Below, in pieces: positions 1 to 64,000 of a DNA stretch of 64,000 nucleotides. The DNA comes from Lysobacter sp. yr284 (GTDB lineage Bacteria; Pseudomonadota; Gammaproteobacteria; Xanthomonadales; Xanthomonadaceae): contig NZ_FNPT01000024.1 of assembly GCF_900107375.1 (NCBI RefSeq), positions 1-64,000 on the forward strand. The letters are read 5' to 3'. Position 1 is the first letter of the stretch, and every line of letters starts with the position of its first letter. The notes under the pieces were generated by a model. The model worked only from the letters and a program-made list of their open reading frames with translations. It had not been told where the DNA came from and ran no database searches. Both the position numbers and the translations under genes were made by a program.

Positions 1-44
1 CGACAATGCAACTACGACGAAACCTTCGCAATCGCTGCGATGGC

Positions 45-70
45 GCGGTCGCGGCTTGCGCCGCTCCTAC
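45..70 (-). repeat. REP-like palindromic repeat, family A
   Basis: One copy of the 26-bp family GTAGGAGCGGCGCAAGCCGCGACCGC (here on the minus strand), whose core can pair GCGGC with GCCGC. More than ten copies occur between genes in this window and none inside a recognised gene. Confidence 0.7.
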
Positions 71-357
71 AGGGGGCGTGCCGCGGTGGGTTCGGTCTTT
101 GCGTGTTCGTACGCTCGACGACAAGCGAAGATCCAAAGCTTCCGTCCGCAAGCGGCCGGGTCACTTTCTTTGTCCAAAGCAACAAAGAAAGTAACCAAAG
201 AAAGTGCATTCTTTTTTCGAATCAAGAGCCACTAGGTCCAGCACCGGGCGCGGGGCCGCGCCATAAGGGGCATCCTGCCCCATGGCGCGCGCGCGCATCC
301 ATGCGCGCGCCCTCCGGGGCTGCGGGCATGTGCTTCACGTGAGGTTGCGTCCGAGCG

Positions 358-411
<54 letters not shown>

Positions 412-569
412 GAAATAGATTCCGGCTTTTGCCGGAATCTCGATAGGTCGATGCAGTGCGGAGCGATCGCGTTGGCCTGGCCGCAGCTCGCGCCGTTGCC
501 GTCTGCGATACGAATCCAGCCAGGACCTGCAGCGGCGCCGGCGCGAGCCGGCCGCGCCGCCGTTCGGCC

Positions 570-1382
570 TCAGCTGCGCAGGCCGATCCCGCGCTTGAGC
601 AGCCACAAGCCCAGCGACGACAACGCCGCCACGAACGCCAGCATCAGCGCGTAGGCCACCCACGGCGGTACGTCGCTGCTGCCGAGCAGGCCGTAGCGGA
701 ATGCGTTGACCATGTAGAAGATCGGGTTGGCGTGGGTCGCCGCTTCGGCCCACGGCGGCAGCAGCTTGACCGAATAGAACACGCCGCCCAGGTAGGTCAG
801 CGGGGTCAGGATGAAGGTCGGCACGATCGCCACGTCGTCGAACTTCTTCGCGTACACCGCGTTGATGAAGCCCGCCAGCGAGAAGATCGTCGCGCCCAGC
901 AGCACGGTGGTGAAGGTCACCAGCGGGTGCGGGATGCGCACCTTGGTGAAGCACATCGCGATCAGCAGCACGATCGCGCCGACCATCAGCCCGCGCAGCA
1001 CCGCGCCGGCGACGTAGCCCCACAGGATCACCCAGTTCGGCATCGGGCTGACCAGCAGTTCCTCGACGTGGCGGCCGAACTTGGCGCCGAAGAAGCTCGA
1101 GGAGATGTTGCCGTAGCTGTTCTGGATCACGCTCATCATCACCAGGCCGGGGACGATGAACTCCATGTAGCTGTAGCCGCCCATGTCGCCGATGCGCGAG
1201 CCGATCAGGCCGCCGAAGATCAGGAAGTACAAGGTCATGGTGATCGCCGGCGGCACCAGGGTCTGGCCCCAGATGCGCAGGATGCGGGTGACCTCGCGGC
1301 GCACGATGGTGCCCAGCGCGGTCAGGTTGCGGCGCGCCGGCGAAATCTCGGCGCTGCTCGCGGGTTGGATGTCGGTGCTCAT
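570..1382 (-). CDS. ABC-2 type exporter permease (YadH-like)
   Basis: Inner-membrane permease of an ABC exporter, 270 aa, working with the ATPase encoded just upstream. It starts at ATG 1382, which overlaps the ATPase stop codon as ATGA, so the two are translationally coupled. Hydrophobic segments run from about residue 45 to the C-terminus, and the ABC-2 loop RHVEELLVSPM lies before the third segment, as in E. coli YadH. The longer frame upstream is the ATPase gene read out of frame. The substrate cannot be told from sequence; homologous pairs are annotated as multidrug or undefined exporters. Confidence 0.9.
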   Translation of the reverse strand: MSTDIQPASSAEISPARRNLTALGTIVRREVTRILRIWGQTLVPPAITMTLYFLIFGGLIGSRIGDMGGYSYMEFIVPGLVMMSVIQNSYGNISSSFFGAKFGRHVEELLVSPMPNWVILWGYVAGAVLRGLMVGAIVLLIAMCFTKVRIPHPLVTFTTVLLGATIFSLAGFINAVYAKKFDDVAIVPTFILTPLTYLGGVFYSVKLLPPWAEAATHANPIFYMVNAFRYGLLGSSDVPPWVAYALMLAFVAALSSLGLWLLKRGIGLRS

Positions 1383-2407
1383 GCGGCGCCTCCGGTGGCG
1401 GCGGCGGAAGGCTGGGCGATCATGCGCACGAACAGCTCTTCCAGGCGGTTGGACTTGGTGCGCATCGAGCGCACGCGGATGCCGGCTTCGCCGAGCGCGG
1501 CGAAGATCCGGTTGAGGTCCATCGCGCGCGGCATTTCCAGGTCCAGGGTGTGGTCGTCGGCGGCGGCCAGGGTCGCGCCTTCGATCTGCGGCAGCGCGGC
1601 CGGCAGCGTGCCGTCGATGTCGAGCAGGAAGCCTTCCACGTCGAGCATCGCCAGCAGCGCCTTCATCGGGCCCTGCTGCACGATCCGGCCCTGGTCGATG
1701 ATCGCCAGGTTGCGGCACAGGCTCTCGGCCTCTTCCAGGTAATGGGTGGTGAGGATGATGGTGGTGCCGGCGGCGTTGATCTCGCGCAGGGTCTTCCACA
1801 TGCCGCGGCGGATCTCGATGTCGACGCCGGCGGTGGGCTCGTCGAGGATCAGCAGGCGCGGCCGGGTCATCATCGCCCGCGCGATCATCAGCCGGCGCTT
1901 CATGCCGCCCGACAGGGTGCGGCTCATCTTGTCGGCCTTGTCCCACAGCTGCGCGCGCTTGAGTTCCTCTTCGGCGCGCGCCAGCGCCTGCTCGCGCGGC
2001 ACGCCGTAGAAGCCGGCGTAGTTGACCAGGATGTCGAGCGGCTTCTCGAACATGTTGAAGTTGATTTCCTGCGGCACCAGGCCGATCAGGCGCATGGCCT
2101 GGTCGCGCCGGCGCTGCAGGTCGGTGCCGAAGATCTCCACCGAGCCCTCGCTGAGGTTGACCAGCGAGCTGACGATGCCGATCAGGGTGGACTTGCCGGC
2201 GCCGTTGGGGCCGAGCAGGGCGAAGAAGTCGCCTTCGGCGACGTCCAGGGACACGCCCTTGAGCGCCTGGACCTTGTTGTCGTAGGTCTTGCGCAGCTCG
2301 CGCACGCGCAGGGCGGGGACGGCGTCGGCGCGGGCGGGGGCGGCGACCGTGGCGGTGCCGGACGTGGCCGGTCGAGGGCCCGTGGCGGGGGCCGTTAGCT
2401 GGGTCAT
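1379..2407 (-). CDS. ABC exporter ATP-binding protein (YadG-like)
   Basis: ATPase of the exporter above, 342 aa. After an Ala/Pro-rich tail of about 32 residues come Walker A GPNGAGKST (66-74), the signature LSGGMKRR and Walker B LILDEPTAGVD. A C-terminal accessory region of roughly 80 residues follows, as in the YadG/DrrA class. The ATG at 2407 has no obvious Shine-Dalgarno sequence. A later start that trims the low-complexity tail is possible, but I see no better candidate. It is first in a two-gene operon with the permease. Confidence 0.9.
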   Translation of the reverse strand: MTQLTAPATGPRPATSGTATVAAPARADAVPALRVRELRKTYDNKVQALKGVSLDVAEGDFFALLGPNGAGKSTLIGIVSSLVNLSEGSVEIFGTDLQRRRDQAMRLIGLVPQEINFNMFEKPLDILVNYAGFYGVPREQALARAEEELKRAQLWDKADKMSRTLSGGMKRRLMIARAMMTRPRLLILDEPTAGVDIEIRRGMWKTLREINAAGTTIILTTHYLEEAESLCRNLAIIDQGRIVQQGPMKALLAMLDVEGFLLDIDGTLPAALPQIEGATLAAADDHTLDLEMPRAMDLNRIFAALGEAGIRVRSMRTKSNRLEELFVRMIAQPSAAATGGAA

Positions 2408-2641
2408 TGCGGGAGGGTCTCGGTCGCTGGCCGCGGGCCTCGCGGCGAATGGCTTAGTATAGGCGGCCGCGCGGCGGCACTCCGGCCACAGACTGTTGCG
2501 AATCCCGGATTCGCGCAGCGCCCGGGCGCCGTCCGGCCGGCATTTTGCGCAGACGGGCGCTTCGCCCGCACCCCGGCGCGGCCGGACCCCTTTCCGCGCC
2601 CGTCCGGCTCCGGCCGGGGGCCCATCGAGAACCCTGCTGCA

Positions 2642-3388
2642 ATGAAGCAATTCCCGCTCAAGCTCGTCTCGCGCCGCATGCTCGCGCCGACCGTCGGCCA
2701 CTACGTGTTCCAGCGCGACGACGGCGAGCCGCTGGACTACATCCCCGGGCAGTTCGTCCAGATCCACTTCCAGTACGCCGACGGCACCACGACCAAGCGC
2801 AGCTATTCGCTGGCGACCATCCACGACCACGCGCTGGGTCCGGGCGAGGCGGTGGAGATCGCGGTCAGCTACGTGCCCGGCGGCGCCGCCACCGCGCTGT
2901 TCGAAGGCCTGGCCGACGGCGAGACGGTCCAGGCCAGCGGCCCGTTCGGCCGCTTCTGCCTGATGCCGGCCGACGCCAACCGCCGCTACCTGCTGATCGC
3001 CACCGGCACCGGCGTGACCCCGTACCGGGCGATGCTGCCGCAGTTGGAGCAGCAGATCCGCGAGCGCGGCATCGAGGTGGTGCTGCTGTTCGGCGCGCGC
3101 ACCCCGGCCGAGCTGTTGTACGGCGACGAGTTCCGCGCCTTCGCCGAGCGCGTGCCGGGCTTCCGCTTCGTGCCGTGCTTCTCGCGCGAGCTGCCGGCGC
3201 AGCCGCACGCCGACGTGCGCCACGGCTACGTGCAGCAGTTCATCGACGAATTCGCGCCCGACGGCGCCGGCGACATCGCCTACCTGTGCGGCAATCCGAA
3301 CATGGTCGATGCGTGTTTCGAGGCGCTCAAGGGCTATGGGCTGCCGGTGCCGCAGATCCGGCGCGAGAAGTACGTCTCGTCCAAGTGA
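2642..3388 (+). CDS. Ferredoxin/flavodoxin-NADP reductase-like flavoprotein
   Basis: FAD/NAD(P)-binding oxidoreductase of the ferredoxin-NADP reductase superfamily, 248 aa and cytoplasmic. The N-terminal FAD domain carries RSYSLAT (about residues 57-63), the motif contacting the isoalloxazine ring. The C-terminal nucleotide domain carries GTGVTPYRAML and the late CGNPNMV motif. Length matches bacterial Fpr proteins. It stands alone between two unrelated units, so its electron partner is unknown. Confidence 0.88.
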   Translation: MKQFPLKLVSRRMLAPTVGHYVFQRDDGEPLDYIPGQFVQIHFQYADGTTTKRSYSLATIHDHALGPGEAVEIAVSYVPGGAATALFEGLADGETVQASGPFGRFCLMPADANRRYLLIATGTGVTPYRAMLPQLEQQIRERGIEVVLLFGARTPAELLYGDEFRAFAERVPGFRFVPCFSRELPAQPHADVRHGYVQQFIDEFAPDGAGDIAYLCGNPNMVDACFEALKGYGLPVPQIRREKYVSSK

Positions 3389-3427
3389 GCCGGCCGGCCG
3401 GGGCGTCCCGGCCGACAGAAAACGATC

Positions 3428-3530
3428 GGGCTTGAAGGCCCTCCCGCCGCAGCCTGGACCGGGCCGGTCCGATGCTGCGGCGGGAGGGCCTGGGCGTTTG
3501 TGGCTGGGCCTTCAGGCCCGCCGCTTTCGG
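3428..3530. repeat. REP-like repeat, family B, degenerate pair
   Basis: Inverted copies of the GGGAGGGCCTTCAGGCCCGACGC family (GGCTTGAAGGCCCTCCCGCC and its mirror) separated by a GC-rich spacer, just after the reductase gene. The arrangement could fold into a long hairpin and end transcription. Confidence 0.6.
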
Positions 3531-3664
3531 CTCCGCTCGCCGCGCCGCGCAAGGCGAAACCCGTCGCCGCAAAAAAAATCCACCCCGAGCGGTCACATTC
3601 TTCCCACGACCGTGGTCTGTCATTCTTGCAGGCGCACACCGCCCTGGCGACGAGACCACGGAAC

Positions 3665-5209
3665 ATGCCCATCGTTTGCAAGCACCCCCGGCCGCTGCGC
3701 GCGGCCTTCGCGTTGATCGCCGCGCTCGCGGCCGCGAGCGTCCTGGCCGGTTGCGACCGCGCCGCCGACGCCCAGGCCGGCGACGGCAGCGCGCCCAAGC
3801 GCCGCTACGGCGCGATCGCGTTCGAACCCTGCACCCTGGCCTCGCCGTTCGCCAGCGGCACCATCGCCGCCCAGTGCGCGCGCTTCAAGGTGCCGGAGAA
3901 CCACGCCGAGCCCAAGGGCAAGCAGATCGAACTCAACCTGGCCTGGCTGCCGCCGACCGACAACGCAGCGGTCGACGACGACCCGGTGTTCTTCCTCGCC
4001 GGCGGCCCCGGCCAGGCCGCGGTGGCGAGCTGGCCGTCGGTGGATTCGTCCTTCCGCGACGTGCGCAAGCGCCGCAGCATCGTGCTGGTGGACCAGCGCG
4101 GCACCGGCAAGTCCTCGCCGCTGACGTGCGCCGAGGCGGTGCCCGACGACGCCGGCGAGCGCGACGAAGCCGCGATCATGGCCGACTCGCTCGCCGCGGT
4201 GCGGCGCTGCGCGCAGAACCTGAAAGTCGACGCGCGCCGCTTCACCACCACCGACGCCATCGCCGACCTCGACGCGGTGCGCGCGGCGATCGGCGCGGCC
4301 AAGATCGACTTGGTCGGCGTCTCCTACGGCACCCGCGTCGCCCAGCAGTACGCCGGGCGCTATCCCCAGCACACCCGCGCGGTGGTCCTCGACGGCGTGG
4401 TGCCCAACGAACTGGTGCTGGGCACCGAGCACGCGCGCAACCTCGACGCCGCGCTGGCCCAGCAGTTCAAGCTGTGCCAGCAGACTGCGGCCTGCCGCAG
4501 CCGTTTCGGCGCCGCCCCGCGCGAGCAGCTGCGCCAGCTGATGGCGCGGCTGCAGGCCGATCCGGTCGAGGTCGACTACCGCGACCCGTCCACCGGCGAG
4601 CCCGGCCGCGAACGCGTCACCGCCGGCCACGTGGCGATGCTCACGCGCATGTTCTCCTACCAGCCCGAGGCCGCCTCGCTGCTGCCGCTGGTGCTGTCGG
4701 AGGCCGACCAGGGCCGCTACGCGCCGCTGCTGGCGCTGTCGAAGATGATCGGCGGCCAGCTCAGCGAGGAGATCAACTACGGCATGCAGCTGTCGGTGAG
4801 TTGCGCCGAGGACGCCGACCTGTTCGTCGCCGACCCGGCCGACAAGGACACCGTGCTCGGCGCGGCGATGACCGACGCGCTCACCGCCCAGTGCAAGGCG
4901 TGGCCGACCGGCGCGCGGCCGAAGAACTTCCACGAACCGCTGCGCTCGGACGTGCCGGTGCTGCTGCTGTCGGGCGAACTCGACCCGGTGACCCCGCCGC
5001 GCTACGGCGACCAGGTGCTCAAGCACCTGCCCAACGGCCGCCACCTGATCCTGCGCGGCCAGGGCCACAGCACCCTGCGCATCGGCTGCGCGCCGAAGCT
5101 GCTCGGCCAGTTCCTGGAGAGCGCCGACGCCAAGAAGCTCGACGCGCGCTGCCTGGACGCGCTGGGCTATGTGCCGCCGTTCGTTTCCTTCAATGGGTGG
5201 GAACCGTGA
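3665..5209 (+). CDS. Alpha/beta hydrolase lipoprotein, TAP-type peptidase-like
   Basis: Secreted, lipid-anchored alpha/beta hydrolase of 514 aa, probably an exopeptidase of the tripeptidyl-aminopeptidase (TAP/SlpD/E) group. The ATG at 3665 gives a signal peptide ending in the lipobox LAGC (Cys30). The nucleophile elbow is GVSYGTR, preceded by DQRGTGKSS, with the catalytic Asp in SGELDPVTPP and the His in GQGHSTLR. The TAP-like C-terminal domain is present. The ORF continues upstream through repeat sequence without a signal peptide, so the downstream start is preferred. Confidence 0.88.
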   Translation: MPIVCKHPRPLRAAFALIAALAAASVLAGCDRAADAQAGDGSAPKRRYGAIAFEPCTLASPFASGTIAAQCARFKVPENHAEPKGKQIELNLAWLPPTDNAAVDDDPVFFLAGGPGQAAVASWPSVDSSFRDVRKRRSIVLVDQRGTGKSSPLTCAEAVPDDAGERDEAAIMADSLAAVRRCAQNLKVDARRFTTTDAIADLDAVRAAIGAAKIDLVGVSYGTRVAQQYAGRYPQHTRAVVLDGVVPNELVLGTEHARNLDAALAQQFKLCQQTAACRSRFGAAPREQLRQLMARLQADPVEVDYRDPSTGEPGRERVTAGHVAMLTRMFSYQPEAASLLPLVLSEADQGRYAPLLALSKMIGGQLSEEINYGMQLSVSCAEDADLFVADPADKDTVLGAAMTDALTAQCKAWPTGARPKNFHEPLRSDVPVLLLSGELDPVTPPRYGDQVLKHLPNGRHLILRGQGHSTLRIGCAPKLLGQFLESADAKKLDARCLDALGYVPPFVSFNGWEP

Positions 5210-5370
5210 GTTGAAGGCCAGGGAACGAGGAGACCGCGGCGAACGGGGAATGGCGGGATCGGCATGCCTCCGCTACGCGCCCCGCATCGCCCGGCATCGC
5301 AGCCGCGATCGCGTCTCCCGGGTTCCCCGAGTCCTTCTTTCCCTTCGCTCCCCTTTCTCTCAAGGCCGCC

Positions 5371-6117
5371 ATGATCACCGCCCACGACCTGCATAAATCC
5401 TTCAAGACCAAGACCGGCACCGTCGCCGCCGTGCAAGGCGTCGACTTCGAAGCGCGCGACGGCCAGATCACCGGCCTGCTCGGGCCCAACGGCGCCGGCA
5501 AGACCACCACCTTGCGCATGCTCTACACACTGATGCGCCCCGACCGCGGCGAGGTGCGCGTGGACGGCGTCGACGCGGCCAAGGACCCCGCCGCGGTGCG
5601 ACGCGCGCTGGGCGTGCTGCCCGACGCGCGCGGCGTGTACAAGCGCCTGACCGCGCGCGAGAACATCGCCTACTTCGGCGAACTGCACGGCCTGGGCCGC
5701 GCCCAGATCGAACAGCGCACCGCAGCGCTGGCCAAGGCGCTGGACATGGGCGACATCCTCGACCGCCAGACCGAAGGCTTCTCGCAAGGCCAGCGCACCA
5801 AGACCGCGATCGCCCGCGCGCTGGTGCACGACCCGCGCAACGTGATCCTGGACGAGCCCACCAACGGCCTGGACGTCATGACCACCCGCGCGATGCGCGG
5901 ATTCCTGCGCGGACTGCGCGAAGAAGGACGCTGCGTGATCTTCTCCAGCCACATCATGCAAGAGGTCGCCGCGCTGTGCGACCGCATCGTGATCATCGCC
6001 AAGGGCCAGGTCGTCGCCGCCGGCACCGCCGACGAACTGCGCGCGCACACCGGCGAGGACAACCTGGAAGACGCCTTCGTCAAGGCGATCGGCAGCGACG
6101 AGGGCCTGCACGCATGA
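5371..6117 (+). CDS. ABC exporter ATPase, NatA-like
   Basis: ATPase subunit of an ABC-2 exporter, 248 aa, resembling NatA of sodium-extruding transporters. Walker A is GPNGAGKTTTL, Walker B is VILDEPTNGLD, and the switch histidine is in SSHIMQEV. The signature reads FSQGQRTK, with SQGQ replacing the usual SGGQ, as in NatA-type proteins. Its stop overlaps the permease start (ATGA), indicating coupled expression. Sodium as substrate is inferred from family resemblance only. Confidence 0.88.
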   Translation: MITAHDLHKSFKTKTGTVAAVQGVDFEARDGQITGLLGPNGAGKTTTLRMLYTLMRPDRGEVRVDGVDAAKDPAAVRRALGVLPDARGVYKRLTARENIAYFGELHGLGRAQIEQRTAALAKALDMGDILDRQTEGFSQGQRTKTAIARALVHDPRNVILDEPTNGLDVMTTRAMRGFLRGLREEGRCVIFSSHIMQEVAALCDRIVIIAKGQVVAAGTADELRAHTGEDNLEDAFVKAIGSDEGLHA

Positions 6118-7301
6118 AGACCCACGCCTTCGCCGCTTTCTGGTCGGTGGTGCGCAAGGAACTGCGCGACATCTCGCGCGACCGCCGCACCCTCGCCATC
6201 ACCCTGCTGATGGGCCCGCTGCTGTATCCGCTGCTGATGCTGGGCATGGGCTCGCTGGCCGAGAACCGCGCCCGCACCCAGCTCGACAGCGCGCTCAAGG
6301 TGCCGGTGCGCGGCGCCGAGCACGCGCCGAACCTGATCAAGTTCCTGGCCACCCAGAACATCGTCGCCGTGCCCGCGCCCAGAGACATGGACGCGGCGGT
6401 GCGCGACCAGGACCACGACGTCGGCCTGATCGTCTCGGCCGACTTCGCCAAGGACTGGAAGGCCGGGCAACCGGCGCTGGTGGAGATCGTCCAGGACAGC
6501 ACCCGCCGCGACGCCGACATCCCGGCGCGGCGCCTGCACGCGGCGCTGGAGGGCTACAGCCGCCAGGTCGGCGCGCTGCGGCTGCTGGCGCGCGGGATCT
6601 CGGCCAACGTGGTCCAGCCGGTCAACGTCGCCGACCGCGACGTCGCCACCGCCGAGGCCAAGCGCGGGCTGGTGCTGTCGGCCTTGCTGCCGTACCTGCT
6701 GATCATGACTTCCTTCGCCGGCGGCGCGTTCTTGATCATCGACGCCACCGCCGGCGAGCGCGAACGGCAATCGCTGGAGCCGCTGCTGGCCACGCCGGCG
6801 CCGCGCTCGGCGATCGTCAGCGGCAAGATCGCCGCGGCCTGCGTGCTGGGATTGTTCTCGCTGCTGCTGACCCTGCTCGCGTTCAAGCTCAGCGCGCAGA
6901 TGAGCAGCGGGATCGGACGCATGCTCGACGTCAGCCTGTACTCGATCGGCAAGATGCTGCTGATCCTGCTGCCGATGTCGTTCATCGGCACCGCGCTGCT
7001 GACCTATCTGTCGGCCGCGGCCAAGAGCCTGAAGGAAGCGCAGAGCCACGTGACCTGGCTGATGCTGCTGCCGCTACTGCCGACCTTCGTGCTGATGGTC
7101 AATCCGCTCAAGACCCAGCTGTGGCAGTTCGCAGTCCCGTTCCTGGCGCAGAACCAGTTGCTGCTCAAGGTGATCCGCGGCGAAGCCATCGACGGCCGGA
7201 CCTGGGCGATGTACCTGGCCTGCGGCTTCGGCCTGGCGGCGCTGCTGTGGATCGCGGCGGTGCGGCGCTACCACAACGAGCGGCTGGCGATTTCGGGCTG
7301 A
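6114..7301 (+). CDS. ABC exporter permease, NatB-like
   Basis: Membrane subunit, 395 aa, paired with the preceding ATPase. One hydrophobic segment near residues 22-42 is followed by a long extracytoplasmic domain (about 45-190). A cluster of membrane segments then fills the C-terminal half. The sequence TAGERERQSLEPLLATPA matches the cytoplasmic coupling region of NatB/ABC-2 proteins (GERE..SLE.LL..P). The operon ends at a bidirectional terminator shared with the convergent TonB-C gene. Confidence 0.88.
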   Translation: MKTHAFAAFWSVVRKELRDISRDRRTLAITLLMGPLLYPLLMLGMGSLAENRARTQLDSALKVPVRGAEHAPNLIKFLATQNIVAVPAPRDMDAAVRDQDHDVGLIVSADFAKDWKAGQPALVEIVQDSTRRDADIPARRLHAALEGYSRQVGALRLLARGISANVVQPVNVADRDVATAEAKRGLVLSALLPYLLIMTSFAGGAFLIIDATAGERERQSLEPLLATPAPRSAIVSGKIAAACVLGLFSLLLTLLAFKLSAQMSSGIGRMLDVSLYSIGKMLLILLPMSFIGTALLTYLSAAAKSLKEAQSHVTWLMLLPLLPTFVLMVNPLKTQLWQFAVPFLAQNQLLLKVIRGEAIDGRTWAMYLACGFGLAALLWIAAVRRYHNERLAISG

Positions 7302-7354
7302 TCCGTCGCGGGCCTGCTGTGCGGGCCTGCTGCCCAGGCCCGCTGCAGGCCTCC

Positions 7355-7439
7355 TGTGGGAGGGCCTTCAGGCCCGACGCTCTTCGATCCGATCGCCGCG
7401 ACCTGAAACAAAAGCATCGGGCCTGAAGGCCCTCCCACA
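7355..7439. repeat. REP-like repeat, family B, inverted pair
   Basis: Two copies of TGTGGGAGGGCCTTCAGGCC (7355 onward and its inverse ending at 7439) facing each other across about 33 bp. A head-to-head pair like this is a long imperfect hairpin lying between convergent genes. Confidence 0.8.
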
Positions 7440-7459
7440 AAAGCAGGCCTTCTCCCAAG

Positions 7460-7487
7460 AAAAAGCCCGGCGTGCGCCGGGCTTTTT
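7460..7487. terminator. Bidirectional intrinsic terminator
   Basis: A perfect 13-bp inverted repeat (AAAAAGCCCGGCG / CGCCGGGCTTTTT) with A-runs and T-runs on both flanks. It sits between the convergent NatB-like and TonB-C genes and can serve both. Confidence 0.92.
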
Positions 7488-7515
7488 CGTTTCGCTTCGG
7501 TGCCGCCCGCGGCGA

Positions 7516-8556
7516 TCAACCGCCCGGGTTGAACCCGATCGTGCGGCGCGTGGTGACCGGCGCGGCCACCGGCTGGAAACGCCACTTGCGCACCGCGTTG
7601 ACCGCTTCGCGGTCGAACACGCGCGGCGGGTTGGCGCGGACCACGCGCGCGGCGGTGACCGAGCCGTCGGTGCCGACGGTGAACTCGACCTGGACCTCGC
7701 CGGAGGTGCCGGCGCGCAGCGCGTCGGGCGGGTAGCGCGGGGCCGGGGTCGAGACCGCACGCAGTTCGCTCGGCGCGGCGGCCGGGGCGCTCGGCGCGGC
7801 CGGCGCCGGGGCCGGACGTTCCGGCGCGGCGGCCGGCGCGGCGGCGCGCTGCTCGGCCGCACGCTGTTCGGCGGCGCGTTGCTCGGCCGCGCGCTGGGTC
7901 GCGGCCTGGCGCTCGGCGGCCTGCTGGGTCGCCAGCTGCTGCGCGGCCTGCTGCTGCTGTTGCTGCTGCTGGGCCAGGCGCTGCTTCTCCAGCTCGGCCT
8001 GCTTGCGCGCCTGGTCCTCGGCGGTGAGCTTTTCCTGCTCGGCGCGCTTGGTCACCGCCAGCTGGGCGGCGCCGATGGAGGCCTTGAGCCGGGCCAGGGC
8101 CGGGTGCTGCGGGTCGGCGCGTTCGATCAGCGCCGACAGGCGCTGGGCTTCGCTGAAATCCTCGCGGCCGATGCTCTGCTCGGTAGCGATCACCGTCATC
8201 GGCAGCAGGTCGGTCAGGGCGCTGGAGGCGACCGCATCGGCCGGCGCCTTCTCGCGCAGGGCCAGGTAGTACTCCACCGCATTGTCTTCGGCCGGCGCGT
8301 ACAGGCGGTTTTCCGCGTACGCCTTGCGCGCGGCATCGCGCAACTGGTCCACCGTCAGGGCCGAGACCTTGGCCGAAACGGCGTTGCTCGCATTCACCGC
8401 CGGCGCGGCGGCGTTCGGCGCGGCCTGCTCCGGCGCGGCCGGGGCGGCTTCTTCTTTCTTACCGCAGGCCGCCAGCGCGCATCCGAGCGCGAAAACGGCG
8501 GACACCTGCTTCACAGCGGACAGCCGGCTGTAATGCCGGTCGTTATTGGCGATCAT
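7516..8556 (-). CDS. TonB C-terminal domain lipoprotein
   Basis: Protein of 346 aa with a predicted lipoprotein signal ending LAAC (Cys32 region), a TPR-like helical middle, a Gln-rich run, repeated EQRAA motifs, and a C-terminal TonB domain (APRYPPDALRAG and VRKWRFQP motifs). The ATG at 8556 is chosen because GGGGAG lies nine bases upstream and it begins the signal peptide; the frame extends further upstream. Lipidation is unusual for a TonB-type energiser, which normally keeps an inner-membrane helix. The domain may instead be used for envelope binding. Confidence 0.8.
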   Translation of the reverse strand: MIANNDRHYSRLSAVKQVSAVFALGCALAACGKKEEAAPAAPEQAAPNAAAPAVNASNAVSAKVSALTVDQLRDAARKAYAENRLYAPAEDNAVEYYLALREKAPADAVASSALTDLLPMTVIATEQSIGREDFSEAQRLSALIERADPQHPALARLKASIGAAQLAVTKRAEQEKLTAEDQARKQAELEKQRLAQQQQQQQQAAQQLATQQAAERQAATQRAAEQRAAEQRAAEQRAAAPAAAPERPAPAPAAPSAPAAAPSELRAVSTPAPRYPPDALRAGTSGEVQVEFTVGTDGSVTAARVVRANPPRVFDREAVNAVRKWRFQPVAAPVTTRRTIGFNPGG

Positions 8557-9074
8557 CGATAAAAGCTCCCCTGAAGTACGCGAGTCCCCGTCCGATACGG
8601 GGCCGGGCGCACGCCGGATAGAACGCGCCAGCGAGCCGCGTTTGTCAAGCATTCAGGTTGCCGCGGCCCCCGCGATGGGCGTCAGGGGCCGAGTGTGCCA
8701 TCCATCGCGGGGCGCACCGATACCGGGTGTGTCGGTTCGCGGCGGCGCGCGCGACCGTCGCCACAGTTCTCGCGCTTGCTCGCGGCCCGCGGCGGTACCT
8801 TGTGCGGCCGCGGATGGACGCCGCGCGGCCGCGGCGCGAACGGGCATGGAATCGATGTGGTTCGACGCCGCATCGGCCCGGCCTCGCACGCCGCCTGGCG
8901 TGGCGGCGCGGCACCGCCCGGCGCCGGCCGGGCCGACGCCGGGCCGACCGCCGCGACCGCCATCGCGCCGCCCCGGCAGCCGCGTCCGGGCACCGGCGGG
9001 CGCGAGCGCATGCGGCGCGCGAACCGGCTGTCTTAGAATCGGCCGCACCACAGGCAGGAAGCGGGAGCGGCACC
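8557..9074. other. Gene-free interval between divergent genes
   Basis: About 520 bp between the divergently transcribed TonB-C lipoprotein and SPFH genes. It presumably holds both promoters, but I see no strong -35/-10 pair, terminator or repeat. The open frames crossing it are arginine/alanine-rich and look like GC artefacts. Confidence 0.5.
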
Positions 9075-10139
9075 ATGAGCATTCTGGGTTTCATCAAGGG
9101 CGAACTGCTGGAGATCATCGAGTGGACCGATGACTCGCGCGACACCCTCTCCTACCGCTATCCGGACGACGACAAGGAGATCAAGAACGGCGCGCAGCTG
9201 ATCGTGCGCGAGTCGCAGCAGGTCCAGTTCGTCGCCGCCGGCCAGTACGCCGACCTGTTCGGCCCCGGCAAGCACACCCTCAAGACCGAGAACATCCCGG
9301 TCCTGTCGACGATCCTGGGTTGGAAGTACGGCTTCGATTCGCCGTTCAAGTGCGATGTCTACTTCCTCAACACCCGTTTGTTCACCGGCAACAAGTGGGG
9401 CACCGCCAACCCGGTGATGATGCGCGACGCCGACTTCGGCGTGGTCCGCCTGCGCGCGTTCGGCACCTACGATTTCCGCATCGTCGACCCGCCCCGGTTC
9501 CTGCGCGAAGTGGCCGGCACCGACCAGAATTTCCGCCTCGACGAATTCGCCGACACCATGCGTTCGCGCATCGTCAGCGTGTTCACCGAGGCCCTGGCGA
9601 CCGCCAAGGTGCCGGCGCTGGACGTGGCCTCGCGCTACAGCGAACTCGGCGACGCGCTGCTGCCGGTGATCAACCCGGCGATGACCTCCAAGTACGGCAT
9701 CGAGATCACCTCGTTCGTGCTGGAGAACGTGTCGGTGCCGCCGGACGTGGAGAAGGCCATCGACGCGCGTTCGAGCATGAGCGCGGTCGGCAACCTCAAC
9801 GACTACGTCAAGTTCCAGATGGGCAGCGCGATGGGCCAGGGCGGCGACGCCTCGGCCGCGGTGCCGGCGCAGATGGCGGTCGGCTTCGGCATCGCCCAGG
9901 AAATGATGCGCGGCATGCAGGGCGCGCCGCAGGCTGCGGCGCCCGCCGCGGCGGCCGCGGACGCCGCGCCGGCCGGCGCCGGGCTGGAAGTGCTCACGCC
10001 CGAGCAGGCCGCCGGCGCGCTCGGCGTTTCGGTCGAGGACGTGATGGCGGCGATCGCCGCCGGCGACCTCAAGGCGCGCAAGATCGGCAACGCGACCCGC
10101 ATCGCCAAGTCCGCGCTCGAAGAATTCCTGCGCGGCTGA
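9075..10139 (+). CDS. SPFH-domain protein with C-terminal excisionase-type HTH (YdjI-like)
   Basis: A 354-aa protein. Residues 1 to about 270 match the virion-core-like SPFH family (B. subtilis YdjI): the opening ILGFIKGELLEIIEWTDD, the FVAAGQYADLFGPGKHTL strand region and the SVPPDVEKAID end are typical. An Ala-rich linker follows. The last 50 residues form a MerR/excisionase-like helix-turn-helix (LTPEQAAGALGVSVEDVMAAI, then GDLKARKIG). GGGAGCGG precedes ATG 9075. The next gene overlaps it. Membrane-stress or scaffold functions are inferred from the ydj operon. Confidence 0.87.
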   Translation: MSILGFIKGELLEIIEWTDDSRDTLSYRYPDDDKEIKNGAQLIVRESQQVQFVAAGQYADLFGPGKHTLKTENIPVLSTILGWKYGFDSPFKCDVYFLNTRLFTGNKWGTANPVMMRDADFGVVRLRAFGTYDFRIVDPPRFLREVAGTDQNFRLDEFADTMRSRIVSVFTEALATAKVPALDVASRYSELGDALLPVINPAMTSKYGIEITSFVLENVSVPPDVEKAIDARSSMSAVGNLNDYVKFQMGSAMGQGGDASAAVPAQMAVGFGIAQEMMRGMQGAPQAAAPAAAAADAAPAGAGLEVLTPEQAAGALGVSVEDVMAAIAAGDLKARKIGNATRIAKSALEEFLRG

Positions 10140-11494
10140 TGGACAACGCCACCGTCGGCAAGCGTCCCTGCCCCGAATGCGGCGGCGACCTGCAATGGAA
10201 TGCGGCCAAGCAGGCGCTGGCCTGCCCGTACTGCGGCACGGTGGTGCCGCTGGCGCAGGCGCCGCAGGGCGCCGGCGACGGCAGCGCGCAGATCGTCGAA
10301 CACGATCTGGAGCAGGCGCTGGCGCGGCTGCCGCCCGAATCCGCGCGCACTGACGCGGCGGCCGCGAGCGCGGCCGCCGCGCAGGACCCCGACCTCGCCG
10401 CGATCCACGCCACCATCGAGCGGCTGGCGCGCACGTCCGGCGGCGCGCCGGTCGGCGCCAGCAGCTGGAGCGTGAAGGCCAGCAGCCCGAGCGGCGAGTT
10501 CGAGCTCAAGGGCTCGCGCAACGGCGGCGCGATCGACCTGCTGCACAGCATGGCCGCGACCCCGCCCGAGCAGCGCGGCTACGGCGCGCAGCGGCGCGAG
10601 GTGCAGTGCCAGAGCTGCCACGCGATCTCGGTGTTCGTCGACGGCAAGGTCGCCGACCGCTGCGAGTTCTGCGGCTCGCCCTCGATCATCGACCACGAGT
10701 CGCTCGGCGATGCGATCACCCCGGAAAGCCTGCTGCCGTTCAAGGTCAGCGACGGCCAGGTGCGCGAGGCGATCCGCAAGTGGTACGGCACCCGCTGGTT
10801 CGCGCCGAACCGGCTCAAGACCGCGGCGCTGACCGATACGCTCAAGGGCGTGTACCTGCCGTACTGGACCTTCGACGCCGACGTGTCCGCGCGCTGGACC
10901 GCCGAGGCCGGGCATTACTACTACGTCACCGAGAGCTACACCGAGAACGGCGAGCGCAAGACCCGCGAGGTGCGCAAGGTCCGCTGGGAGCCGGCCTCGG
11001 GCGCGCTGCAGCTGTTCTTCAACGACGAGCTGGTGCCCGGCACGGTCGGCGTGCACGCGGACCTGCTGCAGAAGATCGGCGACTTCCCCACCGCCACCGA
11101 CCTTTCGCCGTACTCGCCGGAGTTCGTGCGCGGCTGGACCGTGGAGCGCTACCAGGTGGACCTGCGCCAGGCCGCCCAGCGCGGCGAGGCGCAGATGCGC
11201 GAACGCACCCGCGACGCCTGCTCGGCGGAGGTCCCCGGCGACACCCAGCGCAACCTGCAGGTCGACGCGACCCTGAGCCGGCGCACTTTCAAGCACGTGC
11301 TGGTGCCGGTGTGGCTGGTCAGCTACACCTACGGCTCGCGCAACTATCAGGTGCTGGCCAACGGCTACACCGGCGCGCTGGCCGGCGAGCGGCCCTACAG
11401 CTGGGTCAAGATCTTCTTCGCCGCGCTGTTCGCGGCGGTCGTTCTGTTCGGCGGGCTGCTGCTGGTGATGGCGGTCGACGCCGCCAAGGGCTGA
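10139..11494 (+). CDS. Zinc-ribbon membrane protein (YdjG-like)
   Basis: A 451-aa partner of the SPFH protein; TGATG overlaps the previous stop. It has two zinc ribbons: CPECGG...CPYCG near residues 9-34 and CQSCH...CEFCG near residues 158-180. A long beta-rich domain follows (GVYLPYWTFDADVSARWTAE), and a single membrane helix lies at the C-terminus (about residues 420-445) with a short tail. This architecture matches B. subtilis YdjG, annotated as a PriA-like zinc-finger protein, encoded beside SPFH genes. The molecular role is not established. Confidence 0.82.
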   Translation: MDNATVGKRPCPECGGDLQWNAAKQALACPYCGTVVPLAQAPQGAGDGSAQIVEHDLEQALARLPPESARTDAAAASAAAAQDPDLAAIHATIERLARTSGGAPVGASSWSVKASSPSGEFELKGSRNGGAIDLLHSMAATPPEQRGYGAQRREVQCQSCHAISVFVDGKVADRCEFCGSPSIIDHESLGDAITPESLLPFKVSDGQVREAIRKWYGTRWFAPNRLKTAALTDTLKGVYLPYWTFDADVSARWTAEAGHYYYVTESYTENGERKTREVRKVRWEPASGALQLFFNDELVPGTVGVHADLLQKIGDFPTATDLSPYSPEFVRGWTVERYQVDLRQAAQRGEAQMRERTRDACSAEVPGDTQRNLQVDATLSRRTFKHVLVPVWLVSYTYGSRNYQVLANGYTGALAGERPYSWVKIFFAALFAAVVLFGGLLLVMAVDAAKG

Positions 11495-11813
11495 ACCCGC
11501 CCCGGCCCCGGACTTGTCCACAGGTCAGGGGCCATCGCCGCGCGCCGGCACGCGGCGGCGGTGGCCGCAATTGCCCCGGCTTTTATCCACAGCCTGCCCG
11601 GGTCGGCCGCACCCGGCGCATTCCCGCGCCGGGCAAGGCTTCGGCGCCGGCGCGCGGGCCGCGGAAACGACGGCCCGCGGGCGTTATCCACAAGCGGCTG
11701 GGGCTAAATATTTGACTTGAAGTCAAATGTAATTCGCCGAAAACCATATTTTTCGGCAAGGACGACCGGCCGACACTGCGCATCGCGAATCGCCGAATCC
11801 CTCGGCCCCCCGG
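11495..11813. other. Intergenic region with DnaA-box-like nonamers
   Basis: A 319-bp gap containing TTGTCCACA (11514-11522), two perfect TTATCCACA nonamers (11583-11591 and 11684-11692), and the two inverted repeats listed separately. No small gene is apparent. Confidence 0.75.
11710..11728. promoter_or_regulatory. Palindromic operator candidate upstream of MFS gene
   Basis: Perfect inverted repeat ATTTGACTT-G-AAGTCAAAT in a locally AT-rich patch 85 bp before the MFS start. A second repeat, GCCGAAAA/TTTTCGGC, sits at 11736-11757. Its size and symmetry fit a dimeric repressor or activator site; the cognate regulator is not encoded next to it. Confidence 0.55.
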
Positions 11814-13025
11814 ATGCCCGCCATGCCCCTCGCCCTGTTGGCCCTGACCCTCGGCGCCTTCGCCATCGGCACCACCGAGTTCGTCATCGTCGGCCTGATC
11901 CCCACCCTGGCCGCCGATCTGCGCGTCGACCTGCCCTCGGCCGGCCTGCTGGTCAGCCTGTACGCGCTGGCGGTCGCGATCGGCGCACCGCTGCTGACCG
12001 CCCTGACCGCGCGGGTCCCGCGCAAGGCGCTGCTGGTCGGCCTGATGGCCTTGTTCACCGTCGGCAACGTGGTCGCCTGGCTGGCGCCGGGCTACGCCAC
12101 CTTGATCGTCGCGCGCGTGCTCACCGGCCTGGCCCACGGCGTGTTCTTCTCGGTCGGCTCGATCATCGCCACCGGCCTGGTGTCGAAGGACAAGGCCGCC
12201 AGCGCCATCGCCACCATGTTCAGCGGCATGACCGTGGCCTTCGTCACCGGCATCCCGCTGGGCACCTTCCTCGGCCAGCACTTCGGTTGGCGTTCGACCT
12301 TCCTCGCCGTCGCCGGCTTCGGCCTGATCGCGCTGGTCGGCAGCGCACTGTTCGTGCCGCGGCGAATCGCCCACGCCGCACCGGCGCCGCTGCGCCAGCA
12401 GGCGGCGCTGCTGCTGCAGCCGCGCCTGCTGCTGGTCTACGCGATGACCGCGGTCGGCTACGGCGGCTCGCTGATCGCCTTCACCTTCCTCGCCCCGATC
12501 CTGCAGGACATCGCCGGCCTGAGCCCGAATTTGGTCGGCGCAGTGCTGCTGGCCTACGGCGTGTCGGTCGCGGTCGGCAACGTCTGGGGCGGACGCCTGG
12601 CCGACCGCCAGGGCCCGGTGAAGGCGCTCAAGACCATCTTCGCCCTGCTCGCCGCGGTGTTGCTGGCGCTGACCTTCACCGCGCACAGCCCGTGGTTGGT
12701 GGTACTCACAGCGCTGGCCTGGGGCGCGGTCGCGTTCGGCAACGTGCCCGGCCTGCAGGTGTATGTGGTCAAGCAGGCGCAGCGCTACGCGCCGCAGGCG
12801 GTCGACACCGCCGCCGGTTTCAACATCGCCGCGTTCAACCTCGGCGTCGCCGGCGGCGCCTGGGCCGGCGGCCAGGTCGTCGCCCGCCTCGGCTTGGCGC
12901 ACACGCCGTGGATCGCCGCGCTGGTGGTGTTCGCCGCGTTCGGCCTGACCGCGCTCAGCGGCCGCCTGGATCGCCGCGACGGCCTCGTCGACCGCGGCGA
13001 CGGCATCGCCGTCGCCGCGCACTGA
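11814..13025 (+). CDS. MFS exporter, AraJ/YdhP-type (DHA1)
   Basis: Twelve-helix major facilitator of 403 aa. It opens with the family hallmark [18 protein letters not shown] and has the helix-4 stretch [15 protein letters not shown] and repeated glycine-rich helices. Members export sugars, nucleosides or drugs. ATG 11814 and ATG 11823 are both possible and differ by three residues. Thirty-one bases separate it from dkgB, so the two are likely cotranscribed, and the palindrome upstream may control both. Confidence 0.88.
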
Positions 13026-13056
13026 TTCGTTCCCCTCGTTTTCCGGAGATATCCAC

Positions 13057-13860
13057 ATGAACGTCCCCGCCTTCGGCCTCGGCACCTTCCGCCTCAAGGA
13101 CCAGACCGTCATCGATTCCGTCCGCACCGGCCTGGAACTGGGCTACCGCGCCATCGACACCGCGCAGATCTACGGCAACGAAGCGCAAGTCGGCCAGGCC
13201 CTCGCCGACAGCGGCGTGGCGCGTGGCGAGGTGTACCTCACCACCAAGATCTGGATCGACAACCTCCCGCGCGAACGGCTGATTCCCAGCCTGCGCGAAA
13301 GCCTCGCCAAGCTGCGCAGCGACTATGTCGACCTGACCCTGATCCACTGGCCCTCGCCGAACGACGCGGTGGCCGTGGACGAATTCATGGCCGCGCTGCT
13401 GCAAGCCAAGCGCGACGGCCTGACCCGCGCGATCGGCGTGTCCAACTTCACCATCGACCTGATGCAGCGCGCGATCGCCGCGGTCGGCGCCGACGAGATC
13501 GCCACCAACCAGGTCGAGCTGCATCCGTACCTGCAGAACCGCAAGCTCGCGCAGTTCGCGCGCGACGCCGGCATCGGCCTGACCTCGTACATGACCCTGG
13601 CCTACGGCAAGGTGTTGAACGATCCGACGCTTGTGGATATCGCCGGCAAACATCGCGCCACGCCGGCGCAGGTGGCGTTGGCGTGGGCGATGCAGTCGGG
13701 TTACGCGGTGATTCCGTCTTCGACCAAGCGCGAGAACCTGGCCGGCAATCTGCTCGCGGTTTCGCTGCGGTTGGACGATGAGGATATGCAGCGCATCGCG
13801 GCGCTGGATCGCGGCGAGCGCTTGACCGATCCGGACGGTTTGGCGCCGGCGTGGGATTGA
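13057..13860 (+). CDS. dkgB: 2,5-didehydrogluconate reductase B (aldo-keto reductase)
   Basis: NADPH-dependent aldo-keto reductase of 267 aa, the same length as E. coli DkgB and very similar throughout ([53 protein letters not shown]). The catalytic tetrad is visible: Asp in AIDTAQIY, Tyr in QIYGNE, Lys in TTKIWI, His in LIHWP. The family reduces 2,5-diketo-gluconate and toxic aldehydes such as methylglyoxal. It follows an MFS exporter and precedes an Old Yellow Enzyme, suggesting a stress or electrophile detoxification set. Confidence 0.95.
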
Positions 13861-13886
13861 GGCGGCTGCGCAGCCGTTGAGTTTTC

Positions 13887-13967
13887 GCGGTCGCGACTCG
13901 CGTCGCTCCTACGCGAGCCGCGGCCGCTACGCGATCTCCCTGTAGGAGCGACGCGAGTCGCGACCGC
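13887..13967. repeat. REP-like repeats, family A, inverted pair
   Basis: Two copies of the GTAGGAGCGACGCGAGTCGCGACCGC variant, inverted relative to each other at 13887-13912 and 13942-13967, between the reductase genes. The pair can form a cruciform or stem-loop in the transcript. Confidence 0.8.
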
Positions 13968-14081
13968 CATCGCGCACGTTCGCCCCGCAACCTCACCCAC
14001 GCAACACAACATCGGCGCCGCGACGCCTACCCACGCGCGCGCCGCGTCCCACATCGTCCTCAACTCCCGCGAGATTCCCCC

Positions 14082-15182
14082 ATGTTGTTCACCCCGCACC
14101 GCATCGGCGCCCTCGACGTCCCCAACCGCATCGTCATGCCGCCGATGACCCGCTCGCGCGCCGGCCGCGGCGAAGTCGCCACCGAACTGATGGCGCAGTA
14201 CTACGCCCAGCGCGCCGGCGCCGGCCTGATCGTCAGCGAAGGCACCCAGATCAGCCGCCAGGGCCAGGGCTACGCCTGGACGCCCGGCATCCACACGCCC
14301 GCGCAAGTCGCCGGCTGGCGCCGCGTCACCGACGCCGTGCACGCCGCCGGCGGACGCATCTTCGCCCAGCTCTGGCACGTCGGCCGCGTCTCCCACGTCG
14401 CCCTGCAGGACGGCGGCGCCGCGCCGGTGTCGTCGTCGGCGCTGGTGGCCGAAGGTGTCAAGGTGTTCGTCGACCTCGACGGCCGCGGCCCGGAAGCCGG
14501 CGTCGGCGACATGGTCCAACACTCCGCCCCGCGCGCACTGCGCCTGGACGAAATCCCCGCCATCGTCGCCGACTACGCCCAGGCCGCGCGCAACGCCATC
14601 GTCGCCGGCTTCGACGGCATCGAACTGCACGGCGCCAACGGCTACCTGATCAACCAGTTCATCGACTCGCAGGCCAACGCGCGCGAGGACGCCTACGGCG
14701 GCTCGCTGCGCAACCGCCTGCGCTTCCTGCGCGAAGTCGCACAGGCCGTCAGCGACGCCATCGGCGCCGACCGCGTCGGCGTGCGCCTGGCGCCGCTGAC
14801 CACGCTGCAGGGCGCGGTCGACGACACCCCGCAAGCGACCTACCTGGCCGCAGCGAAGCTGCTCGACGAGATCGGCGTCGCCTACCTGCACATCGCCGAA
14901 GCCGACTGGGACGACGCCCCCGGCATGCCCGATGCCTTCCGCGAAGCGTTGCGGCTGATCTACCGCGGCACGTTGATCTACTCGGGCAAATACACCAAGG
15001 CGCGCGCCGAGGACGCATTGGCGCGCGGCTGGGCCGACCTGATCGGCTTCGGCCGGCCGTTCATCGCCAACCCGGATCTGCCGTATCGGCTGCAACACGA
15101 TGTGCCGTTGAGCGAAGGCGATCGCTCGCGCTATTTCGGCGGCGGCGCGGAAGGCTACACGGACTATCCGCGGGCGGCTTAG
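14082..15182 (+). CDS. Old Yellow Enzyme family alkene reductase (NemA-like)
   Basis: FMN-dependent ene-reductase, 366 aa, cytoplasmic TIM barrel. Visible family features are MPPMTRSRA near the N-terminus (FMN binding), GFDGIELHGANGYLINQF with the substrate-binding His-Gly-Ala-Asn, and GRPFIANPDLPYRL at the phosphate-binding end. Such enzymes reduce activated alkenes, N-ethylmaleimide and nitro compounds with NAD(P)H. It lies about 220 bp after dkgB, separated by repeats, so it may have its own promoter. Confidence 0.93.
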   Translation: MLFTPHRIGALDVPNRIVMPPMTRSRAGRGEVATELMAQYYAQRAGAGLIVSEGTQISRQGQGYAWTPGIHTPAQVAGWRRVTDAVHAAGGRIFAQLWHVGRVSHVALQDGGAAPVSSSALVAEGVKVFVDLDGRGPEAGVGDMVQHSAPRALRLDEIPAIVADYAQAARNAIVAGFDGIELHGANGYLINQFIDSQANAREDAYGGSLRNRLRFLREVAQAVSDAIGADRVGVRLAPLTTLQGAVDDTPQATYLAAAKLLDEIGVAYLHIAEADWDDAPGMPDAFREALRLIYRGTLIYSGKYTKARAEDALARGWADLIGFGRPFIANPDLPYRLQHDVPLSEGDRSRYFGGGAEGYTDYPRAA

Positions 15183-15501
15183 TCGCCACCGAGCGACTGT
15201 ACGAGCGACGCAAGTCGCGACTGCGATACCGCAATACGACGCAACTGTGATGACGCGGTCGCGGCTCGCGCCGCTCCTACAGGTAGGTCACCAAGATCGT
15301 CGCGATCTTGAAGGCAGGATCATCGTGTTCGTTTTATCCACAGCCTTGCGCCGCTTCAACGCAGCGACTGTAGGAGCGACGCAAGTCGCGACCGCGACAC
15401 CACGCTTGCGAAGCAACTTCAGCGATAAGGTCGCGGCCTAACATCGCTTCTGCAATGAGACCACTCGCGGCTCGCGCTGCCGAACGGCGCGCATGCCGGC
15501 C
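15183..15501. other. Gene-free interval filled with family A repeats
   Basis: Convergent gap between the Old Yellow Enzyme and mnmE. It contains family A palindromes at 15199-15226 (degenerate), 15255-15280 (inverted) and 15370-15395, and a perfect TTATCCACA nonamer at 15334-15342. No gene is evident. Confidence 0.75.
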
Positions 15502-16872
15502 TCACTTGCCGATGCAAAAGCTCGAAAAGATATGCCCGAGCAGATCGTCTGCGCGCACCCGCCCGGTGATCTCGCCTAGCGCGTCGTGCGCCTGCCGCAA
15601 AGCTTCGGCAGCGAGGTCGAGCATCTCGTGGTCGAGCTGCGCGCGCGCCTCGCTCAGTTCTTCGCCGGCACGGATCAGCGCATCCACGTGCCGCGCCCGC
15701 GCCGTGAACGCGCCTTCCATCGCTTCGCCCGCGTCGCCCTGCGCCAGCGCGCGCAAACGCGCATGCAGCGCATCCAGTCCCGCGCCGGTCTGCGCGGACA
15801 CGAACACGCGATCCTCGCCGCCGACATCGGCCGGGCCCGGCGAGTCGTAGTCCGATTCGAGCAGATCGATCTTGTTGTAGACGAACAACCGCGCCGGCAC
15901 CGGCGCGATCGCATCGGCGACCGCGGCCAGGCCGCCGTGCGGGTCGCGCGCGTCGAGCACGACGATGGCGAGGTCGGCGCGGTCGAGTTCGCCGCGCGCG
16001 CGGCGCATGCCTTCGCGTTCGATCGCGTCGCCGCCGTCGCGCAGGCCGGCGGTGTCGACCAGGGTCAGTTCGACGCCGTCGAGCTTGATCGTCTCGTGCA
16101 GCAGGTCGCGGGTGGTGCCGGCGATGTCGGTGACGATCGCGCGCTCGCTGCCGGCCAAGGCGTTCAACAGCGAACTCTTGCCGGCGTTGGGCGGGCCGAC
16201 GATCACCGCATGCAAACCGTCGCGCAGGCGGCGGCCGCGTTCGGCCGCGGCGAGCAAATCGTCCAGCGCGCGCGCGGCGCCGGCGAGGCGCTCGCGCAGG
16301 GCGCCGCCGCCGAGGGTGTCGATGGGTTCATCGGCGAAGTCGATCGCCGCTTCCACGTGCACGCGCACCGCCAGCAAGTCGCCGGCGAGCGCTTCGACCC
16401 GGCGCGAGAACTCGCCATCGAGGGCGCGCCGCGCCGCCCGCGCCGCGCGCGCGTCGGCGGCTGCGATCAGGTCGGCGACGGCCTCGGCCTGGGCCAGGTC
16501 GAGCCGGCCTTCCAGGAATGCGCGTTCGCTGAACTCGCCCGGCCGCGCGCGGCGCGCGCCCAGCGCGCAGGCGCGTGCGAGCAGTTCTTCGAGCAGGGCC
16601 GGACCGCCGTGCGCCTGCAGCTCGGCCACGTCCTCGCCGGTGTAGCTGGCCGGCGCGGCGAAGTAGAGCGCGATGCCGTCGTCGAGGGTGTCGCCGGCCG
16701 CGTCAGTGAAGCGCACGTAATGCGCGTGGCGCGGCTGCAGCGTACGGCCGCTCATGGCTTCGGCGATCGCGCGCGCGTTCGCGCCGGACAGGCGCACGAT
16801 GCCGACGCCGCCGGCGCCGGGCGCGGTGGCGATGGCGGCGATGGTGTCGCGGGCGGGCGCGGAGGGGGTCAT
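15502..16872 (-). CDS. mnmE: tRNA modification GTPase MnmE
   Basis: With MnmG it installs the 5-carboxymethylaminomethyl group on wobble uridine 34. Length is 456 aa. The N-terminal formyl-THF-binding domain ([20 protein letters not shown]) leads to a helical region and the inserted G domain, with P-loop GPPNAGKS (226-233), [15 protein letters not shown] and NKIDL. The C-terminal CIGK carries the catalytic Cys453. It is the last gene of the rpmH-rnpA-yidC-mnmE run on the minus strand, but a terminator and repeats separate it from yidC. Confidence 0.98.
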
Positions 16873-16916
16873 GGGCGAATGATAGTGGCTGGCCCGGGTT
16901 GGGGATAACTCTGCTC

Positions 16917-17004
16917 TTGTAGGAGGGGCTTCAGCCCCGACGCCTTCGGCTCAGGTCGCGGCGATCTGGAACAAAGGCGTCGGGACTGAAGTCCCTCCCA
17001 CAAG
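16917..17004. repeat. REP-like repeat, family B, inverted pair
   Basis: CTTGTAGGAGGGGCTTCAGC with an inverted partner ending ...GTCCCTCCCACAAGAG, about 30 bp apart, between mnmE and yidC. A TGGGGATAA nonamer lies just before the pair, at about 16900. Confidence 0.75.
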
Positions 17005-17052
17005 AGGCTGGCCGTCCTTGCGGTGCAGCCCGCGACTTATCCCCAAGAACGC

Positions 17053-17076
17053 AAAAGCCCGCCTTGCGGCGGGCTT
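17053..17076 (-). terminator. Intrinsic terminator after yidC
   Basis: Stem AAGCCCGCC/GGCGGGCTT with a TTGC loop, followed on the minus strand by TTTTGCG. It lies 30 bases beyond the yidC stop codon. Confidence 0.85.
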
Positions 17077-17105
17077 CGCGGAACCGATCCGGCCAGGCCG
17101 AACGG

Positions 17106-18839
17106 TTACTTGTCCTTGCCGCCACCGCCGCCGGCCGCGTTGTCCTCGGCGTAGCGCTTGGTGGTGATCCACTGCTGCAGCAGGCCCAGGCCGCCGTTGG
17201 CGACTTGGTACAGCACCAGGCCGGCCGGCAGGAACGCCAGGATCACGCCGAACACCAGCGGCATGAACTGCATCATCTTCTGCTGGGTCGGGTCCATGCC
17301 GGTCATCGGGGTCAGCTTCTGCGTCGCCCACATGATCGCGATGTTGCACAGCGGCAGCACGAAGAACGGATCGCGCGAGGTCAGGTCGTGGATCCACAGC
17401 GTCCACGGCGCGTGGCGCAGCTCGACCGACTCGGCCAGCATCCAGTACAGCGTCATGAAGATGATGATGCTCGGCAACACCGGCAGGCAGCCGCCGACCG
17501 GGTTGATCTTCTCCTTCTTGTACAGCTCCATCAGCGCCATCTGGAACTTCTGCTTGTCGTCGCCGTAGCGCTCCTTGAGCTGGGCGACGCGCGGCTGGAA
17601 CTTGCGCATCTTCGCCTGCGACTTGTACTGCGCCGCCGACAGCGGATACAGCGCCAGCTTCAGCAGCACCACCAGGCCGATGATCGCCCAGCCCCAGTTG
17701 CCGAACAGGCCGTGCAGTTTGTCGAGCAGCCAGAACAGGCCGTTGGCCAGGGTGGCGAAGATCGAGTAGCTGCTGAAGTCGACCGCGCGGTCCAGGCCCT
17801 GCACCTTCTGCGCCTCGATCGCCTTGACCAGCTTCGGGCCGACCCACAGGCGTGCCTCGGTGCTGGCGTTCTGGCCCGGGGCGAGATTGACGCCGGGGCC
17901 GAGGTCGCGGATCAGGTACTGCGGCGCGCCGCCGGCGTTGAGCTGCTCCAGCGAGAACTGGCCCGAGTCCTTCTCGCCCGGGATCCAGGCGGCGAAGAAG
18001 TGGTGCTGCAGCATCGCGATCCAGCCGCCGGTCACCTGCTTGTTGAGGTTGCCGTCGGCGCTGAACTTGTCGAACTTGCGCTTCTCGTACTTGTCGGTCG
18101 GGCTGTACCACGCCGCGCCCTGGAAGCTGTACTGCTCGGGGCTGAAGGGCCCCTTGCGCGCTAGTTCGCGCGGCACGCGGCTGAGCTGGCGGTAGATGTA
18201 GCCCTGCCACGGCGCGGCGCCGGCGTTGGCGACGTCGTCGCGCACCTTGATGACGTAGTCGCCGCGGCGGAAGGTGTAGGTGCGGGTGATGGTCACGCCG
18301 TTGGCGCCGGTCCACACGAACGGCACCGCGATGTCCTTGGCGCCGTCGGCGAGCTTGAGCTCGCGCGAATCGCCGGCGTAGCGGAAGCCCGAGGCGTGGG
18401 TCGGCGCGCCGCCGCTCTGGCTGACCCAGCCGCTCTGGGCGACGAAGTACAGGGTGGAGTCGTTGGCCAGCAGCCGCATCGGCGGGCTGTTCGGCTCGGT
18501 GCCGACCGGATAGCGCAGCAGGTCGGCTTCGCTGATCTCGCCGCCGTGCAGGATCACCCGGAACACGTCGGTGCTGACCACCACCGGCGCGTCGCTGGCC
18601 GGGACGGCGCTGGCGCCGGGCGTCGCGCCGGGGACCGGCGGCGCGGCCGAAGGCGCGGCGGGCGCGCCCGGTACGCCGGGCGGCGTGGCCAGGCCGGCGG
18701 CGCTGGGCACGCTGTTGGCCGGGGCGACCACGGTCGGCGGCGCGGCCGGCGGCGCCGACTTCTCCTTGCCCCACTCCATCCACAGCAGGGTCGCCACCAT
18801 CAGCCAGGCGAGGATCAGGAAAGCACGGGTCTGGTTCAT
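17106..18839 (-). CDS. yidC: Membrane protein insertase YidC
   Basis: Inner-membrane insertase of 577 aa that inserts and folds membrane proteins with or without SecYEG. It has an N-terminal membrane anchor (residues 5-22), a Pro/Ala-rich linker, the large periplasmic beta-supersandwich domain, then the conserved core of five helices from about residue 360. The core includes FNWGWAIIGLVVLLKLALYP-type helix sequence and the GGCLPVLPSIIIFMTLYWML helix. The C-terminus is Gly/Lys-rich. Only 15 bp separate it from rnpA; no yidD lies between. Confidence 0.98.
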   Translation of the reverse strand: MNQTRAFLILAWLMVATLLWMEWGKEKSAPPAAPPTVVAPANSVPSAAGLATPPGVPGAPAAPSAAPPVPGATPGASAVPASDAPVVVSTDVFRVILHGGEISEADLLRYPVGTEPNSPPMRLLANDSTLYFVAQSGWVSQSGGAPTHASGFRYAGDSRELKLADGAKDIAVPFVWTGANGVTITRTYTFRRGDYVIKVRDDVANAGAAPWQGYIYRQLSRVPRELARKGPFSPEQYSFQGAAWYSPTDKYEKRKFDKFSADGNLNKQVTGGWIAMLQHHFFAAWIPGEKDSGQFSLEQLNAGGAPQYLIRDLGPGVNLAPGQNASTEARLWVGPKLVKAIEAQKVQGLDRAVDFSSYSIFATLANGLFWLLDKLHGLFGNWGWAIIGLVVLLKLALYPLSAAQYKSQAKMRKFQPRVAQLKERYGDDKQKFQMALMELYKKEKINPVGGCLPVLPSIIIFMTLYWMLAESVELRHAPWTLWIHDLTSRDPFFVLPLCNIAIMWATQKLTPMTGMDPTQQKMMQFMPLVFGVILAFLPAGLVLYQVANGGLGLLQQWITTKRYAEDNAAGGGGGKDK

Positions 18840-18854
18840 GGGCAGCAGGCGGGC

Positions 18855-19289
18855 TCAGCCGGGACCGGGGTCCGGCAGGGGGTGAGAAGGGGAAGCGGCC
18901 GGCATTGTGCCGGGGGCCGCAGTCTCGGGCAATGCGAGCGCGTTCCGGGCGCCGGCGCGCTTGAGCAGACTGTGGAACGCCGCGCGGAGTTCCTCGCCCG
19001 AGAGCTTGGACGCGCCGGGACGCGCGACCAGCACATAGTCGCCCGGCGCCAGGTCGGCGCGCAGGTGGCGGAAGGCATCGCGGAAGACGCGCTTGATGCG
19101 GTTGCGGCCGACCGCGTTGGGATCGACCTTGCGCGAGACCGCCAGTCCCAGCCGCGCCGGAATGGCGGCATCGGCCTGGAAATGCAACGCGAGCACGGGC
19201 AGCGCCACGCGCCGTCCATGCTTGAAGATGCGGTCGAAATCGGAGCGCGCGCGTACCCGCGCGGTGCGCGGGAAGCGGGACGAATTCAT
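18855..19289 (-). CDS. rnpA: Ribonuclease P protein component
   Basis: Protein subunit of RNase P, 144 aa, which helps the catalytic RNA mature tRNA 5' ends. The RNA-binding signature RNRIKRVFRDAFR is present (about residues 62-74), preceded by LGLAVSRKV. ATG 19289 gives MNSSRFPRTARVRARSDFDR, the family's usual beginning. The C-terminus carries a Pro/Ala-rich tail of about 30 residues beyond the typical end. It lies 77 bp downstream of rpmH. Confidence 0.97.
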   Translation of the reverse strand: MNSSRFPRTARVRARSDFDRIFKHGRRVALPVLALHFQADAAIPARLGLAVSRKVDPNAVGRNRIKRVFRDAFRHLRADLAPGDYVLVARPGASKLSGEELRAAFHSLLKRAGARNALALPETAAPGTMPAASPSHPLPDPGPG

Positions 19290-19366
19290 TGCAGGCGGGC
19301 GGCCGCGCGGTGCGGGATCATCCGGGCCGGAGCCGGGAACGATCGCGACGCAGCGGCCAGCGACGC

Positions 19367-19507
19367 TTAGGCGGTCAGGCGCTTGCGGCCCTTGGCGCGA
19401 CGACGGGCGAGGATCTTGCGGCCGTCGGCGGTCGCCATGCGGGCACGGAAACCGTGGTCGCGCTTGCGCTTGAGGTTGCTGGGCTGGTAGGTGCGCTTGG
19501 TGGCCAT
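19367..19507 (-). CDS. rpmH: 50S ribosomal protein L34
   Basis: Ribosomal protein of 46 aa: [20 protein letters not shown], then a basic tail ending [11 protein letters not shown], the standard L34 sequence. It is the first gene of the minus-strand origin cluster and has a good promoter upstream, divergent from dnaA. Confidence 0.99.
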
Positions 19508-19824
19508 GACAGGCTCGCAAAGGTAACGACGAAAGTGGACCGCCGATTCTAGCGGCGCACCCGAGTCAGGGTCAAGCCTTTGTTCCGCCTGACATTGCCG
19601 ATCCGCGACGCGTGCCGCCAAAGCGGCGAGGGACAGCCTGTGCACGAGCTGTGCATGAACCTGTGGATTAGTCCTGTTCCGAACCCGGCCTCGGTGGTAG
19701 TCTGACCGACCCCCCGGCTTCCTGCGTCGCGATGTCCGCATCGTGCGTTGGGCCGCTTTCGTCCGTCGCCGGCCGATCCGCCGCCGCGGCCGACCGCATC
19801 ACGCATAAAGAAGACACGCTACAG
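19508..19824. other. rpmH-dnaA intergenic region
   Basis: A 317-bp divergent spacer. It contains the rpmH promoter and one near-consensus DnaA box, TGTGGATTA (19662-19670), which could mediate autoregulation of dnaA. The dnaA promoter itself is not obvious; TAGTCT around 19698 is a weak -10 candidate. Confidence 0.6.
19546..19575 (-). promoter_or_regulatory. Sigma-70 type promoter for rpmH
   Basis: Read on the minus strand: -35 TTGACC, an 18-base spacer, -10 TAGAAT. Transcription would start about 30 bases before the rpmH ATG. Confidence 0.75.
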
Positions 19825-21177
19825 ATGGAAGCCTGGCCCCGCTGCCTCGAACGCCTCGAAGCCGAATTCCCGGTCGAGGACGTGCATACCTGGTTGAAGC
19901 CGCTGCAGGCCGCGCAGCGCGACAGCAAGACCGTGCTCTACGCGCCCAACGCGTTCGTGGTCGAGCACGTGCGCGAGCGCTACCTCGCGCGCATCCGCGA
20001 GCTGCTGTCGTACTTCGCCGGCAGCGAGGACGTGAGCCTGGAAGTGGGTTCGTTGCCGCGTGCGCCGGGCAGCACCCAGCCGTTGCCGCTGGAAACCACC
20101 ACCAGCGCGGTGCGCCAGGCGCCGGCCGCGGTGACCGCGCCGGTCGAGCCGTTCCAGGGCAATCTCGATACGCATTACACCTTCGACAACTTCGTCGAAG
20201 GCCGCAGCAACCAGCTCGGCCGCGCCGCCGCGTGGCAGGCCGCGCAGAAGCCGGGCGAGCGCGCGCACAACCCGCTGCTGCTGTACGGGGGCACCGGCCT
20301 GGGCAAGACCCACCTGATGTTCGCCGCCGGCAACGCCATGCGCGACGCCAATCCGGCGATGCGGGTGATGTACCTGCGTTCCGAGCAGTTCTTCAGCGCG
20401 ATGATGAAAGCGCTGCAGGACAAGACCATGGATGCGTTCAAGCGCCAGTTCCAGCGCGTCGACGCGCTGCTGATCGACGACATCCAGTTCTTCGCCGGCA
20501 AGGACCGCACCCAGGAAGAGTTCTTCCACACCTTCAATGCGCTGTTCGACGGCAAGCAGCAGATCATCCTGACCTGCGACCGCTACCCGCGCGAGGTCGA
20601 GGGCCTGGAGCCGCGGCTGAAGTCGCGCCTGGCCTGGGGCCTGTCGGTGGCGATCGAGCCGCCGGACTTCGAGACCCGCGCCCAGATCGTGATCTCCAAG
20701 GCCAAGGAGCGCGGCGCCGCGATTCCCGAGGAAGTCGCCTTCCTGCTGGCCAAGAAGATGCGCTCGAACGTGCGCGATCTGGAAGGCGCGCTCAACACCC
20801 TGACCGCGCGCGCCAACTTCACCGGCCGCGCGATCACCGCCGAGTTCGCCCAGGAGACCCTGCGCGACCTGCTGCGCGCCCAGCAGCAGGCGATCGGCAT
20901 CCCCAACATCCAAAAGACCGTGGCAGACTACTACGGCCTCCAGATCAAGGACTTGTTGTCCAAGCGGCGTACGCGTTCGCTCGCCCGTCCGCGCCAGGTG
21001 GCCATGGCGCTGACCAAGGAGCTGACCGAACACTCGCTGCCGGAGATCGGCGATGCCTTCGCCGGTCGCGACCACACGACCGTCCTGCATGCCTGTCGTC
21101 AGATCCGCACCCTGATGGAAACCGACGGCAAGCTGCGGGAAGACTGGGACAAGCTGATCCGCAAGCTCAGCGAGTGA
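19825..21177 (+). CDS. dnaA: Chromosomal replication initiator protein DnaA
   Basis: AAA+ initiator of 450 aa that binds DnaA boxes and opens oriC. Domain I starts [20 protein letters not shown], as in xanthomonad DnaA. A linker spans about 75-115. Domain III has Walker A GGTGLGKT (155-162), Walker [10 protein letters not shown] and the AAA+ sensor region. Domain IV ends with the DNA-binding signature [15 protein letters not shown]. The frame is open 93 bases further upstream, but homology places the start at ATG 19825. The Shine-Dalgarno (AAAGAAGA) is weak. Confidence 0.98.
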
Positions 21178-21926
21178 TCCGCAGCGCCCGTTCGGCGGGC
21201 GCCGGCCTCGGCCTGGGATGCGCGGCAGCGCCGACGGCGCGATCCCGACATCGCGCTGCCGGCGGCGTCGCGCCGCCCGCGCCCAGCTGGCGCCGCATTC
21301 CGGCCTTCAGGCCGGCGAACCGGCCGCGACTCTCGCCAGGCGAACGGGCCAGCGGCTCGTTCGCGTAGGGCGGCTCCTGCCGGAATCCACGACGACGAGC
21401 GCAACGCAGCCGCACGGCCGTCCGGTCGCCGCGCTGCCGTCCGCGCTCATCCGTAGAGATCGCAGGACCGCGGCTGCAGGGCCGGGCGGGTGTTTCGTCG
21501 TTGGCGGTGCCGCAGGATCGGGCTGCATCCGACAGGCGCAAAGACGCACGCGCAAGCCGCGGGCGATCGGCGATCCAGTCCGGTACAACCCGGCCCCGGC
21601 GATCCGGGCCCCAAAAGGGGCACCGCGCCGCCGGTGGACACAAGGTAGTCGCTAAGTTGCTGATACGAAAGGCATAAGTTCGGGGACTAGGTTCGTACAA
21701 GCTGTGGATAAAGTTCAGGTCGCGTCGCCGCGCCGAGGTTATCCACAGGATCCACCTATCCTCCAGGGCCAGTTCTACCCGCGTTTGAAGTAGCTAAAAA
21801 CACTTGTAAATCATGGGTTTAAGTCGGTTCTCAACCGTTTTTCGCCGCTCCACCGCCACTAAGCTTTTGATTTATACATCTCTTTTGTAATTGGGCTTGC
21901 GCCCACCGACCGGCCAAGGGGTCCGC
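21178..21926. other. Presumed oriC region (dnaA-dnaN intergenic)
   Basis: Gene-free 749 bp. Two perfect DnaA boxes face opposite ways: TGTGGATAA 21703-21711 and TTATCCACA 21739-21747. They are followed by an AT-rich stretch, about 21783-21895, containing CTAAAAACACTTGTAAATC and TTTTGATTTATACATC, a plausible unwinding element and dnaN promoter area. The left 450 bp are GC-rich and show nothing clear. Box number is low for a gammaproteobacterial origin. Confidence 0.75.
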
Positions 21927-23027
21927 ATGCGTTTCAGCCTGCAACGCGAAGTTTTTCTCAAGCCGTTGGCCCAAGTGGTCAATGTCGTCGAACGCCGGCA
22001 GACGCTGCCGGTCCTCGCCAACCTGCTGGTGCAGGTCAAGGACGGGCAGTTGTCGCTGACCGGTACCGACCTGGAAGTCGAGATGATTTCGCGCGTCAAC
22101 GTCGACGATGCGAAGGACGGCGAGACCACGATCCCGGCGCGCAAGCTGTTCGAGATCGTTCGCGCCCTGCCCGACGGCAGCAAGGTCACCGTGAGCCAGA
22201 CGGCCGAGAAGATCACCGTCCAGGCCGGACGTTCGCGCTTCACCCTGTCCAGCCTGCCGGCCAACGATTTCCCGTCGATCGACGAAGTCGAAGCCACCGA
22301 GCGCGTGCGCGTGCCGGAAGCGGCGCTGAAGGAACTGATCGAACGCACCGCGTTCGCGATGGCCCAGCAGGACGTGCGCTACTACCTCAACGGCCTGCTG
22401 TTCGACCTGCGCGAATCCAGCCTGCGCTGCGTGGCCACCGACGGCCACCGCCTGGCGCTGTGCGAAGCCAACTTCGAAGGCGGCGCCCAGACCAAGCGCC
22501 AGATCATCGTTCCGCGCAAGGGCGTGCAGGAGTTGCAGCGCCTGCTGGAAGGCGGCGATCGCGAAGTCGAGCTGGAGATGGGCCGCGGCCACATCCGGAT
22601 CAAGCGCGACGATGTCACCTTCACCAGCAAGCTGATCGACGGCCGTTTCCCGGACTACGAAGCGGTGATTCCGATCGGCGCCGACAAGGAAGTGCGGATC
22701 GAGCGCGAGATCCTGCGCGCGTCGCTGCAGCGCGCGGCGATCCTGTCGAACGAGAAGTACCGCGGCGTGCGCATCGAGGTGTCGCCGGGCCAGCTGAAGA
22801 TCAGCGCGCACAACCCGGAACAGGAAGAAGCGCAGGAAGAAGTCGAAGCCGACACCAAGGTCGACGACCTCGCGGTGGGTTTCAACGTCAACTACCTGCT
22901 GGACGCCCTGACCGCGCTGCGCGACGAGCACGTGGTGCTGGCGCTGCGCGACGCCAACTCCTCGGCGCTGGTGCGCGAAGCCTCGAACGAGCGTTGCCGC
23001 CACGTGGTGATGCCGCTGCGGCTCTGA
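21927..23027 (+). CDS. dnaN: DNA polymerase III subunit beta (sliding clamp)
   Basis: Ring-shaped processivity clamp, 366 aa, the same length as E. coli DnaN. It opens MRFSLQREVFLKPLAQVVNV, contains LPVLANLLVQVKDGQLSLTG, and ends HVVMPLRL, the typical C-terminus around the partner-binding pocket. An in-frame ATG 36 bases upstream is rejected because the family starts at MRF. A strong terminator and a parS-like palindrome follow. Confidence 0.98.
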   Translation: MRFSLQREVFLKPLAQVVNVVERRQTLPVLANLLVQVKDGQLSLTGTDLEVEMISRVNVDDAKDGETTIPARKLFEIVRALPDGSKVTVSQTAEKITVQAGRSRFTLSSLPANDFPSIDEVEATERVRVPEAALKELIERTAFAMAQQDVRYYLNGLLFDLRESSLRCVATDGHRLALCEANFEGGAQTKRQIIVPRKGVQELQRLLEGGDREVELEMGRGHIRIKRDDVTFTSKLIDGRFPDYEAVIPIGADKEVRIEREILRASLQRAAILSNEKYRGVRIEVSPGQLKISAHNPEQEEAQEEVEADTKVDDLAVGFNVNYLLDALTALRDEHVVLALRDANSSALVREASNERCRHVVMPLRL

Positions 23028-23046
23028 TCCACGCGGGTTCGATTCG

Positions 23047-23060
23047 GTTCCACGTGGAAC
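23047..23060. other. parS-like centromere site 1
   Basis: 14-bp palindrome GTTCCACGTGGAAC, matching the ParB-binding parS core of pseudomonads and relatives. It sits 20 bases after the dnaN stop. Confidence 0.88.
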
Positions 23061-23066
23061 ACGACG

Positions 23067-23098
23067 CACGCCCGGCATCTGCCGGGCGTGTTCGTTTT
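23067..23098 (+). terminator. Intrinsic terminator after dnaN
   Basis: Perfect 10-bp stem CACGCCCGGC/GCCGGGCGTG with an ATCT loop, then TTCGTTTT. It separates dnaN from recF. Confidence 0.9.
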
Positions 23099-23387
23099 GG
23101 AGATTTGGCGTGTTTCCGGACGCGGTAGAGGCCCGCGGCTGGCTCGAATCGACCTTGCGAGCTGCCGGCGCCGCAGACGGATTGGGGCGCGTGCGTCCGT
23201 GGAAACCACTGATTTACAAGCGGATACGCCCCGAGTGTGTGGCTTCCGGCCGGGTTGAGCCTGGACTCGTGCCCCGCTTCGGGTTGTCGCGGCTCGCGCC
23301 GCTGCTGCAGGTAGCCCGTGCGGCTGCAGCCACCGTTTGACCGCGCGTCCTGCCTCGTCCCGTCCCCCAATCTGCGATCATTTCCCG

Positions 23388-24473
23388 ATGCACGTCACCC
23401 GCCTGGACGCCCGCGGCCTGCGCCGCTTCGCCGACGTAAGCCTGCTGCCGGCGCCTGGGATCAATCTGATCACGGGCGAGAACGGTGCGGGCAAGACCAG
23501 CCTGCTCGAAGCCCTGCACCTGATGGCCTACGGCCGCAGTTTCCGGGGCCGGGTCCGCGATGGCTTGATCCGCGCCGGCGATCCGGCCTTGGAAGTCTTC
23601 GTCGAATGGCAGGAAGTGCGCCGCGACCAGCGCCGCAAGGCCGGGCTGCGCCACAGCGGCCAGGATTGGGTCGGCCGGCTCGATGGCGCCTCGGTATCCC
23701 AGCTCGGCGAGCTGTGCGCGGCCTTGGCCGTGGTCAGTTTCGAGCCCGGCAGCCATTCCCTGATCACCGGGCCCGGCGAAATCCGCCGGCGCTACCTCGA
23801 TTGGGGGCTGTTCCACGTGGAACCAGACTTCACTCCGCTGTGGCGTCGCTACACGCGGGCGCTGAAGCAGCGCAATGCCCTGCTCAAGGCGCGGGCGCGC
23901 GACGGGCAGCTCGACGCCTGGGATCGAGAGCTGTCGGAGGCCGGCGAACCGCTCAGCCGGCGTCGCCAGCAGTACCTGGACGAGCTGCAGCCCAGGTTCG
24001 CCGCCCTCGCCGCCGAACTGGCCCCGGGTTTGGGCTCGATCCGCCTGGATTACGTGCCGGGCTGGCGCCGCGAGGAGTTTCCGCTGGCCGATGCCCTGCT
24101 CCTGGCCCGCGAACGCGACCAGCAACAAGGCTTTACCTCGGTCGGCCCGCACCGGGCCGATTGGCGCATCGGCTACGGCGCGATTCCGGGCCGGGAGGCC
24201 CTGTCGCGCGGCCAAGCCAAGCTCGTCGCCCTGGTCGCCCTGCTGGCCCAGGCCGAGCAACACGCGCAGGTGCAGGGCGAATGGCCGGTCATCGCGTTGG
24301 ACGATCTGGCGTCCGAGCTGGATCGACGCCATCAACGCCGCGTGCTCGAGCGCCTGATCGGCAGCCGCGCTCAGGTGTTCATCACCGGCACCGAGGCGCC
24401 ACCGGCCCTGGCCGACATGGACGTCGAGATCGCTCGGTTCCACGTGGAACATGGAACTCTGACGCCGGAGTGA
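23388..24473 (+). CDS. recF: DNA replication and repair protein RecF
   Basis: SMC-like ABC ATPase of 361 aa that helps load RecA on gapped DNA. Walker A GENGAGKT is at residues 30-37, the LSRGQAKLVAL signature lies near residue 275, and Walker B VIALDDLASELD follows. ATG 23388 yields MHVTRLDARGLRRF, the usual beginning. The gene carries two parS-like palindromes inside its coding sequence (23810-23823 and 24437-24450), read in-frame as Phe-His-Val-Glu both times. Confidence 0.97.
   Translation: MHVTRLDARGLRRFADVSLLPAPGINLITGENGAGKTSLLEALHLMAYGRSFRGRVRDGLIRAGDPALEVFVEWQEVRRDQRRKAGLRHSGQDWVGRLDGASVSQLGELCAALAVVSFEPGSHSLITGPGEIRRRYLDWGLFHVEPDFTPLWRRYTRALKQRNALLKARARDGQLDAWDRELSEAGEPLSRRRQQYLDELQPRFAALAAELAPGLGSIRLDYVPGWRREEFPLADALLLARERDQQQGFTSVGPHRADWRIGYGAIPGREALSRGQAKLVALVALLAQAEQHAQVQGEWPVIALDDLASELDRRHQRRVLERLIGSRAQVFITGTEAPPALADMDVEIARFHVEHGTLTPE
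23810..23823. other. parS-like centromere site 2 (inside recF)
   Basis: Perfect GTTCCACGTGGAAC within the recF coding sequence, flanked CT on the left and CAG on the right. Confidence 0.88.
24437..24450. other. parS-like centromere site 3 (end of recF)
   Basis: Perfect GTTCCACGTGGAAC, 23 bases before the end of recF. Confidence 0.88.
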
Positions 24474-24536
24474 TCCACGGCCGGCGTGGAACCGGATCGA
24501 AGCCCGTGAAACGGCCCATCCGCGCCACGCGGGTGA

Positions 24537-24552
24537 TGTTCCACGTGGAACA
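24537..24552. other. parS-like centromere site 4
   Basis: Full 16-bp palindrome TGTTCCACGTGGAACA between recF and the next gene. This is the best match of the four to the published parS consensus of Pseudomonas. Confidence 0.92.
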
Positions 24553-24627
24553 GGCGCGGAAGATCGCGTGTAAACCGAACGCGCCCACGCCGCATCCCTT
24601 TCGGACGAACCACTCCAGGGGACCCGC

Positions 24628-25698
24628 TTGAGATCGATTGTTTGCGCCATGTTCGGCCTGTGCCTCGCTGCCCAGGCCGCGCCCGCCCTCGCCCAGGTCG
24701 ACCTCGGCGCCCTCAGCCGCGGTACCGTCGGCCCGCGCACCCAGGTCGCCGTTCTCGGCACGACCCACCTCAACGGCCTGCCCGAGGACTACGACCTCAA
24801 GGCGCTGGAGCCGGTGCTGGAGCGGCTGGCGGCGTTCAAGCCCGACGTGATCGCGATCGAGGCGGTGTCCGGCGAGGGCTGCGACCACCTGGCCCGCTAC
24901 CACGAGCTGTTCGACGGCGCCGCCGAGAGCTATTGCGCCGACACCGAGGCCGCGCGCAAGGCCACCGGCCTGGACGTCCACGCCGCCGTGGTCGAGGCGC
25001 GCAAGCGCTACGCCGATTGGCCGGCGCAGCCGACCCCGGCCCAGCGCCGCAGCCTGGCCAGCGTGCTGCTGGCCGCCAACGACCGCCCTTCCGCCCTGGC
25101 CCAATGGCTGCAGCTGCCGGCGGCCGAGCGCCGCGCCGGCGACGGCCTCGACGAGGCCCTGGCGACCCAGCTGCAGCGGCTGGAAACCCGCGGCCGCAAC
25201 GAGAACTACCGCATCGGCGCGGTCCTGGCGGCGCGGCTGGGCCTGCAGCGGGTGCACGCCGTGGACGACCACAGCGCCGACCGCATCACCGGCGACGCCG
25301 GCAAGGGCTACGAGGCGGCGATCAAGGCGGTCTGGGCCGGGTATTCCAACCCCTACGTCGAGCGCGAAAAGGCGTTCACCGACCGGGGCGACCTGCTCGG
25401 CCTGTACCGCCTGATCAACAGCCCGCAGGCGCAGCAGGCCGCGATCGCCGCGGACTTCGGCGCGGCCCTGCGCGAGGCCTCGCCCGAGCGCTACGGCCGC
25501 CAGTACGCCGCCTGGTGGGAGACCCGCAACCTGCGCATGGCCGCGAACCTGCGCGAGGCCTTCGGCAATCGCCCGGGCGTGCGCGTGCTCGACATCGTCG
25601 GCGCCTCGCACAAGGCCTACCTCGACGCCTACCTGCGGCAGATGCACGACGTCGACGTGGTCGACGTCGAGGCCCTGCTGGCGCCTGGGACGCGCTGA
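24628..25698 (+). CDS. Secreted DUF5694-like protein, TTG start
   Basis: Protein of 356 aa with a signal peptide (MRSIVCAMFG...APALAQ, cut near residue 23). The conserved beginning is QVAVLGTTHL, followed by FKPDVIAIEAV and, near the C-terminus, VLDIVGASHKAYLDAYL. This pattern resembles DUF5694 and distantly TraB/GumN-type proteins, whose activity is not established. TTG 24628 is favoured because AGGGGA lies seven bases before it and it supplies the positive n-region; ATG 24649 is the alternative. It lies between recF and gyrB, which are commonly adjacent. Confidence 0.78.
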   Translation: MRSIVCAMFGLCLAAQAAPALAQVDLGALSRGTVGPRTQVAVLGTTHLNGLPEDYDLKALEPVLERLAAFKPDVIAIEAVSGEGCDHLARYHELFDGAAESYCADTEAARKATGLDVHAAVVEARKRYADWPAQPTPAQRRSLASVLLAANDRPSALAQWLQLPAAERRAGDGLDEALATQLQRLETRGRNENYRIGAVLAARLGLQRVHAVDDHSADRITGDAGKGYEAAIKAVWAGYSNPYVEREKAFTDRGDLLGLYRLINSPQAQQAAIAADFGAALREASPERYGRQYAAWWETRNLRMAANLREAFGNRPGVRVLDIVGASHKAYLDAYLRQMHDVDVVDVEALLAPGTR

Positions 25699-25750
25699 GA
25701 GGCCGTCGCCGGGCCCAGGGCTGGGGACCCAGGGGGGAGGGGGCGCGAAG

Positions 25751-25759
25751 TGCTATAAT
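25751..25759 (+). promoter_or_regulatory. Extended -10 promoter for gyrB
   Basis: TGCTATAAT gives a perfect -10 hexamer with the upstream TG of extended -10 promoters, about 90 bases before the gyrB ATG. No -35 resembling TTGACA is seen at the right distance. Confidence 0.7.
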
Positions 25760-25783
25760 TCCCCTCTGGATCCCAATAGCTAA

Positions 25784-29252
<3,469 letters not shown>

Positions 29253-29341
29253 GCGGCGGCCGGCCCGGCGCCGCCGCGGCTATTGACGGGCCGTTAATCC
29301 GCGCGGGGCTACAAACGGCCATCGCTTTGGGGAAAACCGGT

Positions 29342-30145
29342 ATGAAACGCATCCTGCTCGGGCTGACGATCGCCGCTGCGGTCGCCGCCTGCGCCACCAC
29401 TACCTCGCCGACCGGCCGCACCCAGCGGGTCGGGGCGATCTCGCAGGCGCAGCTCGACCAGATGGGCGCGCAGGCCTTCGCCGAGACCAAGAAGAAAGAG
29501 CGGATCAGCACCGACGCGCGCCAGAACGCCTACGTGCGCTGCGTGGTGAGCTCGATCACGCGCGAACTGCCGCCGGGTTGGCAGGCCAATTGGGAAGTGG
29601 CCGTGTTCGTGGATAGTTCCCCCAATGCCTTTGCCCTTCCTGGCGGAAAGGTTGGCGTAAACACGGGGATTTTCACCGTGGCCAAGAACCAGGACCAGCT
29701 CGCGGCGGTGATCTCGCACGAGATCGGCCACGTGGTCTCGCGCCACCACGACGAACGCATCACCCGCCAGATGGGCAGCCAGACCGCGCTCAACATCCTC
29801 GGCAGCCTGCTCGGCGCGCGCTACGGCGAAGGCGCCGCCAGCGCCACCAGCCAGCTCGGCGGGGCGGCCCTGCAGACCGCCTTCCTGCTGCCGGGCTCGC
29901 GCACCCAGGAGAGCGAAGCGGACGTGGTGGGTCAACGACTTATGGCACAGGCGGGCTACGACCCGCGGCAGGCGGTGAACCTGTGGGAAAACATGATCTC
30001 GGCCAGCAGCTCGCGCCCGCCGCAGTGGCTGTCGACCCACCCCGACCCGCAGGCCCGCATCCACGAACTCAACGCCCGCGCCGGGGCGCTGGTCCCGGTC
30101 TACGAACAGGCGCGCGCGGCCGGCCGTACGCCCAGGTGTGGATGA
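29342..30145 (+). CDS. M48 family metallopeptidase lipoprotein
   Basis: Zinc metalloprotease of 267 aa, predicted to be lipid-anchored: MKRILLGLTIAAAVAAC has the lipobox VAAC at Cys17. The HExxH zinc motif is HEIGH (about residue 125), with the third ligand in ESEADVVGQRLMAQAGYDP. This resembles E. coli LoiP/YcaL and BepA-type envelope quality-control proteases. It is compact, without a TPR tail, ending shortly after the STHPDPQARI motif. Confidence 0.92.
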   Translation: MKRILLGLTIAAAVAACATTTSPTGRTQRVGAISQAQLDQMGAQAFAETKKKERISTDARQNAYVRCVVSSITRELPPGWQANWEVAVFVDSSPNAFALPGGKVGVNTGIFTVAKNQDQLAAVISHEIGHVVSRHHDERITRQMGSQTALNILGSLLGARYGEGAASATSQLGGAALQTAFLLPGSRTQESEADVVGQRLMAQAGYDPRQAVNLWENMISASSSRPPQWLSTHPDPQARIHELNARAGALVPVYEQARAAGRTPRCG

Positions 30146-30278
30146 TGGCGAGGTGAAAAAGGCGGGCCGAACCCGTATCGCGCAGGCCCGAATTTCTGTT
30201 AGGTTGGCGGCCCCTTGGCCTTGCGCCGGTCCGCCGCGAGGCCCCGTCTGCGGCCGCTGAACCCTTCAAGGTGAGTCC

Positions 30279-31496
30279 ATGAGCAAGCAACCCACCCGAC
30301 GCAGCACCACCCTGCTCGCCGCCGCCATCGGTGCGGTGCTGGCGTTCGGTGCCGTCACCCAGGTCAATGCCCAGAGCGCCTCCGAGCGCAGCGCCCAGCG
30401 CCGCGCGGCCAAGGAAAGCGGCGGCAAGGCCAAGCCGGCCGAGAACCAGTACCCGAACGCGACCCGCACCTCGCCGGAAGCCAAGGCCTCGTCCAAGGGC
30501 GGCGCCAAGCTGCAGAAGATGATGGACGCGTACGACAAGGAGAAGTTCCCGGAGGCCCGCAGCCAGGCCGACGCGATCATCGCCGACACCGGTCTCAACG
30601 CTTACGAACGCTCCTTCGCCGCGCAGATCGGCTTCCAGGTGGCCTACGACGCCGACGACAACAAGGCGGCGATGGACTACCTGAAGAAGGCCATCGAGAC
30701 CAACGGCCTCGACAACAACAGCCACTTCGACCGCATGTTCGTGCTGGCCCAGCTGCAGCTGCAGGAAGACCAGTACGCCGAGTCGCTGGCGACCATGGAC
30801 CGCTTCCTCAGCGAATCCAAGAGCACCAAGCCCGAGCACCTGATCGTCAAGGGCAACGCCCTGTACCGCCTGGAGCGTTACGCCGACGCGTCCAAGGTCA
30901 TCAAGCAGGCCATCGACGGCAGCCCGGACGCCAAGCCCGAGTGGCTGCAGCTGCTGATGGCCAGCTACGTCGAGAACAACCAGGGCGCCGAAGCGGCCAA
31001 GATCGCCGAGCAGATCGCCGCCAAGAACCCGAACGACAAGCGCGCGCAGATGAACGTCGCCGCGGTCTACTCGCAGTCGGACATGCTCGACAAGGCCGCC
31101 ACCGTGCTCGAGAAGATGCGCGCCGCCGGCCAGTTCACCGAAGACAAGGACTATCGCCAGCTCTACTCCACCTACCTCAATCTGGATGGTAAGGAGAAGG
31201 AAGCGGCGAACGTCATCAACGAGGGCCTGGAGAAGGGCGTCCTCAAGCCGGATTACCAGGCCTACGTGGCCCTGGCCCAGTCCTATTACTTCTCCGAGCA
31301 AGCCAACAAATCGATCGACGCATACAAGAAAGCGGCTCCGCTCGCGCCGGACGGTGAGACGTACCTGAATCTCGCCCGCGTCCTGTGGCAGGAAGACCGC
31401 ATTCCCGAGGCAAAGGAAGCCGCCAAGCAGGCGATCGCGAAGGGCGTGAAAAAGCCCGACGACGCCAAAAAGATTCTCGCGCTGAAAGGCAAGTAA
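30279..31496 (+). CDS. Secreted tetratricopeptide repeat protein
   Basis: Periplasmic protein of 405 aa with a signal peptide (ending VTQVNAQ, about residue 32), a Lys-rich low-complexity segment (33-75), then helical TPR repeats to the end (KFPEARSQADAI, ERYADASKVIKQAI, GAEAAKIAEQI, NKSIDAYKKAAPLAPDG). It lies 98 bp before tonB and probably functions with the TonB system, for example as a scaffold; this is inference from position. Confidence 0.85.
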   Translation: MSKQPTRRSTTLLAAAIGAVLAFGAVTQVNAQSASERSAQRRAAKESGGKAKPAENQYPNATRTSPEAKASSKGGAKLQKMMDAYDKEKFPEARSQADAIIADTGLNAYERSFAAQIGFQVAYDADDNKAAMDYLKKAIETNGLDNNSHFDRMFVLAQLQLQEDQYAESLATMDRFLSESKSTKPEHLIVKGNALYRLERYADASKVIKQAIDGSPDAKPEWLQLLMASYVENNQGAEAAKIAEQIAAKNPNDKRAQMNVAAVYSQSDMLDKAATVLEKMRAAGQFTEDKDYRQLYSTYLNLDGKEKEAANVINEGLEKGVLKPDYQAYVALAQSYYFSEQANKSIDAYKKAAPLAPDGETYLNLARVLWQEDRIPEAKEAAKQAIAKGVKKPDDAKKILALKGK

Positions 31497-31594
31497 TTTC
31501 AGCGTGCAGGCCCATCCGCGCTTGTAAACCTGTGACGCGGTTTGGTATATGCTAGGAGGTTCCCGCGACTGGAAACGGTTGCAGGAACCGAACG

Positions 31595-32320
31595 ATGGCC
31601 CGAGGCGCCCAGGCGTCCGGTAACACCTCCCGAGCTGACGGCATGACGCAAGACCTCGAACTCCAAGTTAGGAAAGATGACGACCGCGAAGGTTTGAACT
31701 GGGCACGTATTGCCGGTATCACCTGCGCGATCGCCGTGCATGCTGCGGCGTTGCTGTTGTTGCTGGCCCCGATGACTCCGCCTGCCCAGCAGCAGGACAA
31801 GGAGGAGGTGACGATGGTGAACATCATCAAGCCGCCGCCGCCGCCGCCCCCCCCGCCGCCGCCGCCGCCGGAGCCGCCGAAGGAGATCAAGCAGCCTCCG
31901 AAGGAACTGTCGCCGCCGCGTCCGACCCCGACGCCGCCGCCGCCGGAACAGCCGCCGATCGAGAACCTCGATCCGAGCCCGGTCGATCCGCCGGCTCCGC
32001 CGCCCGCGCCGCCCGCGCCGCCGACGGCCGCCAGCGACATCGGTTCCAGCGTGGATCCGTCCTCGCGCCGCCTGAACCCGCCGAAGTACCCGCCGACCGA
32101 AGCCCGTCAGGGCGTGGGCGGTACCGTAGTCCTCGTGATCAGCATCGACGGCCAGGGCAACGTGCTGGACGTGCAGGTCGAAAAGTCCAGTCGCAACCGC
32201 AACCTGGACCGCGCGGCCATGGATGCCGCACGCAAGTGGCGTTTCAACCCCGAGATGAAAAACGGTCAGCCGGTCGCCAGCCGCGTCCGCGTCCCGGTCG
32301 ATTTCGTCCCGCCGAACTGA
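31595..32320 (+). CDS. tonB: Energy transducer TonB
   Basis: Links the proton-motive force to outer-membrane TonB-dependent receptors. The 241-aa protein has a single N-terminal membrane helix (ITCAIAVHAAALLLLLAPM), a long periplasmic proline-rich spacer including 13 consecutive prolines, and the C-terminal TonB domain (PPKYPPTEARQGVGG, AARKWRFNPE). AGGA lies nine bases before ATG 31595; ATG 31643 is a shorter alternative that still keeps the helix. It is followed by exbB and exbD genes in one unit. Confidence 0.95.
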   Translation: MARGAQASGNTSRADGMTQDLELQVRKDDDREGLNWARIAGITCAIAVHAAALLLLLAPMTPPAQQQDKEEVTMVNIIKPPPPPPPPPPPPPEPPKEIKQPPKELSPPRPTPTPPPPEQPPIENLDPSPVDPPAPPPAPPAPPTAASDIGSSVDPSSRRLNPPKYPPTEARQGVGGTVVLVISIDGQGNVLDVQVEKSSRNRNLDRAAMDAARKWRFNPEMKNGQPVASRVRVPVDFVPPN

Positions 32321-32410
32321 TCGGGTTCGGCTGGATCGCTAGTTGCTCGTTGTGCCGTTCGTTCCGCGTAAAACCTTTCTTCCTTTCCACGACATTCAAA
32401 GGTAAGCGTC

Positions 32411-33160
32411 ATGCTGCAGCAAACCACCACCGCCGCCGCCGGAGGCTCCAACGCTGAAGCGCTCCAGCAGATGAGCTTCTCGCATCTGTTGCAGAACTTC
32501 GACCTCGTCGGCTGGATCGTGTTCATCACGCTCACGCTGATGTCGGTTCTGTCGGTCTATTGGATCGTCATCAACTTCGTCAAGAACCTGCGCCTGCGCG
32601 GTTCCTCGGACCGCGTCGTCAGCACCTTCTGGGAAACCCCGAACGCGCAGGACGCGATCCGCTACATGGAAGAGCAGCCGCGCAGCGAGCCGTTCTCCAA
32701 GATCGCCCTCGACGCCGCCCAGGCCGCCGCTCACCACCAGCGCCACGAAGGTTCGCGCCTGGTCGAGTCGCTGAACCGCTCCGAGTTCGTCGATCGCGCC
32801 CTGCGTCAGGCCGTGACCCGCGAGAGCTCGCGCCTGGAAGCCGGCCTGACCGTGCTCGCCACCGTCGGTTCGACCGCGCCGTTCGTCGGCCTGCTCGGCA
32901 CCGTGTGGGGCATCTACCACGCCCTGCTGCGCCTGGGCGCTTCGGGCGAATCGTCGATCCAGGCCGTCGCCGGCCCGGTGGGCGAGGCGCTGATCATGAC
33001 CGCGATCGGCCTGTTCGTCGCGATCCCGGCGGTGCTCGCGTACAACTTCTTCGTGCGCCTGAACCGCGTGACGAACAACAAGTTCGACACCTTCGCGCAC
33101 GACCTGCACGACTTCTTCGCCACCGGCTCGCGCGTCGGCGAAGTGTCGAACAAGCGCTAA
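32411..33160 (+). CDS. exbB: TonB-system proton channel ExbB
   Basis: MotA/TolQ/ExbB family, 249 aa, forming the pentameric inner-membrane channel. Three membrane helices are visible (about residues 35-57, 150-175 and 190-220). The signature is TVGSTAPFVGLLGTVWGIYH. It works with ExbD dimers and TonB encoded alongside. Confidence 0.96.
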   Translation: MLQQTTTAAAGGSNAEALQQMSFSHLLQNFDLVGWIVFITLTLMSVLSVYWIVINFVKNLRLRGSSDRVVSTFWETPNAQDAIRYMEEQPRSEPFSKIALDAAQAAAHHQRHEGSRLVESLNRSEFVDRALRQAVTRESSRLEAGLTVLATVGSTAPFVGLLGTVWGIYHALLRLGASGESSIQAVAGPVGEALIMTAIGLFVAIPAVLAYNFFVRLNRVTNNKFDTFAHDLHDFFATGSRVGEVSNKR

Positions 33161-33203
33161 GCAACACAGCCTCCTCATTTAGCGTAGCTCCTGGAGTTCG
33201 GAC

Positions 33204-33617
33204 ATGGCCTTTAGTTCAGGCGACACCGGCGGCCCGATGGCCACAATCAACGTCACGCCCCTCGTGGACGTGATGCTGGTGCTGCTGATCATCTTCATGA
33301 TCACGGCGCCGTTGATGACGCATAAGGTGGAAATCAAGCTGCCCGAGGCCACGCTGAAGAAGGTCGAGGAAGCGCCCAAGACGCAGCCGATCACGTTGGC
33401 GATTCAGGAAGACGGCCACATCTACTGGAACGACGAGCCGATCACCGCCGACCAGTTGGAAAGCCGTCTTTCGGTCGAGGCGCAGAAAACCCCGCAGCCG
33501 CAGATCAACGTGCGCGGGGATCGCACCACCAAGTACCGCACGATCAACAACGTGGTGACCATCGCGCAGAAGCAAGGCATGCGTAAGGTCGGCTTCGTCG
33601 CGATCAAAGAACGCTAA
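33204..33617 (+). CDS. exbD: Biopolymer transport protein ExbD (first)
   Basis: ExbD/TolR family, 137 aa: a short cytoplasmic tail, one membrane helix with the proton-carrying Asp ([18 protein letters not shown]), and a periplasmic domain. It lies 43 bp downstream of exbB and 15 bp before the second exbD. Confidence 0.96.
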   Translation: MAFSSGDTGGPMATINVTPLVDVMLVLLIIFMITAPLMTHKVEIKLPEATLKKVEEAPKTQPITLAIQEDGHIYWNDEPITADQLESRLSVEAQKTPQPQINVRGDRTTKYRTINNVVTIAQKQGMRKVGFVAIKER

Positions 33618-33632
33618 TCGGAGATCGGGAAC

Positions 33633-34049
<417 letters not shown>

Positions 34050-34079
34050 TCCGTTCGGAACCGACGCTTACCGTCGTGA

Positions 34080-34110
34080 AACGCCGCCCAGCTGGGCGGC
34101 GTTTTTTTTT
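34080..34110 (+). terminator. Intrinsic terminator of the tonB-exb operon
   Basis: AACGCCGCCC/GGGCGGCGTT hairpin followed by a run of nine T. Confidence 0.95.
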
Positions 34111-34141
34111 GCTGCCGCGGTCGCGAAGGCAGGCGTGGGTT

Positions 34142-34846
34142 TGTGGATAAACCGGGTTTGGCGGCGGGTTCTGGAGGATCGCGAACCCCCCTCTGCCTGG
34201 AGACGGCGCGCTATAAGGTCGGCTGGGGATAAGTGCCGGCGTGTGGATAAGCCGCAGCCGCGATGGCTTGCGGGTAATCGTGGAACATCCGATCCAGGAA
34301 GCGTCCCTGCGGCGCCGGCCAAGCTGGCGATATACAGCGTGTGGATAAGCCGGACTTCTGAAGAACTTCGGTGGTTTGTGGAACCTCGCCTGGAGGCGGC
34401 GCCTCACAAAGCCAGCTGCGCTGGGGACAAGTCGTGCTGTGTGGATAAACCGGATTTACGAAGAAGTCCGGTGGTTCGTGAAACCTCCCGCCTGGAGGTG
34501 GCGCCCCATGAAGCCGGCCGGGCTGGGGACCAGGCACGGTATGTGGATAAGCCGGACTCGCGGGGGATTCCGGACGATCGTGAAACAGACCGCCTGGAGA
34601 TGGCGCTAACAAGGCCGGGCAGGCTGGGGATAACTACCGGCATGTGGATAAGCCGGATTGCCGATGCCATCCAGACGCCGCGTCCCCGAGACAGCGCCCG
34701 GTACAGCCGCCCGAGCTGGGGATAAGTGACGGGCTGTGGATAAACCGGATTAGGTAAAGCCCCCGCGGGGCATGGGACGCCCTCGTTTGCACCGACGGGC
34801 AACCAGGACCATCAGGCTTGGGGATGCCCTCACCGACTGTGGACAA
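34142..34846 (+). repeat. Array of about 100-bp units each carrying a DnaA box
   Basis: Gene-free stretch between the second and third exbD. Perfect TGTGGATAA nonamers begin at 34142, 34242, 34340, 34440, 34542, 34643 and 34735, with TGTGGACAA at 34838; spacings are 92-103 bp. Five of them (34242, 34440, 34542, 34643, 34735) have a TGGGGA-type partner starting exactly 18 bp upstream. Units also share CCGGA after the box and GCCTGGAG in the middle. The copies are diverged, so the box and its phasing are kept better than the rest. Function is unknown; DnaA binding is inferred. Confidence 0.9.
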
Positions 34847-34954
34847 GCTTTGCCGACGTAGCTCGTATGCCCTGCCCCGCCGCGCGCTTGCGCGGCGCCC
34901 GGCGACAGGCCTAACGTGAAGACGGGTATCCCACCCCAAGGATGGAGGTAGCTC

Positions 34955-35359
<405 letters not shown>

Positions 35360-35402
35360 TCGCCTGCCCGCCGCGTCGGGCGCGCGTTGCGCCGACGCCA
35401 AC

Positions 35403-35435
35403 AAAACGGCCGCCGAATGGCGGCCGTTTTCTTTT
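35403..35435 (+). terminator. Intrinsic terminator after third exbD
   Basis: Perfect 12-bp stem AAAACGGCCGCC/GGCGGCCGTTTT with a GAAT loop, then CTTTT. The right arm is re-used as part of the tandem repeat that follows. Confidence 0.92.
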
Positions 35436-35635
35436 GCCGGCGTCGCTGTTTATCCACAGCGAAGATCGGAATGGCGGCCGTTTTCTTTTGCCGGGCGTCG
35501 TCGTTTATCCACAGCGAAGATCGGAATGGTGGCCGTTTTCTTTTGTCGGGCGTCGCTGTTTATCCACAGCGAAGATTGGAGCGGCGGTCGTTTTCTTCTA
35601 TCGGGCGTTGCCGTTTATCCACAGCGAGGGATCGG
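35416..35635 (+). repeat. Four 54-56 bp tandem repeats with DnaA boxes
   Basis: Four head-to-tail copies, starting at 35416, 35470, 35525 and 35580, of a unit made of the terminator right arm plus T-tract (GGCGGCCGTTTTCTTTT), a GCCGGGCGTCG segment and GTTTATCCACAGCGAAGATCGG. The TTATCCACA nonamers start at 35450, 35505, 35560 and 35615, exactly 55 bp apart. The first three units are nearly identical; the fourth is diverged. Confidence 0.95.
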
Positions 35636-37200
35636 AAGCTAGACATGTGCGGTGCGGGATTGGATCGGAGTCGCGCGCTCGCACGTTCGCTGCAATGCCC
35701 ACCTTCCTCGCTGTGCGGCGCCCAGCACGCGACTGCGAGACTTATGCACAGCGCAAAACATCGCGCCTGGCGTCGTGCGATCGGTATCGGCGTGCGATGT
35801 TCGGCCTGCGTTGCCGTGGATCTATGTGTGCCGAAGCGGTTCGCGCCACCAGACGAGGTTATCCACATCTGCATGGGCGACATGCGCGTGGACAGCGACA
35901 CATGCTGCCCGCGCGATGCTGGCCGACAACGCCTGCGAAGCGACTTTTCCACAGCCACGATGTGCTGCGCGACACGCTCGCAATGGATTTGTCATGGAGA
36001 AACGGTTCGCCACACGCTCGCCGGTCGCACCGGGTTTCGGTTGTGGGCAGCAGCGGCGGCGCCACCGAAAATCGAAGCCAACCGCAGGGTTCGTTCCGAT
36101 GCTTGTGGATAGAAGTACAGGCGAACGGCGATTCCATCCGGCGGCGCAGCCGCGACCCTGGCGAGTCGTCCACACACGCAGGTATGGCGTCGCGCCGTCG
36201 ATCTCATCGATCTATCGTCGGCATGTCTCCGCGACCGCGGCATCCAAGCAGTTGTCCACATCGGTCCGTGCGTGTCGACAGGCCCGAGAAACGCCTGAAA
36301 TTAAGCGTTTTCATAAACGGCCCGAAAAACTTATGACAAGACTTGTCCACAAGATCGCGCGAACCCGGAGGTCTGTGGACGAAGCGCGCATGGCTGCGAC
36401 GTGAGCGGCGCATCGCAGCGCGCGGCGGGCATTTGTCCGAATCTGGCGTGACCGCGACGGTGCCGGCTCTCGCCCGTGCATGCGCGGCGATGCCGGGCAT
36501 GGTTGTCCACAGGATGTTGCGGGCCGCATCGTGGCGCGGTCTGGGTAGGGCTGTCGCGACGTCGCAGGCCGTCGCACTCCGCGCGGCCGACCGATGATCT
36601 GCTGCGCAAAACATGCCTCGCGCGCTCGATTGGCTACGCGTTCGTCCACAGGCTGCCCGGCCACGCGCGCATCGACGCGGCGGCACGCAATCCTTGGTTG
36701 CTGGCCGCGACGAGCGCCGTTGCTTATCCACAAGCGCCGGGCCATACACTCGCTGCGCCGGCGCCACGGCTTGCGATGCGAGTGGGCTCCGGACTTGTCC
36801 ACAAGGCGAGATTCGACGATCCCTTGAGCTGCGATCGCGATGCGCGCCGCGCCGGCGCGAAGGATCGCAAGCGGCTTCAGTCGTGCAGGGCGGATGGACG
36901 AGGGCGCACTTCCCCAAGCGCATCGGCGCCTTGAGCGGACCTCGCGCGAACGCTACGCATGATCGCGCTTGTCCACAGGGCGGGTGAGCGGCCGGCCGGA
37001 GTCTCTACGCCGACCTTGGCGGAGATCCGAAGCAATCCACAGGTCGCAGGTCCGCGATCCGAATGACATGGGCGCCAGCTGCGGTGAAGAACGGAAGCGA
37101 TGCGGCGCCGGAGCGTCGCGCGCTTATCCACACACCATCGCGAGCAGGACGACAGAGAACCGGCGTAGCGACAGTGCGAAGCCGGCGCCGGCGCGAACGC
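35636..37200. other. Long gene-free region with scattered DnaA boxes
   Basis: About 1.57 kb with no gene I can support. Perfect TTATCCACA occurs at 35859, 36724 and 37124, and TTGTCCACA at 36252, 36343, 36503, 36795 and 36969. All are in the orientation opposite to the array left of exbD3. Looser relatives are TTTTCCACA near 35946 and TGTGGATAG at 36104. Overlapping frames up to about 460 codons exist but encode no recognisable protein. Confidence 0.75.
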
Positions 37201-37956
37201 TCAGCGAGCGCCGGCGATCACCGCCAGGTAGCCGCGCACGGTCGCATCCAGGCCGTCGTACAAGGCCTCGCCGATCAGCGCGTGGCCGATCGACACTTCC
37301 AGCACGTTCGGCACCGCGCGCAGGAACGCGCCGAGGTTGGCCTGGCTGAGGTCGTGGCCGGCGTTGATCCCAAGGCCGGCGGCCTCGGCGCGGCGCGCGG
37401 CGTCGGCGAAGGCGGCCAGCGCCGCGCCGGCATCGCCGGCAGCGAAGGCCTCGGCGTAGGGGCCTGTGTACAACTCGACCCGCTGCGCGCCGAGTTCGGC
37501 CGCGCGCTCGATGCCGTCGCGGTCGGCATCGGCGAATACGCTGATGCGGCAGCCGAGCTCGCGCAGTTCGGCGATGCGCGGGCGCAGTGCGTCGGCGTCG
37601 CGCTGGAAGTCGAAGCCGTGGTCGGAGGTGAGCTGGTCGTCGCCGTCGGGCACCAGGGTCGCCTGCACCGGCCGCGTCCGCCGGCACAGTTCGAACATGC
37701 CCGGATAGCCCGGGCGCGGCGGCGCGAACGGATTGCCTTCGATGTTGAACTCGACGCCGCGCGCGTGGGCCAGTTCGGCCAGCGCGTACACGTCGTAGTC
37801 GCGGATATGGCGCGCGTCGGGACGCGGGTGCACGGTGATGCCGTGCGCGCCGGCGTCCAGGCAGGCGCGCGCGGCGCGGACCACGTCGGGCTCGGCGCCG
37901 CCGCGCGAGTTGCGCAGCACGGCGATCTTGTTGACGTTGACGCTCAGGACGGTCAT
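37201..37956 (-). CDS. pdxJ: Pyridoxine 5'-phosphate synthase
   Basis: Last step of the DXP-dependent vitamin B6 pathway: condenses 3-amino-2-oxopropyl phosphate with deoxyxylulose phosphate. The 251-aa TIM barrel shows [44 protein letters not shown] and [13 protein letters not shown], with the phosphate-binding [11 protein letters not shown] near the end. ATG 37956 is preferred over the TTG two codons upstream. Transcription points into the box-rich region. Confidence 0.97.
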
Positions 37957-38058
37957 GGCCAAAGCCTAGCGCGCGCCGCGGACCGCGGCGAGTACGCAAT
38001 CTGCCGGCGCGGCGAGGGCCGGCGCGGCATGTGGAAGAGGAACCGGCCGCGGCGCGGC

Positions 38059-38322
38059 TCAGCGCGAGGGCGGCTCGGACTGGCTGGCGGCGGCGAGCTT
38101 GCGCGCCTCGGCCTGCTCGCGCAGGCGGCGCAGTTCGGCCGGGTCGATCATCGAGGAGACGTCGCGGCTGCTGTTGTCCAGGCGCCGCGCCAGCAGGCCC
38201 ATGATCCCGACGATCAGCAGGCCCAGCGCGGCCAGCAGGCCGACCGCCATCAGCCCCGGCGACGTGGTCTTGAGCGCCAGCCCGAAGGCGGCGATGGCCA
38301 GCAACAGATAAACCCAAGGCAT
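38059..38322 (-). CDS. Small hypothetical membrane protein
   Basis: An 87-aa protein beginning MPWVYLLLAIAAFGLALKTT, with two hydrophobic segments (about 3-20 and 24-46), a short charged linker and a Glu/Arg-rich C-terminal helix (DPAELRRLREQAEARKLAAA). I do not recognise the family. The start at ATG 38322 is chosen because it opens directly on the membrane helix; the much longer upstream frame runs through repeats. Confidence 0.7.
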   Translation of the reverse strand: MPWVYLLLAIAAFGLALKTTSPGLMAVGLLAALGLLIVGIMGLLARRLDNSSRDVSSMIDPAELRRLREQAEARKLAAASQSEPPSR

Positions 38323-38724
38323 TACGGCGTGCTCCCTGACGAAATCGGCGTTCCCCTGTCCGGGCCGGTCGCTGGGTCGCGTCCGGCCGGGGCCTCGGAC
38401 GGGCCCGGGTCGAGTGTAGCGCGGGCCGATGCAGGCCACAGCCGGGGCGAAGCGCGGCTGCGACCGTCGGCACATCGGGGCCGAGCGGCGGCGGGGCGTG
38501 GCCGGAGGCGGGGGGCGGCGCGAGATCGGGGCGGCGCGGTCGCGGCGTGCGCCGCTCCTGCAGGGGGAGGGCGTGGCCATCGCAGCGGCTGCGGAATCCG
38601 ATTGTAGGAGCGGCGCAAGCCGCGACCGCGCCTCCTCAGCCGCCGGCGCGAGCTTGAAGCCCCGCCGCCGTCCGTGCATCGCCTGCACGAAACCCCGCCG
38701 CGGCTGCGCGCCTCAACGAAAGAC
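38323..38724. other. Gene-free interval with two family A repeats
   Basis: A 402-bp gap between two minus-strand genes. It holds an inverted pair of family A palindromes at 38536-38560 and 38604-38629 and nothing else recognisable. Confidence 0.7.
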
Positions 38725-40173
38725 TCAAAGCAGCGGAGACACCAGCCGCGCCAGCGCTTCGGGCAGGCGCACGCGCCACAGCGAGCGGTTGCGGTCGTTG
38801 CGCACGCGCGGCGCGCGCGAGCATTCCTGTTCGATCAGCGTCGCCAGCCGGCCGCCGAGGTCGGCGTTGTAGAACATCACCGAGATCTCGAAGTTGAGCC
38901 GGAAGCTGCGGTGGTCGAAGTTGGCCGAGCCGATGATGACGCTCTCGTCGTCGCACAGCAGCGCCTTGGTGTGCAGCATGCGCGGGCCGTACTCGTGGAT
39001 CTTGACCCCGGCTTCGAGCAGTTCGTCGAAGTAGGAACGCGCGGCGTAGGTGACCAGGCGGCTGTCGCTGAGCTTGGGCACCAGCAGGCGCACGTCCAGG
39101 CCGCCGAGCGCGGCCGAGGTCAGGGCCATGCGCGCGGCTTCGCCGGGGACGAAGTACGGGGTCACCAGCCACACCCGCTTGCGCGCGGAGTGGATCGCGC
39201 CGACGTGGACGCGGTGGATCGCTTCCCAGTTCGAGTCCGGCCCCGAGCTGACCACCTGCGCGGCGATGGTGCCCGGCCGCGGCGCCAGGTGCAGTTGCTT
39301 GAGCGGCGGCTGGCTGGTGGCGTAGCACCAGTCCTCGATGAAGACCAGTTCCAGCTCGCGCACCACGTCGCCTTCCAGGCGCAGGTGCAGGTCGCGGTAG
39401 GCGTCCTTGCGCGCGCGTTCGTCTTCCTCGTCGGTGATGTTGATGCCGCCGGTGTAGCCGACGCGGCCATCGATGACGACGATCTTGCGGTGGGTGCGCA
39501 GGTTGAGCCACGGCCGGTGCCAGAACCAGCGCAGCTTCATCGGGTGGAACCAGGCCGCCTCGCCGCCGGCGTCGATCAGCGGCTGCAGGAAGCGCTGGGA
39601 GGTGCTGCCGGAGCCGACCGCATCCAGCAGCAAGCGCACCTTGACCCCGGCGCGGGCGCGTTCGACCAGCGCGTCGCGCAGCGCGGTGCCGACGCCGTCG
39701 GGCTGGTAGATGTAGTACTCCAGGTGGATGTGCTCGCGGGCCTGGGCGATGTCGGCCAGCAGCGATGCGTACTTGGCGCCGCCGTCGACCAGCAGGCGCG
39801 CGTCGGTGGCGGTGGTCGGCGGCAGGCCGGTGGTGGCCTGGCCCAGGCGCGAGAGTTCGATCGCTTCCGGCGAGGGCGTCAGCCCCGGCGGCGGCGGCGG
39901 CAGCGCGGCGCGCGCGCGCACCCGGCGCAGGCGCTGGCGGTGGATGCGCTGCGGGCCGAAGAAGAAATAGATCAGGAAGCCGACGTAGGGCAGCAGGGCC
40001 AGGCTGAACAGCCAGCTCAGCGTCGCGACCGGTTCGCGCTTCTGCAGCACGATCCAGGTGCCCAGCCAGACCAGGTACACCGCCCAGCCGGCGGTGAGGT
40101 AGAAACCGATGTGGGGGATGTGGACCAGGTCCTGCCACAGATCGGTCAGCGAGTCGGGCACAGGAAGCTCCAT
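38725..40173 (-). CDS. Cardiolipin synthase-like phospholipase D
   Basis: Membrane phospholipid synthase of 482 aa, making cardiolipin from phosphatidylglycerol. Two N-terminal membrane helices are visible (about 22-42 and 50-70). Two HKD motifs follow: HRKIVVIDG...GGINITDE and HTKALLCDDESVIIGSANFD. Size and order match ClsA-type enzymes (486 aa in E. coli). ATG 40173 is the first ATG giving the usual short cytoplasmic N-terminus. Confidence 0.93.
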   Translation of the reverse strand: MELPVPDSLTDLWQDLVHIPHIGFYLTAGWAVYLVWLGTWIVLQKREPVATLSWLFSLALLPYVGFLIYFFFGPQRIHRQRLRRVRARAALPPPPPGLTPSPEAIELSRLGQATTGLPPTTATDARLLVDGGAKYASLLADIAQAREHIHLEYYIYQPDGVGTALRDALVERARAGVKVRLLLDAVGSGSTSQRFLQPLIDAGGEAAWFHPMKLRWFWHRPWLNLRTHRKIVVIDGRVGYTGGINITDEEDERARKDAYRDLHLRLEGDVVRELELVFIEDWCYATSQPPLKQLHLAPRPGTIAAQVVSSGPDSNWEAIHRVHVGAIHSARKRVWLVTPYFVPGEAARMALTSAALGGLDVRLLVPKLSDSRLVTYAARSYFDELLEAGVKIHEYGPRMLHTKALLCDDESVIIGSANFDHRSFRLNFEISVMFYNADLGGRLATLIEQECSRAPRVRNDRNRSLWRVRLPEALARLVSPLL

Positions 40174-40476
40174 CGGACGGTGGCGCGGCCGCAGCCGGCG
40201 CCGGGCTAGGCTAGCCCGGCGGCGTTGAAGCCGGAAGTGTGCATTCGGTCGGTTGCTGCGGCACGCGCGGACGCGCGCTGGACCGGCCCCGACGAGAACG
40301 ACAGGACACGGCACGATCACGGCGGCTTTGTTGGCGATCGACGTACAACGCGGCCTGTTCGAGACACAGCCGCCGCCGGCCGCGGCCGGCAACCGCCGTC
40401 TGCCCCGCCTCGACCCCGCCGCCGCCGCCCGTGCGTTGGCCCATGACCGTCCTTCGCGACCTGTTGGAGCAAGCCC
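40174..40476. other. Gene-free divergent spacer
   Basis: About 300 bp between the cardiolipin synthase and SIMPL genes. I see no repeat, terminator or clear promoter. Confidence 0.5.
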
Positions 40477-41247
40477 ATGCCGCGCCTCGCCTGCTGGTTG
40501 TTGTCCTGCGCCCTGCTCGCCGCCATACCGGCCGCCGCGGTGCCCGCCGCGTACCCGCCGGCGCCCGGCCCGGAGGCGCGGCTGATCAGCGTGTCCGGTT
40601 CGGCCGAGATCAAGGTGCCGCCGGACGAAGTGCTGTTGAGCGTCGGCGTGGAATCGCGCGCGACCGGCCTGGACGAGGCCCGGCGCGAGAACGACAAGAA
40701 CGTGGCCAAGGCGCTGGCGTTCCTGCGCGCGCACGGCGTGCCCGACAAGGACGTGCAGACCGACTACCTGGCGATCGAGCCGCAATACAGCGACCAGCAC
40801 GACCTGGCCAGCCAACTGCGGCCGCAGTTCTACATCGTGCGCAAGAGCATCGGCGTGCGCCTGGCCCGGGTCGACGCGTTCGAGCCGGTGCTGGCGGGGC
40901 TGCTGGCCAACGGCGTGCAGCACGTGCACGGGATCGAGTTCCGCACCTCGCAACTGCGCAAGCACCGCGACGCGGCGCGCGCGTTGGCGATCCGCGTCGC
41001 GCAGGACAAGGCCGACGCCCTGGCGCGCGAGCTGGGCGTGCGCCGCGGCGCGGTCTACAGCGCCTCGGAATCGTATTCCGGCGGCTGGTGGCGCGGCGGC
41101 GGCTGGGGCAACTTCGGCGGGCAGGCGTTGCAGAACGTGGTCCAGCAGGGCGGCAGCGACGGCGGCGACGGCGGCGAGGGCAGCGCGCTGGCGGTGGGCC
41201 AGATCAGCGTCAATGCGACGGTCAACGCGAGCTTCGCGATCGACTGA
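40477..41247 (+). CDS. Secreted SIMPL (DUF541) domain protein
   Basis: Periplasmic protein of 256 aa with a signal peptide (MPRLACWLLSCALLAAIPAAA). The SIMPL/DUF541 domain begins LISVSGSAEIKVPPDEVLLSVGVE, followed by VAKALAFLRAHGVPDKDVQTD and the usual DALARELGV. The C-terminus has a Gly-rich segment (GGSDGGDGGEG) inside the domain before VNATVNASFAID. E. coli YggE is the best-known relative and reduces oxidative stress; biochemical function is unclear. Confidence 0.9.
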   Translation: MPRLACWLLSCALLAAIPAAAVPAAYPPAPGPEARLISVSGSAEIKVPPDEVLLSVGVESRATGLDEARRENDKNVAKALAFLRAHGVPDKDVQTDYLAIEPQYSDQHDLASQLRPQFYIVRKSIGVRLARVDAFEPVLAGLLANGVQHVHGIEFRTSQLRKHRDAARALAIRVAQDKADALARELGVRRGAVYSASESYSGGWWRGGGWGNFGGQALQNVVQQGGSDGGDGGEGSALAVGQISVNATVNASFAID

Positions 41248-41696
41248 GCCCACGGCGCTTTTTTGTAGGAGCGGCGCGAGCCGCGACCGCGACAGCGCAC
41301 AAACGCCGGAAGCCGTCGCTGGCCCGGCGATGCAGCGCATCGCAAGGTCCGACGCGAGCCCGCAGCCCCGCGGTCGCGGCTTGCGCCGCTCCTACAAGGG
41401 TAGCCAGAACCCTGTCGGCGTCGCGCTGCGTGGCGAGAAACAGAACGCCGGCAAGCTTGGGGATAACTAGTGGGCAGCGCTGTGCGCAAACCTGCGCAAA
41501 GCGATGGCTGGCGCGGGTTTTCCTGAACGGGGCCGGCTGGGGATAACTGCTGTCGATAAGGCTGAATGCGTTTATCCGCAGGCGCAGTTGTCCACACCCC
41601 CGGCCCCGATTCTTATCCACAGGCGTGGCTGAGCGCTTCAGCTGCCGCGCGGACCTGTCGCGTCCGCTGCGACGCCGCCGGCTTAGGCTGGGACGC
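41248..41696. other. Gene-free interval with repeats and DnaA-like boxes
   Basis: A 449-bp gap. Two family A palindromes lie at 41265-41290 and, inverted, at 41370-41395. To their right are TGGGGATAA twice (around 41460 and 41541), TTGTCCACA at 41588-41596 and a perfect TTATCCACA at 41613-41621. No gene is supported. Confidence 0.7.
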
Positions 41697-42800
41697 ATGG
41701 ATTCGGCGCGCAAAACCCAGCTCTCGATGCAGCCGGCGGCGATCAAGGGCCGCGGCGCGGCCAGCTTCGTCGACGGCCGCTTCGCCGTGCGCACCGCCCA
41801 CGGCGAGGACGACGGCTGGGGCTCGGTGTACGCAGACGCCGAACCGGCCTCGCGCGCCGACACCGTCGTCACCGAGGAAACCGCGCGCAGCATCATCAGC
41901 CGCAACGACTCGCCGGACATCGCCTTCGGCCAGTCGGTGAACCCGTACCGCGGCTGCGAGCACGGCTGCGTCTACTGCTTCGCCCGCCCCTCGCACGCCT
42001 ACCTGGAGCTGTCGCCGGGCCTGGACTTCGAGACCCGGCTGTTCGCCAAGACCAACGCCGCCGAGCGCCTGCAGAACGAACTCGCGCGTCCCGGCTACCG
42101 CTGCGCGCCGATCGCGCTGGGCATCAACACCGATTCCTACCAGCCGATCGAGCGCCGCTTCCGCATCACCCGCGGGGTGATCGAGGTGCTCGACGCCTGC
42201 TCGCATCCCTTCAGCCTGATCACCAAGAACGCCTCGATCGTGCGCGATGTCGAGGTGCTGGCATCGATGGCGCAGCGCGGATTGGTGTCGGTGTATTTCT
42301 CGGTGACCACGCTCGACAACCAGCTCTCGGCGCGGATGGAGCCGCGCGCCTCGGCGCCGCATTCGCGGCTCAAGGCGATGCGCACGCTGGCCCAGGCCGG
42401 GGTGCCGGTGGGGGTGATGGTGGCGCCGGTGATCGCGATGATCAACGACGGCGAGATCGAGCGCATCCTCGAAGCCGCGCACGAGGCCGGCGCGCGCGCC
42501 GCCGGCTATGTGCTGCTGCGGTTGCCGCATGAGCTCAAGCAGGTCTGGCGCGACTGGCTGCGCCTGCACTACCCCGACCGCGCCGAACACGTGATGAGCC
42601 TGATCCAGCAGATGAGCGGCGGCAAGGACTACGACAGCCGCTTCGGCCACCGCATGCGCGGGCATGGGCCGTTCGCGCAGCTGATCGGGCAGCGCTTCCA
42701 GAAGGCGTGGAAGCGGCATGGGTTCGGACGCCTGCCGGCGCTGGACACCAGCCGGTTCGTCGCGCCGCGCAAGCCGACGCCGCAGATGGAGTTGTTCTGA
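41697..42800 (+). CDS. PA0069-family radical SAM protein
   Basis: Iron-sulfur enzyme of 367 aa in the Rv2578c/PA0069 radical SAM family. The cluster-binding motif is CEHGCVYC (Cys87, Cys91, Cys94) within NPYRGCEHGCVYCFARPSH. Downstream GINTDSYQPIER and PFSLITKNASI are typical of this family. ATG 41697 is chosen over an upstream in-frame ATG because conservation starts there. The reaction is unknown; it is a cytoplasmic orphan here. Confidence 0.92.
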   Translation: MDSARKTQLSMQPAAIKGRGAASFVDGRFAVRTAHGEDDGWGSVYADAEPASRADTVVTEETARSIISRNDSPDIAFGQSVNPYRGCEHGCVYCFARPSHAYLELSPGLDFETRLFAKTNAAERLQNELARPGYRCAPIALGINTDSYQPIERRFRITRGVIEVLDACSHPFSLITKNASIVRDVEVLASMAQRGLVSVYFSVTTLDNQLSARMEPRASAPHSRLKAMRTLAQAGVPVGVMVAPVIAMINDGEIERILEAAHEAGARAAGYVLLRLPHELKQVWRDWLRLHYPDRAEHVMSLIQQMSGGKDYDSRFGHRMRGHGPFAQLIGQRFQKAWKRHGFGRLPALDTSRFVAPRKPTPQMELF

Positions 42801-42831
42801 GCGCGGCGATGCGGCGCGACCGGGAACAAGA

Positions 42832-42914
42832 GCGTCGGGGCTGAAGCCCCTCCCACAAGAGCCGCCGTCGCTTGGCGCCGCTGTTGTGGGAGGGCCTTCA
42901 GGCCCGACGCTTTT
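42832..42914. repeat. REP-like repeat, family B, inverted pair
   Basis: GCGTCGGGGCTGAAGCCCCT and an inverted TGTGGGAGGGCCTTCAGGCC face each other between convergent genes, as at 7355-7439. Confidence 0.8.
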
Positions 42915-42934
42915 GTTTCAGATCGCCGGTGCCT

Positions 42935-44503
42935 TCAACCCGCAGCGTCCTCGCACAAAGCCTCGCCGGGAACAGCGTCCGGCGCTGCCGCATCCTCCGC
43001 CGGCCCCAGCAGCGCATGCACCATCCACGCCACCAGCACGGTCGCGCCGGCCAGCGCGTACATCAGCCACGCGAACGCGCTGTCGTAGGCCGCGCGCAAG
43101 GCCGCCGGCGCGAACTGCGGTAGCAGCGCCTGGGCGCGCACGGCGTCGCCGGTGGCCAGCCGTTGCGCGGCCTGGTTGAGCGCTTCGCCGGCGGCCGCGC
43201 CGCCCTGGCCGAGCCGCCACTGCAGCAGCCCGGCCAGCGCTGCGGCCACCACCGCCAGGGCGATGCCTTCGCCCGACACCCGGCTGGCGCCGAACACGCC
43301 CGCGGCCATGCCGGCGCGTTCCTTCGGCACCACGCTGATCGCCAGGCCGTCCATCAGGCCCCACGGAATCGCCGAGCCGGTGCCGATCAGCAGCATCGGC
43401 GCGATCAAGCCGGCGACCTCGCCGCGGCCGGCGGCCCAGCCGAGCCAGGCCAGGCCGGTCGCGGCCAGCAGCAGGCCCGACGCGCACAGGGTCGAGGCGG
43501 CGACGCGGTGGTTGAGCACCGCCGCCAGCATCGGCACCACCAGCATCGGCGCCGACAGCGCGATCATCATCAGCCCGGCGTCGAGCGTGCCCAGGCCGTG
43601 GATGCCGATCAGCCGCACCGGCAGCAGCACGATCAGCGCGAGGTAGCACAGCCCGGTGCCGATCGGCAGCAACTGCGCGCCGACGAAGCGCGGGTAGCGC
43701 AGCAGGCTCAGGTCGAGCATCGGCCGCTCGGCGCGGTTCTCGATCCGCACGAACCACACCAGCAGCGCCGCCGAACCGACCAGCGCGCCGAGCACCCACC
43801 GATCGCCCCAGCCGCGCTCGGGCGCTTGCAGCACGCCGATGGTCAGCAGCGCCAGCATCGCGGTGGAACTCAGGCTGCCGCGCCAGTCCAGGCCGCCGGC
43901 GTCGGGATCGCGCGATTCGCGCATGCGCGGCAGGCCGAACACGGTCGCCAGCAGCGCGATGGCCAGGCTCGACAGGAACACCGAGCGCCAGCCCTGCGCC
44001 TGCACCAGCCAGCCGGCCAGGCTCGGCCCGAACGCCAGGCCCAGGCCGAACGCGGTGCCGAGCAGGCTGAAGGCGCGGATCCGCGCCGGGCCGTGGAATT
44101 CCTGCGACAAGGCCGCGTTGCCGCCGGCCAGGGCCAGCGCCGCGGCGATGCCCTGCAGCACCCGCAGCGCGTTCAGCGCGGCCAGGCTCGGCGCCAGCGC
44201 CAGCAGCAGCGAGACCGCGGCGAAGGCGACGATGCCGACGGCGAACACGCGCTTGCGGCCGTAGGTGTCGGCGAGCGTGCCGGCGGCCATCAGGCAGCTG
44301 CCGAAGGCGAGCATGAAGGCGTTGGTCATCCAGTTCAGCGCCACCGGGCTGCCGCCGAGTTCGGCGGCGATGGCCGGGATCGCCACCGGCGGGGCGGTGA
44401 AGCTCAGCGGCAGCACCAGCCCGGCCAGGCAGATCGCGCCGAGGATCCAGAAACGGTCGTGGCGGCCGCGCGCGGGCGCGGCGGCGGGAGTCGATGCAGG
44501 CAT
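42935..44503 (-). CDS. MFS exporter, 14-helix DHA2 type (EmrB/QacA-like)
   Basis: Drug:proton antiporter-like protein of 522 aa with about 14 hydrophobic helices. Motif A-like GTLADTYGRKRVF follows helix 2, and the FGPSLAGWL antiporter motif C lies in helix 5. ATG 44503 is preferred to ATG 44530, which only adds Pro-rich residues. It is divergent from a LysR regulator 128 bp away, the classic regulator-exporter arrangement, so it is probably controlled by that protein. Confidence 0.9.
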   Translation of the reverse strand: MPASTPAAAPARGRHDRFWILGAICLAGLVLPLSFTAPPVAIPAIAAELGGSPVALNWMTNAFMLAFGSCLMAAGTLADTYGRKRVFAVGIVAFAAVSLLLALAPSLAALNALRVLQGIAAALALAGGNAALSQEFHGPARIRAFSLLGTAFGLGLAFGPSLAGWLVQAQGWRSVFLSSLAIALLATVFGLPRMRESRDPDAGGLDWRGSLSSTAMLALLTIGVLQAPERGWGDRWVLGALVGSAALLVWFVRIENRAERPMLDLSLLRYPRFVGAQLLPIGTGLCYLALIVLLPVRLIGIHGLGTLDAGLMMIALSAPMLVVPMLAAVLNHRVAASTLCASGLLLAATGLAWLGWAAGRGEVAGLIAPMLLIGTGSAIPWGLMDGLAISVVPKERAGMAAGVFGASRVSGEGIALAVVAAALAGLLQWRLGQGGAAAGEALNQAAQRLATGDAVRAQALLPQFAPAALRAAYDSAFAWLMYALAGATVLVAWMVHALLGPAEDAAAPDAVPGEALCEDAAG

Positions 44504-44631
44504 GGGACAGGGCCGTGGGGGCGGTGCCACAGCTTAGGCAGGCCGCAATCGGCGAAAAACCCCGCATTGGTTCATGCTTTGCGGAGTAAACGGACATAAT
44601 GCCCGCCTGTTCCTCCCCCGAGAACCGCCGC

Positions 44632-45534
44632 ATGGACAAGCTCGGCAGCCTGCTCGCCTTCGTCCGCACCGCCCACGCGCGCAGCTTCGTCGCCGCCGCG
44701 CGCCAGCTCGGGGTCTCGTCCTCGGCGGTGGGCAAGAGCGTGGCCCGGCTGGAACAGCAGCTCGGCGTGCGCCTGCTCCAGCGCAACACCCGCAACGTCC
44801 AGCTGACCGAGGAAGGCCGCCAGTTCTACGAGCGCTGCAAGCCGCTGCTGGACGAGCTCGAAGACGCCGAGGCCGCGCTGACCCACGCCATGCAGGCGCC
44901 GCGCGGGCGACTGCGCATCGGCCTGCCGACCGTGGGCTACCGCTTCGTGATGCCGGTGCTGGGCGAGTTCCGCCAGCGGTATCCCGAGGTCGAGCTGGAA
45001 CTGGACTTCAACGACCAGATCGTCGACGTCATCGACGGCGGTTTCGACGCGGCCATCCGCAGCGGCGACATGCCCGACTCGCGCCTGCGCGCGCGCCGGC
45101 TCGGCCCGTTCTGCTTCATGCTCTGCGCCGCGCCGCAGTACCTGGCCCGGCGCGGCGAACCGCGCGCGCCGGCCGACCTGGCCGGGCACGACTGCATCCA
45201 CTTCCGTTTCGCCAACAGCGGCAAGCTGCAGGAATGGTCGCTGCGGCTGGCGCCCGGCGAGGCCGCGCCGCACCTGCCGGCGGCGCTGGTGTGCAACAAC
45301 AGCGAAGCGGCGGTGCAGGCGGCGGTGCACGGGCTGGGCATCGTGTATTCGGTGGATTTCCTGGTCCGCGAGCACCTCGCCGCCGGCCGGCTGCAGCGGG
45401 TGCTGCCGGGGTTCGAGACCCAGCGCGGGCAGTTCTGGGCGCTGTGGCCGGCGCACCGGCACGTGTCGCCGAAGCTGCGGGTGTTCCTGGACTTCATCGG
45501 CGAGCGGCTGTTCCAGTACAAGCCGATCGCGTGA
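44632..45534 (+). CDS. LysR family transcriptional regulator
   Basis: A 300-aa LTTR. The N-terminal winged helix-turn-helix is MDKLGSLLAFVRTAHARSFV, then AARQLGVSSSAVGKSVARLE and LLQRNTRNVQLTEEG. The C-terminal effector domain starts near residue 90 (GRLRIGLPTVG). ATG 44632 matches the family's MDKL-type start; ATG 44599 adds 11 unrelated residues. It lies divergent to the MFS exporter, whose expression it likely controls. Confidence 0.92.
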   Translation: MDKLGSLLAFVRTAHARSFVAAARQLGVSSSAVGKSVARLEQQLGVRLLQRNTRNVQLTEEGRQFYERCKPLLDELEDAEAALTHAMQAPRGRLRIGLPTVGYRFVMPVLGEFRQRYPEVELELDFNDQIVDVIDGGFDAAIRSGDMPDSRLRARRLGPFCFMLCAAPQYLARRGEPRAPADLAGHDCIHFRFANSGKLQEWSLRLAPGEAAPHLPAALVCNNSEAAVQAAVHGLGIVYSVDFLVREHLAAGRLQRVLPGFETQRGQFWALWPAHRHVSPKLRVFLDFIGERLFQYKPIA

Positions 45535-45978
45535 GCGGCGCCGTCGTGGCGGACGCGCCGGCGGGTTCGCGCGGGCGAATCGCTGGCCGAACCCGGCCGG
45601 AACTGGCCGACTCTGGCCGCAGCGCCGCCGCGGTGGCACGCGCGTGCGGCGTGGCCGACAATGCGGCCTGCGCGCCGCGGACCGGGCGCGCGGCGGTCGG
45701 ATCGCGATCGCCGGTTTTCATTGGCACCGCGCGGGGCGAAAGCGCGTTCGCCGGGATGCGCCTGGCCAGGCGCGCGCTTGTCCACAGCGTCCCGTCGAAT
45801 CCCCGCAGATCCACAACGCGCTCGGCGCACGCGCATCGGCCGAGCACGCTTACGTAAGGACGCCCCCGCAAGGATGCCCACGTCTCCGCTGTCCCCCGCC
45901 CTGCCGCCCGCTTCCGCGGCGATGCGCGACGCATCGCGCCGGGCCGTCCGCGCCTCCCTCTCCCTGCAAGGATTCCGC
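45535..45978. other. Gene-free interval upstream of LprI-like genes
   Basis: A 444-bp gap, GC-rich, with one TTGTCCACA (45778-45786). An in-frame ATG at 45661 would lengthen the next protein with Arg-rich sequence lacking a signal peptide, which I judge spurious. Confidence 0.55.
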
Positions 45979-46815
45979 ATGTTCCGATCCCACGCTTTGC
46001 GCGCCGGTGCGGCGCTGGCCCTGCTCGCCGTCGCCGGCCTCAGCCAGGCCGCCGGCTTCGATTGCCGGCGCGCGCGCACCCCGGTCGAAAAGATGATCTG
46101 CGCCGACGCCGAGCTGTCGCGCCTGGACAGCGAAATGAACGATCTCTACCGGCAGATCCGCGCCGAAACCCGCGGCGTCGACGGCGAGAGCGGCCGCGAG
46201 GTCGATCCGATCGCGGCGGAGAACGCGCGCTGGCTCGAAGGCCGCAACGAATGCCGCGACCCGGCCTGCATCCGCAGCGCCTACCAGCAGCGCATCGCGC
46301 AGATGCGCCGCGACTGGGCGCAGGCGCTGCCGGCGCCGGCCCAGGCCGCACCGGCCAAGGACAAGTACGACTATCGCTACGACCGCCACGGCGACTTCAA
46401 GGTCTTCATCGCCGACTTCCGCAAGGCGGTGGCCGCCGACGACCGCGCCGCAGTGGCGAAGATGACCGCGCGCCCGTTCGCCGACTTCAGCCACGGCAGC
46501 AGCTGCCTGCCCGGCAACGATCCCTGCGACGCGCAGCAGCGCAAGCAGTCGGCCAGCGCCCGCGACGCGGCCGAAGTGGTGGCCAAGTACGACCGCATCC
46601 TCACCGCCTCGGTGCGCGCCGCGCTCAAGGCCAACCGCGTGCGCGCGTATTCGCGCAAGCGCGATTCGGGCCAGGACGAGAACGGCGAAGTGCAGGCGCC
46701 GGGCGTCATCGAGCAGGGCGAGTACCTGCTGGAGAACGACGACATCTACAGCCAGCGCGTGTTCAAGCGCGTCGACGGCGTGTACAAGCTGCAGCGCATT
46801 CCGTTCTATTCCTGA
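45979..46815 (+). CDS. Secreted LprI/DUF1311-domain protein
   Basis: Periplasmic protein of 278 aa. The signal peptide ends GLSQAA (about residue 24). A lysozyme-inhibitor LprI-like (DUF1311) module follows: FDCRRARTPVEKMICADAELSRLD and then RNECRDPACIRSAYQQRI, with four conserved cysteines. The C-terminal half (RHGDFKVFIADFRKAV to the end) is a separate alpha+beta region of unknown function. It is followed 14 bp later by a second secreted protein carrying the same module, so they form an operon. Confidence 0.85.
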   Translation: MFRSHALRAGAALALLAVAGLSQAAGFDCRRARTPVEKMICADAELSRLDSEMNDLYRQIRAETRGVDGESGREVDPIAAENARWLEGRNECRDPACIRSAYQQRIAQMRRDWAQALPAPAQAAPAKDKYDYRYDRHGDFKVFIADFRKAVAADDRAAVAKMTARPFADFSHGSSCLPGNDPCDAQQRKQSASARDAAEVVAKYDRILTASVRAALKANRVRAYSRKRDSGQDENGEVQAPGVIEQGEYLLENDDIYSQRVFKRVDGVYKLQRIPFYS

Positions 46816-46829
46816 GCCAGGACGCTTTC

Positions 46830-47930
46830 ATGACGAACCCGTTTTTCCGCATCGCCACCGCCGCCGCGCTGCTCGCCGCGCCGCTGTTCTCCCACGCCGC
46901 TCCCGCCGCCTCGTTCGACGGCACCTGGCAGGCCTGCCAGCGCTACGACGGCGAGTTGTGGTGCCAGAGCCTGCAACTGGAGCAGCGCGGCGACCGGATC
47001 CGCGGCGCCTGGAACTGGCGCGCCAGCAATACCGGCGGCACCAACCTGTTCAAGGGCCGGGTGGTCGAAGGACGGGTCGAGTTCGATCCGGAAGGCTGCT
47101 CGATCGGCGCGAACGGTTGCGAACCGCGCACGCCGTCGAAACAGCCGAGCTACCTGCTGCAATGCGGCGCCGAGCTGCAATGGGGCGACGCGCAGACGAC
47201 GGCGTGCAACGCCAAGATCGACGAGGGCTCGCGCTACCGCCGGGTCGCGCGCGACAAGATCGACGCGGTCGACTTCTCCGCCTACCGCTACCTCGACGAC
47301 GGCCAGGCGCATCCTTCGTTCGACTGCGCCAAGGCCAAGACCCCGGTGGAGCGCGGCATCTGCGCCGATCCGGCCGCCGCGCGCACCGACTCGGCGATCG
47401 CCCACCTCTACGCCGGGCTGTTGCCGCGCTTCAGCGGCGAAGCGGTCAAGGGCCTGCGCGAGGACCAGCGCTGGTTCGTCGGCGTGCGCGACGCGGCCTA
47501 CGAACGCGCCGATCGCGGCGAGCGCGCCCAGGTGCTGCGCGAGCAACTCGACAGCCGGCTCAAGGACCTGCAGCGTATCCGCGAGTACCCGCGCAAGGGC
47601 CTGGTCGGCGACTGGAACAACTTCGCCGGCGGCCTGGAAATCAGCCGCGACGCCAAGGGCGCGTACCGGGTGCGCGGCAACGCGGCCCATCCGCTCGACG
47701 GACGTTGGGTGTGCGATGCCGACCTCGGCGGCAGCGGCAGCGACGACCGCGTGCTCGCACGCGCCGACGGCGACGCCCAGGGCACCGGGCTGGAACTGAC
47801 CCGCATCGGCAACGCCCTGCGCGTGCGGGAACTCGACGCCCAGGGCCAGCCGCATCCCGCGTCGGAGTTCTGCGGCCACAACGGCTCGTTCGATGGCTGG
47901 TACTTCCAGTCCATGCCGGGGCAGCGTTGA
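46830..47930 (+). CDS. Secreted protein with internal LprI-like module
   Basis: Periplasmic protein of 366 aa with a signal peptide (ending LFSHAAPAA). The N-terminal domain (FDGTWQACQRYDGELWCQSL to about residue 130) is beta-rich with several cysteines. A central FDCAKAKTPVERGICADPAAARTD repeats the LprI-like motif of the preceding gene, followed by a helical segment. A C-terminal lipocalin-like GDWNNFAGGLEI region comes last. The two genes probably arose with a shared module; the ligand is unknown. Confidence 0.8.
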   Translation: MTNPFFRIATAAALLAAPLFSHAAPAASFDGTWQACQRYDGELWCQSLQLEQRGDRIRGAWNWRASNTGGTNLFKGRVVEGRVEFDPEGCSIGANGCEPRTPSKQPSYLLQCGAELQWGDAQTTACNAKIDEGSRYRRVARDKIDAVDFSAYRYLDDGQAHPSFDCAKAKTPVERGICADPAAARTDSAIAHLYAGLLPRFSGEAVKGLREDQRWFVGVRDAAYERADRGERAQVLREQLDSRLKDLQRIREYPRKGLVGDWNNFAGGLEISRDAKGAYRVRGNAAHPLDGRWVCDADLGGSGSDDRVLARADGDAQGTGLELTRIGNALRVRELDAQGQPHPASEFCGHNGSFDGWYFQSMPGQR

Positions 47931-47955
47931 TCGCGGGACGGCGCGAAGTCTTCCC

Positions 47956-48040
47956 GTAGGAGCGGCGCAAGCCGCGACCGCGGAGCATCGAGCCAGCGCC
48001 GTCACCCACGGTTCGCGGTCGCGGCTCGAGCCGCTCCTAC
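47956..48040. repeat. REP-like repeats, family A, inverted pair
   Basis: Copies at 47956-47981 (plus) and 48015-48040 (minus), 33 bp apart, between convergent genes. Confidence 0.85.
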
Positions 48041-48061
48041 AGTCGCTGACGTGCGACGACG

Positions 48062-48098
48062 AAAAACGCCGGGACTGAGGAAGTCCCGGCGTTCGGGT
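48062..48098. terminator. Bidirectional intrinsic terminator
   Basis: Stem AACGCCGGGACT/AGTCCCGGCGTT with a GAGGA loop. It has a T-run on the minus-strand side (serving the M4 protease) and GGGTTTT on the plus side. Confidence 0.88.
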
Positions 48099-48153
48099 TT
48101 TCGATTCCGCGCCCGGACTTGGCGCCGGAGCCCGTGGCCCCGGCGCCGCCGGC

Positions 48154-50064
48154 TTACTGCTTGCAGCGCGCCGCGTCCGAGCCTTCCGGCAGGCCGACGT
48201 TCACCGCTTCCCACGCGCAGGCCACGGTCTTGACCGCGCTGGCCTTGAGCAGGCCGCGATCGACCAGGTCCTGGGCCGCGGTCTGGGTCGCCACGCGCGC
48301 ATCCGGGTAGCTGGCCTGCGAGGTCAGGTACAAGGTGTTGGCGCGGTACCAGATCTGCCCGGCCACGGTCGGGGTCAGGCCCTTGAGCCCGGTCGCGCCG
48401 TTGCAGACCAGGTCGGACGGCAGCACGGTCTTGCGGTGTGACTTGGGCACCTTCTGGCCTTCGGCGAGCAGGTAGAAGAAGTGGTTGCCGATGCCCGAGG
48501 TGTAGTGCGGGTCTTCGCCGTCGAAGCCGCCGGCCGGGTAGCAGTCGAAGGAACCGTTGCCGTCGGCGTCGGTGTCCAGGCTCGGCTTGAACATGTAGCG
48601 CAGCGGCTTGCCGTCGAGCATCACGTTCTCGCCGATCAGGTAGTCCGGCGGGTCCTTCGGGCTGTTGTCGAAGAACTCGACCAGGGTGCCGTGGATGTCG
48701 GAGGTGGCTTCGTTGAGGCCGCCGGCGTCGCCGGAGTACAGCAGGCCCGAGGTCGCCTGGGTCACGCCGTGCGACATCTCGTGGCCGGCCACGTCGATCG
48801 CCACCACCGGGTTGGACACGCCGAAGTCGCCGTTGCCGTAGACCATGCGCTTGGCGTCGCCGTCCCAGAACGCGTTGGTGCCGCCGACGTCGATGAAGCC
48901 GAAGTAGGTGAAGGTGACGTTGACGAAGCTCTGCACGCCGACGCCGTCGCCGAAGATGCCGACGCGGTCGTAGAACTTCTTGTAGTAGTCCCAGGTGCGG
49001 GCCACGCCGTAATGCGCCTCGACGCCGGTGCGCTCGATGTTGGTCATCTGCTCGTTGCCCCAGACGTTGTCGGCATCGAACATCGCCGGCGCGCTGAAGT
49101 CGCCGCCGCCGAAGATCAGGTCGACCACGGTGCCGCCGGTGTTGTGGGTGCTGCCGCCGCCGCGCTTGTCGTCGCGCAGCAGGTAGCCCGGGCCGCGGCC
49201 GTCGCTTTCCTCGGCGCCGACCTTGGCGGTGGTGATGGTGACCTTGCCGCGGGTGATGGTGTAGCCCTCGGCCTCGGTGGATTCGGCGCTGTAGATGCGG
49301 CTGTCGCGGCCGAGCAGGTCGCCGTTGCCGGCATCGACGTAGAGCAGTTCGTGGACCGGGCGCTGGGCCTGGTTGAGGCCGCGGAAGGTCACCTCGAACG
49401 CCAGCGTCGGCTGGTTGTCCTTGGCGAAATAGACCATGCGCGACTTGGGTTGCTCAAGGAAGCGGCCGGCGAAGTGCGTGCCGGCATCGGCGATGGCCTG
49501 CGCGGAGGACAGCTTGGCCTTCGGCGCGGCGGCGCCGTTGCCGAGGGTGAGGTCGAGGGTCTTGCTGATCGAGGTCAGCAGGCCGTTGCGGGCGTGGGTG
49601 ACCAGGTCGCCGCCGATCACCGGCAGGCCCTGGTAGTCGCGCTGGAAGCGCACGTGTTCGCTACCGTCGGCTTCGACGATCACGTCGCGCGGCTGATAGC
49701 TCTCGGCCGCCAGCGCGGTGTCGGCGCCGGCGCCGGACAGGCCGCGCGCGGCGGCGTTGCGGGCCTTGTCGGCCTGCAGCAGTCCGCGCGCGCGTTCGAC
49801 CGCGGGATGGCGTTCCAGCTGCGCCGTCGGCGTCGCGCCCGAGCGCGCCGCGGCATCGGCGAAGGGATGTTCGAGGCTGGCGCGCGCGGTCGGCGCATGC
49901 GCGGCGTTGCGCGCGGTGGCGGTGGCGGCCTGCGCGCCGGCGCGGGTGCCGGCGGTGGCGTCGGCGGCGTCGCGGTCGCGCTGCGCGGTCACCAGCGCGG
50001 TCGCGGTGGTGCCGGTGATCGCGAGCAGGATCGATGCGGTAAGCACCTTGTGCTTGATGGACAT
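48154..50064 (-). CDS. Secreted M4 (thermolysin-like) metalloprotease
   Basis: Extracellular zinc protease precursor of 636 aa. GGAG precedes ATG 50064 by nine bases. A signal peptide (MSIKHKVLTASILLAITGTT) is followed by an FTP/PepSY propeptide up to about residue 280. The peptidase M4 domain has HEMSHGVTQ (zinc His residues and catalytic Glu), GGLNEATSDI (third ligand Glu) and GIGNHFFYLLAEG (catalytic His in the C-terminal half). Such enzymes are typical secreted lytic products of Lysobacter. A terminator follows it. Confidence 0.95.
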   Translation of the reverse strand: MSIKHKVLTASILLAITGTTATALVTAQRDRDAADATAGTRAGAQAATATARNAAHAPTARASLEHPFADAAARSGATPTAQLERHPAVERARGLLQADKARNAAARGLSGAGADTALAAESYQPRDVIVEADGSEHVRFQRDYQGLPVIGGDLVTHARNGLLTSISKTLDLTLGNGAAAPKAKLSSAQAIADAGTHFAGRFLEQPKSRMVYFAKDNQPTLAFEVTFRGLNQAQRPVHELLYVDAGNGDLLGRDSRIYSAESTEAEGYTITRGKVTITTAKVGAEESDGRGPGYLLRDDKRGGGSTHNTGGTVVDLIFGGGDFSAPAMFDADNVWGNEQMTNIERTGVEAHYGVARTWDYYKKFYDRVGIFGDGVGVQSFVNVTFTYFGFIDVGGTNAFWDGDAKRMVYGNGDFGVSNPVVAIDVAGHEMSHGVTQATSGLLYSGDAGGLNEATSDIHGTLVEFFDNSPKDPPDYLIGENVMLDGKPLRYMFKPSLDTDADGNGSFDCYPAGGFDGEDPHYTSGIGNHFFYLLAEGQKVPKSHRKTVLPSDLVCNGATGLKGLTPTVAGQIWYRANTLYLTSQASYPDARVATQTAAQDLVDRGLLKASAVKTVACAWEAVNVGLPEGSDAARCKQ

Positions 50065-50586
50065 GGATTGGGTCTCCGGGTCATGCAAAGCGAAAAGAGA
50101 AAGAAACGCGAAGCGCCGGTACGCGGCCGCAGCCGCGCACCTGGCGTTACTGCACAACGGCAGGGAGCGTGTTCGTGCCCAGCGGATGCGCCTTACGACG
50201 AGTGAAGACGCATCCGTTGCAGCGATTCCCCATTGCTGCGAACGCGACGGCATACGCATCCCCCCACCTTGCATGTGCGGTGTTGGCACGCAGGATCGGC
50301 GAAGTGGGATGCGCGTCTAACTGCGTGCGCGCGCGTTGCAACGACGACGTGATGCGGTCACGAAGTAGTTGCACGGCGGGATTTACGCGTTTGCGCGAAG
50401 TTCGCCGTGGCGTAGAGCGATGCGTAAAAACGCAAAAGGTCGGCGTTGCGATCCGGGCGGAAAGCATCGGGAGCGAAGTGCCTGCCACGACGGCGCAGAA
50501 GGATGTCGGTGCCGATGCGTTTGGTTTGCGCGGCCGGTCGGGCCACGTGCGCTGCTCGACGTCGATGCGGTCTCGGCCGCGCCGGT
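50065..50586. other. Upstream region of the M4 protease
   Basis: About 520 bp without a supported gene. It is less GC-rich than its surroundings and should carry the M4 protease promoter, but no clear hexamer pair stands out. Confidence 0.5.
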
Positions 50587-50805
50587 TCAGCGCGGCGGCG
50601 CGGGCATGATGTGCGACAGATAGATGCGGCTGTCTTCGAAGATCCGGATCGCCACCGCCACGCGCAGCTGCATCGACAGGTCGAACGCCTCGGCCTTGGC
50701 CGCGGCGGACGCCGACGCCGCATCGGCGAAGCGCTCGCCGGATACGTCGCACGACAGCGTGCGGCCGTGGTAGGTGGATTCGTTGAGTTGCACCGTGAAG
50801 ATCAT
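50587..50805 (-). CDS. Small hypothetical protein
   Basis: A 72-aa frame starting MIFTVQLNESTYHGRTLSCD and continuing with an Ala-rich helix and AIRIFEDSRIYLSHIMP. GGGG lies six bases before ATG 50805. Composition looks protein-like rather than shadow-like (balanced hydrophobic pattern, few Arg), but I do not recognise it. Confidence 0.5.
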   Translation of the reverse strand: MIFTVQLNESTYHGRTLSCDVSGERFADAASASAAAKAEAFDLSMQLRVAVAIRIFEDSRIYLSHIMPAPPR

Positions 50806-51473
50806 GACGCCCCGCGTGGATGGCGAACGAAGTAGCCCCGGCCCAGCTTCGCCGCGTGCTCAGGGCGGCGATCCATCGTGTGGCTGATCGCGCGAGCGAC
50901 AGCGGTATTGAGCGGCGTCCGTTGGCGGCGCATGGATCGTGCTGCCGGGGCGCGCATAAAGTGACGCATGCCGCAGTTGTTTACCCTCGGGGGAACCCGA
51001 GGCGCGCTGTAGGAAATTTCTGACCAACCGCTCGCGAGGCGGTTCCGGCCCGCGGCCCGCGAGTCGTGGTATCGGCCCGGGTCCGGGCGATGCGTCCGTC
51101 CGGGCGGTGCAGCGGACGACGGTCGAAAACCGCGCCGCCGCACCCGCGCCGGTTGCCGTCGTCCTCGCCGCGCCACCGCGCCGATTCGATGAACGCCGGC
51201 TGTAACCGCTGGCGCCACCACGACTTTCGGCGGATCAACCGTGCCGCAAGCGCGCCTAACTTGGCCGTTGCCGCGCCATCGCGGCCGCCAAGGAACGCGC
51301 ATGCCCGCCATCGCCAGGACGCCGGTCGCCGCCCCCGCCCGCTCGCCCCGGCGCGTTCGCGGGCGCTGGCTGGCCCTGGCCCTGCTGCTGGCCTGCGGCG
51401 CGGCGGCGGCGGCGACGACCGGCGCCGGCACGGTCAGCCTGGTCGCCGGCGAGATCGACCCGCGGGCGCTGCC
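50806..51473. other. Gene-poor interval
   Basis: About 670 bp between the small hypothetical gene and the end of the SLC13 permease. A plus-strand frame from ATG 51301 has a decent AAGGA site and a signal-like start but runs antisense into the permease gene (see rejected items). Nothing else is recognised. Confidence 0.5.
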
Positions 51474-53270
51474 TCAGCCGCCCGGCCAGAACGGACCGCC
51501 GAGCCAGAGCCAGCGCGCCATCCAGGCGCTGACCAAGGCGATGAGCACGGTCAAGGGCAAGCCGATGCGCAGGAAGTCGCTGAAGCGGTACTGGCCCGGG
51601 CCGAGGATGAGAAGGTTCCCGTGGTGACCGATCGGGGTCAGGAACGCCACCACCGCGCCCAGCGCCGTGCACACCACGAACGGCGTCGCCGGCAGGCCCA
51701 GCGACTGCGCCAGCGAAATCGCGATCGGCCCCAGCAACACCGTGGTCGCCGCGTCCGACAGGATCTGGGTCAGCAACGCGGCGACGGTGAACATCACCAG
51801 CAAGATCGCCAGCGGCGGCCAGCCGGCGATCACGTGCAGCATGCCCTGGGCGAGCAACTGCGCGGTGCCGGTCTGCTCCATCGCCACGCCGAGCGGAATC
51901 ACGCCGGCGATCATCACGAAGATGCGCACGTCGATCTCGCGATAGGCCTGTTCGACATCGACGCAGCGCGTGGCCACCATCGCCACCGCGCCGAGCAGGA
52001 ACGCCAGCGGCGCGGGCAGCCATTCGGTCGCCGCGGCGAGCACGGTCGCGGCCAGGATCGCCAGCGCGATCGGCGCGCGCAGCCGCCGCCGCGCTTCGCC
52101 GGCGAACGGCACCAGCATCAGGAAGCCGTGGTGCGCGGCCAGTTCGGCGAAGCGCGCCGGCCGGCCCCACAGCACCAGCAGGTCGCCCTCGCGCAGACGC
52201 GCGTCGGCCAGGCGCGGCGCGACCGCGCCCTGGCGCCGCCACAGCCCTGCGATCACCGCGTTGAACTGGCGGGCGAAGTCGAGCTCGCGCACGCTGCGGC
52301 CGACGAACTCCGAGCCCGGCGCGACCAGCGCCTGCACCAGCTGCGCCTCGCCGTCGCCCTGGGCGTGTTCGCCGAAGCGCGCGATCGCGTTGAGGTCCAG
52401 GCCGGCGTCGTCGTGCAGCGAGGCCAGCGCGTCGGCCGAGGCCTCCACCAGCAGGATGTCGCCGCTGATCAGCGGGCTGCTCGGGCCCAGGTCCTGGCGG
52501 CGCAGGCCGTCGCGCAGCCAGCCGGTCAGCACGAAGCGGTCGCCGAGCGCCTTCTGCAGTTCGGCCAGCGGCCGGGTGCTCCAGCGCGAGCCTTCCACCA
52601 CCAGCAGCTCGGTGCGGTAGCGGTCCAGGCGCAGGTAGCCGTCGTCGCCGTGGTCGCCGCTGCGCTTGGGCAGGATCCAGCGCGCGGCCAGCATGTACAG
52701 CACGCCGACCACCACCAGCGCCAGGCCAATCGGGGTGATCGAGAAGATGCCCAGGCCGGGCGCGCCGGTGCGTTCGATCAGGTTGTCGGCGAGCAGGAAG
52801 GCCGGCGCGCTGACCAGGGTGAGCGTCGTGCCCAGCGACGCGGCGAACGACATCGGCATCAGCAGGCGCGAGGCCGACAGCCCGCGCGACTTCGCGAACC
52901 GGGTCAGGATCGGCAGCATCATCGCCGTGACCATGACGTGGTGGGTGAACGAGGACAGCGCCGCCACCGCCGGCATGGTCACCGCGATCGCGCGGCCCTC
53001 GCTGTGGCCGGCGGCGCGGCCGATCCACTGGCCCAGGCGCTCGGTGATGCCGGTCGCGGCCAGGCCGCCGGAGATCACGAACACCGCCGCGACGATGATC
53101 GCCGGCTCGCTGGCGAAGCCCGACAGCGCCTGCTTGGCGTCGAGCACCCCGGTCAGCACCAGCGCCAGCAAGGTCAGCATGGCGGTCACGTCCACCCGCA
53201 GGCGCTCGCTGACGAACAGGTACAGGGCGGCGCCCAGGATCAGGAGGAAAGCGATCTGAGAAAAGTCCAT
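51474..53270 (-). CDS. SLC13-family permease with two RCK_C (TrkA-C) domains
   Basis: Anion/sodium symporter-like membrane protein of 598 aa. N-terminal helices (1-190) include ALSSFTHHVMVTAMMLPI. Two central soluble RCK_C domains span roughly 205-290 and 295-380. C-terminal helices include QILSDAATTVLLGPIAISLA and FLTPIGHHGNLLILGPG. This split arrangement is standard for the YbhI/CitT-like SLC13 subgroup with TrkA-C insertions. The substrate may be sulfate, citrate or dicarboxylates and cannot be fixed here. Confidence 0.88.
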   Translation of the reverse strand: MDFSQIAFLLILGAALYLFVSERLRVDVTAMLTLLALVLTGVLDAKQALSGFASEPAIIVAAVFVISGGLAATGITERLGQWIGRAAGHSEGRAIAVTMPAVAALSSFTHHVMVTAMMLPILTRFAKSRGLSASRLLMPMSFAASLGTTLTLVSAPAFLLADNLIERTGAPGLGIFSITPIGLALVVVGVLYMLAARWILPKRSGDHGDDGYLRLDRYRTELLVVEGSRWSTRPLAELQKALGDRFVLTGWLRDGLRRQDLGPSSPLISGDILLVEASADALASLHDDAGLDLNAIARFGEHAQGDGEAQLVQALVAPGSEFVGRSVRELDFARQFNAVIAGLWRRQGAVAPRLADARLREGDLLVLWGRPARFAELAAHHGFLMLVPFAGEARRRLRAPIALAILAATVLAAATEWLPAPLAFLLGAVAMVATRCVDVEQAYREIDVRIFVMIAGVIPLGVAMEQTGTAQLLAQGMLHVIAGWPPLAILLVMFTVAALLTQILSDAATTVLLGPIAISLAQSLGLPATPFVVCTALGAVVAFLTPIGHHGNLLILGPGQYRFSDFLRIGLPLTVLIALVSAWMARWLWLGGPFWPGG

Positions 53271-53395
53271 GCCCGCGATTGTGCGGGACTTGGCCGTGTC
53301 CGCGCCGTGTGCGCCGTCTACCCTGCCGTCACGACCGCATTGGCTACACTTCCCGGTCAATTCGACGCCGATGGCCGACGCTACGCGCCAAGCCG

Positions 53396-54580
53396 ATGAA
53401 CCTGCCGCATCCCCTGCCGCCCACGCTGTCCGCCGGAGACGATCCTGCGGCCGCCGATGGGCGTTTCCGCGAGGCGATGAAGGCGTCCAACATCGGCATG
53501 GCGATCGTCTCGCTCGACGGCGTATGGCTGGAGCTCAACCCGGCGCTGTGCGCGATGCTGGGCTACCGCGTGGAGGAATTGCGCGGCCACCATTACAGCG
53601 AAGTGACCCACCCCGACGACCTGGCGATCAGCCAGAACCTGGTCGCGGCGCTGGTCAGCGGCGAGCTGGCCTCGGTGGACGAGCACAAGCGCTACCTGCA
53701 CCGCGACGGGTCCGAGCTGTGGGTGCAGCTGAACGTGGCGGTGATGCGCGATGAAGACGGCGCGCCGCGCTATTTCATCTCGCACATGCGCGACATCCGC
53801 GGCGAGCGCGAGGCCGGCATCGCCCTGAGCGCGCGCGTGGCCGAACACGGCGCCGCGCTGGACGCCTCGCATCGCCAGCTGCAGCTGTTCGCCGACGCGG
53901 TCGCCCACGACCTGCGCGCGCCGCTGCGTTCGATCGAAAGTTTCTCGGCGTTGCTCGCCGACCGCGCCAGCGAGCGCCTGAACGAGACCGACCGCGACTA
54001 CCTCGCGCGCATCCGCGCCGCCGCCTCGCGCATGACCGGGCTGCTGGCGATGCTGACCGAGCTGTCGCACGTGACCCGCGCGGAGATGCGGATCGCGCCG
54101 GTGGATTTGAGCCTGCTCGCCGACTGGGTCGGCGCCGAGCTGCAGGACGCCGACCCGGCGCGCCGCGGCGAGGTCGAGGTGCAGCCCGGGCTGCAGGTCG
54201 AGGGCGACGAGCGCCTGCTCAAGGTCATGTTCACCCAGCTGATGCACAACGCCTGGAAATTCTCCGGCGTGGCGGCCGACGCGGACGCGCCGGTGCGGAT
54301 CGAGGTCGCCGGCGAGGTCCGCGGCGGCGTCCTGGCCCTGACCGTGCGTGATCACGGTAGCGGTTTCGACATGCGCTATGCTCACAAGCTGTTCGAGCCC
54401 TTCCAGCGCCTGCACGGGCCGGACCAGGGCGGCGGCCACGGCCTGGGGCTGGCGATCGCGCAACGGGTGGCCGAACGCCACCGCGGCCGCCTGCGCGCCC
54501 AGTCCGAGCCCGGCCGGGGCAGTACGTTCACAGTGGAGTTGCCGCTCGTGTCCAGCGGCGAGGAAGACGCAGATGCATAA
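53396..54580 (+). CDS. PAS-domain sensor histidine kinase
   Basis: Soluble kinase of 394 aa, no membrane segments. A PAS domain (about 20-140, with NPALCAMLGYRVEEL and a PAC end ISHMRDIRGERE) leads to a short coiled linker. The HisKA domain has phospho-acceptor His171 in DAVAHDLRAPLRSIE. The HATPase_c domain carries MHNAWKFS (N box), DHGSGFD (G1) and GHGLGLAI (G2). Start ATG 53396 puts PAS near the N-terminus. The response regulator gene overlaps its last eight bases. Confidence 0.93.
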   Translation: MNLPHPLPPTLSAGDDPAAADGRFREAMKASNIGMAIVSLDGVWLELNPALCAMLGYRVEELRGHHYSEVTHPDDLAISQNLVAALVSGELASVDEHKRYLHRDGSELWVQLNVAVMRDEDGAPRYFISHMRDIRGEREAGIALSARVAEHGAALDASHRQLQLFADAVAHDLRAPLRSIESFSALLADRASERLNETDRDYLARIRAAASRMTGLLAMLTELSHVTRAEMRIAPVDLSLLADWVGAELQDADPARRGEVEVQPGLQVEGDERLLKVMFTQLMHNAWKFSGVAADADAPVRIEVAGEVRGGVLALTVRDHGSGFDMRYAHKLFEPFQRLHGPDQGGGHGLGLAIAQRVAERHRGRLRAQSEPGRGSTFTVELPLVSSGEEDADA

Positions 54581-55007
54581 GGAGATCCTGCTGGTCGAGG
54601 ACAACCCCGACGACGTCGAGCTGACCCGGCTCGCCTTCGACGAGGCCAAGATCGCCAACAGGCTGGTGGTGATGGGCGACGGTGCCGAGGCGCTGGATTA
54701 CCTGTTCGCCCGTGGCCGCTATTCCGACCGCGACCCCAACGATCTTCCCTCGATCGTGCTGCTGGACCTGAACCTGCCCAAGGTTGACGGCCGCGAAGTG
54801 CTGCAGGCGATCCGCGCGCACGAACCCACCCGCACCCTGCCGGTGGTGGTGCTGACCACCAGCACCGAGCCGTTCGACGTCGAGGCCAGCTATGCGCTCG
54901 GGGTCAACAGCTACATCCAGAAGCCGGTGGATTTCGAACAGTTCGTCTGGGCGGTCAAGCAGGTCGGGCTGTACTGGCTGGTGCTGAACCACCCGCGCAA
55001 TCCCTGA
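54573..55007 (+). CDS. Single-domain response regulator (Rcp1-like)
   Basis: A 144-aa receiver without an output domain. The acid pocket is EDNPDDVE, the phospho-acceptor is Asp65 in LLDLNLPKVDG, Thr is in VVLTTST, and Lys117 is in IQKPVDFEQF. This resembles Rcp1-type regulators paired with PAS or phytochrome kinases. It overlaps the kinase gene (ATGCATAA), so the two are cotranscribed and should be a cognate pair. The downstream target is unknown. Confidence 0.94.
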   Translation: MHKEILLVEDNPDDVELTRLAFDEAKIANRLVVMGDGAEALDYLFARGRYSDRDPNDLPSIVLLDLNLPKVDGREVLQAIRAHEPTRTLPVVVLTTSTEPFDVEASYALGVNSYIQKPVDFEQFVWAVKQVGLYWLVLNHPRNP

Positions 55008-55629
55008 GACCGGCGCGCCCGCGCCGATCGCGCGGGGCCATCGGCGGACGTGTCCGCCGGCGAAGCGGTACCGGGCCCGGCCCGGCGGGTTTGCGGCGTA
55101 TCCCATGAACTTCACCGGCGCGGCGAGCGCCCGCGGGACCGCTCGAACGCCGGTCGCGCGGCGCGTTGCCGCCCTGCGCGTTCAGCGCCGTTCGGCCCGC
55201 GCGCGTGGCCGCGGACACCGCAGCCGCCTCGGCACGCACCGGCAGGCGAACGGCCACGCCGACGTTCGAGCGGGCCACGCGCCAGGCGACGCCCGGCCGA
55301 CGGATGTGCCGACATGCGTACGCACGAACGAGCCGACGCACGCGCCGCGTTGCCGGCCGACGCACGGGCCGATTGGCGTCGATGGACGGCGACGGCGAGC
55401 GTCGCCCTGATCCTTCAGGCACAAAAAGAACCGCAAAAAAGCACTCACTCGCCGCATCGATGCAATGCGGCGCACCGATTGCGTGTCCGTCTAACGCCCC
55501 GTTTCCACGATAACTCCAGTGCATCTGCTCATCGGCGCCGACCACGGTGGCCGGGGGCAGCCACCTAGGCGAGGATCGAAACCGATGCGCCCGCGCGCAG
55601 TCATGCGCCGGGCCGGTCAGGGGGAACGG
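55008..55629. other. Gene-free interval upstream of permease
   Basis: A 622-bp gap. The left part is GC-rich with repeated GCCGACG/CGAACG words; the right part from about 55410 is less GC-rich (CACAAAAAGAACCGCAAAAAAG) and may hold the permease promoter. No gene or clear repeat is supported. Confidence 0.5.
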
Positions 55630-57057
55630 ATGGACGATACAGCCAAGCAACGTTTGAAGGCCGGCTCGGTGGGGTGGGTGCGGATCTTCGCATTCGTGTT
55701 CGCCACCACCGGGCCGATGATCGGATTGGTCGGCGCGGTGCCGGTCGGGCTGACCCAGGGCAACGGCATCGGCCTGGCCGGTTGCTTCCTGCTCGTCGGC
55801 GCGGCCTACCTGGTGTTCACCGTCGGCTTCGCGGCGTTGGTGCGGCAGGTGATCGATGCCGGCGCGTTCTATGCCTGCGTCGCGCGCGGGCTGTCGCCGT
55901 CGGCGGGACTGGTCACGGCGGGGTTCGCGGTCACCGCCTACATGGCTTTGCAACTGTGTTGCTACGTGCTGATCGGATTCTTCATCGAACAGCTCAGTCT
56001 GCGCCTGCTCGGCGAGGGCTGGCCGTGGTGGTTCAACGCCTTGCTGGTCAACGCGGTGGTGCCGTTGTGCAGCCAGCGCAACCTCGTGTTCGCCGCGTGG
56101 CTGATCGGCGCGCTGGCGCTGGCGGAGTTCGCGATGATCGCCGCCTTCGCGGTTTCGGTGCTGGCGCACGGCGGCGGCCCGCAGGGCCTGAGCGCGGAGC
56201 CGTTCGCGCCGGCGCGGGTGTTCTCGGCCGGCTTCGGCGCGGCGATGGCGTTCGCGGTGGCGTCGTTTTCCGGCTTCGAGACCGCCGCGGTCTACGCCGA
56301 GGAAGCGCGCGCGCCGCAGCGCAACGTGCCGCGCGCGTTGTACGCGGCGATCTTCGCCGTCGCCTTGTCGACCACGGTCGCGGTGTGGACTTTGATCGCC
56401 GCCTACGGCCCCGACCGCGTCGTGGACGCGGCCTGGCACCATCCGGGCGAGCTGTGGTTCGCGGTGGCGCCGAATTTCGTGCCCGCCGGCGTCGCCGCGG
56501 CGATGGCGGGCCTGCTGTTGACCAGCCTGTTCGCGGCCATCGTCGCCCTGCAGAACGTGGTCTCGCGCTATCTCTACGCGCTGGGCCGCGACGGCGCGAT
56601 CTGGCCGACGCTGGCGCAGATGCACCCGGTGCAGGAAACGCCGTACATCGCCAACCTGGTCCAGGCGATGGTGTCGATCCTGATGCTGTCGGCGCTGGGC
56701 TTGGTCGAACAGGACCCGCTGCGCATCGCGCTGGGCTCGGTTTCGGCGCTGGCCGCGGCCAGCCTGCTGTGCGCGCAGATTCTCACCAGCCTGGCGGTGA
56801 TCGGCTACTTCCGCGCCCACGGCGGCGGCGGCGCGCTGGCGACGCGGATCGCGCCGGCGTTGAGCGTGTTGGCGTTGTCGGCGCTGCTCGGCACCATCCT
56901 GGCCAACCTGCGGCTGCTGACCGGCGGCAGCGACGCGGCGGCCTGGTCGATCGTAGCCGCGCTGGCGGGCATCGCCGTGCTGGCCGCGCTGTATGCCGCG
57001 GCGCTGAAGCGGCGCGCGCCGGCCGTCTACGCCGCGCTCGGCCGCGGCGGCCGCTGA
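55630..57057 (+). CDS. APC family amino-acid permease
   Basis: Twelve-helix transporter of 475 aa in the amino acid-polyamine-organocation superfamily. Helix 1 carries FATTGPMIGLVGAVPVGL (the unwound Gly-rich segment), and helix 6 carries VASFSGFETAAVYAEEARAP, the FxGFE hallmark of the family. GGGGAACGG precedes ATG 55630. Substrate not assignable; no metabolic neighbour gives a clue. Confidence 0.88.
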   Translation: MDDTAKQRLKAGSVGWVRIFAFVFATTGPMIGLVGAVPVGLTQGNGIGLAGCFLLVGAAYLVFTVGFAALVRQVIDAGAFYACVARGLSPSAGLVTAGFAVTAYMALQLCCYVLIGFFIEQLSLRLLGEGWPWWFNALLVNAVVPLCSQRNLVFAAWLIGALALAEFAMIAAFAVSVLAHGGGPQGLSAEPFAPARVFSAGFGAAMAFAVASFSGFETAAVYAEEARAPQRNVPRALYAAIFAVALSTTVAVWTLIAAYGPDRVVDAAWHHPGELWFAVAPNFVPAGVAAAMAGLLLTSLFAAIVALQNVVSRYLYALGRDGAIWPTLAQMHPVQETPYIANLVQAMVSILMLSALGLVEQDPLRIALGSVSALAAASLLCAQILTSLAVIGYFRAHGGGGALATRIAPALSVLALSALLGTILANLRLLTGGSDAAAWSIVAALAGIAVLAALYAAALKRRAPAVYAALGRGGR

Positions 57058-57076
57058 GCGCGCGCCGCCGCGATGC

Positions 57077-57820
57077 TCAGCCGGCGGCGTACAGGCGTTC
57101 GGCGCGTTGGAACAGGATCCAGCTGGTGGCGATGTACTTGTCGCCGCCCTTGGGCCGGTTGCCGCGATGGGTGTGGGTGAAGGCGGCCGGCGCGATCAAC
57201 AGGTCGCCGGCGCGCGGGGCGATCTTGCGGCGCTGGTAGAGGAACTCGGTCTCGCCTTCCTCGAAGCCGTCGTTGAGGTAGATCGTCCACAACACGTGGC
57301 GGTGCAGGGTGTCGGCGTGCGCGTCGCGCGGATACAGCTCGCAATGCCAGTAGGGATAACCGCCGCGGTTGGCGGTGTAGCGCTGCAGGTTGATCGCGCC
57401 GGGGCGGAACACGGTCTGCGCGACCGGCGACAGCGCGCTGTCGTCCATCTGCGCCATGCGTTCGGCGGTGATGCGATGGCGCTTGCCGTCGGCGTCGGGC
57501 GTTTCCAGCATCAGCGGCGCGATCATCGTGTGCGGATAGCGGCGCAGGTACTGCAGCAGGCCGCGGAACACCGCCAGGTTCAAGGTCTGCTCGACGTCCT
57601 TCCAGCCGTCGCGGCCGGTGATGGTGATGTCGCGGCTGTCCTTGAGGTCGGGCATCACCCCGCCGCCGACGCGGCCGGGCTCGCTGTCGCGGCTGGCGTC
57701 GAAGCGGCGCACCAACTGCTCGCATTGCTCGCGCGTGAGCGCCTGTGGATAGACCTCGATGAAATCGTCGCCGGCGGCGGCGGGCAGCGGTTCGTGGACG
57801 GCGTCGGCGGGCGATGACAT
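57077..57820 (-). CDS. 2OG-Fe(II) oxygenase family protein
   Basis: A 247-aa double-stranded beta-helix dioxygenase. The iron facial triad is visible as YWHCELYPRDAH (the HxD/E-like region), and the distal His is in FTHTHRGNRPKGGDKYI with Arg for 2-oxoglutarate. Similar proteins are prolyl-4-hydroxylase-like enzymes of unknown substrate. ATG 57820 begins MSSPADAVHEPLP. It converges on the permease gene 19 bp away with no visible terminator. Confidence 0.85.
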   Translation of the reverse strand: MSSPADAVHEPLPAAAGDDFIEVYPQALTREQCEQLVRRFDASRDSEPGRVGGGVMPDLKDSRDITITGRDGWKDVEQTLNLAVFRGLLQYLRRYPHTMIAPLMLETPDADGKRHRITAERMAQMDDSALSPVAQTVFRPGAINLQRYTANRGGYPYWHCELYPRDAHADTLHRHVLWTIYLNDGFEEGETEFLYQRRKIAPRAGDLLIAPAAFTHTHRGNRPKGGDKYIATSWILFQRAERLYAAG

Positions 57821-58188
57821 GGCGGGGGCGGGCGAAAGCAAGCGAAGTCCCGATCCTCGCACGTGCGCACGAGGTTGCGGAAACGCAACGGCGCCGGCGC
57901 GGCCGCGATGTTGCGACCGCACGCACGCGGCGAAGGCCCGCTGCGTCTGCGCTGCGCGGTCGCGGCCGCCCAAGCTGACCGGGGACGGCCGCGCCTGGAC
58001 GCGGCCGCGGTGCGTTGCGCCGGCGCAACGGTTTTCCCGCGCGGCGCCGGCCAAGCCGCCGCGGCGCGCGGGAAAGCGCTTTGTATTCAAGCGCTTGCAA
58101 AGTTGGCACGGGTCTGGCGTAGGACCTCTCGCCGGCCGCGATTGCTCCGCTGCCGGCGTTTCGAGCATCCCCCGTCTCGGAGTCCGCC
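57821..58188. other. Divergent regulatory region of the amyloid operon
   Basis: 368 bp separating the oxygenase gene from the Fap-like operon. The right end holds two AAGCGCTT palindromes (58074-58081 and 58089-58096) and the sigma-54-like promoter. The rest is GC-rich without clear signals. Confidence 0.6.
58103..58119 (+). promoter_or_regulatory. Sigma-54-like promoter of the Fap-like operon
   Basis: TTGGCAC-N5-TGGCG, compared with the consensus TTGGCAC-N5-TTGCA/T. The -24 element is perfect and the invariant GG and GC are 10 bases apart as required; the -12 element has two mismatches. It ends 70 bases before the first gene. An activator site is expected upstream, for which the AAGCGCTT pair is a candidate. 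Confidence 0.6.
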
Positions 58189-58722
58189 ATGCGCCCGTCC
58201 GTCTCCCCCGTCGCCGAAGTCCGCGCCGTCCGCGTCCGCCGCCACATGCCTGCCGTGGCCGCGCTCGTCCTCGTGCTGGCCCTGCCCCTGCCCGAGGTGC
58301 GCGCGGCCGGGCCCGGCGCCGACACCACCGTGGTGATCGCCCGCACCGTCCACCCGCGCATCGCCTACCGGGCGCTGCCGGCGCAGGACAACCCGGTGCG
58401 CACCGAGGCGACCACGTTTCCGGGCCAGGTGTTCCACGCCACCCTGGCGCGTTCGCTGGCGCCGCTCGACGATGCCGCGCTCGGCCAACACGGCTCCGGC
58501 GGCGTGCGCGCCGCTGCGGCCACCGATGCGGCGAACGCGATGTGGGCGCCCACAGTCGGCGCGGGGGCGGGCGCGGCGTTCGCCGGGGCGGGCGCGTCGG
58601 CGCCGCTCGGCGCCAGCGCCAGCGTCGGCGGTGCGGTGCTCGGCGCCACCGTCGGCCTCGGCGACACCCTTACCGGCGCGGTCATGCAGGCGCTGGCGCC
58701 GCCGCCGGGGAGCGGGCGGTGA
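58189..58722 (+). CDS. Secreted protein, first gene of the amyloid operon
   Basis: A 177-aa protein with a signal peptide (VAALVLVLALPLPEVRAA). A beta-rich region (TTVVIARTVHPRIAYRALPAQ) is followed by a short LDDAALGQ motif, similar to one in the FapE-like protein, and an Ala/Gly-rich C-terminus. I do not recognise a family. It is additional to the six-gene Pseudomonas fap layout. The next gene starts inside its stop codon. ATG 58246 is an alternative start leaving a shorter n-region. Confidence 0.72.
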   Translation: MRPSVSPVAEVRAVRVRRHMPAVAALVLVLALPLPEVRAAGPGADTTVVIARTVHPRIAYRALPAQDNPVRTEATTFPGQVFHATLARSLAPLDDAALGQHGSGGVRAAAATDAANAMWAPTVGAGAGAAFAGAGASAPLGASASVGGAVLGATVGLGDTLTGAVMQALAPPPGSGR

Positions 58723-59342
58723 ACGCGCGCCCGCGTCCGCGGCGCCACGCGGCGCTGTGGCTGGCCGGTTGCCTGTTGGCGACGGCGATCGCCGGCGACG
58801 GCCGCGCCCAGCGCGCGCCGCTGGACCGCGCCGAGATCGGCGCGGCCGGCCGCGGCCTCGACGGCCGCGCGGCGATCAACCAGGCCGCCGGCGCCGGCAA
58901 CGCGCAGGCCAACCAGGCCGCGTTGTCGCTGGCGCCGGGCGGACTCGCCATCGCCGCCGCGCGCGCCGGACAGCGAGTCGAACCCGCCGGCGCCGCGGCG
59001 CTGGCCCGCGCCGCACAGGCGCGCATCGGCGCCGGCGCCTTCGACGGCGCCCACGGCCTGCTTCAGCTCAACCAGGCCGCCGGCGCCGGCAACGCCCAGC
59101 TCAACCGCTTCGCCTTGGCGCGCGGCGCGGTCGCTGCGCTCGACGATGCCGCGCTCGCCGCCGTCGCCGGTCCGCCGGCCGAGGCCGCGCCCGCGCGCGC
59201 CGCGTCCGGCGCGCGCCAGGCCGCCATCGCCGCGGACGCGTTCCGCGGCGGCCGCGGCGTGCTGCAACTCAACCAGACGGCGGGGACCGGCAACGCTTCG
59301 GTCAACGCCATCGTGCTCCGACTGCCGGGGAGCGCTCCATAA
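58719..59342 (+). CDS. FapA-position secreted protein with amyloid-like repeats, GTG start
   Basis: A 207-aa protein starting at GTG 58719 (GTGA overlap with the previous stop; GGGGAG seven bases upstream). A signal peptide (about residues 1-30) is followed by three copies of an Asn/Gln repeat: INQAAGAGNAQANQ (53-66), LNQAAGAGNAQLNR (117-130) and LNQTAGTGNASVNA (184-197). The pattern resembles curlin and Fap repeats. Its position before the two amyloid subunits corresponds to fapA, a chaperone or minor subunit in Pseudomonas. Confidence 0.75.
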   Translation: MNARPRPRRHAALWLAGCLLATAIAGDGRAQRAPLDRAEIGAAGRGLDGRAAINQAAGAGNAQANQAALSLAPGGLAIAAARAGQRVEPAGAAALARAAQARIGAGAFDGAHGLLQLNQAAGAGNAQLNRFALARGAVAALDDAALAAVAGPPAEAAPARAASGARQAAIAADAFRGGRGVLQLNQTAGTGNASVNAIVLRLPGSAP

Positions 59343-59399
59343 AAAAACCACAACGGCGGAACGCAGTCGCGACACCCACCACCCTTCAGGAGAGAGACC

Positions 59400-60161
59400 A
59401 TGAAAGCGCAACTGACCCTGCTCGCCCTCGCCCTGGCCGTCGCCGCGCCGGCCTATGCCGAAGGCGACGACGCCCGCATCCACAGCGACACCTCGGTGAG
59501 CAACCGCATCCACGTCGGCGGCCACGTCGGCGTGCGCGGCAAGATCCGGGTCGCGTCCGAATCCGCCGCGACCGTGGACCAGGACCAGAACACCGTGGGC
59601 AACAGCTCGCTCGGCGACGGCGACCACGACGCCCGCCTCGGCGGCAGCGCGCTGTCCAACGCGCAGGGCAACATCGGCGCCAACGTCGCCGCCGGCGTCG
59701 GCAACGCGCAGAGCAACGACACCGCGCTGTCGGCGGTGGACGGGCAGAAGGTGTTCGCCTCGGCGATGGTGTTCAACGACCAGAAGACCGCGTTCAACTA
59801 CGCCACGTCGAGCCAGCAGGACACCTACTACGACGCCACCCTCGACGGCAGCGCGCTGTCCAGCGCCAAGGGCAACATCGGCGTCAACGTCGGCGCCGGC
59901 GTCGGCAATGCGCAGAGCAACGGCATGGCCGCCTCGGTCAACAGTTCCGGCACTCTGGCCAAGGCCGCCTCCGACAGCGAGCAGCACAGCTGGCTCAACG
60001 AACTGGCCGCGGCCTGCGACCTGGACACCTTCGCCACCCTCGCCGGCAGCGCGCTGTCGGGCGCGCAGGGCAACATCGGCGCCAACGTCGCCGCCGGCGT
60101 CGGCAACGCCCAGCACAACGGCCTGTCCATCGCTACCGCGTCCTGCGGCAGCTGCCAGTGA
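59400..60161 (+). CDS. Fap-like functional amyloid subunit 1 (FapB/FapC-type)
   Basis: Secreted 253-aa protein; the signal peptide ends APAYA (residue 20). Three imperfect repeats lie at about 82-111, 150-180 and 216-247, each with GNIGANVAAGVGNAQSN-type sequence, the Fap amyloid signature. Two linkers separate them (112-149 and 181-215). It ends CGSC-Gln, the C-terminal CxxC typical of FapB/FapC. AGGAGAGAG precedes ATG 59400. It should be exported through the FapF-like pore and polymerise outside the cell. It is a tandem paralogue of the next gene. Confidence 0.85.
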   Translation: MKAQLTLLALALAVAAPAYAEGDDARIHSDTSVSNRIHVGGHVGVRGKIRVASESAATVDQDQNTVGNSSLGDGDHDARLGGSALSNAQGNIGANVAAGVGNAQSNDTALSAVDGQKVFASAMVFNDQKTAFNYATSSQQDTYYDATLDGSALSSAKGNIGVNVGAGVGNAQSNGMAASVNSSGTLAKAASDSEQHSWLNELAAACDLDTFATLAGSALSGAQGNIGANVAAGVGNAQHNGLSIATASCGSCQ

Positions 60162-60220
60162 CGCGCGTGCGGCCGCGGCGGCACGCGCCGCCGCGGCCGC
60201 GCTCCCGACGGAGAACCCCG

Positions 60221-61033
60221 ATGAAACTCATGCATTCCCTGCTCGCACTCGCGCTCGCGGCGCTGGCCTCGCCGGCCTATGCCGAGGGCGACGACGCCCG
60301 CATCCACAGCGACACCTCGGTAAGCAACCGCATCCAGGTCGGCGGCCGCGTCGCGGTCAAGGGCCGGATCCGGGTCGCGTCCGAATCGGCCGCGACCGTG
60401 GACCAGGACCAGCACACCCTGAGCAACGGCTCGCTCGGCGACGGCGACCACGACGCGCGCCTGGGCGACAGCGCGCTGTCCAACGCCCAGGGCAACCTCG
60501 GCGCCAACGTCGCCGCCGGCGTCGGCAACGCGCAGAGCAACGACACCGCGCTGTCGGCGTTGGACGACGAGAAGGTGTTCGCCTCGGCGATGGTGTTCGG
60601 CGCGCAGAGCGCGCTCGGCAACTTCGCCACCACCAACACCGACCACACGTTCTACCGCGCCACCCTCGACGGCAATGCGCTGTCCAACGCCCGCGGCAAC
60701 CTCGGCGTCAACGTCGCCGCCGGCGTCGGCAACGTCCAGGGCAACGGCATGGCCGCCTCGGTCAACAGCTCCGGCACCGTGGCGCTGGCGACCTCCGACA
60801 GCGAGCAGCGTTCGCTGGCCAACGTCCTGGACAGCGACGGCCGTCGCCTCAGCCTGGACCTGTACGCCTCGCTCGGCGGCAATGCGCTGTCCGGCGCGCA
60901 GGGCAACATCGGCGTCAACGTGGCTTCCGGCGTCGGCAACCTGCAGCACAACGGCCTGGCGATCGCGACCGCGTCCTGCGGCGCCTGCGCTCCGCCGCCG
61001 CCGCCGCCGAGCTGCACCCGTTGCGGCGACTGA
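60221..61033 (+). CDS. Fap-like functional amyloid subunit 2 (FapB/FapC-type)
   Basis: Secreted 270-aa paralogue of the preceding protein, nearly identical to it from the signal-peptide junction (EGDDARIHSDTSVSNRI) to about residue 115. The three repeats are at about 83-112, 151-181 and 220-250. It differs at the C-terminus: CGAC (253-256), a run of six prolines, then a second pair, CTRC (265-268). The linkers are more diverged than the repeats. One of the pair is probably the main fibre subunit and the other a nucleator, as FapC and FapB are; I cannot say which. Confidence 0.85.
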   Translation: MKLMHSLLALALAALASPAYAEGDDARIHSDTSVSNRIQVGGRVAVKGRIRVASESAATVDQDQHTLSNGSLGDGDHDARLGDSALSNAQGNLGANVAAGVGNAQSNDTALSALDDEKVFASAMVFGAQSALGNFATTNTDHTFYRATLDGNALSNARGNLGVNVAAGVGNVQGNGMAASVNSSGTVALATSDSEQRSLANVLDSDGRRLSLDLYASLGGNALSGAQGNIGVNVASGVGNLQHNGLAIATASCGACAPPPPPPSCTRCGD

Positions 61034-61109
61034 CCTCCCCCCGCCGCACCGCGATGGCCGCGCGACGGCCATCGCGGCCTTGCCGCCGTTTTCCTGCGGA
61101 TGCCCCGCC

Positions 61110-61853
61110 ATGACCGCCTCGCCCGCCCGCGCCGCCTCGTTCGCCCTGTTGTTCGCGCTCGCCCATGCCGGCGCCGCGCCGGCGCAAACCGCCGCTGCGC
61201 CCGGCGAGCGCTACAGCGCGGTCGATCTCACCCGCCTCACCGGCGCTACCGCGACGCCGCTGCGCAAGCCGATGCGCAGCCTGCGCGAGCTGCGCTACCG
61301 CGAACTGCTGCGCCAGCGCTACGACTTCAGCTGCGGCTCGGCCGCGCTGGCCAGCCTGCTGCACTACGGCTACGGCCTGGACGTCGACGAGCCGGCGCTG
61401 ATCGAAGCGATGATGGCCGGCGCGGATCCGCACGAAGTGGTGCGCAACGGCTTCTCGATGCTGGACATGAAGCGCTACGTCGAAGGCATTGGCCTGCGCG
61501 CGCACGGCTTCCGCATCGACGCCGACGCGCTGTACCGGCTGCAGATGCCGGTGATCGCGCTGCTCGATTTGCGCGGCTACCGCCACTTCGTCGTGGTCAA
61601 GGGCGCGGCCGGCGGACGCGTGTTCGTCGCCGATCCGGCGCTGGGCCACCGGGTGATGCCGCAGGCCGAGTTCGTGCGCGGCTGGAACGGCATCGTCCTG
61701 GCCGTGGTCGGCGACCGGCCGATGCGCGCGGATTCCTATCTGGTCGGCGATCGCAGCTCGCCGGCGCTGCAGCGGCGCGGCGACGCGCTCGAACGCGCCA
61801 CCGCCGCGCCGCGCGCGGCCGAGTACGCGCTGACCCTCTCCGACTGGTTCTGA
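61110..61853 (+). CDS. fapD: C39-type peptidase-like protein, FapD homologue
   Basis: A 247-aa periplasmic protein (signal peptide to about residue 26) with a cysteine-peptidase C39-like domain. The catalytic triad is visible: Cys75 in YDFSCGSAALASLL, His159 in GYRHFVVVKG and Asp175 in VFVADPALGH. In Pseudomonas, FapD is required for export of the fibre subunits. It sits right after the two subunits, the same place as in fapABCDEF. Confidence 0.85.
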   Translation: MTASPARAASFALLFALAHAGAAPAQTAAAPGERYSAVDLTRLTGATATPLRKPMRSLRELRYRELLRQRYDFSCGSAALASLLHYGYGLDVDEPALIEAMMAGADPHEVVRNGFSMLDMKRYVEGIGLRAHGFRIDADALYRLQMPVIALLDLRGYRHFVVVKGAAGGRVFVADPALGHRVMPQAEFVRGWNGIVLAVVGDRPMRADSYLVGDRSSPALQRRGDALERATAAPRAAEYALTLSDWF

Positions 61854-61880
61854 TTCGCGAGATTTTCTTCGAGGTGCCCG

Positions 61881-62621
61881 ATGAACCGTTTATCGCTCCC
61901 GCTTGCCCTGCTGGCGGCCCTCGCAGCCGCTTCCCCGCCCGCGGTCGCCCTGCCGCCGCTGCGCGCGGATCTGGTCGACGACGCCACCCTGGCCGCGCTC
62001 AACGGCCGCTATTTCGATGCGCAGATGCTGGTCGGCCTGCGCGTGGACCTGGTCTCCAGCGTCGCCACGCCGCAGCAGGGCGCGGCGATGGCCAGCGGTT
62101 CGCTGCTGTTGCTGCGCGAGGGCGCGGGCTTGCGCGTGCGCAGCGACGCGCGCAGCGCCGCCGCCGCCGGCAGCGGCGCGGACGCCTCGGCGGCGAGCGC
62201 CGGCGGGGCCGAATCGGTGCGCGTGCACGGCATCGGCCAAGTCGCGCAGATCGCCGGCGACGGCAACCGCCTGTCGAATCTGGCGTCGATCGAATTCGTC
62301 GACGCCGCGGGCTTGGCCGCCGACGCCGGCGGCTTCAACGGCCGCACCCACAGCGACAGCGCCGCCGGCGGCTTGCGCGCGCAGGTGACCTTCCTCGACC
62401 GCGGCGCCGCCGTCGGCGTGCAGGCGCCGGGCGTGTCGCTGCAACAACGCCTCGACGGCGGCCTGGGCGGCATCGCCCAAAGCGGCCGCATCGCCGGCGA
62501 CGGCGTGGCCGCGGGCAACCGCCTGCAGCTGCAGATCGCGACCGCGCCGATGACGCCGCAGCGTGGGCGCGAACTCGGCCTGCTGCAGGCGCTCGCCGGC
62601 CTGAGCGGCGTGCCGCGCTGA
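61881..62621 (+). CDS. Secreted protein at the fapE position
   Basis: A 246-aa protein with a signal peptide (MNRLSLPLALLAALAAASPP). A short motif LVDDATLAALNGRYFD (31-46) is followed by a beta-rich region with VHGIGQVAQIAGDGNRLSN and IAQSGRIAGDGVAAGNRLQL, which look like degenerate beta-solenoid or amyloid-associated repeats. Position between the FapD-like protease and the FapF-like barrel equals fapE, a minor secreted component. Sequence identity to FapE is not verifiable here. Confidence 0.72.
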   Translation: MNRLSLPLALLAALAAASPPAVALPPLRADLVDDATLAALNGRYFDAQMLVGLRVDLVSSVATPQQGAAMASGSLLLLREGAGLRVRSDARSAAAAGSGADASAASAGGAESVRVHGIGQVAQIAGDGNRLSNLASIEFVDAAGLAADAGGFNGRTHSDSAAGGLRAQVTFLDRGAAVGVQAPGVSLQQRLDGGLGGIAQSGRIAGDGVAAGNRLQLQIATAPMTPQRGRELGLLQALAGLSGVPR

Positions 62622-62655
62622 ATCCCATTTAGCCGGCATGCCAGGAGGCCCGATC

Positions 62656-64000
62656 ATGCGCGCCGCACCGTTGTCCCTCGCCCTCGCCGCCGCGTTCGTC
62701 GCGCCGGCGCATGCCGCCGGCGCCGCCGCGTCCGGCGATGCCGAATCCGCCCCAGCATCGTCGCCGCCGCTCGCATCGCTGCACCAGCGCATGCTCGAGA
62801 TGAGCCGCGAACTGGCCGCGCAACGCGCCGAAATCGCGCGCCTGCGCGGCGAGGTCGACGAACTGGAACTGGCCGGGCGCGGCCGCGGCCTGGGCCCGCC
62901 GCCGGCCGCAGCGCCCGACGGCGCGCAGCAAGGCGCGCCGCGCGATGCGCGCGAACTGGCGCAGGACGCGCGGCGCAAGGCCGCCGGCGACGCGCGCGGC
63001 GACGCCCAGGACGAACCCGGCAAGAGCGGCGACGGCGGCGCGCCGGTGCAGATCGGCCAGGCCCAGCGCGAAGAGGACGCGCAGCGCCGCGAACAGGAAA
63101 AGGCGCTGGTGGTGCGCGAGCACGCGCCGCTGTTCGAACGCCGCTTCACCTTCGACGCCGGCATCAGCTACAGCTATTACGACCGCCGCCAACTCGCGCT
63201 CAGCGGCTTCCTGGCGCTGGACGCGATCTTCCTGGGCAGCATCAACCTCGACCAGACCAAGGCCAGCATCGCCACCGTCGAGCTGAGCGGCCGCTACGGC
63301 CTGACCGACCGGCTCAGCATCGAGGCCAGCCTGCCTTACGTGTATCGCGATTCGCGCTTCGTCAGCGGCGGCGCCGGCGGCGCGTCGAGCGTGGTCAGCG
63401 AAGTGCGCATGCGCTCGCAGGGCGTGGGCGACGCGAGCGTGGCGGCGTACTACCAATGGGTGAAGGAATCCCAGCGCTGGCCCGACATCGTCACCAGCCT
63501 GCGCGTGCGCGCGCCGACCGGGCGCGATCCGTTCGGGCTCAAGCTGGTCCAGCCCGACGCCGACAACAACAACCTCAACATTCCCGAAGACCTACCGACC
63601 GGCTCGGGCGTGTGGGCGGCGACGTTCAACGTCTCAGCGCTGCGCACCTACGACCCGGTGATCCTGTTCGGCAATCTCGGCTACACCTACAACCAGCCGC
63701 GCGATTTCGACGACATCTCGCCGGTGGCCGAGCAGGTCTCGCCGGCGCGGGTCGCGCTGGGCAACACGGTGCAGCTCAGCGGCGGCCTGGCGATCGCGCT
63801 CAACGACCGCTCGGCGGTGAGCTTCAGCGTCGCCAGCGCCACCACCGGCGCGACCCACACCACCGCGCCGGGCGCGCGCAAGCGGCGCGTGGCCGGCAGC
63901 TCCAGCAACTCCACCACCTTCAACATCGGCGCCAGCTATGTGTTGCCGTCGGGGTGGACGTTCAACGGCCAGCTCGCCGCGGGGCTGACGCCGGACGCGC
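62656..64000 (+). CDS. fapF: FapF-like outer-membrane secretion pore (partial)
   Basis: At least 448 aa; the gene is cut by the window end. AGGAGG lies eight bases before ATG 62656. A signal peptide (to about residue 20) is followed by a predicted coiled coil (HQRMLEMSRELAAQRAEIAR, about 43-73) and a Pro/Ala/Asp-rich linker. From about residue 165 there is a beta-barrel with alternating strands (FTFDAGISYSYYD, LSIEASLPYVYRD, IVTSLRVRAPTGRDPFG, FNIGASYVLPSGW). FapF of Pseudomonas has this coiled-coil plug plus barrel arrangement and exports amyloid subunits. Confidence 0.85.
   Translation, partial: MRAAPLSLALAAAFVAPAHAAGAAASGDAESAPASSPPLASLHQRMLEMSRELAAQRAEIARLRGEVDELELAGRGRGLGPPPAAAPDGAQQGAPRDARELAQDARRKAAGDARGDAQDEPGKSGDGGAPVQIGQAQREEDAQRREQEKALVVREHAPLFERRFTFDAGISYSYYDRRQLALSGFLALDAIFLGSINLDQTKASIATVELSGRYGLTDRLSIEASLPYVYRDSRFVSGGAGGASSVVSEVRMRSQGVGDASVAAYYQWVKESQRWPDIVTSLRVRAPTGRDPFGLKLVQPDADNNNLNIPEDLPTGSGVWAATFNVSALRTYDPVILFGNLGYTYNQPRDFDDISPVAEQVSPARVALGNTVQLSGGLAIALNDRSAVSFSVASATTGATHTTAPGARKRRVAGSSSNSTTFNIGASYVLPSGWTFNGQLAAGLTPDA

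Follow-up and report, generated by a model that had tools for sequence, protein, structure and literature searches.

Why should a bacterial chromosome carry, a short distance from its origin of replication, two intergenic regions crowded with what appear to be binding sites for the initiator protein DnaA? The question is posed by a stretch of 64,000 nucleotides from Lysobacter sp. yr284 (hereafter, the window; G000:C13:1-64000 of a genome, G000, of 6.25 Mb), in which genes run in the order mnmE, yidC, dnaA (19732-21177, + strand, by gene call), dnaN, recF, gyrB, tonB, exbB, exbD1, exbD2, exbD3 and then convergent pdxJ, the names tonB and exbB having been assigned by eye from translations. We refer to TGTGGAYAA as the strict box and to TGTGNAWAA as the E. 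coli definition. The reading that we favour, with a probability of about 0.64, is that the strict boxes between exbD2 and pdxJ form a reservoir that titrates DnaA at a distance of 12-15 kb from oriC and that was gained in one Lysobacter clade.

A regular array within a larger cluster

Array A (34142-34846, + strand, by motif scan) lies in the gap between exbD2 and exbD3 and consists of eight DnaA boxes in units of about 100 bp: TGTGGATAA occurs seven times (at 34142, 34242, 34340, 34440, 34542, 34643 and 34735, all on the + strand), and the eighth box, at 34838 (+), is TGTGGACAA. Successive spacings are 100, 98, 100, 102, 101, 92 and 103 bp, and we recovered the counts and spacings given by a first-pass annotation of this DNA, which had described seven perfect boxes and one variant in a single orientation, 92-103 bp apart. 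The eight strict boxes of this gap compare with a mean of 0.007 in 300 shuffles. Also as annotated, a TGGGGA-type partner stands exactly 18 bp to the 5′ side of the box in five of the eight units (34224, 34422, 34524, 34625 and 34717, + strand); the eighth unit has such a partner 19 bp upstream, and similar motifs occur in two relatives, G019 and G016, at distances that vary (18 and 19 bp in the former, 16 bp in the latter).

The geometry that had been read into this arrangement did not survive. Since 18 bp amounts to 1.71 helical turns, the suggestion that box and partner occupy nearly the same face of the helix is wrong, and the array is not phased, in that its unit spacings show no helical phasing. 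What does hold is that the boxes were retained while the remainder of each unit diverged: mean pairwise identity among units is 0.97 in the box, but 0.54 in the partner and 0.37 in the other upstream columns, and downstream of the box it is 0.54 over the next ten columns and 0.37 after that.

Array A belongs to a 3-kb cluster of 21 strict boxes (34142-37132, between exbD2 and pdxJ), of which it is the less conserved part. The 13 strict boxes beyond the array are all on the − strand (35213-37132), one of them, at 35213, inside exbD3 (an ExbD/TolR family gene at 34955-35359, + strand) and 12 past it. Four of these 12 belong to array B (35415-35637, from repeat and motif scans), in which a 55-bp unit carrying TTATCCACA is present four times, with boxes on the − strand at 35450, 35505, 35560 and 35615; the other eight (− strand, by motif scan) are without a repeat unit and lie at 35859, 36252, 36343, 36503, 36724, 36795, 36969 and 37124. 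The boxes at 36252 and 36343, with conserved stretches around them, make up a core element (36247-36473). On its right the cluster is bordered by pdxJ (37201-37962, − strand), which is convergent with exbD3.

Of the 48 strict boxes in the genome, 30 are in the window, and all 30 lie at 11.5-45.8 kb, a 35-kb span equal to 0.6 centisome; in 100 dinucleotide shuffles the window had a mean of 0.27 and a maximum of 2. By the gene calls of this analysis 28 of the 30 are non-coding, in a region (11-46 kb) of which 22% is non-coding. There are 24 copies of TGTGGATAA in the 6.25 Mb, 20 of them in the window and 14 of those at 34.1-37.1 kb, and TGTGGACAA, which we count as a box because in genome G003 it replaces the TGTGGATAA of the others in the oriC pair, likewise has 24 copies genome-wide. 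By the E. coli definition, 22 of the 43 boxes of this genome are in the window.

Outside the 21-box cluster, another nine strict boxes are found at most 25 kb from oriC, including two inside oriC itself. Three form a small second cluster on the left of oriC, at a distance of 10 kb (11514-11692, − strand), and at the corresponding place (11514-11760) each of the four closest relatives has five (−,−,+,+,−). The remainder, all on the − strand by motif scan, are a single box between an FMN oxidoreductase gene and mnmE (15334-15342), two boxes 25 bp apart just before a radical-SAM gene at 41625 (41588-41621), and a single box within a gene at 45661 (45778-45786). Next to the second cluster, ahead of an MFS gene, is a palindromic stretch that is rich in AT.

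Some other repeats and boxes were seen along the way. Nine perfect copies of the hexanucleotide AACGGC occupy positions 358-411 of the window. A head-to-head pair, TTATCCACA-N5-TGTGGATAA, with 14 bp from start to start, stands at G000:C23:13750-13772, some 115 bp ahead of a gene with a match to priA (a context taken from G000); the pair is present in 15 of the 15 genus genomes listed in full, G015-G019 being outside this count, and it may be a DARS-like site or a means by which DnaA controls priA. Far from oriC, TGTGGACAA is repeated at a spacing of about 200 bp in G008:C2:1579385-1581358, and repeats of this spacing also occur in G005:C12, G006:C1 (5.59 and 5.65 Mb) and G016:C1 (5.23 and 5.30 Mb), possibly as parts of repeat-protein genes (GTG GAC AAG).

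Given that array A is upstream of exbD3, the boxes might serve in DnaA-dependent control of exbD3 or pdxJ transcription, or some protein other than DnaA might read the same 9-mer. We hold either to be very improbable: of the 21 boxes, 12 stand where exbD3 and pdxJ converge, between their 3′ ends, and no promoter is expected in such a place; nor was any sigma-70-like promoter found in 33.9-37.4 kb, where 0.6 would be expected from a scan that covers GC-rich genomes poorly. Moreover, the same 9-mer pair marks oriC, and domain IV of DnaA is conserved. In this genome it matches PDB 1j1v (E 2.5e-36), which we take to be domain IV of E. coli DnaA with a DnaA box, and, its domain IV being standard, this DnaA is predicted to bind TGTGGAYAA.

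Terminator-like signals are present in the region. A hairpin with a 12-pair stem and a T tail lies 3′ of exbD2 (34078-34112, + strand), and array A begins beyond it; across the region two terminator-like sites were found against 2.9 in shuffles, such that only the strength of the 34078 hairpin speaks in its favour. An inverted repeat with a T-rich tail, 3′ of exbD3 (35400-35436, + strand), is terminator-like by eye but was not called by the terminator scan.

Distribution and turnover of the boxes

We compared 20 genomes of the genus, that of yr284 included. In five of them (G000, G019, G016, G006 and G005; hereafter, the clade, to which all series of five values refer in this order) the exbD3-pdxJ gap holds 12, 13, 14, 15 and 23 strict boxes, where shuffle means are at most 0.017; in the 15 other members the gap has no box in 14 and one in G011, that of G002 being cut by a contig end. 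The corresponding counts for the exbD2-exbD3 gap are 8, 3, 2, 0 and 0 in the clade and 0 in the other 15. It is the exbD3-pdxJ gap, and not array A, that is the conserved part of the locus. The first-pass annotation had taken array A as the unit of interest, had proposed a search between the exbD genes of related genomes, and had regarded absence from close relatives as evidence against its reading. Boxes at the site of array A turned out to be present in 3 of 20 genomes, the gap being empty in two of the four nearest relatives and in all 15 other members; absence from close relatives is thus a fact for array A but not for the neighbouring exbD3-pdxJ cluster.

On a protein tree of DnaN and GyrB from 18 genomes, the five clade genomes occupy one side of a branch (support 100/99), so a single gain suffices to account for the cluster. 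The region fetched around dnaA has 30, 32, 35, 30 and 38 strict boxes in the clade versus 1-4 in 13 others, the loci of G002 and G007 being short and without dnaA; the counts are approximate in that the fetched regions range from 30 to 120 kb. When this region is subtracted from the genome total, 18, 24, 23, 26 and 26 strict boxes are left in the clade and 17, 21 and 26 in G003, G009 and G008, the only non-clade genomes in this count; with backgrounds so alike, the excess of the clade lies at oriC. One result runs the other way. By the E. coli definition, the clade has no genome-wide excess (43, 41, 50, 40 and 40, versus 45, 54 and 20 in G003, G009 and G014), and what differs is placement, with 22, 23, 29, 16 and 16 boxes near dnaA versus 5, 2 and 2 in the same three genomes.

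Regular arrays of the array A type are rare in the order and class samples that we scanned. At the level of the order, a two-box pattern matched 18 of 398 genomes, a sample without the four clade relatives, with nine matches in our own genome, three in G066 and at most two in the others. At the level of the class, a three-box pattern that the window contains matched our own genome only (1 of 369), and one that the window itself fails matched 1 of 369, with none in our own genome, and is uninformative. Because these patterns fix both spacing and strand, they would miss clusters of irregular layout, which the clade relatives have. The G066 genome, which represents another genus of the same family, has at G066:C17:49037-49402, on a different contig from dnaA, three whole units and one partial unit of about 119 bp, each with TTATCCACA (altered in the partial unit), TTGTCCACA and TGTGCACAA.

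Within the clade, the locus looks like a case in which the number of boxes is kept while their positions and the spacer sequence turn over. Between genomes, only 4-8 of 12-15 boxes stand at an aligned place. Box columns nevertheless exceed the remaining columns in identity in all 10 pairwise alignments (0.59-0.80 vs. 0.46-0.65). Both observations are to be taken with caution, in that overall identity is 66% between G000 and G019 but 47-54% for the other pairs, and most of the alignments are near noise. An unbiased count of 9-mers in the exbD3-pdxJ gaps of the five genomes places TGTGGACAA first (53) and TGTGGATAA third (24), an overlapping word being second. The tandem units that carry boxes, of 100 bp and 55 bp in G000 and of 157 bp in G016, are three in number and have no mutual similarity. 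In G006, three boxes lie 47-48 bp apart and are not repeats. The G016 array (G016:C1:1080452-1080930, to the right of pdxJ) has four boxes at 156-157 bp, a spacing not seen in the other four clade genomes; three of its four units are near-identical and also hold a long REP-like inverted repeat.

Such repeats raise the prospect that the boxes are mere passengers, multiplied by the functionless spread of sequences that happen to hold them. Arrays A and B and three of the four G016 units are tandem repeats, the G016 unit resembles a REP element in its inverted repeat, and only three of 20 genomes have boxes at the array A site. If neutral expansion were the whole explanation, however, several observations would be hard to accommodate: box columns in array A are 0.97 identical against 0.37-0.54 for the rest of the unit; the 77 boxes of the exbD3-pdxJ gap in the five genomes have flanks without a consensus, which is not what the spreading of one repeat unit would leave; one and the same 9-mer is shared by the three dissimilar units, and the boxes 47-48 bp apart in G006 are no repeats; and the box excess is located at oriC. 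Neutral expansion is therefore an account to which we give very little credence, though slightly more than to transcriptional control.

The spacing of the boxes contains a hint that they are placed singly, which G016 does not show. Pairs of strict gap boxes less than 45 bp apart number 0, 0, 1, 0 and 1, where null means are 2.4, 2.8, 2.7, 3.6 and 7.3 (P = 0.047, 0.028, 0.19, 0.008 and 0.0004 for the deficit), in tests that shared ancestry and tandem arrays make mutually dependent. Counting looser TGTGGA cores as well brings out pairs 6-39 bp apart in all five clade genomes, and array A would have close pairs too if its TGGGGA partners bind DnaA. Helical phasing of the gap boxes was considered and rejected, the 10.5-bp resultant being non-significant in five of five genomes (p = 0.051 to 0.81). 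Direct observation covers which sites exist, how many there are and where they lie, the fact that the cluster is confined to one clade, and the turnover of positions with number retained.

The origin and the core element

The dnaA-dnaN gap (21640-21890) is most likely oriC, judging from its inverted boxes at 21703(+) and 21739(−), 36 bp apart, and an AT-rich stretch at 21783-21842. The cluster is 12-15 kb from it, in line with the roughly 15 kb that had been given for array A. Among the 18 genomes with this gap in hand, the strict 36-bp inverted pair occurs in 10 and a 60-mer of 60-70% AT in all; the five clade genomes keep both the box pair and the AT-rich stretch, and two of the genomes that fail the strict test, G014 and G003, have the oriC pair with one altered box each.

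Could the cluster itself be a second origin, or the outlying arm of a bipartite oriC, at which bound DnaA unwinds the DNA or from which it loops to dnaA-dnaN? The uncorrected cumulative GC skew has its window minimum at about 32-35 kb but is confounded by coding strand; the coding-corrected skew of two complete relatives, G016 and G006, shows a basin that is flat between about −56 and +48 kb relative to dnaN. A second origin is compatible with this basin, whose minimum falls 27 kb leftward of the dnaA-dnaN pair in each of the two genomes. The AT-richest 60 bp of the exbD3-pdxJ gap reach 62% AT in G000 and G019, nearly the 65 and 67% found at dnaA-dnaN, but 53, 50 and 53% in the other three clade genomes, compared with 68, 67 and 65% at dnaA-dnaN. 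Since the dnaA-dnaN pair and AT-rich stretch persist in all five clade genomes, and across the genus in 10 and 18 of 18, respectively, whereas the cluster, of which an origin's genus-wide presence would be expected, is found in 5 of 20 genomes and missing in 15, we judge a second origin improbable. As a means of placing oriC more finely, GC skew was abandoned because the basin is flat, and KOPS-like motifs were too few to help.

The core element (36247-36473) presents a separate problem. Its conservation reaches past its boxes in all five clade genomes, and a search of the 20 genomes located it at the cluster locus in these five only, the matches elsewhere being a weak partial one in G014 (E 5e-4) and one in our own genome (E 4e-4). 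A structured RNA was rejected as an explanation: fold z-scores are −1.6, −1.1, 0.4, −2.1 and 0.0 on the + strand and −0.5, −0.9, 0.5, −2.2 and 0.8 on the other, the covariation term does not favour structure, and Rfam gave no match in the 64-kb window.

The core could instead be the active part of a datA proper, in which a DnaA-IHF complex speeds the hydrolysis of DnaA-bound ATP and the other boxes act as feeders. This would fit with a core that is present throughout the clade, its boxes flanking a variable stretch, and with the finding of Hda in 20 of 20 genomes, which indicates that control through the ATP state exists. However, a scan for the well-known IHF consensus found no exact match in either gap in the five genomes (weaker sites may exist), and the same scan does find a site in the dnaA-dnaN gap in 14 of 18 genomes, including all of the clade. 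PMC5835720 describes datA as requiring an IHF site between its essential boxes, and the number of boxes here is far above what that mechanism needs, making a datA proper unlikely. The universal presence of Hda also disposes of its loss as the reason for the cluster, which would add to DnaA-ATP control and replaces no lost regulator.

A putative titration reservoir and its known counterparts

As the first-pass annotation had proposed, a reservoir of DnaA boxes near oriC with a role of the titration type is the best explanation of the locus, if a putative one. A layout of 21 sites in 3 kb, mostly non-coding and near oriC, suits initiator titration. Each TGTGGAYAA would bind DnaA, and before initiation the 21 sites, together with the nine others within 25 kb of oriC, would absorb the newly made protein; once these sites are full, free DnaA would reach a level at which the weaker sites of oriC are loaded. 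As the reservoir would be copied soon after firing, the number of sites would double early, free DnaA would fall, and re-initiation would be held back. Binding by DnaA, titration and an effect on timing are what we infer from the arrangement of the sites. Whether bacteria time replication by the counting of DnaA on chromosomal boxes has been in dispute for some 30 years. A counting model of initiation is set out in PMC10977104 and initiator titration is argued for a broader box excess in E. coli (Olivi 2025, PMC12371093).

Several points weigh against titration. Array A, the part originally reported, is missing in two of four close relatives, and 15 other members of the genus manage without the cluster. 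The boxes of arrays A and B are copies and not independent gains, and the conservation of the core beyond its boxes is something that titration alone leaves unexplained. Furthermore, the main effect of datA itself is now held to be hydrolysis and not titration (PMC5835720).

A more specific and more tentative version, possible but short of probable, is that the clade built an origin-coupled DnaA capacitor: extra strict boxes concentrated within 25 kb of oriC, mostly spaced for single binding and not for an orisome, that would hold their number constant while single gains and expansions of unrelated repeats replace individual boxes. If true, the capacitor would realise in nature the idealised model of initiator titration, and sister species that lack it would be its built-in controls. 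The DnaA boxes of E. coli are many, scattered and not cleanly removable. Here, a large share of the strict boxes of the genome is in two gaps within 3 kb, deletable in one or two steps, so deletion or transplantation of the cluster would test titration directly, and sister species lack it naturally.

We found no report of this Lysobacter locus in the open-access papers searched, but clusters with related properties are known. In Bacillus subtilis, consensus DnaA boxes also cluster outside but close to oriC, and deletion of all six clusters led to early initiation (Okumura 2012, as cited in PMC5295017), although PMC5295017 also plays down the role of such clusters; unlike those of Bacillus, the boxes in Lysobacter are at one 21-box locus of 3 kb, accompanied by smaller satellites no more than 25 kb from oriC, are specific to a clade, and have a putative function. 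DnaA boxes near oriC in Streptomyces coelicolor are said to repress untimely initiation (Smulczyk-Krawczyszyn 2006, as cited in PMC4585315), and ours are similarly close to oriC. Like E. coli datA, which is thought to lower free active DnaA, the cluster is a non-coding DnaA-box locus. As described in PMC5835720, however, datA has two consensus boxes and four with one misfit, depends on an IHF site and works chiefly through the hydrolysis of ATP. Here there are 21 strict boxes, and neither gap contains an exact IHF consensus in any of the five genomes.

The DARS-like role that the first-pass annotation had also raised is not borne out: a DARS has three DnaA boxes in a core of about 70 bp, a size taken from the DARS of ColE1 in PMC5835720, whereas in 34.1-37.2 kb the tightest group of three, counting strict boxes only, covers 119 bp. 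In E. coli, where a broad definition gives 902 ± 77 motifs per genome, boxes are enriched near oriC over several centisomes and have been proposed to act in titration (Olivi 2025, PMC12371093); in our genome, by contrast, 30 of 48 strict boxes lie within 35 kb, or 0.6 centisome. Clusters of DnaA boxes outside oriC that restrain initiation have been reported from Bacillus and Streptomyces, and datA is known from E. coli; the Lysobacter cluster is an unusually dense, origin-concentrated variant.
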